From assembly GCA_030674875.1 (NCBI GenBank), contig JASXSU010000002.1:248001-312000 (forward strand): a stretch of DNA of 64,000 nt, written 5' to 3'. Under the pieces are notes generated by a model that saw only the letters and a list, made by a program, of their open reading frames with translations, did no database searches and was not told the DNA's origin. The position numbers were made by a program, and so were the translations under genes. Shown here piece by piece: positions 1-64,000 of the stretch. The DNA comes from Candidatus Endonucleibacter sp. (ex Gigantidas childressi). GTDB lineage: Bacteria > Pseudomonadota > Gammaproteobacteria > Pseudomonadales > Endozoicomonadaceae. Position 1 is the first letter of the stretch. The number at the start of each line of letters is the position of its first letter.

Positions 1-474
1 GTATCCATGGTTGCTATTCTAGATGCGGATAAAGAAGGGTTTCTCCGTTCTGACCGTGCGTTAATTCAGACTATAGGAAGGGCTGCGCGACATATAAATG
101 GCCATGCTATTTTATATGCTGATAAAATAACCGGATCAATGCAGCGAGCGATTGATGAGACTGATCGTCGTCGAGAAAAACAGTTAGCCCATAATAAAAA
201 ATACGGCATAGTGCCTAAGGGGGTTGCCAAGTCTGTAGCCGATATTCTTGAGGGAGCCATGATCCCAGGTAAGAAGAAAGGTGGTAGGTCCCGCAAAGGT
301 GCCGAGTCTGATGCAGAATACACTGCTGTGACCAAGCCAGAGGATATAGCTGCACGGATAAAGTTATTTGAAGAAAAAATGATCAATTATGCTCGTAATC
401 TTGAATTTGAAGAAGCTGGACGGATAAGGGATGATATTTCTGCGCTTCGTAATAGACTGCTGAAGCTTTCATGA
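1..474 (+). CDS. uvrB: UvrABC system protein B, C-terminal part
   Basis: The window opens inside this gene; 157 codons are visible and the reading frame is open from base 1. UvrB is the helicase-like damage-verification subunit of nucleotide excision repair, acting with UvrA and UvrC. The visible part starts in the last helicase motif, with [20 protein letters not shown] (conserved arginines of motif VI), then the typical ETDRRREKQ stretch. It ends with the UVR motif in the last ~40 residues ([10 protein letters not shown]), which in the family contacts UvrC and UvrA. The stop is TGA at 472-474. Nothing looks damaged in the visible part. Confidence 0.97.
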
Positions 475-525
475 ATATTTGCCTGGAGAAGATGGAAGGC
501 AGTTGAATAAGAGTAGGGTGTTATA

Positions 526-645
526 TACCCATTACCCTTGAATGTGGTGGTTGTTGGCTACTCGCACTCGCCCCAATCACCTGCTACGTAAGCTCATAAG
601 GTTTCACTCGTCCGTAGCCTACCCCCACATTCAATGGTAACGGCT
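526..645. repeat. 124-bp family palindromic element, type B, right end degraded
   Basis: It starts TACCCATTACCCTTGAATG after TATA and runs through a core with AAGCTCAT and CACTCG to CATTCAATGGTAACGG. It matches the better preserved type B copy at 61350-61474. The terminal GGGTA is lost at the right. Confidence 0.6.
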
Positions 646-757
646 GCAGACTGAGTATTGGTGGCTCTTTTTTTGCGGTTTATCAAGACTTCGATTGATT
701 TAGGTGAAAAGTATTGTTGCAATTTATCAAGATATCATTATTATGATCAACATGTTT

Positions 758-834
758 AGGCGGTTAGCTCAGTTGGTTAGAGCGTTGCGTTGACATCGCA
801 GAGGTCGCTGGTTCGATTCCAGTACCGCCTACCA
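758..834 (+). tRNA. tRNA-Val(GAC)
   Basis: A complete 77-nt cloverleaf. The acceptor stem AGGCGGT pairs with ACCGCCT, followed by encoded ACCA. The anticodon loop TTGACAT (790-796) carries GAC; the anticodon stem TTGCG/CGCAG has one G-U pair. The T arm is GCTGG-TTCGATT-CCAGT. It stands alone with a terminator directly behind it. Confidence 0.95.
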
Positions 835-840
835 AATTAT

Positions 841-868
841 AAAAAACATCCATCTTTGATGTTTTTTT
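841..868 (+). terminator. Rho-independent terminator after tRNA-Val
   Basis: Hairpin AAAACATC / GATGTTTT with a six-base loop followed by a T run, seven bases after the tRNA CCA end. Confidence 0.7.
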
Positions 869-871
869 ATA

Positions 872-989
872 TACCAGTAGCCTTTGAAGTTGCTTCAAAG
901 TTTGCTCGCCACAGTAGCTTGGTCCCCCTAATGTTCTGTGGTTGCGCTCATTTTCCGCCGCGTAGCGGCTCCAAATCCTTTGGGTGTAG
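872..989. repeat. 124-bp family palindromic element, diverged type A
   Basis: It begins TACCAGTAGCCTTTGAAGTT and ends CAAATCCTTTGGGTGTA, the mirrored ends of the type A element, with a diverged middle. A similar GCCGCGTAGCG core occurs in the copy at 57864-57986. Confidence 0.55.
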
Positions 990-1093
990 ATTATGCAAAT
1001 TAATCTTCTGACGCAGGGCATTTCTGACGCAAGGCATTTTAGTACGGTAATTCTTCTGTTCTCATGGCTTTAATCTAAGACACCTGTCGGCTT

Positions 1094-1747
1094 ATGGAAA
1101 ATCATAGTTTATATCCGGTTTTGTACTCTTTTCGTCGTTGCCCATACGCTATTCGGGCTCGTTTCGCAATAAAAGTCTGTAACGTTAAAGTGGAGTTGCG
1201 AGAGGTGGTGCTTGCAGACAAGCCTGATGAATTGCTTAGTTGTTCGCCAAAAGGAACCGTACCCGTTTTATGCTTAAGTAATGGAACCGTTATTGATGAA
1301 AGCTTGGATATTATGATGTGGGCTTTGGCGCAGAACGACCAAGAAAACTGGCTGCCAAAAACGAAAGAAGCAAAACAAAAAACAGCAAGCCTTATAGATC
1401 TTAACGACAATAGCTTTAAAACACAGCTCAATCACTATAAATACCCGGACCGATTTCCTGAGCATTTACAAACGCACTATCGTCAGGAAGCAGAAGTTTT
1501 CCTTCAGCAGCTTGACAATAACCTGAAGGAAAATACTTATTTATTGGGTGATCTTATCACTCTGGCAGATATGGCTATTTCCCCTTTTATTCGTCAATTT
1601 GCATCGGTAGATAGAGGCTGGTTTGATAATTCGTCCTATACCAGCTTACAGAAATGGTTAGCGACCGTGCTTGCTTCTCCCTTGTTTTTTGGTGTAATGG
1701 AAAAATACCCTCGATGGGAAAAGAATAATTCTGTGTTAATATTTTAA
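1094..1747 (+). CDS. Glutathione S-transferase family protein
   Basis: A 217-residue protein with the two-domain layout of cytosolic glutathione S-transferases. The N-terminal thioredoxin-like part has SFRRCPYAIRARFAI at residues ~12-26, where the Cys-Pro pair sits in the glutathione-binding position, then KGTVPVL (cis-Pro loop) and IDESLDI (Glu-Ser contacting glutathione). The C-terminal helical domain contains TLADMAISPFIRQF. The family conjugates or reduces electrophiles with glutathione in the cytoplasm; the substrate cannot be told. The start is the first ATG in frame; no strong ribosome site is visible. It stands alone between repeat-rich spacers. Confidence 0.85.
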   Translation: MENHSLYPVLYSFRRCPYAIRARFAIKVCNVKVELREVVLADKPDELLSCSPKGTVPVLCLSNGTVIDESLDIMMWALAQNDQENWLPKTKEAKQKTASLIDLNDNSFKTQLNHYKYPDRFPEHLQTHYRQEAEVFLQQLDNNLKENTYLLGDLITLADMAISPFIRQFASVDRGWFDNSSYTSLQKWLATVLASPLFFGVMEKYPRWEKNNSVLIF

Positions 1748-2525
1748 TTATGATGCCAAATTAACATACAAAGCACTGAGATCAAAATGCGGATAGGGGC
1801 ATGATGTCGTGGTACCTGTTAGGTCTTTAATGACATCGTCGAGAGCGCTGGCAAGGCGTGTTACTAGCGCGCTAACGTTTCGACAGCCGCTTTATCTGCA
1901 GTAATTAAGGCTTTAATAGAACTGTGTGTCAAAGTATAACTGTTGGGTCCCTGATGTATTCCTTTTAGGAGCTACCCGTTATTCCTAGCTCAAGAGATAC
2001 TAGAGGAGCCAATTGAGGGTAGGCGACATGACCTTGCATCCCTTAATAGTTAAGTATCCATGCAACGACCCTCGGTGATCATTTTAAAGCAACCTTTAGT
2101 CCCACTGATCCCGTGAACCTTCGTATATACCCATTATCCTTGAAGGTGGCAGCTGCCTGATAAAGAGCCAGAGCAAGGTCTGTTACGTTACCAAGCACCT
2201 AGTTGGTAATGCTTGTGAATAACTCACCCAGTGGGTTAACGAAATCAGCAACGCTACCACTGCCGGTCAAGTTAATTGATCGTCATTAACTGCTTGGATA
2301 TTGTATATTTCCGCACAGTATCACGTAGTCAGAAAAGACGAATTTGGTGTGTTATTTTATCGTAAATTATTCTGGGTTTTTGTTTAATATGGTAAATGCA
2401 ATAGGTGGTACTAGCTTCCCTTGAAGATATGAATGGTCAATAACGTCACACCTTCAGGGATGCGGTGAGAAAAAGCGAAACTCCATTCAGAGCTACGCAT
2501 GGTAGGATTGGCTGGCATAGAGCTA
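1748..2525. other. Non-coding spacer with a repeat relic
   Basis: No convincing gene. Near 2128 it carries TACCCATTATCCTTGAAGG, the left end of a type B palindromic element whose right half has decayed beyond recognition. The rest shows nothing I can identify. Confidence 0.5.
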
Positions 2526-3746
2526 TTATTCATTACCAAGATTAAGGGCGATATTCAGTGACTTAAATACGTTAAGTCTTGGGTAGCCGTCAGCAATCAG
2601 TTTTTGGGAGCGCTGATACAGAGCAACAGCCTTTTTGGTCATAGAACCTATCATGCCGTCAGGCTTTCCTGCGTCAAAGCCAAGCTGATTTAGTTTCATT
2701 TGCAGGGCTTTAACTTGATCAGTATTCAGACGTAGAGCATTAGCCGGAGGTGCTTGAACTAGCTCCTGAGAGCCTTTGATGCGGTCTGCTAAATAGCCAA
2801 CGGAAATAGCATACTTTATCGAACGATTCCAGCCCATAATAACATTGAAATTATCATAAACAAGGAATGCTGGGCCTTTATATCCAGCAGGAATGATCAA
2901 AGCTGCTTCTGCGGCACCTTCAGGAATTGGGCCTCCAAAGGCAGTTTTAACACCCAGTTTACGCCATTCAGTCAATGTTTTTTTGTTGTTCAGACCTGTG
3001 ATTAGGTAATCAAAGTTTTTAGGTAGGAGAATTTCCCGTCCCCACTTCCAGCTTCTTTGCCAACCTAATTCTTTGAGGAAGTTTGCTGCGGAAGTCATGG
3101 CATCAGGAATGCTGGTCCAGAGATTAACTGTGTTATTGTTTTCTCCGTCTACACCGTAGTTAAGATAGGCTGAGGGCATAAACTGGGTATGCCCCATAGC
3201 TCCAGCCCATGATCCGAGCATATTCGCCCTCGGAATGTTATATTTGTCCATTAGTTGAAAAGCGGCGATTACTTCTTTGGTAAAATAGGTTCCTCGACGT
3301 TCATCGCAAGCAAGAGTTACAAGGGTGTCAATTATTGGGAATTTGCCTAGATAGTTACCATAATTGGTTTCAAGCCCCCAAAATGCCAATAGGTAATGTT
3401 GTGGTACTCCATAGGTTTTCGTAAGTTTATCAAGCAGAACTTTGTGATCTTTCAGTAGCTGTTGTCCCTGTTTAATTCGAAAAGTAGTGACGCGCTTGTT
3501 TAAATACTCGGCAAAAGTTTCATTGAACTCAGGTTGTCTCTGGTCAAGCTCCATTGTTTTTGGGATAAACGTAACAGGGCCTAGCGCTTCGGTTACAGTT
3601 TTTTTGGAAACCCCTATATTCAGCGCTTTCTGTTCAAGATTGTTGATACATTTTTGGAAACTTGTGGCATTTCCAGTTGGTGTTTGTAAGAGTGCAGTTG
3701 CTGTAATTAGCGCAGAAACTATATACTTGCCATGTTTTATTAACAA
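2526..3746 (-). CDS. Lytic murein transglycosylase, MltB/SLT_2 type, with peptidoglycan-binding domain
   Basis: A 406-residue exported enzyme. Residues 1-27 form a signal peptide. Residues ~30-330 match the MltB family; the catalytic glutamate is E126 in FWGLETNYGNYLG, and GAMGHTQFMPS is the family's second signature. Residues ~345-403 form a PG_binding_1 domain (QVKALQMKLNQLGFDAGKPDG). The family cleaves the MurNAc-GlcNAc bond to give 1,6-anhydro ends in the periplasm. I see no lipobox, so it is probably soluble, unlike E. coli MltB. The start is TTG at 3746, supported by AGGGGAG about eight bases upstream. Length and motifs look intact. Confidence 0.9.
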   Translation of the reverse strand: MLIKHGKYIVSALITATALLQTPTGNATSFQKCINNLEQKALNIGVSKKTVTEALGPVTFIPKTMELDQRQPEFNETFAEYLNKRVTTFRIKQGQQLLKDHKVLLDKLTKTYGVPQHYLLAFWGLETNYGNYLGKFPIIDTLVTLACDERRGTYFTKEVIAAFQLMDKYNIPRANMLGSWAGAMGHTQFMPSAYLNYGVDGENNNTVNLWTSIPDAMTSAANFLKELGWQRSWKWGREILLPKNFDYLITGLNNKKTLTEWRKLGVKTAFGGPIPEGAAEAALIIPAGYKGPAFLVYDNFNVIMGWNRSIKYAISVGYLADRIKGSQELVQAPPANALRLNTDQVKALQMKLNQLGFDAGKPDGMIGSMTKKAVALYQRSQKLIADGYPRLNVFKSLNIALNLGNE

Positions 3747-3957
3747 GGTTGTTCTCCCCTGTTGAGGTTGAGTCGTTGTTTTTTTTATAGTTTATTCTGT
3801 TTATGCTATCACTAAAACGTACTCAGCATCTGATCGGTTCCAGAATTTCATCTTCCATAGTATTAACTTATCGTATAATGAGCTAAAAACATACTCATAA
3901 ATGTATATTTATTTTATAGGTTTTTTGATTTAACTCATTAACTGATTGTCAATTATA

Positions 3958-4068
3958 TCTACTTTCCTTGAAGGTGTGAGACTGTTATCTCTCCATTACA
4001 TGTTACTCGTAGGCTCATGTGGCCTCGTTCGTTTGTCGCCTACCCTCCACCTCCAATGATAACGGGTA
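3958..4068. repeat. 124-bp family palindromic element, type B remnant
   Basis: Left end CTTTCCTTGAAGGTGTGAG, core TTACTCGTAGGCTCATG, right end CCTCCAATGATAACGGGTA; same arrangement as other type B copies. Confidence 0.6.
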
Positions 4069-4125
4069 TGTATCTTCAAAGTGGATAGGTAGCGACAATG
4101 TTTGTGAGAGTAAGGTTTGTTGTTT

Positions 4126-5121
4126 TTAGTACGATTTCGGTACCAACTTTAGTACTGACGCTGGCAAAGCCAGTAAAATAACGTGCCGAACAGAATGCCA
4201 GAAAGCGGACAATAATAAAAGCCCGCCACCAATACAAACTCCTGTTATAGCTAGGTTGCCGTCAACAATCCCGTAAAGGGTGAATAGCTTAGACAGTGCA
4301 TAGATAATGTATAGCAAAGAAGACACCATAAAGGCTAGTCTATTGATAATAATTGAGACTAGGGACATTAGGACGTATAACAGAACTATGATGATGGTAT
4401 TACTAAGACTTGCGTTGCCCTCCTGAACGCCGAGGTAGATAAACACTGGGTGAACAATCAATGGGGCTGATAAAAGGTGGAGCCAGAAGGCTACATCACT
4501 ACGCCGAGTTGTTCTGGTGCGGTCAGAAGAATCCCAGTACATTGCAAGTATGAAGATGCATATTCCTCCGACTAGTAACATGACAGGAATATGGATGATA
4601 GCATCAGGGAAAAAATAAATAATTATGGCTGCAAGAAAGCTAGCCATTGCTGCAGCACAGGCAGCTATCGTTACTGGTATTTGAAAGCGGAGATAATGGA
4701 TATATCCTGCAATACCACTGAAGGCTGCGGCTGTGATGTAAGCAGCCTTTGATGTAGTTGGAAGAAAGTGCGTTGACAATAAAAATATTCCCCACACAAA
4801 AGTAAGCATTAGTAGTATGCCAGGTAAGGTCATATTTTTTTTACGCACGAAAAATTCAGCTAATCCCCAAGACAATAGCGGTAAAAATAGTATAGATGAC
4901 AAGTCATTAATGGCGCCTAACACGGAATAAGAAGAGTACAGTAATAGTACGCAGGCAATGACAACAAAAACATCGCTAAAGCCTGTTGCTAGCCGGACAT
5001 TTTCCTGAGCATCTATCTCGTCGTTTGGGGTGGTGCAAAAATGATCACGAAACTTTAACACGGACGTTTCTGAAAATATTTGTTTTTCTACTGCTAAGTC
5101 TAGGTCTTCATCGGTATACAT
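4126..5121 (-). CDS. Conserved polytopic membrane protein (DUF2157/DUF4401-like)
   Basis: A 331-residue protein. A ~45-residue cytoplasmic head (MYTDEDLDLAVEKQIFSET) is followed by about ten hydrophobic segments with short loops, ending in LVPKSY. The head followed by ATGFSDVFVVIACVLLL resembles a conserved proteobacterial membrane protein of the DUF2157/DUF4401 kind; its function is not known. One polar loop near residue 200 (DSSDRTRTTRRSD) probably faces the cytoplasm. The start is ATG at 5121. It stands alone with no operon partner. Confidence 0.7.
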   Translation of the reverse strand: MYTDEDLDLAVEKQIFSETSVLKFRDHFCTTPNDEIDAQENVRLATGFSDVFVVIACVLLLYSSYSVLGAINDLSSILFLPLLSWGLAEFFVRKKNMTLPGILLMLTFVWGIFLLSTHFLPTTSKAAYITAAAFSGIAGYIHYLRFQIPVTIAACAAAMASFLAAIIIYFFPDAIIHIPVMLLVGGICIFILAMYWDSSDRTRTTRRSDVAFWLHLLSAPLIVHPVFIYLGVQEGNASLSNTIIIVLLYVLMSLVSIIINRLAFMVSSLLYIIYALSKLFTLYGIVDGNLAITGVCIGGGLLLLSAFWHSVRHVILLALPASVLKLVPKSY

Positions 5122-5335
5122 GAGTGAGCCTTAGTTTGAGTATTTGCGAGTGTTGGGTAACAACGGAATAATTCCATAGCGAAAGTATATACTTAAAGTA
5201 ACTGAGGTGCAGGACTCTGATTGAGATGTTTATTTGCAAGACTTTAACGTAGATAATTATAGTTTTTACAATAGATCCTTCGGTAAACTTATTGTTTAAG
5301 GCTAGCGTGGTGGAATACCATATACTTATTCAGCG

Positions 5336-5414
5336 GATTCAAATCTGAAGTGCATCACTTGACTAGGTAGAAGAAAGGGCCAGCTGAAGGTAAGCACCTA
5401 CCTTTTTCTCCGAG
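5336..5414 (+). mobile_element. IS30-like (type 1) left-end fragment
   Basis: GGATTCAAATCTGAAGTGCATCAC followed by AGGTAGAAGAAAGGGCCAGCTGAAGG is nearly the same as the left end of the IS30-like element at 54980. It is cut off after TTTTCTCCGA, where the IS256-like element begins. Confidence 0.65.
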
Positions 5415-5415
5415 T

Positions 5416-6708
5416 CTGTAAATAAAATTGTGTAACTGCTCATTATATACAACCTAGAGCAAAGGTAAAAATAATGAGTAATACAATGGATCAAGATAAG
5501 CTTCAATCACTGGCTAACGAGCTAGCCAAAGATGTTAAAACTCCCGACGATCTCTGCACGCTAAGCGCCTTCCTGACTAAACTCACCGTTGAGGCAGCCT
5601 TGAAGGGTGAGATGAATCATCACTTAGACTACGACAAAAACGACCAGATAGGCTATCACAGCGGCAATAGCCGGAACGGATACTCCTCTAAAACCCTGAA
5701 GGGTGTTAGGGGAGATCCACATTCAAACTCCTCGTGACCGCAACGCTAGCTTTGAACCCACACTAATAAAGAAGGGACAAACGCTGGTTACCGGTATGGA
5801 TCAGCCGCAAAGGGCATGAGCACCCGTGATATTGTCGCCGCTTTTCAAGATATGTACGGCGCTGACATCTCCGCAGGACTCGTCTCTCAAGTCACCAATG
5901 CGGTTATAGAGCAAGTGATTAAATAGCAAAATAGACCACTAGACAGCACCTACCCATCGTCTATTTGGATTGTATTGTCTTGAAAATTCGTCAGGATAAA
6001 CGGGTTATCAATAAAGCGATTCACCTCGTCTTGGCCGTTAATATTGAGGGTCATAAAGAGCTTTTGAGTATGTGGGTTTCTGAAAATGAAGGGCTAAATT
6101 CTGGTTTTCTGTACTCACCGAGCTACAAAGTCGAGGCGTACAACAGACACTAATCGCCTGTGTAGACGGCCTGAAAGGTTTTCCCGCTGCAATCAGTGCA
6201 ACCTACCCTAAAGCTAAAATTCAGTTATGTATCTTGCATCTGGTACGCAACGCGCTGAAGCTTGTGCCGTGGAAAGATTACAAAGAAGTGGCTGCCGATT
6301 TAAAGATGATTTATCAATCGGTCACTGAGCAGGAGGCTGCTTTAGAGCTGGATCGCTTTGCGGATAAATGGGATGAGAAATACCCGCAGATCAGTAAATC
6401 CTGGCGATCTCACTGGGACAATCTGACGACTATTTTTGATTACCCCGCCGACATTCGGAAGGTGATTTACACCACCAACGCCATCGAGTCTTTGAACAGC
6501 GTAATCCGTAAATCGGTCAAAACTCGCAAGGTATTTCCAAGCGATGAGGCTGCACTGAAAGTTATTTATTTAGCCGTTGAGGCCGCGTCCAAAAAATGGA
6601 CGCGGCCGATCAGGGATTGGAAGCCAGCGCTAAATCGTTTTATGATTGATTTTGAGGAGCAGCTAGCTCCTCATATCTAAACGGGCAGTTACACAGTTTG
6701 TTTTACAG
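5416..6708 (+). mobile_element. IS256-family element with terminal inverted repeats
   Basis: About 1.29 kb. Left end CTGTAAATAAAATTGTGTAACTGC (5416 on); right end, read inward on the other strand, CTGTAAAACAAACTGTGTAACTGC. It carries a frameshifted Mutator-type transposase. It inserted in an IS30 relic on the left; on the right it abuts the 3' end of the first membrane-protein paralog and supplies that gene's stop codon. A second copy of its last ~280 bp lies at 11704-11982. Confidence 0.85.
5474..6680 (+). pseudogene. IS256 (Mutator) family transposase, frameshifted
   Basis: Three pieces in different frames together cover a Mutator-type transposase: 5474-5737 (N-terminus with EMNHHLDYDK and GYHSGNSRNGYSSK), ~5965-6153 (central DDE region, IDG part damaged) and 6234-6680 (C-terminus with YTTNAIESLNSVIRK, a strong IS256 signature). 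At least two frameshifts and an in-frame stop break the gene, so it is unlikely to move unless rescued. Confidence 0.85.
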
Positions 6709-9171
6709 GCTCGTCGACTCTATCTCGGGTTCTTCAGCATCGAAGAATTCGTCCCTACTTACACCATCCTCGTTACCGCTATCCCTACCTCTATCGTTAC
6801 CTCTACTATAGCTACCTCTATAGCTACCTCTATCGCTATCTCTATCGCTACCGCTATCGTTACCTCTATTACAGCTATCGTTACCTCTATAGCTACCTCT
6901 ATCGCTACCGCTATCGTTACCTCTATTACAGCTATCGTTACCTCTATCGTTACCTCTATCGCTACCTCTATCGCTACCTCTATCGCTACCGCTATCGTTA
7001 CCTCTATTACAGCTATCGTTACCTCTATCGCTACAGCTATCGTTACCTCTACCGCTACCGCTACCGCTACTGCGACCGCGACCGCGACCGCGAAAAAAAT
7101 CACATACCTGTATTCCTGTATCAGTTAACGCCTCACACCCACCCATAAATGCGGCGGAAAGTACACTTACAGCACAAGCAGTTGTTAACAAAGGAGGAAG
7201 ATTTTCTAAAAATGACTTGTTAAGACATTTATTAAGCATATGCAACATAGAAACCGGCACAATCGTTGCCCAAGCATTTGACCCGTAAAACGCCAAAAAA
7301 GATGCCATCATAACTGGACCTATAATCTGTGCAGCTTTATGCAAACGCGGCTGTGAATTCCATGCTTTCCTATACTCCCTCTCTCTCATATTGCTAAGAA
7401 ATTTAACTAATCTGCTGCCATTACTAACAATAACAATGCCTAAGCCGGCGCCCTGACATAAGGATGAAACTGTCGCAATACTTGTCCTTTCAGCCAGTGC
7501 AGTCAAAGTAGCGCTAGGAATATTTAACATGCTGGCACTGGTGACGTTGAATGAATTACAAACAGAACCTATCATACTGCTGCTAGTCATCGTACTATTC
7601 ATCATGCTTCCAGCAGCACCTATCATACTTTGCGCAGTAGTACTACTATTCATCATGCTTCCAGCAGCACCTATCATACTTCCCGCAGTAGTACTACTAT
7701 TCATCATGCTTCCAGCAGCACCCATCATACTTCGCGCAGTAGTACTACTATTCATTGCGACAAGTCCAGCTGTACTGGCATAAGTAACAATACCATCAAC
7801 AATAGAAACCCCTAGGTCTTTAATTTGCTCAAGAATAGACTGAGCCGCAAAAGTGCCTCTCATCGTCCAGCCTCCGATGGTTCCTGCTGCGGCAACAAGA
7901 ATTAAATGTCCCATATTCTTAGCCAGCTCAGCACACCCCTCGTCACACTTAAGGTCAGCTTTATCGTGCGTATAATTCTCATGCTTACTTAATATCTGTG
8001 CTTTGCTTGCTCTTAGCTTCATAGCCTTACTGACTTCCATAAAATCATAGAACCCATTAAGACCATTCTTTCGCATAAGCTCGCGTAATTTTTCAGGATC
8101 TAACGTGTTACTATCTACCTCTTCAACCGAAACACATTCTCTTGCCATATCATTTGCAACATTGTAAACCTGATTCTGATAACCATTTTTCATAGAAATT
8201 CTGCTCTTGCAGATTTTATACAGAGTAGCCCCACAAAGAACACCTGTGCTAAATGTGCATGTATAATTTGCCCAACGCCCGATATACGCTCCAATGATGC
8301 TACCATTCGCTAGACACTCACCTGCCAGCTGAGCGCTTAAAGAGTCATTCTCGGCATAATGGTGTGCAAAAACCCCTATCAGCACCATTGCAGCAAATCC
8401 TCCCAAAGATTTAGCTGTAGTTTTCTCACATGCTTTCCAATTAGATTTTTTGTATTTTGGAGCACCTCCATCAGGATACATTGGTTTCAATTCTGCTTGC
8501 CGATCAGCTTCATCTGAAGCACCGGGAGCCTTAGACACGTACACCATTGTGATGGACTGTGCCTTTTCCGAGCCAAACTTACCCCTTAATTCATTAATTG
8601 TTTTAGCCGAGGTCCAAATATAGCTTTCTAGTTCAAGCATTGCCGCATAGGTTAATGGCGCTGTGCCAAACATAGCGCCAATTTTCATGGCGCTCATGGC
8701 TGGGTCATTAAATAAGTTGCCACAAGCCCCGTCATCAAGGTGTATAACCAGCAGATTAATGCTTCCTGCAATCACCGCCAGCGACCCTACTCCACATAAG
8801 AAAGCAGCCCTTCCAACTGTTTTTAGCTTTCTTCCGAAGCCCCATTCTTCTTTCCACTCAATTTTATCTTGTATCTCTCCATTGGCGATCATATCCTTGA
8901 TCTGATATCTGTCTTCGTTGCTAAGATTGCTACTTAATAGCACCCCATCCATTGCATTACTATCATGATCATCCACAAGCACACTATAATCATTATTTTT
9001 TGTAGCGTCTCCTGTGGCATAAGTATCGACAGGAATACTAAAAAGCAGAAATACAATCAGAGCTGCTAAGAACAGCCGGTAAATATGAAGAGGCAAGCTA
9101 ACAAGAGCAAGAGAATCAATGCCAGAGACTAACGTCAAGGCAGGGGTGCGAGGAATGCATAAAGACTTCAT
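6703..9171 (-). CDS. Polytopic membrane protein of unknown family, paralog 1
   Basis: 822 residues from the ATG at 9171. An in-frame ATG 13 codons upstream is less likely, because paralog 3 has a 124-bp insert in that stretch and still begins at the equivalent ATG. Residues ~17-50 are a hydrophobic signal or anchor; then come about eight more hydrophobic segments with conserved loops rich in Cys. A 17-residue unit (SSTTARSMMGAAGSMMN) repeats three times plus a diverged fourth near the middle. After RGRGRGRSSGSGSGRG the C-terminus is a long RGNDS/DRGS low-complexity tail. Its last Leu and stop come from the inverted repeat of the adjacent IS256 element. I do not recognise the family. It is probably a membrane or secreted host-interaction protein, but this is inference. 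Confidence 0.75.
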   Translation of the reverse strand: MKSLCIPRTPALTLVSGIDSLALVSLPLHIYRLFLAALIVFLLFSIPVDTYATGDATKNNDYSVLVDDHDSNAMDGVLLSSNLSNEDRYQIKDMIANGEIQDKIEWKEEWGFGRKLKTVGRAAFLCGVGSLAVIAGSINLLVIHLDDGACGNLFNDPAMSAMKIGAMFGTAPLTYAAMLELESYIWTSAKTINELRGKFGSEKAQSITMVYVSKAPGASDEADRQAELKPMYPDGGAPKYKKSNWKACEKTTAKSLGGFAAMVLIGVFAHHYAENDSLSAQLAGECLANGSIIGAYIGRWANYTCTFSTGVLCGATLYKICKSRISMKNGYQNQVYNVANDMARECVSVEEVDSNTLDPEKLRELMRKNGLNGFYDFMEVSKAMKLRASKAQILSKHENYTHDKADLKCDEGCAELAKNMGHLILVAAAGTIGGWTMRGTFAAQSILEQIKDLGVSIVDGIVTYASTAGLVAMNSSTTARSMMGAAGSMMNSSTTAGSMIGAAGSMMNSSTTAQSMIGAAGSMMNSTMTSSSMIGSVCNSFNVTSASMLNIPSATLTALAERTSIATVSSLCQGAGLGIVIVSNGSRLVKFLSNMREREYRKAWNSQPRLHKAAQIIGPVMMASFLAFYGSNAWATIVPVSMLHMLNKCLNKSFLENLPPLLTTACAVSVLSAAFMGGCEALTDTGIQVCDFFRGRGRGRSSGSGSGRGNDSCSDRGNDSCNRGNDSGSDRGSDRGSDRGNDRGNDSCNRGNDSGSDRGSYRGNDSCNRGNDSGSDRDSDRGSYRGSYSRGNDRGRDSGNEDGVSRDEFFDAEEPEIESTSL
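6771..7065. repeat. Short tandem repeats encoding the RGNDS/DRGS tail
   Basis: Reiterated six-base units such as CTATCG, CTACCT and GTTACC fill about 300 bp in an irregular higher-order pattern. Paralog 2 has a much shorter version (about 12050-12160) and paralog 3 almost none. Because units are multiples of three, length changes leave the frame intact. Confidence 0.85.
7597..7755. repeat. 51-bp tandem repeat inside paralog 1
   Basis: Three near-identical 51-bp units (CATCATGCTTCCAGCAGCAC recurs near 7606, 7657 and 7708) encode the 17-residue repeat. Paralogs 2 and 3 keep a single unit plus the diverged unit. Confidence 0.9.
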
Positions 9172-9272
9172 AAATGAGAACCTTTGCTTTTTACAGGTAT
9201 AGTCAATCATATACCAAATTAGATAAAAGACAGGTTGCGGCTTATACGCATTTTTCAGGCAAAATACTTATT

Positions 9273-9411
9273 GAGACCTTTGCACGAGCCGTAATTTTGT
9301 TAGTCTGTGAGGAAAACACGCACTAAAATAGATGCTTTATGCTTGTAAATGATCGATTTAGTGCGTTTTTAAAGAAGCCAGCTGGCAAAAGAATAATCGT
9401 GCAAAGATCTC
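9273..9411. repeat. 139-bp non-autonomous element, copy 1
   Basis: Ends GAGACCTTTGCACGAG and CGTGCAAAGATCTC are inverted repeats. It is absent from the same position upstream of paralog 2 (near 14232). TATT flanks both sides. Confidence 0.8.
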
Positions 9412-9577
9412 TATTTAAATAACCTACGAATAACTATTTTAGTTTATATTATCTACCATTGAAGGTATGAGTAGCAGGTGATAAGGGGCTAAGAGAGCAA
9501 TCAATAGCTGCTCACCCTAAGGATGAATAGCCTGGATCCGTGACTTCCTGATTACCGCCACACTTTTCTGTCTAGCG

Positions 9578-9822
9578 TCAAGTTTGAAGTGCGACAAAAG
9601 TAGTTATTCATAGAGACCTTTGCACGAGCCGTAATCTTATTAGTCGGTGAGGAAAACACGCACTAAAATAAATGATTTATGCTTGTAAATGATCCATTTA
9701 GTACGTTTTTAAAGAAGCCAACTGGCAAAAGAACAATCGTGCAAAGATCTCTCATAAAAGAATTCCTCAACTACCTTATAAGTTAATCTCTTCCGTATTT
9801 AATTTAGCAGCGATGATATTAC
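9578..9822 (-). mobile_element. IS30-like (type 2) end relic, split by a 139-bp element
   Basis: TCAAGTTTGAAGTGCGACAA, then AGTAGTTATTCATAAAAG and CGATGATATTAC, mirror the right end of the type 2 IS30 element at 25568-27793. The relic is interrupted at 9613 by a 139-bp element and cut at 9823 by an IS5-like element. The same relic lies upstream of paralogs 2 and 3. Confidence 0.7.
9613..9751. repeat. 139-bp non-autonomous element, copy 2
   Basis: Same length and ends as the copy at 9273. TCATA flanks it on both sides; the unoccupied site upstream of paralog 2 (near 14428) reads TTATTCATAAAAG once, so TCATA is a clean 5-bp duplication. Confidence 0.85.
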
Positions 9823-10430
9823 GAGATCTCAGTATAATCAACTACTTTGGTTACCGACATTGAACTTTCCACGTTTTGTCAGCCATTACTATCTTTCTAA
9901 AGCGTTGAACATCAAATTTCAATACATAGCTACGCTAATTTTTCTAGGGCCTGCCCAGAGCTATAATCGGAATCCGCATACAGTGCCGTTTCATCCTCCA
10001 GTAGCAGGGTATCACGCTCCTGAGAATTATGAATATTGCCAGGCGTTAAGCTTTGCCTATGAATAAAGCCATCTTCATCGAGACTAATATGAATGGAAAA
10101 ACCAGAGGTGTTTTTTTGTTACCACGACTGTCATTCTTAACGTGCCAATCCGCTTCAGAATCTTTTGTTGGTTTTCCGCTTTTGTCGTGGCCTGAACCTG
10201 AACGCGCTGCCTCTATCGGTGTAGCATCAATGATATTATGCTACCTTAGCTCATTATGATGTTTTTGGCTTCCAGCTGAAGATTAATCTCTGCCAATAAT
10301 TGATCTCACATACAGTGTTCAACAAGTCGTGTTCGAAATCGTCCCAAGGCGGAGGCTTCGGGAACTGCTTCACCAATTTCAAGGTGACAAAACTTGCGGA
10401 AAAGAAGATTTCTATACAAGCACCGAGCCT
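9823..10430 (-). pseudogene. IS5-family transposase remnant
   Basis: Left end GAGATCTCAGTATAA and the following bases match the complete-ended IS5-like copy at 14501. Fragments of the DDE transposase are readable on the minus strand but broken by frameshifts. Its far end is lost: near 10431 the sequence switches to an unrelated transposase fragment. Confidence 0.75.
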
Positions 10431-10609
10431 TTGGTAAAAAGACAGGCAGACCATTAAAACTTGAGCGTGAACCCAGGCGCAAGAACAAAGCGTTAGCAGA
10501 AGCTGCTGCAAAAAAGACCCAAGAGATTTTGGGGAGGGTGTCAGAGGACTATTTATCGTCCTTACGAACAGGCTGTAGTCAGCTAAACCAAACAAGCGGC
10601 TTACGATAG
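10431..10609 (+). pseudogene. IS3-type OrfA C-terminal fragment
   Basis: The translation KKTGRPLKLEREPRRKNKAL then AEAAAKKTQEILGRVSEDY resembles the C-terminus of IS3-family OrfA proteins (RRKDKALAEAAA followed by an acidic end). It is fused by chance to IS5-like sequence. A matching N-terminal fragment of the same type lies at 50771-51044. Confidence 0.45.
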
Positions 10610-10762
10610 GTATCGTTAATCTAAATAAAGATCATTCGTTAGTCATAATAACACCTATGTTATAAACTGTTGGGAACTTTATATGTAATATTAATTTAAT
10701 AGCAAATATCAAGGGCCATGAGTAACGCTCTTATTTCAAGAAATCAGTTTAGGAGAAGTAAT

Positions 10763-11632
10763 ATGCTAAGTAATATTTTTAACAAAACATCTGCAGGACT
10801 AAATTTAAATGCTCCAGACCTTTCTGACCTAAGAGAGACTAAGAGATCCTTCAGGAATAAAGCAGTTGCCAAATTAAAAGAAATATCACAAAATGCTAAA
10901 TCATTTCTTCATGCCAGTGCATCAGGATTCAAAAAAAGAGTAACGCAGACCCTTAATAGAAAAACAAGTATTGTACCAAGGACAGATATTAAAAATAAAG
11001 TCAATATATATAATAAAGATTTTGATAATTACATAATTCTTGACCAATGTTTATTATGTCATAACGAAGCATCAGCAATCATTAGAACGCATGCTATAGA
11101 CGCCAACAGAAAGCATGAAATAGAGCAAGAAAATAAAAAACAAGAAATGATAAGCACACCTCAATCAGAGATATCTAAATATATGAAGGAAGGTGTAACT
11201 AAATGCTACATTAAAGACACAAAGATGGAGATGGATCGTATGGAAGAAATGCGCAAAGATACAGAGAAGTTATGTGCAGATACATACGAACAGGTTAAAC
11301 GAGCAGGTAAAGAAAACCAGCTATCTTCTAAAGAGATGAATGCAGCGTTTAATACCACCATTGAAGCATTTACAGCAGAAGCTGACCGTGTTAAGGCACA
11401 GATAGAAATAAAAAAAGCTGAAATAATTTTTTTAAAAAGACACATGGACACTTGTAAAAAAGATAAGAAATTGCATAGTGATCTGACTACCAAACTTAAA
11501 GCCAAACAGAAACAGAAGAAGGAGAATATTAGCATTCTAAATCATGTGAAAAAGAACATAAAAAAGCACAAAAGTTATTTAAATAAATTAGGAGCCACTA
11601 AACGTTCAATAAAGTCTAGATTCCCACAATAA
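10763..11632 (+). CDS. Hypothetical basic coiled-coil protein
   Basis: 289 residues from the ATG at 10763, chosen over the ATG at 10718 because AGGAGAAG (10751-10758) stands at proper spacing. No signal peptide. The N-terminal third is basic with Ser/Thr; residues ~110-280 are predicted coiled coil, very rich in Lys and Glu (for example KAKQKQKKENI). One possible metal pair, CLLCH, lies near residue 86. AT-rich compared with the core genes. No family recognised. It sits between two copies of the duplicated membrane-protein unit; an effector-like role is only a guess. Confidence 0.6.
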   Translation: MLSNIFNKTSAGLNLNAPDLSDLRETKRSFRNKAVAKLKEISQNAKSFLHASASGFKKRVTQTLNRKTSIVPRTDIKNKVNIYNKDFDNYIILDQCLLCHNEASAIIRTHAIDANRKHEIEQENKKQEMISTPQSEISKYMKEGVTKCYIKDTKMEMDRMEEMRKDTEKLCADTYEQVKRAGKENQLSSKEMNAAFNTTIEAFTAEADRVKAQIEIKKAEIIFLKRHMDTCKKDKKLHSDLTTKLKAKQKQKKENISILNHVKKNIKKHKSYLNKLGATKRSIKSRFPQ

Positions 11633-11703
11633 CCGACACACTCGGAATTAATTTGAGAGCCTATTCCTAGTAAGATGAAGGACGATATGTAATACCTGAA
11701 GAG

Positions 11704-11982
11704 ACATTTTTGATTACCCCACCGACATTCGGAAGGTGATTTACACCACCAACGCCATCGAGTCTTTGAACAGCGTAATCCGTAAATCGGTCAAAACTCG
11801 CAAGGTATTTCCAAGCAATGAGGCTGCACTGAAAGTTATTTATTTAGCCGTTGAGGCCGCGTCCAAAAAATGGACGCGGCCGATCAGGGATTGGAAGCCA
11901 GCGCTAAATCGTTTTATGATTGATTTTGAGGAGCAGCTAGCTCCTCATATCTAAACGGGCAGTTACACAGTTTGTTTTACAG
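11704..11982 (+). mobile_element. IS256 3' fragment, second copy
   Basis: Nearly identical to 6430-6708, including YTTNAIESLNSVIRK and the right inverted repeat. It lies at the same place relative to paralog 2, so IS end and gene were duplicated together. Confidence 0.9.
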
Positions 11983-14136
11983 ACTCGTCGACTCTATCTC
12001 GGGTTCTTCAGCACCGAAGGATACGTCCCTACTTACACCATCATCCTCGTTACCGCTATCGTTAGCTCTATCGCTACCGCTACCGTTACCTCTATCGCTA
12101 CCTCTATCGCTATCGCTACCGCTACCACTACCGCTACTGCGACCGCGACCGCGACCGCGACCTCGAAAAAAATCATATATCTGTATTCCTGTATCAGTTA
12201 ACACCTCACACCCACCCATAAATCCGGCGGCAAGTATACTTACAGCACAAGAAGTTGTTAACAAAGGAGGAAGATTTTCCAAAAATGACTTGTTAAGACA
12301 CTTATTAAGCATATGCAATATAGAAACCGGCACAATCGTTGCCCAAGCATTTGACCCGTAAAACGCCAAAAAAGATGCCATCATAACTGGACCTATAATC
12401 TGTGCAGCTTTATGCGAACGCGGCTGTGAATTCCATGCTTTCCTATACTCCTTCTCTCTCATATTGTTAAGAAATTTAACTAATCTGTTGCCATTACTAA
12501 CAATAACAATGCCTAAGCCGGCGCCCTGAAGTAAGCATGAAACTGTCGCAAGACTTGTCCTTTCAGCCAGTGCCATCAAAGTAGCTCTAGGAAGATTTAA
12601 CATACTGGTGACGTTGAATGAATTACAAACAGAACCTATCATACTGCTGTTAGTCATCGTACTATTCATCATGCTTCCAGCAGCACCCATCATACTTTGC
12701 GCAGTAGTGCTACTATTCATTGCGACAAGTCCATCTGTACTGGCATAAGTAACAATACCATCAACAATAGAAACCCCTAGGTCTTTAACTTGCTCAAGAA
12801 TAGACTGAGCCGCAAAAGTGCCTCTCATCGTCCAGCCTCCGATGGTTCCTGCTGCGGCAACAAGAATTAAATGTCCCATATTCTTAGCCAGCTCAGCACA
12901 CCCCTCGTCACACTCAAGGTCAGCTTTATCGGGCGTATAATTATCATGCTTACTTAATTTCTGTGCTTTGCTTGCTCTTAGCTTCATAGCCTTACTGACT
13001 TCCATAAAATCATAGAACCCATTAAGACCATTCTTTCGCATAAGCTCGCGTAATTTTTCAGGATCTAACGTGTTACTATCTACCTCTTCAACCGAAACAC
13101 ATTCTCTTGCCATATCATTTGCAACATTGTAAACTTGTTCCTGATAACCATTTTTCATAGAAATCCTGTTCTTGCAGATTTTATACAGAGTAGCCCCACA
13201 AAGAACACCTGTGCTAAATGTACATGTATAATTTGCCCAACGCCCGATATACGCTCCAATGATGCTACCATTCGATAAACACTCACCTGCTAGCTGAGCG
13301 TTTAAAGAGTCATTCTCGGCAAAATGGTGTGCAAAAATCCCTATCAGCACCATTGCAGCAAATCCTCCCAAAGATTTAGCTGTAGTTTTCCCACATGCTT
13401 TCCAATTAGATTTTTTGTATTTTGGAGCACCTCCATCAGGATACATTGGTTTCAATTCTGCTTGCCGCTCAGCTTCATCTGAAACACCTGGAGCCTTACT
13501 CACGAACATCATTAAGGTGGGCGGTACCTTTTTCGAGCCAAACTTACCCCTTAATTCATTAATTGTTTTAGCCGAGGTCCAAATATAGCTTTCTAGTTCA
13601 AGCATTGCCGCATAGGTTAATGGCGCTGTGCCAAACATAGCGCCAATTTTCATGGCGCTCATGACTGGGTCATTAAATAAGTTGCCACAAGCCCCGTCAT
13701 CAAGGTGTATGACCAGCAGGTTAATGCTTCCTGCAATCACCGCCACCGACCCTACTCCACATAAGAAAGCAGCCCTTCCAACTGTTTTTAGCTTTCTTCC
13801 GAAGCCCCATTCTTCTTTCCACTCAATTTTATCTTGTATCTCTCCATTGGCGATCATATCCTTGATCTGATATCTGTCTTCCTTGCTAAGATTGCTGCTT
13901 AATAGCACCCCATCCATTGCATTACTATCCTGATCACCCATAATCACACTATGATCATTATTTTTTGCAGAGTCTCCTGTGGCATAAGTATCGAAAGGAA
14001 TACTAAAAAGCAGAAATACAATCAGAGCTGCTAAGAACAGCCGGTAAATCTGAAAAGGCAAGCTAACAAGAGCAAGAGAATCAATGCCAGAGACTAACGT
14101 CAAGGCAGGGGTGCGAGGAATGCATAAAGACTTCAT
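11977..14136 (-). CDS. Polytopic membrane protein of unknown family, paralog 2
   Basis: 719 residues, very similar to paralog 1 along its whole length. It has one 17-residue SSTTAQSMMGAAGSMMN unit plus a diverged one, and a short Ser/Gly/Asp/Arg tail after RGRGRGRGRSS. As in paralog 1 the final Leu and stop lie in the IS256 inverted repeat, giving the end EPEIESTSL. Differences cluster in the loop near residues 195-215 (KVPPTLMMFVSKAPG against KAQSITMVYVSKAPG). AAAGG about nine bases before ATG could be the ribosome site. Unknown function. Confidence 0.75.
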   Translation of the reverse strand: MKSLCIPRTPALTLVSGIDSLALVSLPFQIYRLFLAALIVFLLFSIPFDTYATGDSAKNNDHSVIMGDQDSNAMDGVLLSSNLSKEDRYQIKDMIANGEIQDKIEWKEEWGFGRKLKTVGRAAFLCGVGSVAVIAGSINLLVIHLDDGACGNLFNDPVMSAMKIGAMFGTAPLTYAAMLELESYIWTSAKTINELRGKFGSKKVPPTLMMFVSKAPGVSDEAERQAELKPMYPDGGAPKYKKSNWKACGKTTAKSLGGFAAMVLIGIFAHHFAENDSLNAQLAGECLSNGSIIGAYIGRWANYTCTFSTGVLCGATLYKICKNRISMKNGYQEQVYNVANDMARECVSVEEVDSNTLDPEKLRELMRKNGLNGFYDFMEVSKAMKLRASKAQKLSKHDNYTPDKADLECDEGCAELAKNMGHLILVAAAGTIGGWTMRGTFAAQSILEQVKDLGVSIVDGIVTYASTDGLVAMNSSTTAQSMMGAAGSMMNSTMTNSSMIGSVCNSFNVTSMLNLPRATLMALAERTSLATVSCLLQGAGLGIVIVSNGNRLVKFLNNMREKEYRKAWNSQPRSHKAAQIIGPVMMASFLAFYGSNAWATIVPVSILHMLNKCLNKSFLENLPPLLTTSCAVSILAAGFMGGCEVLTDTGIQIYDFFRGRGRGRGRSSGSGSGSDSDRGSDRGNGSGSDRANDSGNEDDGVSRDVSFGAEEPEIESTSL

Positions 14137-14398
14137 AAATGAGAACCTTTGCTTTTTACAGGTATAGTCAATCATATACCCAATTAGATAAACGACAGGT
14201 TGCGGCTTATACGCATTTTTCAGGCAAAATACTTACTTAAATAACCTACGGAGAACTATTTTAGTTTATATTATCTACCATTGAAGGTATGAGTAGCAGA
14301 TGACAAGGGGGTAAGCGAGCAATTAATGGCTGCTCACCCTAATGATGAATAGCCTGAATCCGTGACTTCCTGATTACCGTCACACTTTTCTGTCTAGT

Positions 14399-14500
14399 GT
14401 CAAGCATGAAGTGCGACAAAAGTAGTTATTCATAAAAGAATTCCTCAGCTGCCTTATAAGTTAATCACTTCCGTATTTAATTTAGCAGCGATGATATTAC
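14399..14500 (-). mobile_element. IS30-like (type 2) end relic
   Basis: Same relic as 9578-9822 but without the 139-bp insertion, so it shows the empty target site. It is cut at 14501 by an IS5-like element. Confidence 0.7.
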
Positions 14501-15388
14501 GAGACCTCAGTATAACCAGCTACTTTGGTCACCGGCATTGAACTTTCCACGTTTTGTCAGCCACTACTAGCTTTCTAAGGCGTTGAACATCAAATTTCAA
14601 TACATAGCTGCGCTAATTTCTCTAGGGTCTGCCCAGAGCTGTAATCTGAGTCCGCATACAGTGCCGTTTCATCCTCCAGTAGCAGAGTATCACGCTCCTG
14701 AGAATCATGAATATTGCCAAGCGTTAAGCTTTGCCTATGAATAAAGCCATCTTCATCGAGACTAATATGAATGGAAAAACCAGAGGTGTTTTTTTGTTAC
14801 CACGACTGTCATTCTTAACGTGCCAATCCGCTTCAGAATCTTTTGTTGGTTTTCCGCTTTTGTCGTGGCCAGAACCTGAACGCGCTGCCTCTATCGGTGT
14901 AGCATCAATGATATTATGCTACGCTCATTATGATGTTTTTGGCTTCCAGCTGAAGATTAATCCTGCCAATAATTGATCTCACATACAGTGTTCAACAAGT
15001 CGTGTTCGAAATCGTCCCAAGGTGGAGGCTTCGGGAACGGCTCCACCAAGCTCAAGGTGACAAAATTTACGGAACAGAAGATCTCTATACAAGCACTGAG
15101 CCAACTGTACATCGGATAAGCGATACCATGTTCCAAGCAATAAGGCTCGAAACAAGGTCAGCAGAGGATAGCTGGGGCGACCGGTGTTAGAAGCATAGAT
15201 TGAGGATAATAATAACTTCTCAATCTCTGACCATTTCAACAGCGCTTTTGTATCATCCAGACTACGAAGAATTGGATGGTTTAGGTCGCTGGCTGAAACG
15301 AAGAGTTTGGGCTGTGTTGTGAAGGATTATTGCATGCCGATCTTTTACAAGAATATAATCGTTTTTGTTGAGTTATCCTGATGTCTCC
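14501..15388 (-). mobile_element. IS5-family element, both ends present, transposase broken
   Basis: Ends GAGACCTCAGTATAAC and, inverted, AGTTATCCTGATGTCTC. The minus-strand transposase has the N-terminal GRPSYPLLTLFRALLLGTWY and LSDVQLAQCLYRDLLFRKF typical of IS5-family enzymes, but frameshifts break it (main readable piece 14979-15239). At ~0.89 kb it is shorter than a usual IS5 and probably lacks part of the catalytic core. Confidence 0.8.
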
Positions 15389-16339
15389 AAATACTTAGAA
15401 TATATTAGAACAACCATAAAATCGTATTCATCAAAACATGACATCTTCACAAATACCGTTGCCAAACATTTTTTAAATTATACTAACGGATCACATCTTT
15501 ATTAAAAACACATATCAAAACATCTTTGGAAATACTCAGTGAAGTATTACAGAAAACTACTGGAGCCTCAAGAAAGTTCGTTATTGATACATTAACAAGC
15601 ATGCTTTTCCTTTTACAGTATGAGGTAGCATTATTTACCTCTAATAATTTGAATTTTGCGAGCTGCATTACAACAAAGTCTTTGTTATAAATGCTTTACG
15701 TGCTTAATGACAAAGAAAGATACCCAGAGTTAACTATACTGCTGCATCTCAAAAGCTGGATGCCAAATAATAAGAAAATACAATTGTGCCGGTTCAAATT
15801 TAGTTCTTTCATAAATAACTCTCGTGCTTAAGAAAAATAGAATTAATGTTCTAGAAGTTTCCAAAAACAAAATCAATACGACTCATATATTTCTTATCTA
15901 TGTACGTGATAAAATATTTAGCAGATCTAAAAAGTTATTTGATCATTTTTGTGAAATGGCAAATAGAACAGTCTGGCATTGAATTTTATACCCCAGCAGC
16001 AGGCCTGTATTTTGTCCCGTATATAGAGCCCCGCAAGATAGCTCTAGTATTACTTAAAGCTTTGGATTTCGCGATTAGCCAGCAGCTAAGAAAAGAATTC
16101 AAAAAATATTAGATACGACTGTGATCCAGCAACCATCTAGACCAGTCGCCTATAATGCTGCTCTTTTATTGTAAGCGTTCACTCACCACAGTAGCTTAGC
16201 ACCCCTAAGTTTCTATGGAGGCAACTCCAGATTTGGGCATATATCAGTTTCAATTTAAGCGGTGAGGCAGCTGACCGCTCTCCTCACCCACAAAGCCTAC
16301 ATCTACATAAGCTCATGTCTGCTTAGCTCGTTTTTCCGG
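15389..16339. other. Spacer with an IS4-like end and repeat relic
   Basis: No convincing gene. TATGTACGTGATAAAATATT followed by TAGCAGATCTAAAAAG at about 15898-15956 is one end of the IS4-like element found at 26210. 16165-16240 resembles a decayed palindromic repeat. The short open frames here overlap these relics. Confidence 0.5.
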
Positions 16340-18547
16340 CTATAAGCTTTTCCATTTTTTATGAGATCCAGAGCTGCTACCAAGTTCCTGAGTAATATCT
16401 AACAAAGAATACGCCCCTGTATCATGATCACCATTGTTAGCATTAATGCTTGTTAAAGAGTGTTCCTCAGCAAACCCATGAGCCTTTATATCTGCATCCT
16501 GGTGTTCTACATCCTCGGAGAATACGTCCTTACTTTCATTATCATCCTTGTTACCGCTACTGCGACCGCGACCTCGAAAAAAATCATGTATCTGTATTCC
16601 TGTATCAGTTAACACCTCACACCCACCCATAAATCCGGCGGCAAGTATACTTACAGCACAAGAAGTTGTTAACAAAGGAGGAAGATTTTCCAAAAATGAC
16701 TTGTTAAGACACTTATTAAGCATATGCAATATAGAAACCGGCACAATCGTTGCCCAAGCATTTGACCCGTAAAACGCCAAAAAAGATGCCATCATAATTG
16801 GACCTGTAATCTGTACAGCTTTATGCGAAAGCGGCTGTGAATTCCATGCATCCCTATACTCCTTCTCTCTCATATTGTTAATAAATTTAACTAATCTGCT
16901 GCCATTACTAACAACAATAATGCCTAAGCCTGCGCCCTGACATAAGCATGAAACTGTCGCAATACTTGTCCTTTCAGCCAGTGCAGTTAAAGTAGCTCTA
17001 GGAAGATTTAACATACTGGTGACGTTGAATGAATTACAAACAGAACCTATCATACTGCTGTTAGTCATCGTACTATTCATCATGCTTCCAGTAGCACCCA
17101 TCATACTTTGCGCAGTAGTGCTACTATTCATTGCGACAAGTCCAGCTGTACTGGCATAAGTAACAATACCATCAACAATAGAAACCCCTAGGTATTTAAC
17201 TTGCTCAAGAATAGACTGAGCCGCAAAAGTGCCTCTCATCGTCCAGCCTCCGATGGTTCCTGCTGCGGCAACAAGAATTAAATGTCCCATATTCTTAGCC
17301 AGCTCAGCACACCCCTCGTCACACTCAAGGTCAGCTTTATCGGGCGTATAATTATCATGCTTACTTAATATCTGTACTTTGTTTGATCTTAGCTTCATAG
17401 CCTTACTGACTTCCATAAAATCATAGAACCCATTAAGACCATTCTTTCGCATAAGCTCGCGTAATTTTTCAGGATCTAACGTGTTACTATCTACCTCTTC
17501 AACCGAAACACATTCTCTTGCCATATCATTTACAACATTGTAAACTTGATCCTGATAACCATTTTTCATAGAAATTCTGTTCTTGCAGATTTTATACAGA
17601 GTAGCCCCACAAAGAACACCTGTGCTAAATGTACATGTATAATTTGCCCAACGCCCGATATACGCTCCAATGATGCTACCATTCGATAAACACTCACCTG
17701 CTAGCTGAGCGTTTAAAGAGTCATTCTCGGCACAATGGTGTGCAAAAATCCCTATCAGCACCATTACAGCAAATCCGCCCAAAGATTTAGCTGTATTTTT
17801 CTCACATGCTTTCCAATTAAATTTTTCGTATTTTGGAGCACCTCCTTCAATATACATTGGTTTCAATTCTGCTTGCCGCTCAGCTTCATCTGAAACACCT
17901 GGAGCCTTAGACACGAACATCACTGCGGTGGGCGGTAGCTTTTTCGAGCCAAACTTACCCCTTAATTCATTAATTGTTTTAGCCGAGGTCCAAATATAGC
18001 TTTCTAGTTCAAGCATTGCCGCATAGGTTAATGGCGCTGTGCCAAACATAGCGCCAATTTTCATGGCGCTCATGGCTGGGTCATTAAATAAGTTGCCACA
18101 AGCCCCATCATCAAGGTGTATGACCAGCAGGTTAATGCTTCCTGCAATCACCGCCACCGACCCTACTCCACATAAGAAAGCAGCCCTTCCAACTGTTTTT
18201 AGCTTTCTTCCGAAGCCCCATTCTTCTTTCCACTCAATTTTATCTTGTATCTCTCCATTGGCGATCATATCCTTGATCTGATATCTGTCTTCTTTGCTAA
18301 GATTGCTGCTTAATAGCACCCCATCCATTGCATTACTATCCTGATCACCCATAATCACACTATGATCATTATTTTTTGCAGAGTCTCCTGTGGCATAAGT
18401 ATCGAAAGGAATACTAAAAAGCAGAAATACAATCAGAGCTGCTAAGAACAGCCGGTAAATCTGAAAAGGCAAGCTAACAAGAGCAAGAGAATCAATGCCA
18501 AAGACTAACGTCAAGGCAGGGGTGCGAGGAATGCATAAAGACTTCAT
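16340..18547 (-). CDS. Polytopic membrane protein of unknown family, paralog 3 (native C-terminus)
   Basis: 735 residues. It aligns with paralogs 1 and 2 from MKSLCIPRTPALTLV through DFFRGRGRSSG. It then continues for ~70 residues with a non-repetitive acidic tail ending GSSSGSHKKWKSL. This tail is absent from the other two, which end at the IS256 inverted repeat, so this is probably the ancestral end. It has one signal/anchor segment and about eight further hydrophobic segments. A 124-bp element is inserted 30 bases before the ATG, probably changing its promoter region. Function unknown. Confidence 0.78.
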   Translation of the reverse strand: MKSLCIPRTPALTLVFGIDSLALVSLPFQIYRLFLAALIVFLLFSIPFDTYATGDSAKNNDHSVIMGDQDSNAMDGVLLSSNLSKEDRYQIKDMIANGEIQDKIEWKEEWGFGRKLKTVGRAAFLCGVGSVAVIAGSINLLVIHLDDGACGNLFNDPAMSAMKIGAMFGTAPLTYAAMLELESYIWTSAKTINELRGKFGSKKLPPTAVMFVSKAPGVSDEAERQAELKPMYIEGGAPKYEKFNWKACEKNTAKSLGGFAVMVLIGIFAHHCAENDSLNAQLAGECLSNGSIIGAYIGRWANYTCTFSTGVLCGATLYKICKNRISMKNGYQDQVYNVVNDMARECVSVEEVDSNTLDPEKLRELMRKNGLNGFYDFMEVSKAMKLRSNKVQILSKHDNYTPDKADLECDEGCAELAKNMGHLILVAAAGTIGGWTMRGTFAAQSILEQVKYLGVSIVDGIVTYASTAGLVAMNSSTTAQSMMGATGSMMNSTMTNSSMIGSVCNSFNVTSMLNLPRATLTALAERTSIATVSCLCQGAGLGIIVVSNGSRLVKFINNMREKEYRDAWNSQPLSHKAVQITGPIMMASFLAFYGSNAWATIVPVSILHMLNKCLNKSFLENLPPLLTTSCAVSILAAGFMGGCEVLTDTGIQIHDFFRGRGRSSGNKDDNESKDVFSEDVEHQDADIKAHGFAEEHSLTSINANNGDHDTGAYSLLDITQELGSSSGSHKKWKSL

Positions 18548-18577
18548 GAATGAGAACCTTTGCTTTTTACAGGTATA

Positions 18578-18701
18578 TACCCGTCGCCTTTCAAGTTGCT
18601 ACGTTGTTGGCTGCGTTCGCTCACCCCGATCACCTACTACTCGTAGGCTCACGGGGCTTCGCTTACTTGCTGCCTAGTAGCAATTTGAAATGCTTTGGGT
18701 A
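18578..18701. repeat. 124-bp palindromic element, type A, inserted upstream of paralog 3
   Basis: TACCCGTCGCCTTTCAAGTT to TTGAAATGCTTTGGGTA, flanked by TA on both sides. The same site upstream of paralog 2 reads ACAGGTATAGTCAATC without it, so the insertion and TA duplication are defined exactly. Confidence 0.92.
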
Positions 18702-18937
18702 TAGTCAATCATATACCCAATTAGATAAACGACAGGTTGCGGTTTATACGCATTTTTCAGGAAAAATACTTACTTAAATAACCTACGAATAACTATTTTA
18801 GTTTATATTATCTACCATTGAAGGTATGAGTAGCAGATGACAAGGGGGTAAGCTAGCAATTAATGTCTGCTCACCCTAATGATGAATAGCCTGAATCCGT
18901 GACTTCCTGATTACCACCAAACTTTTCTGTCTAGTGT

Positions 18938-19038
18938 CAAGTTTGAAGTGCGACAAAAGTAGTTATTCATAAAAGAATTCCTCAGCTGCCTTATAAGTTA
19001 ATCTCTTCCGTATTTAATTTAGCAGCGATGATATTACG
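18938..19038 (-). mobile_element. IS30-like (type 2) end relic
   Basis: Third copy of the relic seen at 9578 and 14399. It is followed by ~42 bp of IS5 left end (GAGACCTAAGTATAATC) before an IS4-like fragment. Confidence 0.65.
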
Positions 19039-19079
19039 AGACCTAAGTATAATCAACTACCTTGGTACCGGCATTGAAC

Positions 19080-19811
19080 TTTTTAGATTGCCAAACATGG
19101 TTTCAATACTCCAGCGCTTACTATAGTCATCTATTATGCTGTCTGGCTTTTTAGTAGCTACGACGATCAACAATCCTTTCAGAGTTCGACGGGCTGCAAT
19201 ATAGAGCGGTACTCCAGATACTTTCTTTTTGTTATGCCACGTTACTGTTTGATTGATACTAACGCCTCTGCATAGCTTGCCAATGGAAATCTTTTTACTT
19301 AGATATTCCACCACATTTTTGCTTTTAACCAGAATTCTGCATGACAGTTTGTTTTGACGTAACCCGTCTAACCATTCGTGGCCTATAAACTCACGATCTG
19401 CCAGAAGGTTATCAATTCTCTTTATGGGAATGAGATTTAGTACACGCTCCATTACCACTATGCGTTTATCGGTATTATAGTTTCCTCATTTTTTGTCAAG
19501 ACACTACCAAATAATGGGAATTGAGATCCCTTGCCAAGCAATTGATACCACCAGATAGTTGACATTTTTGGAGCCATGCTTCCAGTTGGTTCTATCCATC
19601 CACAGAGTAAAGATATCCATATCCAGGCTCAGAATCAGCTCACCTAGCTGTTCAAGATTGTAGTTATAGTCAGCGAAAAATCACTTTATACGGCGATAAC
19701 TGGGCTCGCTGCCTGCCTTCGTCTGAAACTATTTGACAGATACATACACAGTAAGGCCAGTACAAACTGTGCAATGAAGCTGATCCGAGCTTAATGCAGG
19801 GGCAGATGAGT
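19080..19811 (-). pseudogene. IS4-family transposase fragment (C-terminal part)
   Basis: The minus-strand open frame 19057-19458 carries LLADREFIGHEWLDGLRQN (second catalytic Asp region) and the Y-(2)-R-(3)-E-(6)-K signature in DDYSKRWSIETMFGNLK, placing it in the IS4 family, IS10-like group. Upstream parts continue to 19811 with frameshifts. The C-terminus is truncated at 19080 by fusion to an IS5 end. Confidence 0.8.
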
Positions 19812-20222
19812 CTTAATTTCGCGGATTCAAATTTCAAATGCATCATAGCTTAAGCTGCTAACGCAGCCCTGTGTTCACCCATTATCAGGGCGGGTGTTTT
19901 GAAATTCAAATCTTTTCTTGGCCGAGAATTAAGCCGCATCAATGCTCGCTTCACCCCTATCTGACCGACCTTCTTGAAGTATGTATTTTTTGGAAAATAT
20001 TGTCGTAGCAAGCCATTGGTGTTCTCATTTATACCCAAAGGATTTCAAGTTGCTACTAGCCGGCAAGTAAGCGAAGTCCCATGAGCCTACGAGTAGTAGG
20101 TGATCTGGGTGAGCGAGCGCAGCCAACAACGTAGTAGATTGAAAGGCGACGGGTATAACCCTCGCTCCCAAGAGCTGTAGGGGTGCGCAAAGTAATCCTC
20201 CGCCGATAATGCTTGCCTGATT
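19812..20222 (-). mobile_element. IS30-like (type 1) fragment carrying a 124-bp element
   Basis: GATTCAAATTTCAAATGCATC and the translated C-terminus INENTNGLLRQYFPKNTYF then RALMRLNSRPRKDLNF are IS30-family features. The fragment is interrupted at 20032 by a type A 124-bp element. It splits the IS4-like copy whose start lies at 20223-20348. Confidence 0.7.
20032..20155. repeat. 124-bp palindromic element, type A
   Basis: TACCCAAAGGATTTCAAGTT to TTGAAAGGCGACGGGTA with flanking TA. It sits at the same IS30 position as the copy at 55390, so the two IS30 fragments descend from one already interrupted element. Confidence 0.9.
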
Positions 20223-20348
20223 TTCTCATGCTCAACAACCATAACCTATTCTGCGGTAAAAGACCGTGCAGGTTACCTTATATGGGAGTCACCTCATACT
20301 AATTATGCCTTGGAAATCAAGCGTTTTAAGTTTTTTGTCCCGTACATA
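20223..20348 (-). mobile_element. IS4-like left-end fragment
   Basis: CTCAACAACCATAACCTATT through AGTTTTTTGTCCCGTACATA matches the end of the complete copy at 26210-27378. A degraded type B palindromic repeat overlaps and follows it (to ~20444), up to the RING/J gene spacer. Confidence 0.7.
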
Positions 20349-20506
20349 GCGAAATCCCATGAGCCCACGAGTAGTAAGTGGTTTTTATGAGTGAGAGCAG
20401 TAAACAACCCCCTACACCGTCAAGGGGAATTGGTGTACTATTCTTGAAGGGCAAGAGCTTCATATTCTCTATCCAGTAGATAGTCGTGAATAACCTATGC
20501 TGGAAT

Positions 20507-22639
20507 CTAGGATACAATATCATGCTTTTTTAATACCTCATATGCTTTGTACAATTTTTGGAAATCCTTCGCCGCTTGTTTTTCATTGCCTTTGTTTTTA
20601 TCTGGGTGAACTTGCAATAGCGCGTTAAATACTGATTTTTTATTTCTGCCATTTTTTTTTGTTATAGAAAGGGTAGCCCATGCTTCACAAACCTCATCAA
20701 CAAAGTCGTATTTATCCTCCCAGTATAGAAAGCTAAGGATTCTTTCTTTATCAACATCTGGTTTTATATAGTAGTCCCCATTTATTTTAATTACATATTC
20801 TTTGCTTACAAGTATGAATTTATCATCTGCTCGTCGGATGATGACTTTTTTTACAAGTCCATCTTTATCTGAATAAATAACACAGCGATCTGATATTTGC
20901 TCAAATGATAACCCATCATCACAATTATCTTCTAGCCAAGAGCTTATTTTAGTTGGAAATTTAACAGAAAACCCTTTGAATTCATTACCATCATTATAAA
21001 ATGATTCAAATGACGGTATTTTTGCATTACTTTTTTGTTCATGCGCAGTTGAATAGTTAGGGCTGCGCCTAAAACCTCTAGCTCCCTCCCTTTCTTTATA
21101 ATTATATTTTTTTTCTTGCTCTTGGGAGGCATAGGTATGAGAGCCTCCCGTTTTATTTGAATGTCCTGTTTTTTTATATGGGGACTGTTGAGGCTCGGTT
21201 CCTTTCAGTGCTTGCCTAAACCGAATAAGCATTGAGGAAAAGAACATATCAGCTTTTGCATCAGGACGAATTAAGTTGTTGTTTATGTCTTTTTCTTTCC
21301 TTTCAATATCTGCCTGAAGATTTTGTAGCCCGTCAGATAGATTGCTACCATTTCTTAATACTTCCAATAAAGCGGTATTGAGTTTTTTAAGATATAAGTT
21401 TTTTGTACGAAGAATAGATTTGAATTTTTCTTCTGTAGTTGTATTTTCCGGAACACTGATGGATAAACTAAGGCAGAGGCAATCAACAATATTGGCTGGT
21501 GTTAGCGTCTGTTTTTCGTCTTTGTGTGTGTTTGTATCAATATTGTTGCTTTGTGTATATTCTTCTTCGCAAAAAATAACTCCAACATTATTGGACCCAT
21601 CTTTATAGGTGACTTCTTGCTTGCAATCATTGCTACTTGTAGTGATAATACGTTGCAAGGGGAGCGCAATGCCTTCGCAAGAATGACAGATTATATATTT
21701 AATAGATGCCTTCTCTTTAAACCAGCAGCCTGTGCAAGATTCATGATATATATGATTATATGTAGTTATTTCAGTTTTTTTGGGGGCAAAGCACTTGTGT
21801 TTACACAAACTATATACAGAGTCATCTTTCCATATATCTTCTTCACTATTATCCAATATACTTAATTTACAGAACTTATCCTGCAATTCAATGCCATTAT
21901 TCCCACATAATAATGTGGCATATGAAGGACTTGAGTCATTGCCACTTGTAGTGTCTTTCACACTACCGGTAATGTATAATGCAAAGTTATAACTATTATC
22001 TCCTGTATCTCCTGCATCTCCTGCATCTCCTGTATCTCCTGTATCTCCTGCTAAAGGTAACCAAATTTTTTCTAACAGATCTCTAGAGAGTTGCTTTATA
22101 TCAAGCATACCATCTTGTACTTGTTCGTCTACCCTCTTTTCTTTAATAGGAACAAATAAAAACATTTTTTTAAATGATAATGTTTTTTGCACAGAGACAA
22201 AGTCTGATATTGGTTTTACTTTAACAGGGAAAAGCTCTAAGAATACTGTATTAGACTGCTTTATAACAACAAAATAGAAACCACCATCCTTAAGTTTATT
22301 CACTGTCATCGGACACTTATTATAATTATTAACAGCATAGATATTATTGCTTAATCCAGTATTTTTAATTTTATCTATATTTTCATCATATCCATAGACA
22401 AAACTAAGCACCTTCGTAAGCATATCAGTAGGTACCTCCAGCCCATTGATATCAGTCATCGTACCTGTAGAGTTCTCATTATGTAACGTTTTTGGCACTA
22501 TAACTTTGACAATATAATCATTAGGAATCCAGCCCACATGCATATCTTCATTTTCTTCATCAAATGCCGCCATTCCTCGCTGAATAATAAAAAAAACTAA
22601 AAAAACTAAAAACATCATAAACGATAGTGCACTTTTCAT
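20507..22639 (-). CDS. Exported protein with RING-like zinc motif and C-terminal J domain
   Basis: 710 residues. Residues 1-25 are a signal peptide. Residues 198-214 are a Gly-Asp-Thr/Ala repeat. Residues 279-321 hold eight ordered Cys/His: C279, C283, H296, H299, C302, C305, C318, C321. The stretch HIYHESCTGCWFKEK then ICHSC looks like the H-x2-H-x2-C ... C-x2-C half of a RING-H2 finger. Residues ~653-706 are a J domain with the HPD motif at 678-680 (LLQVHPDKNKGN) and a final KLYKAYEVLKK helix; J domains stimulate Hsp70 ATPases. An exported protein with both suggests action in a eukaryotic host cell, but neither ligase nor co-chaperone activity is shown. No operon partner; AT-rich. Confidence 0.75.
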   Translation of the reverse strand: MKSALSFMMFLVFLVFFIIQRGMAAFDEENEDMHVGWIPNDYIVKVIVPKTLHNENSTGTMTDINGLEVPTDMLTKVLSFVYGYDENIDKIKNTGLSNNIYAVNNYNKCPMTVNKLKDGGFYFVVIKQSNTVFLELFPVKVKPISDFVSVQKTLSFKKMFLFVPIKEKRVDEQVQDGMLDIKQLSRDLLEKIWLPLAGDTGDTGDAGDAGDTGDNSYNFALYITGSVKDTTSGNDSSPSYATLLCGNNGIELQDKFCKLSILDNSEEDIWKDDSVYSLCKHKCFAPKKTEITTYNHIYHESCTGCWFKEKASIKYIICHSCEGIALPLQRIITTSSNDCKQEVTYKDGSNNVGVIFCEEEYTQSNNIDTNTHKDEKQTLTPANIVDCLCLSLSISVPENTTTEEKFKSILRTKNLYLKKLNTALLEVLRNGSNLSDGLQNLQADIERKEKDINNNLIRPDAKADMFFSSMLIRFRQALKGTEPQQSPYKKTGHSNKTGGSHTYASQEQEKKYNYKEREGARGFRRSPNYSTAHEQKSNAKIPSFESFYNDGNEFKGFSVKFPTKISSWLEDNCDDGLSFEQISDRCVIYSDKDGLVKKVIIRRADDKFILVSKEYVIKINGDYYIKPDVDKERILSFLYWEDKYDFVDEVCEAWATLSITKKNGRNKKSVFNALLQVHPDKNKGNEKQAAKDFQKLYKAYEVLKKHDIVS
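21998..22051. repeat. 9-bp tandem repeat (six units) in the RING/J gene
   Basis: ATCTCCTGT and ATCTCCTGC alternate over six units and encode the GDTGDAGD stretch. In-frame, so copy change alters only length. Confidence 0.9.
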
Positions 22640-23019
22640 AATTCATAACTCCAGCATGGCTTGTTGTTTATTCCCCTCATATAAATCGGGCACTATTTAT
22701 ACATAGTGCACTTTTTAAATGCATTTTCTATATAAAAGGCAAGTCTATAACATTAAGATTACAAACCTTTTTTCATGATTAATGCTGATGATAGTAGGGA
22801 ATGCAAAAATCGTATAGTAGTGCTTGTTAAAAAACAATACATATTTTACAAAACGGACATCTGATAATCGTTCCTGCATACCAGACTTCACCTGCGTAGC
22901 AAATATGAAGCATGCTTTACGCTAAACTGGTTATCTAGATTTCTACAGTAAAAACACAAGTTTAGCCACATAATTCCACTTTCATTTACGTGGATGCCCT
23001 TGAGTGCTCTTCCTTAAAT
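22640..23019. other. AT-rich spacer upstream of the RING/J gene
   Basis: No gene seen. It should hold the promoter of the minus-strand gene; I find no operator I can name. Confidence 0.4.
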
Positions 23020-23880
23020 CTATGTACTGGGCAAAAAACCTGAAGCTCTTGATTCTCAATGCATAACTCGTATGATGTAACTCTCAGATAAGGTAACCTG
23101 CACGTTCTTTTACTCCAGAATAGGTTATGGTTGTTGAACATGAAAGACGTCTGTTCATTGGCCGAGAAGCTTGATACTCATCTGCCCCTGCATCAAACTC
23201 TGATCACCTTCATTGCACAGTGTGTAATGGCATTACTGCGTATTCTACTAACTTGTACCGTGTTAGCCGAAGAATTTCAGGTTTAGGCAGGCAGCAAGTC
23301 CAGTTATCGTCGAATAAAGCGATTTTCTGCTGACTATGATTACAGTTTTGAACAGCTAGGTGAGCTGATTTTGAGCTGCCTGGACATGTATCGCTTTACC
23401 CTATACATGGATAGAACCAACTGGAAGCATGGCTCTAAAAATATCAACTATCTGAGCCCTTTGCACGATTGTTCTTTTGCCAGCTGGCTGCTTTAAAAAC
23501 GCACTAAATCGATCATTCACAAGCATAAATCATCTATTTTAGTGCGCTTTTTCCTCACCGACTAACAAAATTACGGCTCGTGCAAAGGTATCTATCTATG
23601 GTATCAATCACTTAGCAAGGGACCTCAATTCCCATTGCTTGGGAGTGTCTTGACAAAAAAGGAGGAAACTCCAATACAGATGAACGCATAACGGTGATGA
23701 AACGTTTACTAAATCTCATTCCGATAAAGCGGATTAATAACCTTCTGGCAGATCGTGAGTTTATAGGCCACGAATGGTTAAACTGATTACGCAAAAATAA
23801 GCTGTCATGCAGGGTTCTGGTTAAAAGCAACAATGTGGTGAAACATCGGGGCAAAAAGACTTCCATTGGCCAGCGCCATA
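23020..23880 (+). pseudogene. IS4-like element, truncated and split by a 139-bp element
   Basis: Starts CTATGTACTGGGCAAAAAACC, the IS4-like end. The transposase N-terminus (NRLWLLNMKDV-like) is readable with frameshifts. The central part is cut by the 139-bp element at 23454, and the sequence stops in the catalytic region, joining an IS5 fragment near 23881. Confidence 0.75.
23454..23592. repeat. 139-bp non-autonomous element, copy 3
   Basis: Inverse orientation to the copies at 9273 and 9613, exactly 139 bp, flanked by TATCT on both sides (5-bp duplication) inside the IS4-like element. Confidence 0.85.
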
Positions 23881-24577
23881 CAGAGGTCTAGTATGAATAT
23901 TGCCAAGCGTCAGGCTTTGCCTATGAATAAAGCCATCTTCATCGACACCAGCATGAACGAAAAAACCATAGCTGCTCTTTTTGTTACCCAGACTGTCATT
24001 CTTAACGTGTCAACCCGCTTCAGAATCTTTTGTCGGCTTTCCGCTTTTGTCGTGACCAGAATCTGATCGCGCTGCCTTTATCGATGTAGCATCAATGATA
24101 TTAATGCGATCTTCGCTCATGATGATGTTTTTGGCTTCAAGTTGACGATTAATCTCTGCCAATAATTGATCCCACATACGGTGTTCGGCAAGTTGTGTTC
24201 GAAAGCGCCCCAAGGTGGAGGCTTCGGGAACTGCTCCACCAAGTTCAAGGTGACAAAGTTTACGGAGCAGAAGATCTCTATACAAGCACTGAGCCAACTG
24301 TACATCGGATAAGCGATACCATGTTCCAAGCAATAAGGCTCGAAGCAAGGTCAACAGAGGATAGCTGGGGCGACCGGTGTTAGAGGCTTAGATTGAGGAT
24401 AATAACTTCTCAATCTCTGACCATTTCAGCAGCGCTTTTGTATCATCCAGACTACGAAGAATTGGATGATTTAGGTCGCTGGCTGAAACGAAGAGCTTGG
24501 GCTGTGTTATGAAGGGTTTTTGCATGACGATATTTTACCAGAATCTGATCGTCTTTGTTGAGTTATGCTGAGGTCTC
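23881..24577 (-). pseudogene. IS5-family transposase fragment
   Basis: One IS5 end is intact (AGTTATGCTGAGGTCTC to 24577). The minus-strand frame 24010-24354 reads TLLRALLLGTWYRLSDVQLA then INIIDATSIKAARSDSGH, where IDAT holds the first catalytic Asp of IS5 enzymes. The rest of the gene is missing. Confidence 0.75.
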
Positions 24578-24903
24578 AGTATATGAATTCGGCTCTCTTT
24601 ATGAGAATACTAGCTTGGCCATTTCTGAGCAACATGCGAAATCTGCGGGGTGTTCAAACAGCATATATGGTAGCGTTATTCGCTATTATATACGGTAGAG
24701 AAAGGTATAAAAATCCCTGTCGGTGATTAAACTTTTAGCGAGTAAGTTGTGTGTCGCTTATTATGGGTATCCAGGGAGGTCTTGAGTTTAGTGTACTTAA
24801 CTAACTAGTGAGATGAAAATATAGCTGTGCTAGCAGCTTAGACTGCGATGTATTTCTGGTTTTAATTTGCTAAATAAAATGACAAGCTTTGTAATAAAGC
24901 ATA

Positions 24904-25518
24904 TTATCCTTGCGAAAATGGCTTCAGTGCCTTATTATTTTCGAGGAATTTATTACCTTCTTCCAACAACCCCATTTCAATTGTTCGCATATCCATCATT
25001 ATATCTGTATTGCCAGATGCTTCTGCTATTGCATTGAAACGCTTGACATTTGATTCAATATCTCGTTTTTTCAAGTTTATATCTAAGGCAGCCTCCCGCC
25101 GACGAGATGAATTGAAAGTTAATTTCTGCATATCTTTTTTAGCAGTATTCAGCTGCTTTAAGTCGTTCAAAATACTTTTCCCTGCCTTTGTCAGTCTATC
25201 CATGACGACTTTATCATTTTTGTGTAAGGATGCAGCATTGGTGTTTTCAGCCTTTTTCGGAGCCGATTTTTCTCCCTTTGCAAACATTGTCTGTATATTC
25301 TGTTGCTTAACTGGAGCATTACTAACCTGTTTTACTCTACGATTTTTTATTCCTTGGCGGCTAGGCTTTGTTTTGAGCAACATTCCTTGAAAGAAGCTGC
25401 TCTTAGGTCGTGCGGTTTTTACGCTCCGATGGCTCCATGTGGAAGCTTTCTCAGGACTAGATTGTTGTATTTTGGCCTGATTAGCCTGATTTACGGTACT
25501 ACCACTTATTGGCTTCAT
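24904..25518 (-). CDS. Hypothetical basic protein, effector-like composition
   Basis: 204 residues from ATG 25518, chosen over the longer frame at 25578 because AGGAAG stands seven bases upstream. The N-terminal half is disordered and basic (Ser, Lys, Gln, Asn rich; SFFQGMLLKTKPSRQG); residues ~110-190 are predicted helical or coiled coil (LNDLKQLNTAKKDMQKL). No Cys motifs, no signal peptide. Composition resembles secreted substrates, but no domain is recognised. Neighbours are only mobile-element relics. Confidence 0.55.
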   Translation of the reverse strand: MKPISGSTVNQANQAKIQQSSPEKASTWSHRSVKTARPKSSFFQGMLLKTKPSRQGIKNRRVKQVSNAPVKQQNIQTMFAKGEKSAPKKAENTNAASLHKNDKVVMDRLTKAGKSILNDLKQLNTAKKDMQKLTFNSSRRREAALDINLKKRDIESNVKRFNAIAEASGNTDIMMDMRTIEMGLLEEGNKFLENNKALKPFSQG

Positions 25519-25645
25519 GTATTTTCTTCCTGTTTTGCTCTTGTTATAGTAGCCGAATTCATATACTAAGTGCGACACCCAATTTAATAAAAACGATGAG
25601 CTGCTATACCCTTAGTTTTTTGCTCCAATTACGAAGTAAAAACCT

Positions 25646-27790
25646 ATGAAGTATCAACAGCTCACCGAGGGTGATAGATATATGATAGTCGCGCTAAAAT
25701 GGCAAGGATTAAGTTTTACGGACATTGCCACAGTTATTGGAAAACACCGAAGTACCATATATCGAGAATTTCAACGCAACACTTGTTGACATAAGGATGG
25801 CTCATATCGACCCATCAGGGCACAGCAAAGGACAAGAGTTCGACGTCGACGTTCAAGGAGAAACCAACATTTTACAGAAAAGGATTACGTGATCATTAGG
25901 CAACTCTTACATAAGCAATGGAGTCCTGAACAGATTACGGGTTACTTAAAACGGATAGGCGTGCGTTGCTTTAGCCATGAAACTATTTATCGATATATTT
26001 GACGTGATAAAAAGAAAGGCGGTTTGCTATGGAAGCACTTGCGTTGTGCTCAAAAGCGAAGACGTAAATGCTACAAGGCTTATGATAGTCGAGGCAGGAT
26101 TGCCAATAAGCGCAATATAGCAGACCGACCAGCTGAAGTAGAACCGCGTGAAACACTAGGTCATTGGGAAATAGATACCGTGATGGGTAAAGGGTCTAAA
26201 CACTGCGTACTATGTACTGGACAAAACATTCAGCAGATCTAAAAAAGTGGTTTGATCATTTTTTGCACAGCTGTTTTTAAGTACCAGTCTAAGTCCATCC
26301 AAGCCTAATCGAAACAGACTCTTGGCTGGACGGTAATGCTTGTTTAGCGGCAATTGATTTGCATTCCCATAACACCAATGCCCTACTAGTAGGCACCACA
26401 CAACAGCAATCGTCAGTAGTCCCATCAGTTTATCCATTCGTCAGGGTTCGTCATATGTGTGGACTCCAAATCAAAACCACGACTTTTTAGATTGCCAAAC
26501 ATGGTTTCAATACTCCAGCGCTTACTATAGTCATCTATTATGCTGTCTGGCTTTTTAGTAGCTACCACGATCAACAATCCTTTCAGAGTTCGACGAGCTG
26601 CAATATAGAGCGGTACTTCAGATACTTTCTTTTTGCTATGCCACGTTACTGTTTGGTTGATACTAACGCCCCTGCATAGCTTGCCAATGGCAATCTTTTT
26701 GCTTCGATGTTCCACCACATTATTGCTTTTAACCCGAATTCTGCATGACAGTTTGTTTTGACGTAACCAATCTAACCATTCGTGGCCTATAAACTCACGA
26801 TCTGCCAGAAGGTTATCAATTCTCTTTATGGGAATGAGATTTAGTACACGCTCCATTACCGCTATGCGTTCATCGGTATTGGAGTTCCCTCATTTTTTGT
26901 CAAGACACTCCCAAACAATGGGAGTTGAGGTTCCTTGCCAAGCAATTGATACCACCAGATAGTTGACGTTTTTGGAGCCATGCTTCCAGTTGGTTCTATC
27001 AATGCACAGGGTAAAACGATCCATGCCTAGGCAGCTCAGAATCAGCTCACCTGGCTACTGAAAACTGTAGTCATAGTCAGCGAAAAATCGCTTTATACGG
27101 CGATAGCTGGACTCGCTGTCGCTCTTCGGCTACACGGTACAAGTTAGTAGAACGGCTACGCAGTAAGGCCATTACAAACTGTACAATGAAGGTGATCCTA
27201 GCTTGATGCAGGGGCAGATGAGCCTTAAGCTTCTTGACCAATGAACTGACGTCTTTCATGTTCAACAACCATAACCTATTGGGGTAAAAGACCATGCAGG
27301 TTACCTTGCCTGAGAGTCACGCCATACTAAATTATGCCTTGAAAATCAAGGTCTTCAGGTTTTTTGTCCCGTACATATCACTGCGTAGTCACACTGGTTG
27401 AGCGAAAAACTGGTTACACATTGATAGGCCAGTTAAACAATAGAACGGCCAAGTCAACCAACAGGCGAACGATAAAATTAATGAGTAAAATGCCTGAGCA
27501 ATTTAAAACAATTACATCAGATAACGGCACCGAGTTTCACCAATATAAGAAAGTTGAAGAAGTGACTAATTGCCCTTATCACTTTGCCAACCCACATCAC
27601 TCATGGGAACGTGGTACGAATAAAAATACCAATGGTTTGATCAGACAACACTTAGCTAAGGGAACATCAATGGCAGGACTAACTCAGCAACGATGTAATA
27701 TCATCCGGCCAAATTAAATACAAGACCAAGGAAGCGATTAGCTTATAAAACACCGGAGGAATGCTTTTATGAACAACTACTTTTGTCGCA
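25646..27790 (+). pseudogene. IS30-family transposase, interrupted and with stops
   Basis: Starts MKYQQLTEGDRYMIVALKWQ with an HTH (IATVIGKHRSTIYREF), then HWEIDTVMGKG (first catalytic Asp), and after the IS4-like insert TSDNGTEF (second Asp) and WERGTNKNTNGLIRQ (catalytic Glu). In-frame TGA codons near 25788 and 26001 and the insert make it non-functional. Confidence 0.85.
26210..27378 (-). mobile_element. IS4-family element, complete ends, 9-bp target duplication
   Basis: 1169 bp. CACTGCGTA occurs at 26201-26209 and again at 27379-27387, a 9-bp duplication as expected for IS10-like IS4 elements. Ends CTATGTACTGGACAAAA and, inverted, ATATGTACGGGACAAAA. The minus-strand transposase is broken in three: N-terminus 27077-27295, catalytic part 26425-26856 (DREFIGHEWLDW, YSKRWSIETMFGNLK), C-terminal tail 26210-26437. 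Confidence 0.88.
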
Positions 27791-27793
27791 CTT

Positions 27794-28492
27794 CAAACTT
27801 GATACTAAGTAATATAGAATTTATCAAAGCAATCCCTGCTTTTACGAGATCTTCATGAACGCCTTTGATAAATATTTCATTCATATCAATAGTGTGCAGC
27901 TCGCTGCAATCCTCACCGAGTTCAACTGCATTTACGTAAAGATAAAGAACGTTCACAGTAGATAATCAGGAACACTGATTAACGCTCTGACTCAAAGCCT
28001 TGGCATTATATCGCACACCGAAATAACAAAGGATTCAAATAGGAAAATAAAGCCACTGAGCCTACAACTTCAAGGAGAGACGTACACTGCCATCGACCTG
28101 TTTTATCATCAGTATACAGGCATGCAAAATGCAAAATGCAAAATGCATTCGTGCCGAAAGAAGCTTATGTACATCATTGTTTTTTATGGTGTCGTATACT
28201 TTGCGTTCATTGCCCGATGAATCATCTTATTTGCATATCAGAAACCGTTAATAGGTGTAGTTAAGCAACAACAATCCCCATGATAAGTACCTGATTATTA
28301 GTAAGGATAGTAGTCAAAGCCCCATACCTTTAATGCTAATGGGTATACCTCTGAAAGCAGCTCATCGCCAAACACCCTCCACTAACTACAATGACACCAA
28401 TAACCAAAACAGAAAAACAGAAAAAAAGAACCTGTCTAATAAAAGAAACGAACCAAATATTCAAAGTAACTAGCATGTACAAAATATTTGCG
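27794..28492. other. Spacer without recognised gene
   Basis: No convincing gene. AAAATGC is repeated three times near 28126-28148. GATCTTCATGAACGCCTTTG and nearby bases look like decayed sequence of unknown origin. Confidence 0.4.
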
Positions 28493-28569
28493 TGGTGCGC
28501 TCGAGAGGATTTGAACCTCCGACCCCCTGGTTCGTAGCCAGGTACTCTATCCAACTGAGCTACAAGCGC
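28493..28569 (-). tRNA. tRNA-Arg(ACG)
   Basis: 77 nt on the minus strand. Acceptor GCGCTTG pairs with CGAGCGC (one G-U), encoded CCA. Anticodon loop CTACGAA gives ACG. Fifteen bases downstream of tRNA-Ser, probably one transcript. Confidence 0.95.
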
Positions 28570-28584
28570 GAAACCTTAACATCA

Positions 28585-28677
28585 TGGCGGTGAGGGAGGG
28601 ATTCGAACCCTCGATACGGCTACAAACCGTATACTCCCTTAGCAGGGGAGCGCCTTCAGCCACTCGGCCACCTCACC
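28585..28677 (-). tRNA. tRNA-Ser(GCU)
   Basis: 93 nt with the long variable arm of serine tRNAs. Acceptor GGTGAGG pairs with CCTCACC, discriminator G, encoded CCA. Anticodon GCT in loop CTGCTAA. Next to csrA, as in many Pseudomonadales and Oceanospirillales. Confidence 0.95.
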
Positions 28678-29234
28678 GACAACGAGAGCAATATTACCTA
28701 TATTACCGTGCAATGCAAGCTTTTTACGTATTCATATACAGTTATTATTGAAAACTGGGCAGACAATAAACAAGAAAAGCCACATGCGCCTAGAGTAGCA
28801 GGGGATTGAGAGGGTCAAGAAGAACAGTCAAAACCTCACATAATTTAATGTGAATTGGTATCTACCTTACTTTTTAAACTCAAGTAGCGAAAAGCGCAAG
28901 TAGGCGACAAAGGAACAAAGCCCAGAAGCTTAGATTATTATGTAACTAAGGCACTAAGAGCACGCACAGGATACAATTAAGGAAAGAATACACAAAAGCA
29001 TAGCCAACAACACAACATTGAATACAAGCAGAAGAACGCAGGATTAACATCCCAACCAATATGACACAATCTTAGAAAACCACTCCCAATATCTATATCA
29101 TATGTAAGAAGTATCTTCGCAATCGCTACGCCAATATATCAAGACAAAAAAATACCCAGTCATAAAACCAGGCACTCAAATAAATATTAAGCCTATTCAA
29201 ACAGCTTCTATTTTACTACGATCACTATCGATTT
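28678..29234. other. Spacer between csrA and the tRNA genes
   Basis: No gene seen. Should contain the tRNA promoter and the end of the csrA transcript; I cannot point to a clear hairpin. Confidence 0.4.
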
Positions 29235-29441
29235 TTAGTAAGCCTCAGAAACAGTAGCTGGCTCAGCTCCATACTCTTTTTCCTTTTGAATTCGTTGATA
29301 GATCTCTTCTCGATGTACCGCCACTTCTTTTGGTGCGTTAACACCAATACGAACCTGGTTACCTTTTACGCCCAGAACAGTGACAGTCACCTCGTCCCCA
29401 ATCATCAACGTTTCCCCTACTCGACGAGTTAGAATCAGCAT
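29235..29441 (-). CDS. csrA: Carbon storage regulator CsrA/RsmA
   Basis: 68 residues, the usual length with a slightly longer tail. [20 protein letters not shown] and the C-terminal [16 protein letters not shown] are conserved; L4 and R44 of the RNA-binding surface are present. CsrA binds GGA-containing hairpins near ribosome sites and represses or stabilises mRNAs, controlling lifestyle switches such as virulence. AAGGAGAT stands directly upstream of the ATG. Located between lysC and tRNA-Ser, the typical order in this bacterial group. Confidence 0.97.
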
Positions 29442-29935
29442 TACAATCTCCTTATTTACAATCTCTGTAATTAAATAATTATTATCCTGAGCACAATGCC
29501 GCCATTGGTATGCTCAAAGACCATTCTAGCCGCTTAGCACAGAATCACCTGCAAGCTCTTTTTTATCTTAAGTCACAATTTACCAACAACAGAGAACAGC
29601 ACAGCTTTTTACCCCAAGACTACTCACATATTAGGCTCAGACAAAATAGTATATGACACCCAACCAATTCATGCTTAAGAATATTCCCACATAAAAACGT
29701 TTAGCGAACAAACACAACCCCGCCACTAGCATTCCTACTTTTGAAACTCTACAATCTAGACATAAAATCCATAGAGACTTAAAGTCGAAATCAGACCCAA
29801 AGAATCACTCGTACTACTGACATCTATCATCAGGCTAAGAGAGTGAGTCCGAATCAATCACTAAATCATCCGTGTCAGATGTTTGATGTTTGATGCTTGA
29901 TGTTCGATAGCAGAAATTCGTCACACCTTGACAAT
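29442..29935. other. Spacer between lysC and csrA
   Basis: No gene. A small direct repeat of GATGTTTGATGTTTGATG type lies at 29877-29910. The csrA promoter should lie here. Confidence 0.4.
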
Positions 29936-31183
29936 TTAGACATCCTTAGTTTCAAATGGTTCCCTATCAAGCTCAAACGCTGAATGTAGAGCCCTAACAG
30001 CCAACTCAAGATACTTCTCAGCAATAACCACGGATATTTTTATTTCAGAAGTAGAAATAATTTCGATATTAATGCCTTCTTGCGCAAGAGTTTCAAACAT
30101 CAGTGTTGCGACCCCTGCATGGGAACGCATTCCTACCCCAACCAAAGACACTTTCGCTATTTTACTATCTCCAGTGCAACCACTGGCTTTGAGATCACCA
30201 GCTACTCTAGAGATAATATCCATGGTATTCTGATAATCTTTTTTATGAACCGTAAAGGTGAAATCGGTGGATTGATCCTCCCCCACATTCTGAACAATCA
30301 TGTCTACTTCGATGTTGGCCCTGCTAACAGGACCCAAAATCTGCACAGCTACACCAGGAATATGAGGCACACCCCTTATGGTGAGCTTGGCCTCATCTCG
30401 ATTAAATGCAATGCCGGATACGACCGCCGACTCCATCTTACGCTCCTTATCTAGAGTAATCATGGTTCCAGCGCCTTCCTGAAAAGCATTCTGAACCCTC
30501 AGGTTGACATTATATTTCCCAGCAAATTCCACCGCACGAATCTGCAACACCTTTGAACCAAGACTAGCCATCTCAAGCATTTCTTCAAAGGTGATGCTTT
30601 CGAGTAGACGCGCATCCTCTACAACCCTAGGATCCGTAGTAAATACACCATCAACATCAGTGTATATTTGACATTCATCAGCTTTAAGTGCCGCAGCCAT
30701 AGCCACTGCTGTCGTATCAGAGCCTCCACGACCAAGCGTAGTAATATTACCAGCACTGTCACAACCCTGAAAACCCGCAATTACCACTACTCGACCAGCA
30801 TCCAAATGTCGACGAACAATGTCAGTATTAATATTCTGAATTCGAGCCTTAGTGTACGCACTATCAGTAGTTATGACCACCTGCGAGCCAGTTAAAGAAA
30901 TAGCAGGGCAGTCTACACTATTAAGAGCCATACTCACCAAGGCAATGGTAACCTGCTCACCGGTAGACAAAATAACGTCCATTTCCCTTGTACTATTAGC
31001 TCCTTTAACCGCTTCGGCTAATTGAATAAGGCGATTAGTTTCACCGCTCATAGCAGAAACAACAACAACTATGTTATGTCCTTGAGCTTTAAAACCTTTA
31101 ACCTTTTCAGCTACGAGCTGGATTCTCTCCAAATCGCCCACCGAAGTACCACCAAATTTTTGTACTATCAGTGCCATCTTCAT
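29936..31183 (-). CDS. lysC: Aspartate kinase
   Basis: 415 residues, full length for the monofunctional enzyme. It phosphorylates aspartate, the first step to lysine, threonine, methionine and diaminopimelate. The N-terminal kinase domain opens with IVQKFGGTSVGD and contains GFQGCDSAGNITTLGRGGSD; two ACT domains follow (AVQILGPVSRANIEVDMIVQ and ALAQEG-like MFETLAQEGINIEI), which bind lysine or threonine for feedback in the family. The start could be ATG 31183 or the in-frame ATG two codons later, which matches the common MALIVQKFGG start; neither has a strong ribosome site. Downstream of alaS on the same strand but separated by a repeat. Confidence 0.96.
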   Translation of the reverse strand: MKMALIVQKFGGTSVGDLERIQLVAEKVKGFKAQGHNIVVVVSAMSGETNRLIQLAEAVKGANSTREMDVILSTGEQVTIALVSMALNSVDCPAISLTGSQVVITTDSAYTKARIQNINTDIVRRHLDAGRVVVIAGFQGCDSAGNITTLGRGGSDTTAVAMAAALKADECQIYTDVDGVFTTDPRVVEDARLLESITFEEMLEMASLGSKVLQIRAVEFAGKYNVNLRVQNAFQEGAGTMITLDKERKMESAVVSGIAFNRDEAKLTIRGVPHIPGVAVQILGPVSRANIEVDMIVQNVGEDQSTDFTFTVHKKDYQNTMDIISRVAGDLKASGCTGDSKIAKVSLVGVGMRSHAGVATLMFETLAQEGINIEIISTSEIKISVVIAEKYLELAVRALHSAFELDREPFETKDV

Positions 31184-31280
31184 ATCGTATAATGTAAATT
31201 ACCAAGACAAGAATTGTACCATGAACACCTCTTGTATAAAATGACCATTCTCACAAAAAAACTAGAAAACCCTATCTTTA

Positions 31281-31401
31281 TACCCATTACCATTGAAAAA
31301 GCGGTGGTAGTTGGCAACAGAGAAACCCCATGAGCCAAGTAGTAAGTGATCGCGGGGGAAAGGAGAGCATTCAACAACCACACCTTCAGTGGCAATGGAT
31401 A
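31281..31401. repeat. 124-bp family palindromic element, type B
   Basis: TACCCATTACCATTGAAAAA to CACCTTCAGTGGCAATGGATA, between lysC and alaS. Confidence 0.7.
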
Positions 31402-31426
31402 TAGATATAGATATCACAAGAAATAT

Positions 31427-34048
31427 CTAAATTTTCTCTTCTAACCAACCAGCCACGGACTCAAGAGCTGTCGGCAATAGTTCCGGCTTAGTGCCTCCAC
31501 CTTGGGCAAAGTCCGGGCGCCCTCCCCCCTTACCACCAATTTGAGCAGCTACCATTTTCAAAAGATCTCCAGCTTTAACCTTACTGGTCAGATCTGCAGT
31601 GACTCCCGCAGCCAGTAATACTTTTTCTGCTGATGGCACAGCTAAAAGAATAACGCCAGAACCAAGCTTGCTTTTTAACCGGTCAACCATACCACTAAGA
31701 AATCCAGAATCACCCTCGGTCAGAACAGTAGCAAGCAACTTTACACCTTTAATGTTCACTGCCTGATCCATCAGATCAGAACTCCCTTGACCGGATAACT
31801 TCTGCTTAAGTGAAGCTATTTCCTTCTCCCTATCCTTAACGTTGCTCACCAATTGACCAACTTTATGTAACACATCTTCAGGTTTGGTTTTCAAATAACG
31901 ACTTACACTATACAGCTCATGTAACTGCGCCCGAACCCAAGCATCAGCACCAGCACCGGAGATCGCTTCTATACGACGAACACCAGAGGCAATACCAGAT
32001 TCAGCTGTAATCCGAAAAGAACCAATATCACCGGTACGATCAGCGTGAATGCCACCACAGAGCTCAACTGAGAAGTTATCTTCACCCATCGTAAGCACCC
32101 TCACTTCATCGCCATACTTCTCACCAAAGAGTGCCATAGCACCCTTCCTCCGAGCCTCACTCATTGTCATTAGCTCAGTTAATATTGGGGTGTTGGCACG
32201 AATTTGATCATTCACAATGGACTCCACCTGCTGAAGATCTTCCGGCTTCACCGCCTCAAAGTGAGAAAAATCAAATCGTAACCGCTCAGAGTCCACCAGC
32301 GATCCTTTTTGAGTTACTTCACTACCAAGAATCTTACGCAAAGCACCATGCAACAAGTGAGTAGCAGAATGATTACAGGAGATAACTTTACGTACGTCTT
32401 GCGCAACCAACAACTCTACCCTTTGCCCTATATTAAGAGGAGCTAGTAGACCAGAAAGCTGATGCATAAAAACATCACCCTGTTTACGAGTATCTACAAC
32501 CTGCGCATCATTGCCTTGCCACCTTAATACCCCAGTGTCACCTATCTGACCGCCGGACTCAGCATAAAATGGTGTAGCCTCAACAACCACTAGTATCCCT
32601 TTATCAGCACTTGACGCCTGATCAACCTCCTTCCGAGATACTCCACCATCATCTTCAACAAATAACTGGCTAACAATAGAGCTGCCGACCGTAGCTTCAT
32701 AACCGTTAAATGTAGTTTTTCCTTCTATCTTCAAGTGATCATTATAATCAACACCAAACTTGCTGGCTTTGCGGGCACGCTGTCGCTGAGACTCCAACGC
32801 AACCTCAAAGCCTTCCATATCAACAATAAGGTTGTGTTCGCGAGCAACATCTTGAGTCAAGTCAACCGGAAAACCATAGGTATCGTAGAGGGTAAAGGCA
32901 ATCTCTCCAGGAATAACCCCATCAGTCAACTCTGCAATATGCTCTTCAAGCAAGCCCATCCCCTTGCCCAGAGTTTTAATAAACTGCTCTTCTTCCTGTA
33001 ACAATGCTCGCTCAATCAACCCTTGTTTTTCTTTTAATTCTGGATAAGCATCACCCATAACACGAACTAGAGATGCCACCAGCTTACAAAAGAAAACACC
33101 ATCTGCCCCCAATTTATGACCATGACGGCAGGCTCTACGAATAATTCTACGTAAAGTATAACCCCGGCCATCATTAGCAGGCATAACACCATCCGCTAAT
33201 AAAAACGAACAGGATCGAATGTGGTCTACTATTACTCGTAATGATGCTTCCGTTGTCGCAATACCACCCAAGATATTAGCCGCATCCTTTAACAGCTCTT
33301 GAAACAAATCAATTTCATAATTACTGTGCACACCTTGTAATACTGCAGCAAGACGCTCAAGCCCCATACCTGTATCAATAGATGGCTTGGGCAATGGTTG
33401 CAACTGACCGTCAGCTGTGCGGTTAAACTGCACAAAAACCATATTCCAAATTTCAATGTATCGATCACCATCATCATTAGCTCCACCCGGAGGGTCGCCA
33501 GCCACATGATCACCATGATCGTAGAATATTTCACTACAGGGACCACAAGGACCAGTATCTCCCATAGACCAGAAGTTGTCTTTCTCACCCAAACGGGACA
33601 AACGGCTAGCATCAATCCCCACTTCTCTCAGCCAAATATCTTCAGCTTCCTCGTCACCTTCATAAACAGTAATCCAAAGTTTTTCCTCTGGCAGCCCCAA
33701 CTTTTGTAGCAAAAATTCCCAAGCAAAAAAAATCGCCTCTCTCTTAAAGTAATCACCAAAACTGAAATTACCAAGCATTTCAAAAAAAGTATGATGCCGT
33801 GCTGTATAGCCAACATTATCAAGATCGTTATGCTTTCCTCCGGCTCGCACACACTTTTGCGATGTTACCGCTCGGTTATAAGCCCGCACTTCACGGCCAA
33901 GAAAAGTTTCTTTAAACTGATTCATACCAGCATTGGTAAACAACAAGGTAGGATCATTAGCTGAAACCAGAGAGCTACTGGCAACAATCTGATGCTCTCT
34001 GTCCTTAAAGAAATCAAGAAAAACAGAGCGAATATCGGCACTCTTCAT
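31427..34048 (-). CDS. alaS: Alanyl-tRNA synthetase
   Basis: 873 residues. It charges tRNA-Ala and edits mischarged Ser/Gly. The catalytic domain opens [20 protein letters not shown] and has [20 protein letters not shown]; the editing domain has [12 protein letters not shown] (HxxxH) and [13 protein letters not shown] (CxxxH) zinc motifs; the C-terminal domain ends with [15 protein letters not shown]. The ATG at 34048 gives the usual start; the frame could extend ten codons further but MKSADIR fits the family. Complete and undamaged. Confidence 0.98.
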
Positions 34049-34088
34049 ACAAATTATTCCATCGGAAATATTCAAAAAACATTCTTAC

Positions 34089-34200
34089 TACCCATCACCA
34101 TTAGAGGTGTGAGTAAGCGACAAGCTGGCTAGCCTACGAGTCGTAAGTGAATGGAGTTAGAGTAGACAACAACCTATTATCTTCAAAAAGTAGCTAGTAT
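34089..34200. repeat. 124-bp family palindromic element, type B, degraded
   Basis: TACCCATCACCATTAGAGGTG and GCCTACGAGTCGTAAGTGA match type B; the right end is worn. Confidence 0.55.
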
Positions 34201-34214
34201 AAAACTCATTGAAT

Positions 34215-35120
34215 TTAAAAATGCAAAGTGCTCGCTGCAATAACCTCAAGACGAGCCAAAAGACTTGTTGTATCCCAGCGTCCCCCTCCCATAACCTGAA
34301 TATCTTTATAAAATTGATCAATCAGCGCGGTTAATGGCAAGGCACTGCCAAATTTCTCTGCCTCTTTCATACAAATAGCCAGATCTTTTCTCATCCAATC
34401 AACAGCAAAGCCATGATTATAATCTCCAGTCATCATGGTTTTATATCTATTTTCCATTTGCCATGACTGAGCAGCCCCTTTAGAAATAACATCTACCACC
34501 GCTTCAACATCAAGACCCGTTTTTTTTGCAAAATGAAGACCTTCTGACAATCCTTGGACAATGCCTGCAATACAAATCTGATTAACCATTTTCGTCAACT
34601 GACCACTGCCGACTCCACCCATTAATCTAATACTTTTGCTATAGCACTTCATCACCCGAGCTACCCGATTAAATACCGCTTCACTCCCACCGCACATAAT
34701 AGTTAACCGACCGTTTTCGGCACCCGCTTGACCACCAGACACAGGAGCATCTATAAAGTCCAGCATTCTTGTTGCAGCTATTTCACTAAGCTCTCTGGCA
34801 ATGTCTGCCGACGTTGTCGTATGGTCAACAAAAATAGAACCCGGCTTCATTCCCATAAAAGCCCCACCTGGCCCAATGGTTACTTGCCTCAAATTATCAT
34901 CATTACCCACGCAACAAAACACAATATCTGCACCTTTGCTAGCCTCTTCCGGTGTTACTGCAATAACCCCAGGGTATTCAGACAACCAACGATCGGACTT
35001 TCTGACAGTTCTGTTATAAACTACGGTTTCATACCCTTGCCTTGCTAAGTAGCCGGCCATTGGGTAACCCATTACCCCCAACCCAATAAAAGCAATACTT
35101 GGTTGATCCGACATTTTCAT
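34215..35120 (-). CDS. NAD(P)-dependent beta-hydroxyacid dehydrogenase
   Basis: 301 residues, full length. The N-terminal Rossmann fold has AFIGLGVMGYPMAGYL (GxGxMG); the substrate loop is DAPVSGGQAGAENGRLTIM; the catalytic Lys lies in GQLTKMVNQICIAG, where the family carries a conserved Lys. Relatives reduce or oxidise 3-hydroxyisobutyrate, tartronate semialdehyde or succinic semialdehyde; motifs alone do not tell which. The start ATG 35120 follows AGAGAGA. Same strand as alaS with ~170 bp between, likely a separate transcript. Confidence 0.9.
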   Translation of the reverse strand: MKMSDQPSIAFIGLGVMGYPMAGYLARQGYETVVYNRTVRKSDRWLSEYPGVIAVTPEEASKGADIVFCCVGNDDNLRQVTIGPGGAFMGMKPGSIFVDHTTTSADIARELSEIAATRMLDFIDAPVSGGQAGAENGRLTIMCGGSEAVFNRVARVMKCYSKSIRLMGGVGSGQLTKMVNQICIAGIVQGLSEGLHFAKKTGLDVEAVVDVISKGAAQSWQMENRYKTMMTGDYNHGFAVDWMRKDLAICMKEAEKFGSALPLTALIDQFYKDIQVMGGGRWDTTSLLARLEVIAASTLHF

Positions 35121-35184
35121 TTCTCTCTACACAAAAGACATTAATGATACCCGCCTTGAAAATACTGAGTGAGGACTAAACCCA

Positions 35185-35279
35185 CCCTCACTTAAAGGTA
35201 CGAGGTTGTTAATTGCACTCACTCATATCAATAACCTAGGCTCATGTGGCCTCTCTGGTTTGTCGCCTACTAATACCAT
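35185..35279. repeat. Palindromic repeat remnant
   Basis: CCTCACTTAAAGGTACGAGG, then GGCTCATGTGGCC and TTGTCGCCTACTAATACCA resemble a worn type B element; directly followed by an IS5 end. Confidence 0.4.
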
Positions 35280-36124
35280 GAGACCTCAGTATAACCAACG
35301 ACTTTGGTCACGGTAATTGAACTTCCCAAGTTTTGTCAGCCATTACGAATATTTCTAAGGCGTTGAACATCAAATCATTTGTTTTATACACTGATTTTAG
35401 TGCTTCGGACTGATTTTTAACGTACCTATCCGGTATAACATGGTTTTAACACACCATAGAGCACCAAAAACTTAGTACCTTTACGAATGTTCGCAGCAAT
35501 AGCGGCCAGCCCATAAATTGTCGCATTCTTAACGGCCAGCCCGCTTCAGGATCTTTTGTCGGTTTTTGGCTTCAAGCTGACGATTAATCTCTGCCAATAA
35601 TTGATCCCACATACGGTGTTCGAAAGCGTCCCAAAGTGGAGGCTTCAGGAACTGCTCTACCAAGTTCAAGGTGACAAAACTTACGGAACAGAAGATCTCT
35701 ATACCCAAAGCATTTCAAATTGCTACTAGACAGCAAGTAAGCGAATCCCCGTGAGCCTACGAGTAGTAGGTGATCGGGGTGAGCGAACGCAGCCAACAAC
35801 GTAGCAACTTGAAAGGCGACGAGTATATACAAGCACTGAGCCAACTGTACATCGTATAAGCGATACCATGTTCCAAGCAATAAGGCTCGAAACAAGATCA
35901 GCAGAGGATAGCTGGGGCGACCGGTGTTAGAGGCGTAGATTGAGGATAATAACTTCTCAATCTCTGACCATTTCAGCAGCGCTTTTGTATCATCCAGACT
36001 ACGAAGAATTGGATGATTTAGGTCGCTGGCTGAAACGAAGAGTTTGGGCTGTGTTGTGAAGGATTTTTGCATGCCGATATTTTACCAGAATATAATCGTC
36101 TTTGCTGAGTTATGCTGAGGTCTC
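35280..36124 (-). mobile_element. IS5-family element with internal deletion and a 124-bp insert
   Basis: Both ends present: GAGACCTCAGTATAACC and TTATGCTGAGGTCTC. The minus-strand transposase keeps its N-terminus (MQKSFTTQPKLFVSASDLNH to LAQCLY); the frame then reads into the inserted element. Most of the catalytic core is deleted. It lies between recA and the dehydrogenase, where many relatives carry recX. Confidence 0.85.
35702..35825. repeat. 124-bp palindromic element, type A, in an IS5
   Basis: TACCCAAAGCATTTCAAATT to TTGAAAGGCGACGAGTA, TA on both sides. The intact IS5 copies (near 15088 and 24273) read ATCTCTATACAAGCACTG without it. Confidence 0.93.
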
Positions 36125-36362
36125 ACCATCAATGATAACTTGTATCTGCTCACTCATCTTACATAACCCAAACTTCTAACAAGTAAATTTTGAAAATCTA
36201 CCCTTACAAAAATTATGAGAAATTAGGAATCACAAGACACATTTATGCGGCGAATACTATCATCGTATTTGAAGGCACAGGGTATTATTAGCTCCTGTAC
36301 CTCCAATCACTTTGGTCATAAGAAGGGTGGAGCATTCCATTAATATAGTTTGCCAGCAATTA

Positions 36363-37421
36363 TCAAGCAGGTGATTCACTTTTTTTCTCAGGATTATTTG
36401 CCTCTTTCTGAGCCCCCTGCTTAACCACTGGCTTAACAGTCAACAACTCTGTTCTGATCAATCCTTCAATTTCAGCAGCAATTTTAGGGTTATCTTGCAG
36501 ATATTGTGCCGCATTAGCCTTACCCTGTCCTATTTTGTTACCTTTATAGGCATACCATGCTCCGGCTTTGTCTACCAATTTCTGTTTAACGCCCAAGTCC
36601 AGAACTTCCCCCATTCTATAAATACCCTTACCGTAAAGAATCTGAAACTCAGCTTGGCGAAAAGGTGGTGCAACCTTGTTTTTTACCACCTTCACTCTGG
36701 TTTCATTACCGATGATTTCATCACCGTCTTTAACTGCACCAATACGACGAATATCCAAACGAACAGATGCGTAAAACTTCAGCGCATTACCTCCTGTAGT
36801 GGTTTCAGGATTGCCAAACATAACCCCAATTTTCATACGAATTTGGTTTATAAATATCACCAAACAATTGGCGTTTTTAATGGACCCCGTAACTTTGCGC
36901 AACGCCTGAGACATTAAGCGAGCTTGCAGCCCCACATGAGAATCTCCCATATCACCTTCAATCTCAGCCTTTGGAACTAGTGCTGCAACAGAATCAACAA
37001 CGATCACATCCACTGCACCAGAGCGCACCAACATATCAGTAATTTCCAGCGCCTGCTCGCCGGTGTCTGGCTGAGATACATAAAGGTCATCAATATTAAC
37101 ATTCAGCTTTTTAGCATACTCAGGATCCAAAGCGTGCTCAGCATCAACAAAGGCACACGTGGCTCCCTGTTTTTGCGCTTCAGCAATAACGCTCAACGTC
37201 AAAGTGGTTTTTCCAGAAGACTCTGGGCCATAAATTTCAACAACTCGTCCTTTTGGTAATCCACCAACACCCAGAGCAATATCAAGTTGCAAAGAGCCTG
37301 TTGATATAACGGGCATGGCCTCTATCTTCTGATCGCCCATACACATGACAGCCCCTTTACCAAACTGCCGTTCAATTTGCCCAAGGGCGGCCTGCAATGC
37401 TTTCTTTCTATTATCATCCAT
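36363..37421 (-). CDS. recA: Recombinase A
   Basis: 352 residues. It forms filaments on single-stranded DNA, catalyses strand exchange and triggers LexA cleavage. Walker [30 protein letters not shown] and [16 protein letters not shown] are all present; the tail is Lys/Glu rich. The start is ATG 37421 ([13 protein letters not shown]), with AGAGGTGAG upstream; a longer frame to 37457 would be unusual. No recX follows; the next sequence is a ~240-bp spacer and an IS5 remnant. Confidence 0.98.
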
Positions 37422-37548
37422 TATCTCAAACTCACCTCTTTCCAGAATAAAAACCAATAAATAATATCCCTAAGACTTGAAAATACTGAGATGCTTGCTA
37501 TTTACCCCTGTTGCTCACCTGCATTCTCAATCACTCGTGCTGTACAAT

Positions 37549-37577
37549 ATTTAACCACATACTGCGCATTTGTCCAG
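37549..37577 (-). promoter_or_regulatory. Possible recA promoter with LexA-type half sites
   Basis: On the minus strand CTGGACAAATGCGCAG (CTG-N10-CAG) lies at 37562-37577; CTGGAC could be a -35 and TTAAAT 17 bases on (37549-37554) a -10. The interior is less AT-rich than the usual LexA box, and the gap to the start codon is ~125 bases. Weak support. Confidence 0.3.
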
Positions 37578-37772
37578 TTTATAGATGTTTTATAGTATCT
37601 CTAAAGCGTTTGAGTCAAAAAAGTTATCATACACAAAATTCAGAATACTGACTGAAGCCAGATATGCTAACGGTCTCCCTTAAAATGAAAGCATTGCGCA
37701 ACACATCAACAGTGTAACTCAATAAATTCAGACCATACCTACACGGCTTTTCCAACTAGATCTACAATCATC

Positions 37773-38309
37773 ATGATAATCATAGCAAGATTAACGCCAA
37801 GAGCAGAAAGATATGTGATTGTTTTTTTGCGTATTCTAAATCATGAAGATGGTTATGAAAAAAAGCTATTTAAATACTCTTTTTTGTACTTTATTATAAT
37901 AATGAATACTATTGTTGCCTTAAGTTCACAAGCCGTTTATGGCATGCAAAAGTGTAATCTTTGCGGAGTGGGAGAATATAAAAAATTATATGACTATTAT
38001 AATACTGCTAGTAAAGATTGCATGGATTTAGATAGGCAGCCGCTATTATCTGCAGAATGTACTCAAAATTTTGAGTTGAATGGACCCAAAGCATCCAAAG
38101 AAAAAGAAGATTTTGAGAAGAGTTTTGTAAAGTGTACGCACTGCGCAAGTCTTTTATATATCAATAGCCTTAGTGATCAATTGAATTCTTTAGTAATTGG
38201 CAAGTCGTCAGTTTTATGGATGGATGTTTTATGGAGGGATGTTTTATGGAGGGATGTTTTATGGAGGGATGTTTTTGGCAACACTGATTCTTTGCGAGAT
38301 TCAGTTTAG
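37773..38309 (+). CDS. Hypothetical exported protein with CxxC pairs and a 5-residue repeat
   Basis: 178 codons in frame, but the true start is unclear. The hydrophobic stretch KYSFLYFIIIMNTIVALSSQ looks like a signal peptide preceded by Lys-Lys; the better-placed ATG at 37855 (ATGAAAAAAAGC) is in another frame, hinting at a frameshift. Then CNLCG and CTHCAS could bind zinc. The C-terminus contains four VLW(R/M)D units from a 15-bp DNA repeat. No family recognised. AT-rich; faces recA divergently. Confidence 0.5.
   Translation: MIIIARLTPRAERYVIVFLRILNHEDGYEKKLFKYSFLYFIIIMNTIVALSSQAVYGMQKCNLCGVGEYKKLYDYYNTASKDCMDLDRQPLLSAECTQNFELNGPKASKEKEDFEKSFVKCTHCASLLYINSLSDQLNSLVIGKSSVLWMDVLWRDVLWRDVLWRDVFGNTDSLRDSV
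38211..38270. repeat. 15-bp tandem repeat, four units
   Basis: GTTTTATGGAGGGAT repeated (first unit with TGGATGGAT), encoding VLWRD. Confidence 0.9.
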
Positions 38310-38330
38310 AAGAATTAAGTGGGTAATTCT

Positions 38331-38359
38331 CTCGTTCCCACGCTCCTGCGTGGGAATGC
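38331..38359. repeat. Short palindrome CTCGTTCCCACGCTCC family
   Basis: CTCGTTCCCACGCTCCTGCG followed by TGGGAATGC. Further copies at 48009-48037, 52400-52424 and 52589-52617. This inverted repeat type is widespread in bacterial genomes. Confidence 0.7.
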
Positions 38360-38679
38360 CGACCCCACTTGCCATAGGAAAAGTAGGGAAATAGGGAAAT
38401 AGGGAAATGAGACTTTCATATATTTGAAAAATTTAATATCCACATATTTGCCCAATAGAAGCCACACAACCTACCTTGAATTATGTGGGTGTCTCACATT
38501 TGTCAATTAATGTGTCCGGATCTTCTTGATTAGGGCAGAGTATCTTTGCAAAATGGTCACTACATATTTGCAGTTGCATACCTGTGATTTTGCCTTGATG
38601 AGACTCAATTTCTTTTTTCAGTAAGTCATTTACTGTTGTGAGCCATTCAAACTCAGGAGCAGGCCATTTTTCATTATTT

Positions 38680-40398
38680 TCATGGCGATACCGAATTGAA
38701 GATAATGGCTAGACACACTTCGTATCTTATGGCAGGTTCAGTAGAGATAAGTTGGTCTACGAAACTTTTCGAATCAATGTCTTTGAAAATAGGCCGGTTG
38801 TAATAACTCGTATTATTTTTACTGTAAGAAGACACTTCACCATAGAATTTACCAGGATTATTAACCATAATATCCCACAACTTACTCCCAATTTCAGAGC
38901 ACTTTTCGGTGATGACCTGCTCCCTCACTTGTTCTATGTATTGCGTTAGCTTTTCAAACTCTCTTGAATCATGATTTTTGAAGTAATAGCCTCCCCATGA
39001 CTGTACTGTATTGCTGTAAAATTGCTCTCTAGGACTTTCTTCATTTATCAACCCTTCTTTCTTCAAATGATCGATATGGGAATAAGATGATTTCAGTATG
39101 TCATCATTTTTTTTATATCTAATCTTTTTTTCTGAGAGAACAAGAAAGATGCCAACTACATGTTTAACTACGCCTAACTCAGTAAATTTCTTGTTTTCAA
39201 AATCATTTTTTACAGATTCATATAGCCTAGTGAATTCTTTTTCAGTTAATGTTTCGAAGAAATATAACTTTTCCCAATCATCTGTGGTTCTATAATACCT
39301 TGATTTCTCAAGGGACTCTTTTATTGTTTTCTTATCGCAGTAAGCCTTATCAAAAAAGTCACTCCATATCGCCTCATCAAGCAACAGGTCTGGAGATGAT
39401 ATGTCATATTTATTCAGTATGGTCTGAAGCTTTTTTGCTTCTTGCCCCTTGGGATCTTTTTTGAATCTTAGTTTATGACCATTCTCTGTAGCATAATCTC
39501 CTGTAGCTTTGTATATATCTTTCGGAAGCATTTCTCCGCTTTGTATCTCGTATGAGAGCATGGAAAATATTTTTAATAAATTACTCATTAGATCACTTTT
39601 TGTTTTAGCATCATCATTAACAAATGTTACGAATCTTTCGAAATCATAAAGAGTTTGTTTTAAACATCTGAGATTTTTATATTTTGATTTATTAAATACA
39701 TCTGATATGAGAATCTTATTTGATATATAGAGGTTTTTTACTTTATCATCATTAATTTCTTCTATAAAATCATCCAATATTCCTTGCAAGTCATGTTCTA
39801 TTTTAAAGGTTTTTCCTATGAGTTTTTCTTTAATCCTTCTATAAGAACACTTGGAGTTTTCATTGCTCTCTTGTTTGGTTAAGATCTCTTCCTCATTTGC
39901 TACGATTATTACTTTATATCCTTGATACTCTACATAGTGGTTTATATAACCAAGTAAACTTTCTATGTTTATAGTTGCCCTCTCAAGATCATCAAACACA
40001 ATGACGTATCCATCTGTCTTTGTAAGATACTCAGGAAGATCAATGCCACCACCGGGTATCTCATAGTTTAATGTAGTTTTTAGTGCAGCTTTCAGCACAC
40101 CTGCAGCAAGATTACCTACTACATTAAAGGTTTTTGATGAAAGCTTAGGGTGCAGTTGTTTGAAAAACTCATTTTCTATTTCATCAAACGAAGTTACTCC
40201 GTACAGACTTACATATAAATGTTTGATACTTTCATCTTCTTTACGGCTAGATTCTTTAAGAGATCTAAAAAATCGTTTAATAAACCACGTCTTTCCCGTC
40301 CCCCATTTACCTTTTAATAAAACTGCATAGCCAGGATCTCTATCGAGCGAACAGTAGTATTTTAAGAATTCTTCAACATGTGAGTTTTTGGAATTCAT
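38680..40398 (-). CDS. KAP-family P-loop ATPase, C-terminus frameshifted
   Basis: 572 residues as it stands. Walker A is G30-T37 (GKWGTGKT), Walker B YVIVFDDLERA around D136-D137. The start MNSKNSHVEEFLKYYCS and the DDLER motif place it in the KAP NTPase group, often found in bacterial accessory and defence regions; its action is unknown. After the TGA at 38680 the minus strand stays open in another frame to 38481, with coding-like sequence (EKWPAPEFEWLTTVNDLLKK, HQGKITGMQLQICSDHF). One frameshift near 38685-38700 has probably removed ~65 residues. AGGAG lies seven bases before ATG 40398. No partner gene is visible. Confidence 0.75.
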   Translation of the reverse strand: MNSKNSHVEEFLKYYCSLDRDPGYAVLLKGKWGTGKTWFIKRFFRSLKESSRKEDESIKHLYVSLYGVTSFDEIENEFFKQLHPKLSSKTFNVVGNLAAGVLKAALKTTLNYEIPGGGIDLPEYLTKTDGYVIVFDDLERATINIESLLGYINHYVEYQGYKVIIVANEEEILTKQESNENSKCSYRRIKEKLIGKTFKIEHDLQGILDDFIEEINDDKVKNLYISNKILISDVFNKSKYKNLRCLKQTLYDFERFVTFVNDDAKTKSDLMSNLLKIFSMLSYEIQSGEMLPKDIYKATGDYATENGHKLRFKKDPKGQEAKKLQTILNKYDISSPDLLLDEAIWSDFFDKAYCDKKTIKESLEKSRYYRTTDDWEKLYFFETLTEKEFTRLYESVKNDFENKKFTELGVVKHVVGIFLVLSEKKIRYKKNDDILKSSYSHIDHLKKEGLINEESPREQFYSNTVQSWGGYYFKNHDSREFEKLTQYIEQVREQVITEKCSEIGSKLWDIMVNNPGKFYGEVSSYSKNNTSYYNRPIFKDIDSKSFVDQLISTEPAIRYEVCLAIIFNSVSP

Positions 40399-40453
40399 GC
40401 TAGTCTCCTATTGTATTTTATTCATAGGACGCTACTAAAAAATTAATGGGCAT

Positions 40454-40702
40454 CTCTATGTATGGAACAAAAAACCTGAAGCTCTTTATTTTCCATGCAT
40501 AATTTGTATGATGTGATTCTCAGAGAAGGCAACTTGCACGGTTTTTTACCTCAGCATAGGTTATGGTTGTTGAACATGAAAGACGTCAGTTCATTGGCCA
40601 AAAGCTTTAGGCTCTCTGCCCTTGCATCAAGCTCGAATCAGCTTCATGCACCGTTTGTGCTGGCCTTACTGCGTAGTCGTTCCGATAACTTGTACCGTGT
40701 GT
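40454..40702 (+). mobile_element. IS4-like left-end fragment
   Basis: TATGTATGGAACAAAAAACC then the transposase N-terminus (RLWLLNMKDVSSLAKSFRL). It breaks off at ACTTGTACCGTGT. Confidence 0.7.
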
Positions 40703-40704
40703 GG

Positions 40705-41191
40705 CTATGTACGGGATAAAACATTTAGCAGATCTAAAAAAGTGGTTTGATCATTTTTTGCACAGCTGTTTTTGAGTACCCGTTTAAGCCTATCCAAGCC
40801 TAATAGAAACAGACTCTTGGCTGGACGGTAATGCTTGTTCAGCGGCAATTGATTTGCATTCCCATAACACCAGTGCCCTACTAGTAGCACCACACAACAG
40901 CAATCGTCAGTAGTTCCATCAGTTTATTCATCAGGTCAAGGTTCGTCATATGTGTGGACTCCAAATCAAAGCCCCTACTTTTTAGATTGCCAAACATGGT
41001 TTCAATACTCCAGCGCTTACTATAGTCATCTATTATGCTGTCTGGCTTTTTAGTAGCTACGACGATCAACAATCCTTTTAGAGTTCGACGAGCTGCAATA
41101 TAGAGCTGTACTCCAGATACTTTCTTTTTGCTATGCTACGTTACTGTTTGATTGATACTAACGCCTCTGCATAGCTTGCCAAAGGCAATCA
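40705..41191 (-). mobile_element. IS4-like right-end fragment, opposite orientation
   Basis: Begins CTATGTACGGGATAAAACATT and reads back into the catalytic C-terminal region (DDYSKRWSIETMFGNLK). It ends at 41191, about 44 bp before the first attC-like site. Confidence 0.75.
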
Positions 41192-41234
41192 TTCAGTATT
41201 ATTTTTTAAGCATTGCTGCCTCGTTTCCTTTTTA

Positions 41235-41309
41235 GTATAACGTCTTGCATAACCGGAAATTTGCTAAGCGCAGCGTAGCGAATTGTCCGAGTCAATGCGT
41301 TTGTTATGT
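41235..41309 (-). other. attC-like recombination site of the sodN cassette
   Basis: On the minus strand: TAACAAACGCATTGACTCGG, an imperfect palindrome with TTCGCTACGCTGCGC at its tip, then CCGGTTATGCAAGACGTTA. The TAACAAACGC ... GTTA frame is typical of integron attC sites, and it lies just downstream of the gene's stop. Confidence 0.8.
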
Positions 41310-41314
41310 GGGTT

Positions 41315-41776
41315 TTAGTGTTTGTGCTCAGGGTAGTATGATGACAACGCCTCAATAGTTTTCTTTAAAGATGTCACATAGGAGATGTCAGCGTTTTGCT
41401 TAGCTTTCATCGCTGCAATGATTACCGAGTGGTGTTTTATTAAACGTTCAGAGTAGTCTTTTTGATTTGGTTGTACTCGTTGCGTCAGGAAGTAGTCGCT
41501 GATCGTAGAGATAATATTTTGTGCATGCTTTTCCTTGTTTACCACCCAGCGAACTATTTGGTTGTTGGATTGTGCATCAGTTTTGCCTGATAATTTAACG
41601 ATTAAAGTTACTGATTTTTCGATGGTTGCTACATCTTCAAGCATTGCCTGGACGCGAGAGTGGTCATCATAAATTCCGCACGGAATCTGGCAGTGCCCAT
41701 ACGCTTGATGTGGTAAGATGAAACCCATCATAATAAAAGTAATTGAAAACGCTATATCTCTGAGTTTTTTCATCAT
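41315..41776 (-). CDS. sodN: Nickel superoxide dismutase with Sec-type leader
   Basis: 153 residues. The nickel hook is HCQIPCGIYDD at residues 28-38, equivalent to His1, Cys2 and Cys6 of mature Ni-SOD. The rest is the expected four-helix Ni-SOD domain (LEDVATIEKSVTLI, WVVNKEKHAQNIISTISDYF). Residues 1-27 look like a Sec signal peptide (KK, a hydrophobic core, AYG before H28), so signal peptidase could expose the nickel-binding His. Typical Ni-SODs instead have a short pro-peptide cut by SodX, and none is in the window. Periplasmic location is inferred. First cassette of the array. Confidence 0.85.
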   Translation of the reverse strand: MMKKLRDIAFSITFIMMGFILPHQAYGHCQIPCGIYDDHSRVQAMLEDVATIEKSVTLIVKLSGKTDAQSNNQIVRWVVNKEKHAQNIISTISDYFLTQRVQPNQKDYSERLIKHHSVIIAAMKAKQNADISYVTSLKKTIEALSSYYPEHKH

Positions 41777-41831
41777 TATTTCCTTTCTTGGTTAGTTGGA
41801 CAAAAAATCTATTTTTTAAAAGTGGTACAAC

Positions 41832-41920
41832 ATATAATGCCTCGAATCACCCGCAAAATAAAGCTGTAGAGCGAAGCGGCGCAGCTTTATTTTGTCGGCG
41901 CGTATGCGTTTGTTAGCTGC
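41832..41920 (-). other. attC-like site of the barrel-protein cassette
   Basis: Minus strand: GCTAACAAACGCATACGCGC, palindromic arms AAAATAAAGCTG / CAGCTTTATTTT, then GGGTGATTCGAGGCATTATA. The last core reads ATTA instead of GTTA, a possible inactivating change. Confidence 0.75.
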
Positions 41921-41955
41921 TTTTTTTCCAACTGCAAGATGTCACGTATCATTCA

Positions 41956-42792
41956 CTATTTTGGAAACAGTAAGGTAAATAATAAACGCACACTTAGCCC
42001 TTCAGGGCCACCATCCGTACTTTCTGCCCAGTAACTTACGCCACCACCTACACTGACCCGCTGATTACCAAATTTCATGACTTTAGTTACTGTAACATTG
42101 ATTGGCACAACCCACTGTTCAGATTTCCAGTCATAGGTAGATTCAGTATTCAGTGCGAATGTCACGGCCTCCTTGGTTGTGTATAACAAAAAAGGTTGTA
42201 AGAAAGTAGCGCTTATATTCTGTCGGTCATCATCTCCTGCTACCGACCAGATATGGTTGGCCAGTACACCGTAGGTCCAGGGGCCATTTTGCTTAAGTGC
42301 AACGGCCGTGGGTCCAAGCCCCCATTTTTCTGCTCCAAGTAAATTATCGGCTGCTGTGGGCAATAAAAATACGGACCCAACACCCCATATCCAACCATCC
42401 TCTGTAGGTTGCTTGGGCGAAAAGAATACACTCTGTACCACATCCCCCAACCCCGATTGACTGCCCGTTCCGGGAAAGACATCATCCTGCGAAATGACCG
42501 GTAGAATAGTTCTAGAAATAATATTCCAGTCATCATTCAATGAAAAAGGAAGTACCGGCTGGATATTCAGCCGATAGCGATCACCCTTATCCTTTGGCCC
42601 AATGTTTGAATCGTAATTGAGTTGAAAAGGAACGCTGATCAATGATGCGACAGGGTTAGCTAATTTCTTAGCAAGCTCTTCACTACTTTGTGCGAATACA
42701 GTAGGCACTATAAATACCGATGAAATGATGAATATTTCAGTAATAGTTCTAAAAACGTTATAGGTTGCTTTGCTATTCAATTTATTCTCCAA
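41956..42792 (-). CDS. Outer-membrane beta-barrel protein (putative transporter)
   Basis: 278 residues with a signal peptide ending near VFAQS. Many short amphipathic strands and a terminal LSVRLLFTLLFPK fit an outer-membrane barrel. It resembles proteins annotated only as transporter or meta-pathway phenol-degradation-like: SLISVPFQLNYDSNIGP then NIQPVLPFSLNDDWNIISR are characteristic. Substrate unknown. Second cassette; attC-like site directly behind the stop codon. Confidence 0.75.
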   Translation of the reverse strand: MENKLNSKATYNVFRTITEIFIISSVFIVPTVFAQSSEELAKKLANPVASLISVPFQLNYDSNIGPKDKGDRYRLNIQPVLPFSLNDDWNIISRTILPVISQDDVFPGTGSQSGLGDVVQSVFFSPKQPTEDGWIWGVGSVFLLPTAADNLLGAEKWGLGPTAVALKQNGPWTYGVLANHIWSVAGDDDRQNISATFLQPFLLYTTKEAVTFALNTESTYDWKSEQWVVPINVTVTKVMKFGNQRVSVGGGVSYWAESTDGGPEGLSVRLLFTLLFPK

Positions 42793-42806
42793 GTTTTATT
42801 ATCTAC

Positions 42807-42904
42807 AGCTAACGCCTTGCTTAGCGGCAGTATAAAGTGGCACGTTTTTGCGAATTCAAAATAGGTGCCGCTTTAAACTGTCCGCTGGAGCTGTTTGTTA
42901 GCCG
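42807..42904 (-). other. attC-like site of the first amidohydrolase cassette
   Basis: Minus strand: GCTAACAAACAGCTCCAGCG, arms AGTTTAAAGCGGCAC / GTGCCACTTTATACT, then GCAAGGCGTTAGCT. Good attC layout. Confidence 0.8.
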
Positions 42905-42908
42905 TCCC

Positions 42909-44861
42909 TTATTTTCCCTGTATGGCCGCACTAGTTTGAAAAATGTAATTGGCGCTACACACACCCCCGTGATGTTTATGTTCTACTGTTGCTTCATATT
43001 TTGCCAACATTGCGATGTATTCTTGATTATTCAACGACGTCACAAGTCCTTTAGATGAACTTTTGATTGGGTGCACATTGCCCTCGAAAACAGTTCCCCA
43101 AATCACTATATCCTTTAATTTTTTAGGATCCGATGTAAGAGGGTTCTCTTCAAAAACTGTGAAGTTAGCTTTTTTTCCAATATCAATACTACCCATTTCA
43201 TTTTCCTTGCGGATAGCGTGTGCCGCATTGATTGTCACCGCACGAAAAGCTTCCTCTGATGTCACTTTTTCTTCAGGGCCAAGCGTTTTCGTCCCAGACA
43301 AACCTATGCGATTTACAGCAGCCCAAGCCAGTAGCATTGGCCGCGCAGGAGCCATCGGCGCATCAGAATGAAATGACAACTTAATGCCATTATCGATAAC
43401 TGTGCGGCCACGAGCCATGACTTCAGAGCGTTCGGAGCCTACCCCAACTTTACTATACTGCTCGGCAAGAACGTGAACGTAAAATGGGTTTGAACTGATT
43501 TCAGCGCCAAGTTGGGCAGCGCGTTTGACCTGTGCTCTCTCAGAGAAGGCAAAGTGATGGAATGCAAAACGATGATCATATCGCGGCGAGCTATGGAGCA
43601 AATCCTCTAGGGTATTCAGACCCAACTCCAACCCCATGTCGCCATTTTGATGCACTGTTAACTGGTAACCCTCTTCCCAGAAGGCCCGTGCACTTTTTGA
43701 AAAATCTTCTGGCGATTGAATCCATTCACCTTTATGCCCATCAAGGTAGCCCTCTTTCATTTGCATCAATTGAGAATAGACCGCACCGTCGGTGAATAGC
43801 TTGATCTGGTTGGGCAACCATTTAACATGCTCACCATTCAAATTTTTAGCTTGTTTACGAGCCGCCGCCACAGCTTTTTTTCCATCCTTTCCATTGGTAT
43901 CATAAAGCGTATTTCCCGCAGGAATGAGATAATAATCAAAGGGCATTGTTCCGCTTTCTAGGATTTGAATCATTTGGCGTATCATCGAATCTGACATTGC
44001 AACCCCTGGATCACTGGCCGCAGTAATGCCTCCAGCATGAATGTACTTTCGTGCACGCTCAAGACCTAGCTTAAATTTATCTGCTGAAGCGATAAGAGGA
44101 ACGACTTTATTGACCACAAGATACAAGCCTTTTTCCCAAACATGCCCTTTATCCCAATTAGCCATATCAGATGATTCGCCCTTACCCTGCCAGTCAGACT
44201 CTTTTATTCCTAGCATTTCTAAAGCCTTGGTATTGAAATAAAATTCATGAACAGAGCGTTGCCAAATAATAATTGGACGGGTGCTTGAGACTTTATCTAG
44301 TATTGTACGGCTCATTTTTCCATGAAAAGCGCTATGGTAACCCCAAGTGATGAGGGTTTCATTCGGGTCTTTTAACTCTGCATCAATCTCTTTTAATCGG
44401 TCGATATAGGCTTTTTCCCCAACCACTCCTTTTGCATTGCCCCAAGGCAGTTCCCAGTCGGCAGGAGTGATGAAATGCGTATTTGCGACATAGGCAAATA
44501 ACCAAAAATGCAAATGGGGATCAATAAGGCCAGGCGTAAGCGTTTTGTTTGCGAAGTCTCTATTAATAACCAAGCCTGGAGATTTATTGAAGCGTGCTAA
44601 TAGAGCGCCCTTTTCTCCTACGTCGATAATAAGGCCGTCACGAACAGCAACTGCCGTAACTGTTTTAATGGCGGGTGACATTGTCACAACTTCCTTGGCA
44701 ACAAAGATCGTGACTTGCGCCGATGAAGGTGAGAAAGTTTCATATAAACTCTGAATCGATTCGGCCGCGTATGCCCAAGAGGACATCACGACAGGAACAG
44801 CAAGGATTGCTAATAGCACGAGTGTCGGTGATTCAAGTTTACAACGCTTATTTTGTTTCAT
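42909..44861 (-). CDS. Exported YtcJ-like amidohydrolase
   Basis: 650 residues with an N-terminal signal peptide ending around SWAYA. Amidohydrolase superfamily, Amidohydro_3 type: the metal site starts with PGLIDPHLHF, later HQNGDMGLE and FHSDAPMAPARP supply further ligands. The family hydrolyses amide or ester bonds of varied small molecules; the substrate is unknown and the location should be periplasmic. At ~2.1 kb this is a very large integron cassette. The start codon is an ATG with few clues upstream. Confidence 0.85.
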   Translation of the reverse strand: MKQNKRCKLESPTLVLLAILAVPVVMSSWAYAAESIQSLYETFSPSSAQVTIFVAKEVVTMSPAIKTVTAVAVRDGLIIDVGEKGALLARFNKSPGLVINRDFANKTLTPGLIDPHLHFWLFAYVANTHFITPADWELPWGNAKGVVGEKAYIDRLKEIDAELKDPNETLITWGYHSAFHGKMSRTILDKVSSTRPIIIWQRSVHEFYFNTKALEMLGIKESDWQGKGESSDMANWDKGHVWEKGLYLVVNKVVPLIASADKFKLGLERARKYIHAGGITAASDPGVAMSDSMIRQMIQILESGTMPFDYYLIPAGNTLYDTNGKDGKKAVAAARKQAKNLNGEHVKWLPNQIKLFTDGAVYSQLMQMKEGYLDGHKGEWIQSPEDFSKSARAFWEEGYQLTVHQNGDMGLELGLNTLEDLLHSSPRYDHRFAFHHFAFSERAQVKRAAQLGAEISSNPFYVHVLAEQYSKVGVGSERSEVMARGRTVIDNGIKLSFHSDAPMAPARPMLLAWAAVNRIGLSGTKTLGPEEKVTSEEAFRAVTINAAHAIRKENEMGSIDIGKKANFTVFEENPLTSDPKKLKDIVIWGTVFEGNVHPIKSSSKGLVTSLNNQEYIAMLAKYEATVEHKHHGGVCSANYIFQTSAAIQGK

Positions 44862-44905
44862 CTTTAGTACTCCAGAAAGGGTAACATTCCCAGCCTATAT
44901 TCTTT

Positions 44906-45004
44906 GGCTAACGTCGTAAATCACCGGCTGCAAAAAGTGGCGCGGCTTTTGCGTAAGCAAAAAAGGCGTGCCACTTTTTTCAGTCCGCGTGAATTCTAGT
45001 TGGT
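44906..45004 (-). other. attC-like site of the methyltransferase cassette
   Basis: Minus strand: ACCAACTAGAATTCACGCGG, arms AAAAAAGTGGCACGCC / GGCGCGGCTTTTGC and CCACTTTTTGCAG, then TTTACGACGTTAGCC. The outer left core is diverged. Confidence 0.75.
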
Positions 45005-45031
45005 CGCCTGACTTGGTTCTCCTGACTTGGA

Positions 45032-45790
45032 TTAACAACTTTTGTACTGATGGCCTTTCAAGTGTGAGATTGGAGCCCCTTCATTGCAGACTGAAAATAA
45101 GGCTCTTAGATTTGAAGCGTCATCAGTACCACCTTGCGATTTGTCTATAATATGCCCGATATGTAGCCTTTTTTTCTCGATGAATCATATGGATGAGGCT
45201 CACCAGCAACCGCACCACACATTTTACAAGTAAAACCATTTCTGTCCAAGACAAAAGCCCTGGTTTCTTTTGATATGACTCTTTCGAAAGCAGGCTGCGG
45301 TTTCTGGTCATTGAGAATCTATTGACCTGGCTTTAAGTCACTACGCTTATTGTGGGTTTGAATTTTATAACTGACATTTTCTTTTCAAGCAATTCACCAA
45401 CAGTCAATGGATTGCATCCATGGCTCTGTGGCCATGAAAATTGCTCAGAAAGGTAATTTCTGATAGCCACAATAACTACTCGGGGACGAAGTTGAGATAC
45501 ACCATAATCTGAAGCGTTAAGTAAACGCCATTCAGCTTTATACCCGTCGCCTTTCAAGTTGCTACGTTGTCGGCTGCATTCACTCACCCCGATCACCTAC
45601 TACTCGTAGGCTCACGGGTCTTCGCTTACTTGCTGCCTAGTAGCAATTTGAAATGCTTTGGGTATATATCCCATTTTTTTCTAATTGTTTTTTTAAATTT
45701 AGCCGGTAATCTTCAAAAACCGCGTCAAGAAACCCTCTTACATTTTCGAGCATAACTGCACGCGGTTTAATCTCATTTGATGGAGTAAAT
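45032..45790 (-). pseudogene. Decayed DNA cytosine-5 methyltransferase with HNH nuclease relic
   Basis: Minus strand from 45790: KPRAVMLENVRGFLDAVF is motif IV (ENV) of cytosine-5 methyltransferases. A 124-bp element interrupts it, then ASDYGVSQLRPRVVIVAIR is motif VIII (Q-R-R). The PCQ motif, the target-recognition part and motifs IX-X are missing. Behind a stop, another frame gives RAFVLDRNGFTCKMCGAVAG, and after a frameshift in a run of A, RLHIGHIIDKSQGGTDDASN and ALFSVCNEGAPI. This is an HNH nuclease with paired Cys, as in restriction enzymes. Together a dead restriction-modification pair. Confidence 0.75.
45541..45664. repeat. 124-bp palindromic element, type A, in the methyltransferase relic
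   Basis: TACCCGTCGCCTTTCAAGTT to TTGAAATGCTTTGGGTA with TA on both sides; the methyltransferase sequence continues across it. Confidence 0.93.
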
Positions 45791-45883
45791 AATGGAGTAT
45801 TCTCTCTACCTTTAAAGTATTTTAAAAAACTCTTTGATTATATTAATTATTCAGAATTTTAATAGAGTATGAGGCATGTGAAC

Positions 45884-45969
45884 ACCTAACGTTGCAAATC
45901 ACCGGAAACAAAAAGCAGAATGAGGAACGAGCTGCGCTTTTTGCTGTCCGAGTGCATTTGCCTTGTTAG
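45884..45969 (-). other. attC-like site of the second amidohydrolase cassette
   Basis: Minus strand: TCTAACAAGGCAAATGCACT, arms AGCAAAAAGCGCAG / CTGCTTTTTGTTTCCGG, then TGATTTGCAACGTTAGGT. GTTAGGT fits the GTTRRRY core exactly. Confidence 0.85.
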
Positions 45970-45999
45970 AACTCAGATGCGAGATGTGCGTGCATCTGC

Positions 46000-47703
46000 T
46001 CACGGCTCTCGTCTGTAAATAGTCTTTCCTTCTTTGATGGTCTCCAGCACGATGATCGTATTGATCTTAGTCGGAGCGACCGTGAGCGGATTGTCAGAGA
46101 GAACAACCATGTCTGCCAATTTACCTTTCTCAAGCGAGCCTTTTTCGGCCTGTTCACCGAACTGCTCGGCACTCCAAAGAGTAATCATCTTCATAGCTTC
46201 AAGCGGGGTCACCCGCTCGTCTGGACCGATAACCTTTCCAGATCGTGAAGTACGATTCACTGTTGCCCACACAACCTGCATAAGATTGGGAAGAGCTACC
46301 GGTGCGTCGGTATGGCTAGTTGCGTGCAATCCCGTGTTCAGAATTGAGCGCATAGGTGAAATCCTGGCAGCCTGCTCTGGGCCGACGATATCCATATACC
46401 AGTCGCCCCAATAGAATGTGTGCATCGGGAACATCGACGGAAAGATACCAAGTGATTTCAACTTTTGAACCTGGTCTTGCCGGATAAACTGGCCATGTAT
46501 GAGGATAACACCACCTGGCTTGACGCCATATTTAGCGACAACCGGCTGTAATGCTTGGAACAGCTGATCAATAGCAGCATCACCATTGGCATGCACTTTG
46601 ACCGGCCAGCCCTTAGCGTACGCTTCATCGAGATAGGCTTCTACCTCTTTTGTGTCTGGAATGGCAGGGTAGCCTTTGTAGCCAGGCTCCTGCCCATCAG
46701 GCGGCAACAGATAGGCTTCAGTACGCCAAGCAGTACGGCCTTGGGGTGAACCATCGAGCGTAACTTTAAGGCCTGCAAGTCGATAGCGGTCACGGTAAAC
46801 CTTGGAAAAATTACGATCAAGTTCTGCTTTGTTGGAGTAGTCCATCCACCCTGTGATATCGATATCGACAAGGCCGCGGCTGGCTGCATTTTCCATGTCA
46901 GCACTCATACTACCGAACATGCGGCCCTCATTCGCGGAGGTATAGCCATAGCTCTTCGCCATCGCAAGGCCGCGCTTCAGAAAGACATCTTTTCCTTCCT
47001 GCGTGGTAGGCGCAAGAAATTTCACCATGTAGGGCATAGCAGCAAGCTCTTCAAGAACTCCGTTGGGAGTCTTACCATCTGGCTCGCGTCGGATTATGCC
47101 GCCCTCGGGGTTAGGAGTACTGCCATCGAAACCGATCAGCTTCAAACCTAAAGTATTAACTGCCGCGAAATGAGCAGAGATGTGCGTGGCCATCACAGGA
47201 ACTGTTGTCGAGACCTTATCGAGATCCTCTCGCGTGGGGTGACGCCCGAGCAGAGCATCATCGTAACCTATGCCAAAAATCCAGCCGTTGAGGTCTACAT
47301 CCGGACTGGTGGCGAATGTCTTTAGCCTATCAACTAGATCATCAATGGTATTAACGGTACCATCTGGCGGAGCTAGTAAGTTGGCACCGACTGCCTGGGT
47401 GCCGAACTGTTGAACATGCTCATGGCCATCTATGAATCCAGGCATCAAAGTCTTGCCGCCAAGACTCACCACCTTTGTAATATCTCTCTTATGGGCCTTT
47501 TCGATAGAAGCCCTTGAACCGACTGCCAGAATGACCCCATCCTTAATCGCTAAAGCTTCAGCGTTTGGCTGCGCATCATTCATAGTGACGATGTTGCCGC
47601 CAACATATATAGCATCAGCCACGACCATCGGATCGGAGGGACTGCATCCTAATAATGCAAGTGAGAGGGCCGTAACTGTAAAAAATGTTCTTATGGATTG
47701 CAT
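46000..47703 (-). CDS. YtcJ-like amidohydrolase lipoprotein
   Basis: 567 residues. LALLGC near residue 20 is a lipobox, so the enzyme is probably lipid-anchored. Amidohydro_3 features: MPGFIDGHEHVQQFG (first metal ligands), KVHANGDAAIDQL and SHTDAPVALPN. A distant relative of the 650-residue enzyme at 42909, not a duplicate: leader type, length and sequence differ. The DNA looks more GC-rich than the flanking AT-rich genes, in keeping with an imported cassette. Substrate unknown. Confidence 0.85.
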   Translation of the reverse strand: MQSIRTFFTVTALSLALLGCSPSDPMVVADAIYVGGNIVTMNDAQPNAEALAIKDGVILAVGSRASIEKAHKRDITKVVSLGGKTLMPGFIDGHEHVQQFGTQAVGANLLAPPDGTVNTIDDLVDRLKTFATSPDVDLNGWIFGIGYDDALLGRHPTREDLDKVSTTVPVMATHISAHFAAVNTLGLKLIGFDGSTPNPEGGIIRREPDGKTPNGVLEELAAMPYMVKFLAPTTQEGKDVFLKRGLAMAKSYGYTSANEGRMFGSMSADMENAASRGLVDIDITGWMDYSNKAELDRNFSKVYRDRYRLAGLKVTLDGSPQGRTAWRTEAYLLPPDGQEPGYKGYPAIPDTKEVEAYLDEAYAKGWPVKVHANGDAAIDQLFQALQPVVAKYGVKPGGVILIHGQFIRQDQVQKLKSLGIFPSMFPMHTFYWGDWYMDIVGPEQAARISPMRSILNTGLHATSHTDAPVALPNLMQVVWATVNRTSRSGKVIGPDERVTPLEAMKMITLWSAEQFGEQAEKGSLEKGKLADMVVLSDNPLTVAPTKINTIIVLETIKEGKTIYRREP

Positions 47704-47735
47704 TGGTAGTTATTTCCTGTATTTGCACAACTAAG

Positions 47736-47742
47736 GTCTAAC
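47736..47742 (-). other. Possible upstream recombination core of the array
   Basis: Minus strand GTTAGAC, a perfect GTTRRRY core, 33 bp before the start of the last amidohydrolase. It would be the 5' boundary of that cassette; no palindrome or attI is visible beyond it. Confidence 0.35.
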
Positions 47743-47971
47743 AGTATTATTATTAGGGAACTTTCTTTCTAATTCCTTGAAAAGTTTTCGCCTATTTGCA
47801 TTTCAGCGCTTTGAATTTTACTGGCAATCACTAATAAAAACAACAAGTTATCGGGATATTATAGGTTCTGGCCTAGATAAAATCAGGAAAGATTCCTGTC
47901 TAATTCTTGCTTAGTCAGGAAGCCTTCTTTATAATTCCACGAAAAGATTCCGCCTATCTGCATTTTAATAT

Positions 47972-48553
47972 TTTGTAGCAGTTTCTACCAATTAATTAGG
48001 CTCCGTATGCATTCCCACGCTGGAGCGTTGGAACGAGAAAATATAGATTCGATGGCAACTAGAACCTGTGTGAACGATCCAGCAGGAAGAACATCACCAT
48101 AACCAAGTGTAGTTATTGTGACTGGATTACTCGATTCATTAAATTTTATAAATTGATAAGTACGATCATCATTTGCGATTACTGCGGTTACTGCGCTCTG
48201 CGGATACACGACATCGCCATGTGTATGGTCAGCTGCAGCATTGATACGCTACCGCCCAAAGGTTGTGCCACTGTCTTTTATTGGCAGTGGGTAGCATAGT
48301 CCTCGATAGCTATAACTGAATTTTTGTGAGTAGGATAAAAGTGCTCTATATGTAGTGCTTTGTCTAGAACAAGGAGAGTTGAATGGCATTGCAGGCTATG
48401 AGTTGTCTGGACTCATTGCTCAATAGAGAGAAAGATTAATCATGTGGGGTTGTTGATTGCCATTACTAGCCCCAATTGTCACTACTCGTAGGCTAATACG
48501 TAAATTGAGTTGATTCTTCAGGCTTTATAATCACAAATAAGGGTTGACTATAC
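47972..48553. repeat. ~580-bp direct repeat, left copy, with potassium-channel fragment
   Basis: Runs from TTTTGTAGCAGTTTCTACC to CAAATAAGGGTTGACTATA and is almost identical to 52551-53132. It contains a minus-strand fragment (47985 to ~48245) with the channel filter TITTLGYGDV, preceded by the ordered frame INAAADHTHGDVVYPQSAV. It is truncated at both ends, hence a relic. A CTCGTTCCCACGC palindrome lies inside. Confidence 0.85.
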
Positions 48554-48587
48554 CCAAATGTATTGAAGATACTTGGGTATATAACCC

Positions 48588-50405
48588 CTAAATAATAGTA
48601 TGAATATTTCTTATTCTTTGTAATATTTTATTCTCTGACGCCTTTAGCATATCCGCATCTGTTAATACACCTTCAATAGGTTTAGTAAAATAATTATCAC
48701 CAAACATTAAAATAAAGTCTTTTGAAAAACCTTTACTGTAAATTAACTTTAATATTTCATCATCGGTCATCAAAGGATCGTCTTGTTGCATGTGATTAAT
48801 TACAAGCATTAAATGAATTAACTCCAATGTTGCAATTTGATCTTCTGTTTCAACAGAAATAGCACGTGTTAAGTTATGCTCTTCGTTACTTCTTATACTG
48901 TCTATTATGCCGGCTATAAATGCAGTTGTTTTAACACCATGATTAAGGTGCGTAAAAGTACCATTATGCTGTAAGACATTATGACTCCTGTCGAAACTAT
49001 TGATATCTTTTTTATCTGATTCAGACAATAATTTAAACTCATCAATTAATTTCAACATTGCTAGACATGTGCCAGTTCTACCTTCTCCAGCACCACACGA
49101 TATCATTACTGTTTTAGGTCTATTCTTAGTTGTTGACCTACTGTTTTTTAGATTATTAAGTATGATTTCGTAATGTTCAAGTCGTGGATAGGCAAAATCT
49201 ATAATCGGTAATGATTTCACTTGTGTAAGACGATATTGGTTATTGCCAGAACAATTTTTTATTTGTTCTAACTTTTCTTTATTGTCAGAAAATGGAATTA
49301 AAAGGATCAATGAATCAACATTCTGATAGACAAAGTCCAATGGATTCTTGTGCTCTGATTTATCTTCAGGATCACAAAAAGAAGATGAGCATCCAATTAC
49401 ATTAATAGAACCATCCTTCGTTAAAAATGTGCGTTTGTTTTTGAAGTCGCATTGATCAAAAGATTCAAGAAACTCATCTTGAGTTTTAGGTTGCGTTTTT
49501 TTATAATAAGATTCCGATAACGTTTTTTCTACTTGAGGTGTTAGTGCATCTTTATTGACTATGTCAATATATGATTCTCCATCGAGGTCAGGGGCATAAA
49601 ATGTGACATGATCATTATTGCCATCCATAAAGATATCCTTAAAATAGGATAACTCTTTATATAAGTGAGTAGCCTTTCCTGATGATGTTTTTTCAACTAT
49701 GATATCGCAATTAAACTTACTTATTAACATACGCATACCTGCTGTCATATGCGTCATATCAAGTCCCTGGATATCTATTTTTTCTAATGTGCTAAAAGTA
49801 TAAAGACACTCAGGAAAAGCTGAGAATTTATTACCTATAATCTCAACTTCACGTAGTGATTTTATATGTGTAATTGCTGATGGTAAAGTAGTCAAATCTA
49901 GAAAATTTAGATTTATAGTCTCGTCATTATTTTCAAACGCATGTATCATCAACTCTTGAGCTTTTATTCTTTTCTCGTCACTACCAGCTTGTTCAACCCA
50001 TTCATTTAGCTCTCTATAGAAGCATGAGGTTTGTTCATCAGTAATATCATTTTTAATACTTGGTGATATTTCTTCACAGTCAAGATCATACGTTTCTCCA
50101 GTGTATATTAAGTCCGCTATTTTTTTTGCGCAATCCTCTGGTTTTTTATCATATGACGATAACAGGTTTTTTTTATTTTTTTTGGACATTCTAATAAAAG
50201 AACATAACCTGTTTAAGATTTGAATATCTGTCATGTTATTATTTTCTAAAGAATATTTAAATTTATTACTTATTTGATCCGAATAACTAATAACTGTTCT
50301 ATTCTTGAACTTGCCTGTTGTGAGTGTATCTGGCTTAACATTTGGTTCATCACTCATTTTAGACTGTAAACATAATAAAAGATTAGTTTGGAGCTCTGTT
50401 TTCAT
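48588..50405 (-). CDS. LRR plus protein tyrosine phosphatase, effector-like
   Basis: 605 residues. Residues ~130-215 resemble the cap and leucine-rich repeats of IpaH/SspH-type effectors: LNEWVEQAGSDEKRIKAQEL, then LDLTTLPSAITHIKSLREVE and AFPECLYTFSTLEKIDIQG. Residues ~320-555 form a tyrosine-phosphatase-like domain; the P-loop CGAGEGRT supplies the nucleophile C437 and R443, with ETEDQIATLELI as a possible Q-loop. No NEL ubiquitin-ligase domain is seen. No Sec signal; it probably needs a specialised secretion route. The substrate is unknown. AGGAT precedes ATG 50405. AT-rich and alone between two ~580-bp direct repeats. Confidence 0.75.
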   Translation of the reverse strand: MKTELQTNLLLCLQSKMSDEPNVKPDTLTTGKFKNRTVISYSDQISNKFKYSLENNNMTDIQILNRLCSFIRMSKKNKKNLLSSYDKKPEDCAKKIADLIYTGETYDLDCEEISPSIKNDITDEQTSCFYRELNEWVEQAGSDEKRIKAQELMIHAFENNDETINLNFLDLTTLPSAITHIKSLREVEIIGNKFSAFPECLYTFSTLEKIDIQGLDMTHMTAGMRMLISKFNCDIIVEKTSSGKATHLYKELSYFKDIFMDGNNDHVTFYAPDLDGESYIDIVNKDALTPQVEKTLSESYYKKTQPKTQDEFLESFDQCDFKNKRTFLTKDGSINVIGCSSSFCDPEDKSEHKNPLDFVYQNVDSLILLIPFSDNKEKLEQIKNCSGNNQYRLTQVKSLPIIDFAYPRLEHYEIILNNLKNSRSTTKNRPKTVMISCGAGEGRTGTCLAMLKLIDEFKLLSESDKKDINSFDRSHNVLQHNGTFTHLNHGVKTTAFIAGIIDSIRSNEEHNLTRAISVETEDQIATLELIHLMLVINHMQQDDPLMTDDEILKLIYSKGFSKDFILMFGDNYFTKPIEGVLTDADMLKASENKILQRIRNIHTII

Positions 50406-50528
50406 AATTTTATCCTAATAAAAAACGGGTATGGGATCATAAAACAAACACAGTAGATTCTTGTAGGAATATAGGGTTAATGTATATGTTTTATTTCTTT
50501 GCTGATATTATATTTGCTATGTGTAATG

Positions 50529-50768
50529 ACTAGTACGGGACAAAAACCTGAAGACCTTGATGTTCAAGTCATAATTTAGCAAGACGTGACTCTCAGACAA
50601 GGTAACCTGCATGGTCTTTTACCCCAGAATAGGTTATGGTTGTTGAACATGAAAGACACCAGTTCATTGACCAAGAAGCTTAAGGCTCATCTACCCCTGC
50701 ATCAAGCTAGGATCACCTTCATCGCACCGTTTGTAATGGCCTTACTGCGTAGCCGTTCCACTAATTTG
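50529..50768 (+). mobile_element. IS4-like left-end fragment
   Basis: TAGTACGGGACAAAAACCTG onward reads the transposase N-terminus (NRLWLLNMKDTSSLTKKLKA). It breaks off at CCACTAATTTGG. Confidence 0.7.
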
Positions 50769-50770
50769 GT

Positions 50771-51044
50771 GGGTTCTGGTCTGTCGGCATTTTTTCGTTT
50801 TTCTGGTAATACATTACCAGGCTGCACCCAGCGTTGTAGCGCTCTTTCTCACAGGCTTTCGACTGACGAGCCCCATCGTTAACTGTTTGTTTGATCAAGC
50901 TGACTACATTCTGTCGATCCGGAGGGGCGATAAATCATCCTCCGAGAGACCAGTATCACGCGCTAATTGACCGACTGACACGTTATTGGGCGGCATCATT
51001 TTCTGGATTATGGACTCTTTTAACGTTGTGGAGTAGCGTGCCAT
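50771..51044 (-). pseudogene. IS3-type OrfA N-terminal fragment
   Basis: From ATG 51044: MARYSTTLKESIIQKMMPPN then VSVGQLARDTGLSEDDL, the helix-turn-helix start of IS3-family OrfA proteins, followed by a stop and degraded sequence. Confidence 0.6.
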
Positions 51045-51210
51045 TGATCGCTCACTGACCCACTGTTTAGGTTGGAAAAAATCAGTAGAGCCGACAACTA
51101 TGCTGGCACAGGGGGAGCTATGATCATGGAGCTCTTGTCTATAATGAGAATTACCGTGATCGGTTTAAAATAGATCATCTGTTCTAAAAGTCTTCACTTT
51201 GGGTTGGAAA

Positions 51211-52390
51211 TTAATTGTTTATTCTAATTCTCGCGAGCATTTTTACTAGGCTCTCTCCATTATCTGGCACTGGTGTGCAGTGAATATTTATCTTGTTCTT
51301 ACGTATAAAGTCATCCATGGAACCAAAAAAAAACTCCTCGAATCCACCCTTTATCTTATATTTAGGAATAATAAAATTTTCCATAATATACATATGTGTT
51401 TTGCAGTTATACAAATTAGTGTGACAAAACTTTTGCATACTCTTAGCTAGCTCTCTTTCTGTAGGGAAATTAGCTCTAGCAGCATGGTTTTTATCTCTGT
51501 CGTGCATATAAGGCCAAAGCACTGTTGCATCATGTATGCTTTTTTTCTTGTTTATTTCCATAAGTGGGTGCTCAGCATGCATATGACTGACTATGTTATC
51601 CCATATCTCTGAAGTATAATTACACACGGGCAAAAGACATATAAACTTGTTCGGTATAGGAGCTTCCTGATAATTAAGGTTTAGAACACTGTTATCCAGT
51701 ATCACTAACATATTAATCATTACGTCATCATCAACAGAGACATGATTTTCATTAGCATCAAGATCTGTTGGTTTTTCATTACCTGTATGTAAGCATATAT
51801 TATCTATAACTGAGTTCAGAAACAAACGTTTTACCTCACCTGCTTTACCTTGCTTACTAGAATAAAAGTACTGTTTTAACTTACACATCAACTTTAATAA
51901 ATCACGGCGTCTATATAGTTCGCAATCTTTATTGATTTCATCTTTGATAGTAATAAACTTCTGCCCATCAACAAAACCTGCATGTTTATTTTTATCATTA
52001 CACCCCAACACCAAAGGTAAAGGTGACGGCTAAAGGTAAAGGTAAAGGTAAAGGTAAAGGTAAAGGTAAAGGTAAAGGTAAAGGTAAAGGTAAAGGTAAA
52101 TCAAGGTTGTCTTTATTTAATTCGGATTCAAAAGCGATTATTATTTCTTTCCTACTAAAACAACATAAAAAATTAGTCTCGTCACATCCACTAATTGTAG
52201 AAAAATATTCCACATGCCAATTAGTACCATTGAATAATGACAAAGGTAATTTAAAAACTTCTCCCTCCCCTGCAAACATGATTTTATTATTTTTGAAGTA
52301 AGATATGTTAAATTCTTCTGCACCTATGTACCCTGAAAATAAAAAGGCAACACAATAAAATAATAAGGATGGAAAGCTACAAGTTTTCAT
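51211..52390 (-). pseudogene. Secreted protein with Leu-Pro repeat, frameshifted in the repeat
   Basis: Two overlapping frames appear to be one gene. 52390-51998 has a signal peptide (LLFYCVAFLFSGYIGAEE), a Cys-containing domain, then a Leu-Pro repeat, and ends just after it. 52014-51211 continues with 267 codons; read upstream, its frame also gives PSPLPLVLGC, so the repeat spans both frames and an indel has shifted it. The second part has ICLLPVCNYTSEIWDNIV then SHMHAEH, a C2H2-finger-like spacing, and further Cys/His. No family recognised. It may be dead or length-variable. Confidence 0.65.
52029..52100. repeat. Hexanucleotide tandem repeat (GGTAAA), about 12 units
   Basis: TAAAGGTAAAGG repeated without error from about 52033 to 52099; next to it the irregular GGTGACGGC where the frame changes. 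Confidence 0.92.
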
Positions 52391-52550
52391 ATGTTAACTG
52401 GTTCCCACGCTCCTGCATGGGAGTACATACGGAAGTGAATGAAAAAAACTTTAACGATTCCAATAAAACATTCACCTTTTCAGTTAGTGTAAAAACATGA
52501 ATTATGTGGTGCTCGGTTAAAATAAAAAAGTGCGGATTCTGGATTGGTTA

Positions 52551-53132
52551 TTTTGTAGCAGTTTCTACCCATTAATTAGGCTTCGTGTGCATTCCCACGC
52601 TGGAGCGTGGGAACGAGAAAATATAGATTCGATGGCGACTAGAACCTGTGTGAACGATCCAGCAGAAAGAACATCCCCATAACCAAATGTAGTTATTGTG
52701 ACTGGATTACTCGATTCATTAAATTTTATAAATTGATAAGTACGATCATCATTTGCGATTACTGCGATTACTGCGCTCTGCGGATACACGACATCGCCAT
52801 GTGTGTGGTCAGCTGCAAAATAGATACGCTACCGCCCAAAGGTTGTACCACTGTCTTTTATTGGCAGTGGGCAGCATAGTCCTCGATAGCTATAACTGAA
52901 TTTTTGTGAGTAGGATAAAAGTACTCTATATGTAGTGCTTTGTCTAGAACAAGGAGAGTTAATGGCATTACAGGCTATGAGTCGTCTGGACTCATTGCTC
53001 AACAGGGAGAAAGATTAATCATGTGGGGTTGTTGATTGCCCTTACCAGCCCCAATTGTCACTACTCGTAGGCTATGATACGTAAATTTAGTTGATTCTTC
53101 AGGCTTTATAATCACAAATAAGGGTTGACTAT
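52551..53132. repeat. ~580-bp direct repeat, right copy, with potassium-channel fragment
   Basis: Nearly identical to 47972-48553. The channel fragment at 52565-52789 reads TITTFGYGDV, so one filter-flanking residue differs between copies. Confidence 0.85.
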
Positions 53133-53379
53133 ATGGCTGACGGCAATAATGCCTTTTAGAATATAAGGTAAAACGACAGTATATTTTATAATTCTACAGC
53201 TAAGGATAGTAATAGTATGTTTATCCTCACTCTCCTTGACAGTGTGAGCTTGCGGACTGCTGCCACGCCATAAGTATCTATTCTGTGTAGAGTTTAGGGC
53301 ATTTCACACGGTGCTTACGCACACCTTCTGACGTTTTGGCCTTTTATGCTTCACGTCTACAGATGATATATTCATCTAA
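53133..53379. other. Spacer without recognised gene
   Basis: Nothing identified between the repeat and the pckA relic. Confidence 0.4.
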
Positions 53380-53523
53380 TTACACATCGTAATCAACCCG
53401 ACCGTTGGCATCCACTACCACATTCTCAAGCAGTGCATCACGACGGATCGCATTGAAAATATCAGGCTCGTTTTCTTGGCTCAGGTTGATGCATTTGAAG
53501 CGACGGTTTATTTTCTGACGAAA
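53380..53523 (-). pseudogene. pckA: Phosphoenolpyruvate carboxykinase (ATP) fragment
   Basis: Minus strand: [20 protein letters not shown] then [18 protein letters not shown] matches the central part of ATP-dependent PckA ([20 protein letters not shown] in the family). Only ~48 codons remain. Confidence 0.7.
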
Positions 53524-53650
53524 TCTGATATTATTCTTCTTAAGTTAGGTGGGCATATTGCCTATTCATAAGTGGTGTTACATTAGCTTTGGTGTCCTTT
53601 GGCTTGATTTCATGCACTTAGGACTAAAATCGGCGGAGCATGCTTAAATT

Positions 53651-53857
53651 ATGCGCGATCTCATAAAGCTTTTTGCTATCTTCATGCTGCTCTATGGTAT
53701 CTATGGTGCTTGTGTTGGTCGAATATTCGTCAATGCTTCATTCTCATGGCATAAATATTGCCGAGAAGACACCCCCATTCAATTTTGGATATCATGTATA
53801 TGCTACATTTTTGTGGGCAGTGTTATGTATTATATGATGGCACACAATTATGGCTGA
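53651..53857 (+). CDS. Hypothetical small membrane protein
   Basis: 68 residues with two hydrophobic helices (LIKLFAIFMLLYGIYGACVG and FWISCICYIFVGSVMYYMM) joined by a polar loop. GGAG lies ~12 bases before the ATG, rather far. No family recognised; possibly a real small gene, possibly chance, as it sits among relics. Confidence 0.4.
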   Translation: MRDLIKLFAIFMLLYGIYGACVGRIFVNASFSWHKYCREDTPIQFWISCICYIFVGSVMYYMMAHNYG

Positions 53858-54152
53858 GATGGGTGGTGAGATACAGACAACACCTAAGGCAGATTCAGCC
53901 CCGCAGTACATAACCGTTTAATCTATGATAACGGCAGTATGATCCTCCATTCACTGAATAGGCGTTTTGAAGTTTAGCTTTTTACTCGCTCGGTTATTCA
54001 ACGGAACAATCACTGCTTTAAACTGGCAGATTGGTGGTGTCTTTTTTTTATTTGATGTGTTAGTCCATTTCCCTGTCTTTTCACTGTGTCATACTAGCGA
54101 AGTTTGCTAGCATGAAACGCATTTTCTGCTGTAAATACCCTAAGGTTATCTG

Positions 54153-54324
54153 GTGACAATTTCTTACCAAAAATCGGTACTGATCCACTACACCATGAAA
54201 AATGATCAAGGCGAAGTCTTGGACAGCTCCATAGGCCATTCCCCATTGGCCTACCTGCAGACAGGCCTGTCAGAAAGATTAACAAACAATCTGTCCGGTG
54301 CGGTGAGGAACATCAAGGTTATCT
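54153..54324 (+). pseudogene. FKBP-type (SlyD-like) peptidyl-prolyl isomerase fragment
   Basis: VLIHYTMKNDQGEVLDSSIG then SPLAYLQTG is the start of SlyD/FkpB-like isomerases (HYTLKND.GEVLDSS). It ends early at TGA 54322 and lacks the rest of the fold. Confidence 0.65.
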
Positions 54325-54500
54325 GAAACAGCAATGGAGACAGGAAATTTCCACCGCTCAGGGAACTGAATGCATTTTTCCATGTCAAACCTTTACTTAT
54401 CGTAAAAACATCACGGGGTTAAGGCTATGGATACCGCTGTAGGTACTGTTGTCAAAAAGTAGCAGTCGTAGTAGTAAAAGTAGCAGTCGTAGTAGTTTGG

Positions 54501-54863
54501 ATGGAGGGGGGGGAAGCCATCCCTACCGCAATCAATAATCAGCCAGGTGCCACTGGAAAGTGCAGTTTTTTTGCCTCTTTGCTCGTTATTGTTATGGCGC
54601 TCAAGCATTTGTTTTCTCTGCGAAAAAGAGCCCAATCCAGAACACCGTTGGCGCAACACAGTCTTAAAGTCGTCATTGTCGGTGCAGGGCCGATTGGTTT
54701 CTCGACAGCCATTCAAATCAAGTTAAAAACGCCTGATGCAAACGTTGTCATGTTTGAAAAATACCAGGACTACGCAAGAAGCCATGTACTGCAAATCGAT
54801 CCCCACTGTTTCAATGCCTGCCAACTGAAGAGTCAGCATCTTGATGTTGTCAATAAGGTTTGA
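54501..54863 (+). pseudogene. FAD-dependent oxidoreductase N-terminal fragment
   Basis: LKVVIVGAGPIGFSTAIQIK is a classic FAD-binding Rossmann motif, followed by NVVMFEKYQDYARSHVLQID, as in flavoprotein monooxygenases. Only ~75 residues of the domain remain before the stop. The part before LRKRAQ is probably not original. Confidence 0.6.
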
Positions 54864-54979
54864 TGAAGGCTCATGCTAAAAGATTTAGGAAGTGAGCTGG
54901 AGGGCACTCTCTTATTCTGGTTATCTAATACCTGTGATTTTACTCCTTTTTCGCCTAGATTCTTTCTTCTTGAAGGGCC

Positions 54980-55713
54980 AGATTCAAATCTGCAGTGCAT
55001 CACTTGACTAGGCCGAAGAAATGGCCAGCTGAAGGCAAGCTCCTACCCTTTTCTCCGACAAGAGATGAAGTGATGACGATAACTTACCAACAACTGACTT
55101 ACGAACAACGATGCCAGATTTCCGCACTAAAGAAAATCGGTTGCAGCCAAAGGGATATAGCGGAGATCGTTACACCAGACAGCCCACGGTAGCCGTGAGT
55201 TGGCAAGGAATACTGGCGAACATGGATATAGGCAAGCACAAGGCCGAACAGATAGCCGGCGTACAGAGTTGGCTATGGCGAGTAGAATGACGCCAAAAAT
55301 GATCGAGGTGATTGAATCAAAGATGAGTGTAGAGTGGATCCCAGAGCAGATTTCAGATTGGTTGCTGAATGATCAGGAACGACTGATTATACCCGTCACC
55401 TTTCAATCTGCTACGTTGTTGGCTGCGCTCGCTCACCCAGATCACCTTCTACTCGTCGACTCATGGGGCTTCGCTTACTTGCCGCCTAGTAGCAACTTGA
55501 AATCCTTTGGGTATAAATGAGAACACCAATGGCTTGCTACGACAATATTTTCCAAAGAATACAGACTTCAAGAAAGTCGGTCATATAGAGGTGAAGCGAG
55601 CATTGATGCGGCTTAATTCTCGGCCAAGAAAAGATTTGAATTTCAAACTGATAATGGGTGAACACAGGGCTGCGTTGGCAGCTTAAGCTGTGATGCACTT
55701 GGAATTTGAATCT
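54980..55713 (+). mobile_element. IS30-like (type 1) element, internally deleted
   Basis: Ends AGATTCAAATCTGCAGTGCA and, inverted, AGATTCAAATTCCAAGTGCA. The transposase starts MTITYQQLTYEQRCQISALK (HTH follows), continues after frameshifts with MTPKMIEVIESKMSVEWIPE and, past a 124-bp element, NGLLRQ-like C-terminus. The DDE core is lost. Confidence 0.8.
55390..55513. repeat. 124-bp palindromic element, type A, in an IS30
   Basis: TACCCGTCACCTTTCAATCT to CTTGAAATCCTTTGGGTA with flanking TA. Confidence 0.92.
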
Positions 55714-55734
55714 GCTCCATTGAATGTGTGCATA

Positions 55735-55840
55735 AGTGATAAATGAGCTAACCCCCATGAGCCTATGAGTAGTAGGTGATTGAGGTGACTGGAGTGAGTG
55801 AGAGTGGTAAGACATCTCACATTTTTAATGGAAAATGGTA
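55735..55840. repeat. Palindromic repeat remnant
   Basis: CCCATGAGCCTATGAGTAGT then AGGTGATTGAGGTGACTGGA is the type B core; the ends are worn. Confidence 0.45.
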
Positions 55841-55886
55841 TATTAACAAATGCGTTAGTTATTCCGAGAAGGAGCTATACTGCTCA

Positions 55887-56588
55887 TTACAAAAGCTCAT
55901 GCTTGGTTAGATCTCCATTCCAAAGCCGATAAGAATGATCCATCTGTCCTGCTAGTTGCATATCATGTGTTACCACAATAAAGCTGGTTGTTAACTCTTT
56001 GCTTAAAGATGTCATCAAATCATGAATTTTATTTGCCGTATGAAGATCTAGATTACCCGTTGGCTCATCCATTAGCACCAAGTCAGGCGTAGTAACCAAG
56101 GCTCTTGCAATAGCAACTCGTTGGCGCTCTCCACCTGATAGCTCAGAAGGCTTATGGTTGGCGCGGCTAGACAAGCCCACTGCAGCCAGTATTTCATCGG
56201 ACTGTTGGGCGGCCTTCTTTATTGATACTTCTTTTCGAAGCAATAATGGCATTGCTACATTTTCACGGGCTGAAAACTCCGGTAGCAGATGATGGAATTG
56301 ATAAACAAAACCCAAATGCCGATTACGCATCATATCTTTTTTAGAGTCACTAAGTTGAGCAATATCCATACCGCAAATGCTAACACTACCGGATGTTGGT
56401 TTATCCAGCCCTGCAAGTAATTGTAGTAATGTACTTTTGCCTGAGCCAGAAGCCCCTACAATAGCCACTCGTTCAGATGGTAATATGGAAAAGTTAAGAT
56501 TACTGAGGACTTTCAACTGTCCAGGGCCTTCATCATACCATTTTGCCAACGAACTACACTCAAGCACAGGAGCGTTAATATTACTCAT
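55887..56588 (-). CDS. lolD: Lipoprotein-releasing ABC transporter ATP-binding protein LolD
   Basis: 233 residues, full length. Walker [10 protein letters not shown], signature [15 protein letters not shown], Walker [14 protein letters not shown]-loop THDMQL. LolD powers extraction of outer-membrane lipoproteins from the inner membrane with LolC/LolE. Its start overlaps the end of the upstream lolC/E frame by eight bases, so the two are translationally coupled. Confidence 0.96.
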
Positions 56589-57825
56589 AGCGCAAGGCCT
56601 CCACAGGCTGAACTCTAGAAGCTTTCCAGGCGGGATAAAGGGTGGCTAAAAAACTCATTACCAACCCTGATACACTAATAACGATAACGTCTTGCCATAT
56701 GAGATGTGAAGGCAAGTAACTAATAAAGTACACATCCGGACTCAGAAAATGAGTGTCAAAAACAGCCTCAATCCAACTAACTATCTCCGGTACATTCAAT
56801 GCGGCTATTACTCCAAATAATACTCCCGCAAACGTACCAGTAATTCCTATTAGTGAGCCCTGTACCATAAATATCCCCATAATTGTTCTGGGGCTGGCAC
56901 CGAAAGTTCTTAAAATAGCAATATCACCTTGTTTGTCAGTTACAACCATTACTAGAGTAGATACAATATTAAAAGCGGCCACGGCAACAATTAGTATTAA
57001 TAAAAGTCCTACCATTGTTTTTTCCATTTGAATTGCTTGAAAAAGACGTCCATGGGTGTGAGTCCAGTCTTGTACGTAATAACGTCCAGGCAATTGCATA
57101 GCCACATCCCAAGCCAGTTTGGGTGCCTCGAACAGATCTCTCATTTTCAAACGAATACCTGAAGCTCCCTCAGTTACTCGCATTAATCTGGCAGCATCTT
57201 TAATATGGATATAGGCTAGGTTACTATCAAGATCAGCTCCCACGGAAAAAATACCTGCAACACGAAAACGTTTTAGGCGAGGAAAAACACCGGCAAGATT
57301 AATGTTAGCCTCGGGCAAAACCAGAGCAACTTTATCACCAATACCAACTCCTAGAGCTTGAGCCAGCGACCCACCAATAACCATATCAAACTCACCAGGC
57401 TTGAGATCTTCAAGTACTCCCTTAACCATGTGGTCGTTAATAATAGAAACATTTTTTTCATAAACAGGATCAATGCCGTAAACCATAACCCCCTGTACTT
57501 CACCCCTATTAACCAGCATACCCTGAGCATTAATAAACGGCGCAGCGTCTTCAACGCCTGGCACTTCAGGAATGGTTTTTAACATATCTTGCCAACCGTT
57601 CAGCCCCCCTTGGGTAGAGGTAATGGTTGCATGGGCCACCATGCCCAGAATCCTTTGCTTCAATTCACGGTCAAAACCATTCATGACCGAGAGAACGATT
57701 ATTAACACACAAACACCCAACGTTAAACCAAGTATTGAGGTAGCAGAAATGAAGGAAATAAAGTGATTCCTTCTTTTGGCACGGGTATAGCGTAACCCGA
57801 TAAATAAAGGTATGGGTTTGAACAT
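56581..57825 (-). CDS. lolC: Lipoprotein-releasing system permease LolC/LolE
   Basis: 414 residues. One N-terminal membrane segment ([20 protein letters not shown]), a large periplasmic domain, then three C-terminal segments of the FtsX type. The start [20 protein letters not shown], followed by SFISATS, is typical of LolC/E. Only one permease lies with lolD here; no second permease gene follows lolD, so the complex may use two copies of this one or a permease encoded elsewhere. Confidence 0.93.
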
Positions 57826-57863
57826 AGAGTTGTATTCGTCGCTTTAAGTGCTGATAGCTATAA

Positions 57864-57986
57864 TACCCGACCTTGAAGTTACTACTTTGTTGTCAGCATT
57901 CGATCACCACCGTCACTTAGTATGCTTAAGTGTCTGTGGCCTCGCCAACTTGCCGCCGCGTAGCGCAACCTCAAATCTTTTGGATA
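57864..57986. repeat. 124-bp family palindromic element, diverged
   Basis: TACCCGACCTTGAAGTTACT to CTCAAATCTTTTGGATA, middle GCCGCGTAGCG; similar to the copy at 872-989. Confidence 0.6.
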
Positions 57987-58039
57987 CGTATCGTTCACCT
58001 GCAAGAGTTTGGCTTCAGGCCATTATCCACCTACTCTAA

Positions 58040-58328
58040 AAGGCTTTGAGTATAAAAAGAATGTTTGTCAGTATACCATAAAACCTACTAGCACTAGTTA
58101 CTATTAAAGATGAAAGAAAGGTTAAGCAAGGAAAACTCAATTAGACATGAGTAGTAGGTGAGCAGAGTGAAGAGTAGCCTGCGCAACTTACATATCCAAT
58201 GATCACTGGTATAAGAAGCTTATGTGGCGTTGTGCTCTTGTGCTGTTGCCACTTACTAGTACCTATAATTACGTTGACTATAAAGTTAAAAAGTATTGAC
58301 GAGTCTGTTTCTGAAAAGAACATTATAA
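58040..58328. other. Spacer downstream of rlmKL
   Basis: No gene. Contains AGTAGTAGGTGAGCAGAGTG, a worn repeat core. Confidence 0.4.
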
Positions 58329-60485
58329 CTAACTATGGCAAATAGCCCAGCTACGATGAATACGCCGCTTTCTCTGAAAGTCCTTATCAATAGTAGACGA
58401 TGTTATTTCTAGCGCATCATATTTTTTTTCTATATTGTCACTTAACTTAAACTCTCTAAAATTGTTAGAGAAATACAATGTACCGGCTTTACGCAAACGG
58501 AGCATGGCTAGCTCAATCAACTTGCTATGATCTTTCTGCACGCATAAGTCTTCTTTCATACGTTTAGAGTTAGAAAAGGTGGGGGGGTCCATAAATATAA
58601 AGTCATACTGGCGCTTTTCTAATTCCAGCCATTCCATACAGTTTGCTCGCTCTAGCCTATGTTTTCTATCACTAAGGCCGTTTAAAGACAAGTTCTTTCG
58701 TCCCCACAGCAGGTAATTGTTTGACATGTCTACACTGGTAGTGCTAGCTGCGCCGCCGACACCTGCGTGCACAGAAGCCGTTGCGGTATAGCAAAACAGG
58801 TTAAGAAAATCCTTACCTTCAGCTTCCCGATAAATTCGTTGACGCATTAATCTATGATCCAAAAATAAGCCCGTATCTAGATAATCTTTAAGGTTAACAA
58901 GTAAGTGGCAATTACCTTCTTTAACCTCCAGCATCTCTTCGGTTTCTGCTTGCTTACGATACTGTTTGGCACCAGACTGACGCTCTCGTCGTTTGCAAAT
59001 CACATGGCTTTCTGGAATGTCCAGCACATTTGCAATTACTAATAGCGTTTCTTGTAGCCGTTGTCTTGCTTTTTCGGAATCAATAGACGGGGGAGCAGAA
59101 TATTCCTGCACATGGGCCCAATTCCCATAGATATCTATAGCGCTGGCATACTCAGGCATATCTGCATCATAAAGACGATAACACTCAATACCCTGCTTTC
59201 GTGCCCATTTGCCCATCATGCGCAAGTTTTTCGTTAAACGGTTAGCAAGCATCATGGCGCCTGTGGAGCCTGAAAAAATAGGCTTTTCTGTCTTTTTAAC
59301 AGGCCTAATAGCTTCTGACGTCCGGTCATGAATATCATACAAAAACAGCTTGCACGGCAGCCTACCGTTAAATAGTGAATACTGCTTTCTAGGCGTTAAC
59401 CCCATGTTGCGGCATAGTTCCGGCGAGCCACTGAATATTGCTGCCTGCCAACCCGCACATTGATTTTTCAGATTTTCACCCAAATGCCGGTAAAAATACA
59501 CCAAGCTATCTTCATTGCCTAACCTTTCACCGTAAGGCGGGTTAGTTATTACTAATCCTTTCTCAATATTGCCTATTGCTAGACTGGTCAATTCTTGCTG
59601 TTTTACCGAGACAATAGACTTAACACCTGCTCTCTCAATATTTGCTCTGGCTTGACCAATCACTTTAGGGGATCCATCATAACCCACAATAGCTGGAAGC
59701 TTTCTGGCCAGCCCCGCAGCCCTGCGCTCCTTAGCTTCTGTTAATACTGTAAGCCAAGTGTTTGGTGCATGCCCTAACCATTTATCAAAACCGTAACGAG
59801 CTCTAAGCAGCCCAGGAGCAATATCTGCGGCCATCATCGCTCCTTCAACTAGGAAAGTGCCGGAACCGCACAAAGGATCAATAAGTGCTTTGCCTTTTTT
59901 TGCTATTTCTGGCCAACCAGCTCTTAACAAAATCGCGGCGGCCAAATTTTCTTTCAGGGGAGCCTCCCCAGCTTCCAGACGGTACCCCCTTTGGTGCAGG
60001 CTCTGACCTGAAAGATCAATGGAGATATAAGCGGTTTCATTGCGGGCATGCACATTAACTTTAATATCCGGTTTAGTGACATTAACCGTTGGGCGCCAGC
60101 CAAAACGATCTCTAAACTGATCAACAATGGCATCCTTTACTATCTGAGCGCCATAGAGGCTATGCTGAATACTTGGTATTACGCCAGAAAAATCAACACG
60201 GAAACTGTCTAACTCACCAAAATGATTACTCCAGTCAATTTTTTGCACGCCGTTGTAGAGATGTTCGCTAGTAGTGGATGTTACTTTTTCGAGGCGAAAT
60301 AATATCCGGCTAGCAAGGCGAGACCATAAACAGGCACGGTAAGCCAGCTCCATGCTACCTTCAAAACTGACACCAGCCACAGTCTCGGTGATACTTTCGG
60401 CCTTCAACTGAGCTAATTCTTGAGCAAGTAAAGACTCCAACCCTTTGGGGCAGCTGGCAAATAAAGAAAAAGAAGTAGAACTCAT
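58329..60485 (-). CDS. rlmL: 23S rRNA G2445/G2069 methyltransferase RlmKL
   Basis: 718 residues, the usual length of the fused bifunctional enzyme. N-terminal THUMP region (residues ~45-160), a first methyltransferase domain with DPLCGSGTFLVEGAMMA and NPPYGERLG (m2G2445), and a C-terminal second domain with NLFCYTATASVHAG and DPPTFSNSKRM (m7G2069). Both modify helix 74 of 23S rRNA in the ribosome's catalytic centre. ATG 60485 matches the family start (MSSTSFSLFASCPKGLE). Confidence 0.96.
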   Translation of the reverse strand: MSSTSFSLFASCPKGLESLLAQELAQLKAESITETVAGVSFEGSMELAYRACLWSRLASRILFRLEKVTSTTSEHLYNGVQKIDWSNHFGELDSFRVDFSGVIPSIQHSLYGAQIVKDAIVDQFRDRFGWRPTVNVTKPDIKVNVHARNETAYISIDLSGQSLHQRGYRLEAGEAPLKENLAAAILLRAGWPEIAKKGKALIDPLCGSGTFLVEGAMMAADIAPGLLRARYGFDKWLGHAPNTWLTVLTEAKERRAAGLARKLPAIVGYDGSPKVIGQARANIERAGVKSIVSVKQQELTSLAIGNIEKGLVITNPPYGERLGNEDSLVYFYRHLGENLKNQCAGWQAAIFSGSPELCRNMGLTPRKQYSLFNGRLPCKLFLYDIHDRTSEAIRPVKKTEKPIFSGSTGAMMLANRLTKNLRMMGKWARKQGIECYRLYDADMPEYASAIDIYGNWAHVQEYSAPPSIDSEKARQRLQETLLVIANVLDIPESHVICKRRERQSGAKQYRKQAETEEMLEVKEGNCHLLVNLKDYLDTGLFLDHRLMRQRIYREAEGKDFLNLFCYTATASVHAGVGGAASTTSVDMSNNYLLWGRKNLSLNGLSDRKHRLERANCMEWLELEKRQYDFIFMDPPTFSNSKRMKEDLCVQKDHSKLIELAMLRLRKAGTLYFSNNFREFKLSDNIEKKYDALEITSSTIDKDFQRKRRIHRSWAICHS

Positions 60486-60519
60486 TTTGTTGTTCCAAAT
60501 AGAGTGAGACCTAAGTATA

Positions 60520-60643
60520 TACCGTTACCATTGAAGGTGTGAGCTGGGGGGGGAATGAATGGAGACCTAATGCCTACGAGTAACAGGTGGTTTGGGGTGA
60601 GGGAACGCAGCCAACAACGTAGCAACTTGAAAGGCGACGGGTA
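60520..60643. repeat. 124-bp palindromic element, chimera of types B and A
   Basis: The left end TACCGTTACCATTGAAGGTG is type B; the right half GCAGCCAACAACGTAGCAAC then TTGAAAGGCGACGGGTA is type A. TA on both sides. Confidence 0.88.
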
Positions 60644-60648
60644 TAAAA

Positions 60649-60749
60649 CAAATGATTTAATGTTCAATGCCTTAGAAATCTTCGTAATGGCTGACAAAAC
60701 TTGGAAAGTTCAATTACCGTGACCAAAGTCGTTGGTTATCCTGAGGTCT
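60649..60749 (-). mobile_element. IS5 end fragment
   Basis: Reverse complement of the first ~100 bp of the IS5 at 35280, ending TTATCCTGAGGTCTC. Confidence 0.75.
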
Positions 60750-60875
60750 CAATAAGTAACAATTCCCATCAAACCACCGTCAACTACCAAAAATACTTAT
60801 TAACACTTGGCTCAGCCAATCACCTACCCAAGCTACCCTTGAAATGCTAGGGTTTTTAACCTCTCCCCACTGGCG

Positions 60876-60991
60876 TACCCACCTGAAGGCGTGAAATGGC
60901 TGTCTACTCACTCACTCCAATCGCCTACTACGGTATGCTCATGGGGCTTAGCTGGTTTATCGCTTACCAACATATTCAGTGGTAACGGGTA
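60876..60991. repeat. 124-bp family palindromic element, type B
   Basis: TACCCACCTGAAGGCGTGAA to CATATTCAGTGGTAACGGGTA. Confidence 0.7.
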
Positions 60992-61085
60992 CACAACCGA
61001 AGTAATAGACATGCCGGAATTTAAAGCACATTTTTGAAATTCGCATACAAAGCCTATGCAGAACAATGGTTACAAGAGATTTCTA

Positions 61086-61268
61086 CTACCTCTTCATAAC
61101 CCAATAAAGAACAATCTGAACAATCAGTAATCCAAAAACCAAAAACATCACAATTCGTGATAAGCGCTTCTGCATAGCAACGCTCATGGGCTTACAATAT
61201 TTCTCAACAACACCAACAACAATAAAAAGCGTTACCGCTAAGCCCATTAAAATCCATAGTAATTTCAT
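61086..61268 (-). CDS. Small conserved-looking membrane protein
   Basis: 60 residues with two membrane helices (LWILMGLAVTLFIVVGVV and IVMFLVFGLLIVQIVLYWV) separated by a basic loop, ending MKR. AGAGAGAT precedes the ATG directly. I do not recognise the family. It lies between rlmKL and recJ. Confidence 0.6.
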   Translation of the reverse strand: MKLLWILMGLAVTLFIVVGVVEKYCKPMSVAMQKRLSRIVMFLVFGLLIVQIVLYWVMKR

Positions 61269-61349
61269 ATCTCTCTAGCGCCCACTGCATACTGATAGTA
61301 TATTAGCTCAGAATTATTCGTTAACATCACCTAGAAACCCAGCAATATA

Positions 61350-61474
61350 TACCCGTTGCCATTGAAGGTGTGGGTAGGCGACAAACCAGCGAAGCCCTCA
61401 TGAGCCTACGAGTATTAGATGATTGGGGGGAGTGAGAGCGGCCAATACCCTCAAACCTTCAATGAAGATGGGTA
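61350..61474. repeat. 124-bp family palindromic element, type B, best preserved
   Basis: TACCCGTTGCCATTGAAGGTG to ACCTTCAATGAAGATGGGTA; 125 bp. Confidence 0.85.
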
Positions 61475-61510
61475 TACACTTCCAATATCAATCATAGCGT
61501 CATCATCTAT

Positions 61511-63235
61511 ATGCAAATTATCAACAGACCTTTCAATCTGGACAACTGCGTTTTCTCTTCTGCAGTTTCACCCATGATGGCAAGAATATACAATGCTCGT
61601 GGCATTAACAATGAAAAATCCCTAACAAGGAAATTAAAAGAACTACCCGATTATCATCAATTAAAAGACATTGATAAAGCCTCAAACATTCTCTCTGACG
61701 CCATAACTAGTCGTCAGAAAATACTAATTATCGGTGACTTCGACTGTGACGGTGCTACCAGCAGCGCCCTTGGTTTGCTGGCTCTTCGTAAAATGGGGGC
61801 TTGCGCTAATTATCTAGTACCCAACCGTTTTGAATATGGCTATGGCCTCACCCCTGAAATTGTTCATGCTGCCACAAAATATCAACCCGATATTTTGGTT
61901 ACAGTTGATAACGGTATTTCAAGCATAGAGGGTGTCGCTGATGCAAAATCTAGGGGAATGAAGGTAATTGTCACCGATCATCATTTAGCAGGGGATTCAC
62001 TTCCTAATGCAGATGCCATCGTTAACCCCAACCAGCCCAATTGCCCATTTCCAGGAAAAAACACCGCCGGGGTCGGTATTATTTTTTATGTCATGTGCGC
62101 ATTACGCCAATGTCTCCGAGAAAACGGATGGTTTACAAATCATCCCGAACCAAACCTTGCCTCGTTTCTCGACCTTGTCGCTCTAGGTACCGTAGCAGAT
62201 GTTGTTAGTCTTGATTCTCCTAACCGTATTTTAGTTTCCCAGGGTCTGGCTCGCATTCGCTCAAATAACTGCCGTCTTGGCATCAAAGCTCTCGCTGAAG
62301 TATCTGGGCGCGACATCACCCAGCTAACCGCACCGGATCTTGGCTATGCCTTAGGCCCACGCCTAAATGCCGCAGGCCGACTTGATGATATGTCCATCGG
62401 CATTGAACTACTAATTACCGAGCACACCGACCACGCCAAAGAATTAGCCTCAAAACTTAACAACCTCAATCAAGAGCGCAAAGAAATAGAATCAGGCATG
62501 CAAAGCGAGGCTATAATCGAACTTGAACAACTGCAATTCAATGATGATAAAATCGAATTACCTTGGGGGCTATGTCTATTTAAAGATAACTGGCACCAAG
62601 GAGTCGTTGGTATTCTTGCCTCACGGATCAAAGAAAAATTACATCGCCCAGTTATCATCTTTGCCAAAGTCGATAATGGTGAAATAAAAGGGTCAGCACG
62701 CTCAGTCCCTAGCCTACACATACGTGATGCCCTAGACAATATCGCCAGAAAACAACCTGGATTAATCTTGAAGTTCGGGGGACATGCCATGGCCGCGGGA
62801 CTGTCTATTAAAAAAGTAGACCTTCCTCTTTTCAAAAAAGAGTTTGACAAAGAAGTGCGCAGCCAACTCAGCAAAGAACACCTGAATGCGGAAATTCATA
62901 CTGATGGCGAGCTTCAACCCGAAGATATCACCATAGCCACCGCCGAACACCTTAAAGAAGGCGGCCCTTGGGGGCACAACTTCTCAGAGCCTTCGTTTAA
63001 CGGACGTTTCCGAGTTATAGAGCAACGTCTTGTAGGCAAAAAACACCTAAAACTATCATTAAAAACATTGTCTTCTGAACTACTGATTGACGCTATCGCA
63101 TTTAATATTGATCCTCAACTCTGGCCAAACCCAGCTATCAAACAATTAGATATTGTTTATAAACTAGATATCAATAAATATCGGGGCCAACAACGTCTTC
63201 AGCTTCTTGTGGATTATTTGCACACTGCACCATGA
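61511..63235 (+). CDS. recJ: Single-stranded-DNA exonuclease RecJ
   Basis: 574 residues, full length. A 5'-to-3' single-strand exonuclease of recombination and mismatch repair. DHH motifs: IIGDFDCDGATSSALGLLAL (I), ILVTVDNGIS (II), VIVTDHHLAGD (III). DHHA1 region GIVASR-like GVVGILASRIKEK and FGGHAMAAGLSI. The start MQIINRPFN is at 61511 with a poor ribosome site. Confidence 0.96.
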   Translation: MQIINRPFNLDNCVFSSAVSPMMARIYNARGINNEKSLTRKLKELPDYHQLKDIDKASNILSDAITSRQKILIIGDFDCDGATSSALGLLALRKMGACANYLVPNRFEYGYGLTPEIVHAATKYQPDILVTVDNGISSIEGVADAKSRGMKVIVTDHHLAGDSLPNADAIVNPNQPNCPFPGKNTAGVGIIFYVMCALRQCLRENGWFTNHPEPNLASFLDLVALGTVADVVSLDSPNRILVSQGLARIRSNNCRLGIKALAEVSGRDITQLTAPDLGYALGPRLNAAGRLDDMSIGIELLITEHTDHAKELASKLNNLNQERKEIESGMQSEAIIELEQLQFNDDKIELPWGLCLFKDNWHQGVVGILASRIKEKLHRPVIIFAKVDNGEIKGSARSVPSLHIRDALDNIARKQPGLILKFGGHAMAAGLSIKKVDLPLFKKEFDKEVRSQLSKEHLNAEIHTDGELQPEDITIATAEHLKEGGPWGHNFSEPSFNGRFRVIEQRLVGKKHLKLSLKTLSSELLIDAIAFNIDPQLWPNPAIKQLDIVYKLDINKYRGQQRLQLLVDYLHTAP

Positions 63236-63328
63236 ACCAATCAATTCCATTTTCTCCAACAGGAAAAATTCCTCGAGTCAGCTATAGTCAATTAGCAAAA
63301 ATCAAAAAATACTTTACGGAATCCATAT

Positions 63329-63955
63329 ATGAAAACACAAAACATCTCCTTACTTTTAGCTACACTCTTGTCTGCCATCCTTTTAATACCGGGAATAACC
63401 CAGCCTCTTATCAGCCTACAGGCAGACATGAACCGCCAAGCAGTTATAAATGAAGGGAAAACACTGATCTGCGAACAAAATATGCATCCAGCCATGGCAT
63501 CAATGGCTACTCAATTTCTTGACGGCTTAAAAGTTAAAGGAAAAACCAATCTATATAATAAAACTCGTTCTATATTCGGCACTGCCGAAGATCTGTGGAA
63601 GTCGGGCAACCTTTTGGTCGCATTGCTCATCGTGGTATTCAGTATTATCATTCCGGCCACAAAAACCCTGTTAATATTGACGGCCTGCCTAATTAAAAAC
63701 ACCCGCCCACTAATTAGGCTTAATAGCTTTCTCAGCAAGTGGTCTATGGCTGATGTATTTGCCATCGGCGTTATTGTCGCATGCCTTGCCGCTAACGGCA
63801 CATCATCAGAAAAAGCATTGATGTCATTTAATGCCGAATTGCACGTCGGATTCTACTGGTTCCTAAGTTACTGCCTAGCGTCTATCGCAACGGGACAATT
63901 ACTTATCCACATTCATACCAGTACTACACCCAAGATCATTGACAATGCAGGCTAG
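63329..63955 (+). CDS. PqiA-like membrane protein
   Basis: 208 residues: an N-terminal membrane segment, a ~65-residue periplasmic part, then three membrane segments with SKWSMADVFAIGVIVACLAA, the signature helix of paraquat-inducible protein A family members. PqiA works with MCE-domain proteins on envelope lipids in E. coli; this short single-module relative has no known role. It starts 93 bp after the recJ stop and may be co-transcribed. Confidence 0.75.
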   Translation: MKTQNISLLLATLLSAILLIPGITQPLISLQADMNRQAVINEGKTLICEQNMHPAMASMATQFLDGLKVKGKTNLYNKTRSIFGTAEDLWKSGNLLVALLIVVFSIIIPATKTLLILTACLIKNTRPLIRLNSFLSKWSMADVFAIGVIVACLAANGTSSEKALMSFNAELHVGFYWFLSYCLASIATGQLLIHIHTSTTPKIIDNAG

Positions 63956-64000
63956 CCGCAGGGACGAGCCCACATAAAAAACATCCTCACAACGCTGAGA

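Follow-up and report, generated by a model that had tools for sequence, protein, structure and literature searches.

A cluster of five gene cassettes in the window analysed here is headed by a copy of attI, and near-complete copies of the same attI region lie at eight places in the genome, seven of them without an integron-integrase gene (intI). This arrangement suggests that a single enzyme once served many scattered docking sites. The reading that we favor, with a probability of roughly 0.6, is that a single integrase would have formed one system with many attI platforms that were scattered through the genome and lacked intI; these platforms would have been filled or re-sorted in trans and would now be frozen. 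A more specific form of it, for which we consider the odds to be even, is a distributed integron: one integrase would have served at least eight dispersed attI, and an attI lacking intI would have become a multiplying landing site with its own cargo at each copy, a process that would have ended, leaving frozen arrays, with the death of the integrase. The window is the whole stretch of 64 kb under analysis (C2:248001-312000), taken from a genome of 3.68 Mb in 12 contigs that is 98.75% complete.

An earlier note on this DNA had proposed an integron cassette array without a nearby integrase and had named rejection of the sites by covariance models as a refuting result. Five attC hairpin sites, all on the minus strand and all within the reported stretch of the window, were recovered with a covariance model (R2) for which 21 attC were taken from other genomes and no window sequence was used. 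Nine of these attC came from Thalassomonas, seven from two Vibrio, four from the sister genome G001 and one from a genome of the same order; they had been picked and aligned with an earlier model, R1. R2 was built because R1 would have been tested on its own training set. R1 likewise recovers all five sites, four of which belonged to that set. With default filters and E<=10, the five sites were all that R2 returned from both strands of the 64 kb, at E-values of 1.8e-7 to 0.053. The rejection named in the note did not occur, and both the five sites and the array as proposed are supported by a model from other genomes. In one site (41834-41916) the crossover reads ATT instead of GTT. In an Rfam search of the window, gathering scores were reached by three tRNAs only. 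The sequence shows a genuine array of mobile gene cassettes in this stretch, and its extent should run to about 47975 in order to take in the attI copies at its head. The features are, in the direction of the cassettes:

47911-47975, minus strand: part of a further attI copy, in tandem with the next (matches attI positions 18-81 at 83% over 65 bp)
47738-47923, minus strand: attI copy heading the array, with the TAACAG crossover core at the cassette-side edge (homology to the intI-side attI)
46000-47703, minus strand: first cassette gene, Amidohydro_3 hydrolase, 567 aa (Pfam PF07969, 318.8 bits)
45886-45969, minus strand: attC of the first cassette (R2 38.8 bits, E 2.5e-6)
45333-45596, minus strand: C5-cytosine DNA methylase fragment, 87 aa (Pfam PF00145, 45.0 bits, profile positions 129-196 of 324)
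44908-45003, minus strand: attC of the second cassette, the weakest site (R2 19.2 bits, E 0.053)
42909-44861, minus strand: third cassette gene, Amidohydro_3 hydrolase, 650 aa (Pfam PF07969, 176.9 bits)
42809-42901, minus strand: attC of the third cassette (R2 44.0 bits, E 1.8e-7)
41956-42792, minus strand: fourth cassette gene, open frame for a 278-aa protein
41834-41916, minus strand: attC of the fourth cassette (R2 26.3 bits, E 0.0015)
41315-41776, minus strand: fifth cassette gene, nickel superoxide dismutase, 153 aa (Pfam PF09055, 126.4 bits)
41237-41307, minus strand: attC of the fifth cassette, the last one found (R2 35.7 bits, E 1.2e-5)

In the four cassettes with an intact gene, gene and attC are separated by 7, 39, 7 and 30 bp, counted from the fifth cassette back to the first. 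The spacing of about 35 bp or less put forward for all five genes and their palindromes describes these four, but not the attC at 44908-45003, which is separated from the methylase fragment by 329 bp. The second cassette is decayed, with this fragment left. The two Amidohydro_3 hydrolases of the first and third cassettes are 27% identical, and the 278-aa protein of the fourth matched no Pfam family at 0.001.

From site to site the cassettes measure, from the fifth back to the first, ~0.60, 0.98, 2.10, 0.98 and 1.85 kb, in agreement with the 1.85 and 2.1 kb given earlier for two of them. The same note had pointed to unusually large cassettes; size as the distinguishing point was rejected because longer att-to-att stretches occur in the same genome: ~8 kb separates two attC elsewhere, and 4.8 kb, transposase included, lies between one attI and its attC. 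Its suggestion that foreign cassettes were captured is supported in part. The first-cassette protein, the one compared with relatives, has matches of E 1e-60 or better in 10 of 53 other genomes; identities range over 32-48%, the value within its own genus being 34%. A set of 24 attC from the source genome is heterogeneous, with a mean pairwise identity of 59%. A search for relatives of the amidohydrolase as cassettes elsewhere found no attC (R2, E 1) in five short surrounding loci.

The attI at the head of the array was identified by homology (77% over 186 bp, E 7.8e-35) to the DNA that separates a broken intI from the first cassette beside it, and it also aligned with the seven other copies. 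On this homology the locus would possess the attI that heads a complete integron; beside it there is no intact intI. With five clustered attC, where two are sufficient, and the sole above-cut-off integrase match 212 kb away, the locus falls within the published definition of a CALIN, with a predicted attI copy at its head. The window attI covers query positions 10-194 of 236. It is the most diverged copy and differs at its intI-side junction, which counts against the explanation that we favor. Promoter-like matches numbered 3 in the window attI against 1.2 (sd 1.0) in shuffles and 2 in the intI-side attI against 1.0 (sd 1.1), so that in neither attI did a cassette promoter (Pc) stand out above shuffles.

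That the window contains no intI, as had been noted before, was borne out; the broken intI sits elsewhere on this contig, at a distance of 212 kb from the array. At C2:76370-77089, it is the sole match over cut-off to the integron-integrase family in the genome. It carries an internal TGA stop, matches model positions 1-239 of 315 and shows no match to the last quarter of the family model. Four weaker matches to the family are pieces of two frames of 313-314 aa, which by our reading are probably Xer-type recombinases, and similar below-cut-off matches appear in all 14 control genomes. An integron-integrase match at E 1e-40 or better is present in 38 of 57 genomes, the source genome counted.

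Identities to the broken intI were compared for a subset of the integrases found, comprising 12 loci from the genome search, two regions of G001 and five named loci. The closest among these were from Thalassomonas (57%), Thalassotalea (55%) and Vibrio europaeus (54%). Integrases of Thalassomonas, Thalassotalea and Vibrio are 51-57% identical to the broken intI, as against only 39-42% over the aligned part for the two intI of G001, and inheritance of intI with the genus is thus unsupported. The motif TAACAG starts attI at four G001 loci, in Thalassomonas and in V. europaeus, as it does in the source genome; in V. sinaloensis it was not at the expected place in the attI upstream of intI.

In addition to its two intact intI, G001 has two further attI followed by intI remnants (spanning residues 1-42 and 3-80), and one of these two attI has an attC 1.5 kb away. 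Such loci are the main support for the alternative that each platform was once a complete integron that lost its own intI separately, after cassettes had entered and with no action in trans. Degraded integrons have been proposed as the origin of integrase-less arrays (PMC9024848). In the source genome, tblastn detected no intI remnant beside the seven other attI copies, and this, together with the shared junction and the tandem platforms described below, leads us to regard independent decay as unlikely.

The window attI is one of eight near-complete copies. The others, and three partial ones, are:

C2:76 kb: near-complete attI beside the broken intI
C2:419963, minus strand: near-complete attI copy
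C3:370948, C3:745456, C3:747194, C3:749447 and C3:897429: near-complete attI copies
C1:704446, C1:1454467 and C3:467198: partial attI copies

Except for the window copy, the near-complete ones start at query positions 5-17 and reach position 213 of 236. Over 28 pairs of the eight copies, mean pairwise identity is 0.96 for the 20 bases next to the edge on its inner side, and 0.27 outside it, at bases -20 to -9. The edge of the homology is the crossover core. The copies are alike inside, the DNA beyond the core is unrelated, and each copy stands beside different cassettes. Two copies depart at the edge, C3:745 with a changed core and C2:420 kb with a different sequence, where a frame with an rve domain (transposase-type) starts ~0.2 kb beyond. 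The repeat carries short, GGAAASTTTCC-like palindromes at three fixed places, and copies adjoin IS-like repeats; the labels IS-like and Xer-like, from short repeats, are our own reading, and the rve domain at C2:420 kb was tested. At E 0.01 the repeat was matched by none of 72,556 plasmid records and none of 50,697 phage records, and a plasmid- or phage-borne repeat was rejected. No attI DNA was found in 56 other genomes, with the best candidates only being scored in some of them.

All eight near-complete copies lead to a right-strand attC in the cassette direction at a distance of 0.4-4.8 kb. The chance expectation for an attC within 5 kb is ~1.1% of position-strand space, an estimate that uses a hand-compiled list of 26 attC, from which weak ones such as C3:542863 and C1:1383308 were dropped and in which C3:370470 was kept, though from a targeted search only. 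The attC beside C3:370948 was likewise found by targeted search only (20.7 bits, E 0.0095). Genome-wide attC counts are lower bounds, as scoring covered 150 candidates out of 487 in one search and 150 out of 651 in another, and one genome search missed two array sites that another search, with R1, had found. In the 15-16 kb searched around each of the three partial attI copies no attC was detected, and an isolated attC at C3:1114817 had no attI match within the surrounding 15 kb.

These data bear on two further explanations. The 210-bp repeat might not be attI at all, but a small mobile repeat or a leader that came to lie beside cassettes by chance. Its many copies, the short palindromes and the adjoining IS-like repeats would fit, as would the three partial copies that lack an attC. 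Set against this, the copies end at the crossover core, all eight lead to a right-strand attC, and the repeat occupies the place of attI beside intI, which makes this explanation quite improbable. Alternatively, the cassettes might have been inserted at unrelated genomic attG sites. Both attG insertion and CALINs away from intI have been described (PMC12901181 and PMC12444791), but the insertion point here is a 186-210-bp homologue of the genome's own attI and not a short degenerate site unrelated to it. For the eight attI loci we consider attG insertion largely refuted and very improbable; it may apply to isolated attC such as that at C3:1114817.

The intI-side junction is common to six of the seven intI-less copies, the exception being the window copy. 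Since the six share one intI-free junction, the copied unit most likely had lost intI beforehand, a point that argues against separate losses at each platform. The copy at C3:897 joins an attI 95% like that of intI to downstream DNA of the other family; copies have therefore exchanged sequence, too.

The tandem platforms on C3 indicate what happened after copying. On the distal side, C3:745 and C3:749 are 95.9% identical over 1007 bp, up to a stop inside the attC core; on the attI side, identity is 93.4% across 952 bp that start within ~10 nt of the core. Between both crossover points their DNA is unrelated: C3:749 has a PIN7 nuclease, and C3:745 has a candidate defence protein (PADLOC PDC-M49A) along with other frames. 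By this comparison, the two loci are copies of one putative platform with different cargo. As the difference lies between the crossover points, the cargo would have changed after copying, by insertion or selective excision, which is difficult to reconcile with independent decay. The third tandem unit, C3:747, encodes another PIN7 protein (27% identical) and lacks the double boundary because its distal homology halts 43 bp before the attC and not at the core. Among the cargo of other platforms are OLD/AAA ATPases, an MvaI/BcnI-type restriction enzyme with a C5-methylase, PIN7 nucleases, a peroxidase and, between attC 8 kb apart, HsdM and HsdR together with a RhuM/Fic protein. The cargo of the distributed integron as a whole would comprise restriction-modification systems, OLD/AAA ATPases, PIN nucleases, hydrolases and Ni-SOD.

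In the reading of dispersed platforms served in trans, the window array would be one of several intI-less platforms, each consisting of a ~210-bp attI copy followed by attC-bounded cassettes. The unit would have lost its intI before it was copied, and either duplication or rearrangements at IS-like repeats would have spread it. A change of cargo by insertion or excision would, we infer, need an integrase acting from elsewhere: encoded at another place in the cell, it would have inserted cassettes at the attI copies in trans or, alternatively, excised different cassettes from them. The attI copies would thus have recombined, and the arrays may now be frozen. The sole candidate found for this integrase is the broken gene at C2:76.35-77.09 kb. 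Besides the divergent window copy, points that speak against this reading are the distal homology of C3:747 that falls short of the core, the partial copies that lack an attC, the targeted search needed for the attC beside C3:370948, the V. sinaloensis attI, the cassette promoter that did not stand out, and the intI remnants of G001.

Several known systems resemble parts of this arrangement. With CALINs it shares two or more attC, no intI nearby and an integrase gene elsewhere in the genome, but the array here is headed by an attI copy. According to a paper on CALINs, attI sites outside class 1 integrons are poorly described and are not detected by IntegronFinder. A sedentary chromosomal integron likewise has attI, chromosome-like contigs, diverse cassettes and intI at a single locus; here, in contrast, attI occurs at eight places, intI is broken and attC are on average ~59% alike. 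Integrons typically have a single attI close to the integrase, as stated in PMC9024848. According to PMC12444791 and PMC12901181, which cite Loot et al. 2024, attG insertion also places cassettes away from the primary integron, whereas here a long homologue of attI forms the target. Gene cassettes of the delta-attI type (PMC12901181) share attI sequence away from its place beside intI. In these cassettes, attI pieces, mostly of 14-18 nt and one extending to -238, replace the attC behind a gene; the loci found here lack such a short piece behind a gene, and nearly whole attI regions stand before the arrays. In Xanthomonas, where the integrase was lost in part of the genus, genomes also contain several integrase-less arrays, as CALINs away from ilvD, but attI copies at those loci are not described in the available text (PMC12444791). 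CALINs are already known; among the openly licensed papers listed and read, none was found to describe a genome in which several arrays without intI each stand behind an almost entire copy of attI.

If attI without intI is able to multiply and to receive cassettes in trans, a genome would not be restricted to one first-cassette position, and some CALINs would be secondary platforms instead of remnants. Loading in trans could show in the sister genome G001, which has two extra attI as well as two intact integrases.

The fifth cassette of the five-attC integron array in the window encodes a nickel superoxide dismutase (Ni-SOD).

41315-41776, minus strand: Ni-SOD, hydrophobic N-terminus with HCQIPCGIY immediately after it

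The sequence HCQIPCGIY, similar to the nickel hook motif, starts right where the hydrophobic N-terminal stretch stops. Judging from the sequence, it looks as if the metal site would be formed by export processing at this N-terminus.

Adjoining the array head, a 605-aa protein is encoded on the minus strand (window 48588-50405), in which a weak DSP-PTPase-type phosphatase domain was detected (PTP-SAK; score 29.6 bits, cut-off 27). Left of the array, past an IS-like remnant, lies the minus-strand gene of a KAP-family P-loop NTPase (38680-40398), and the attC search of the window detected no site beside it. A repeat of ~240 bp is present at several places within window positions 20226-50765. Six window stretches match this repeat, which by our reading is IS-like, and 34 of the 40 scored matches covered the repeat alone.

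Elsewhere in the genome, on contig C2, two attC sites ~8 kb apart enclose HsdM, HsdR and a RhuM/Fic protein (L006:2438-10425; C2:64.4-72.4 kb), and this is a restriction system within a cassette-like stretch. On contig C3, an isolated attC (L040:7524-7605) adjoins the gene of a 721-aa protein (L040:8169-10334; C3:563-565 kb) with a C-terminal MIEAP domain (64.7 bits).

In the stretch L011:1501-2301 (C3:897.4-898.2 kb), the attI copy shares 95% identity with the attI adjoining the broken integrase gene intI, but the DNA downstream of it matches the corresponding DNA of the other copies at 89-91% identity. By sequence comparison this copy is a mosaic, perhaps resulting from gene conversion. Two copies of the DNA flanking intI-less attI, at L052:8318-8977 and L042:4353-8848, both lack attI. 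Close to each, an attC-like site was found in the direction expected, scoring 15.9 bits (E 0.3) for the first and 25.8 bits (E 0.0015) for the second. Both copies are perhaps remnants of additional platforms.
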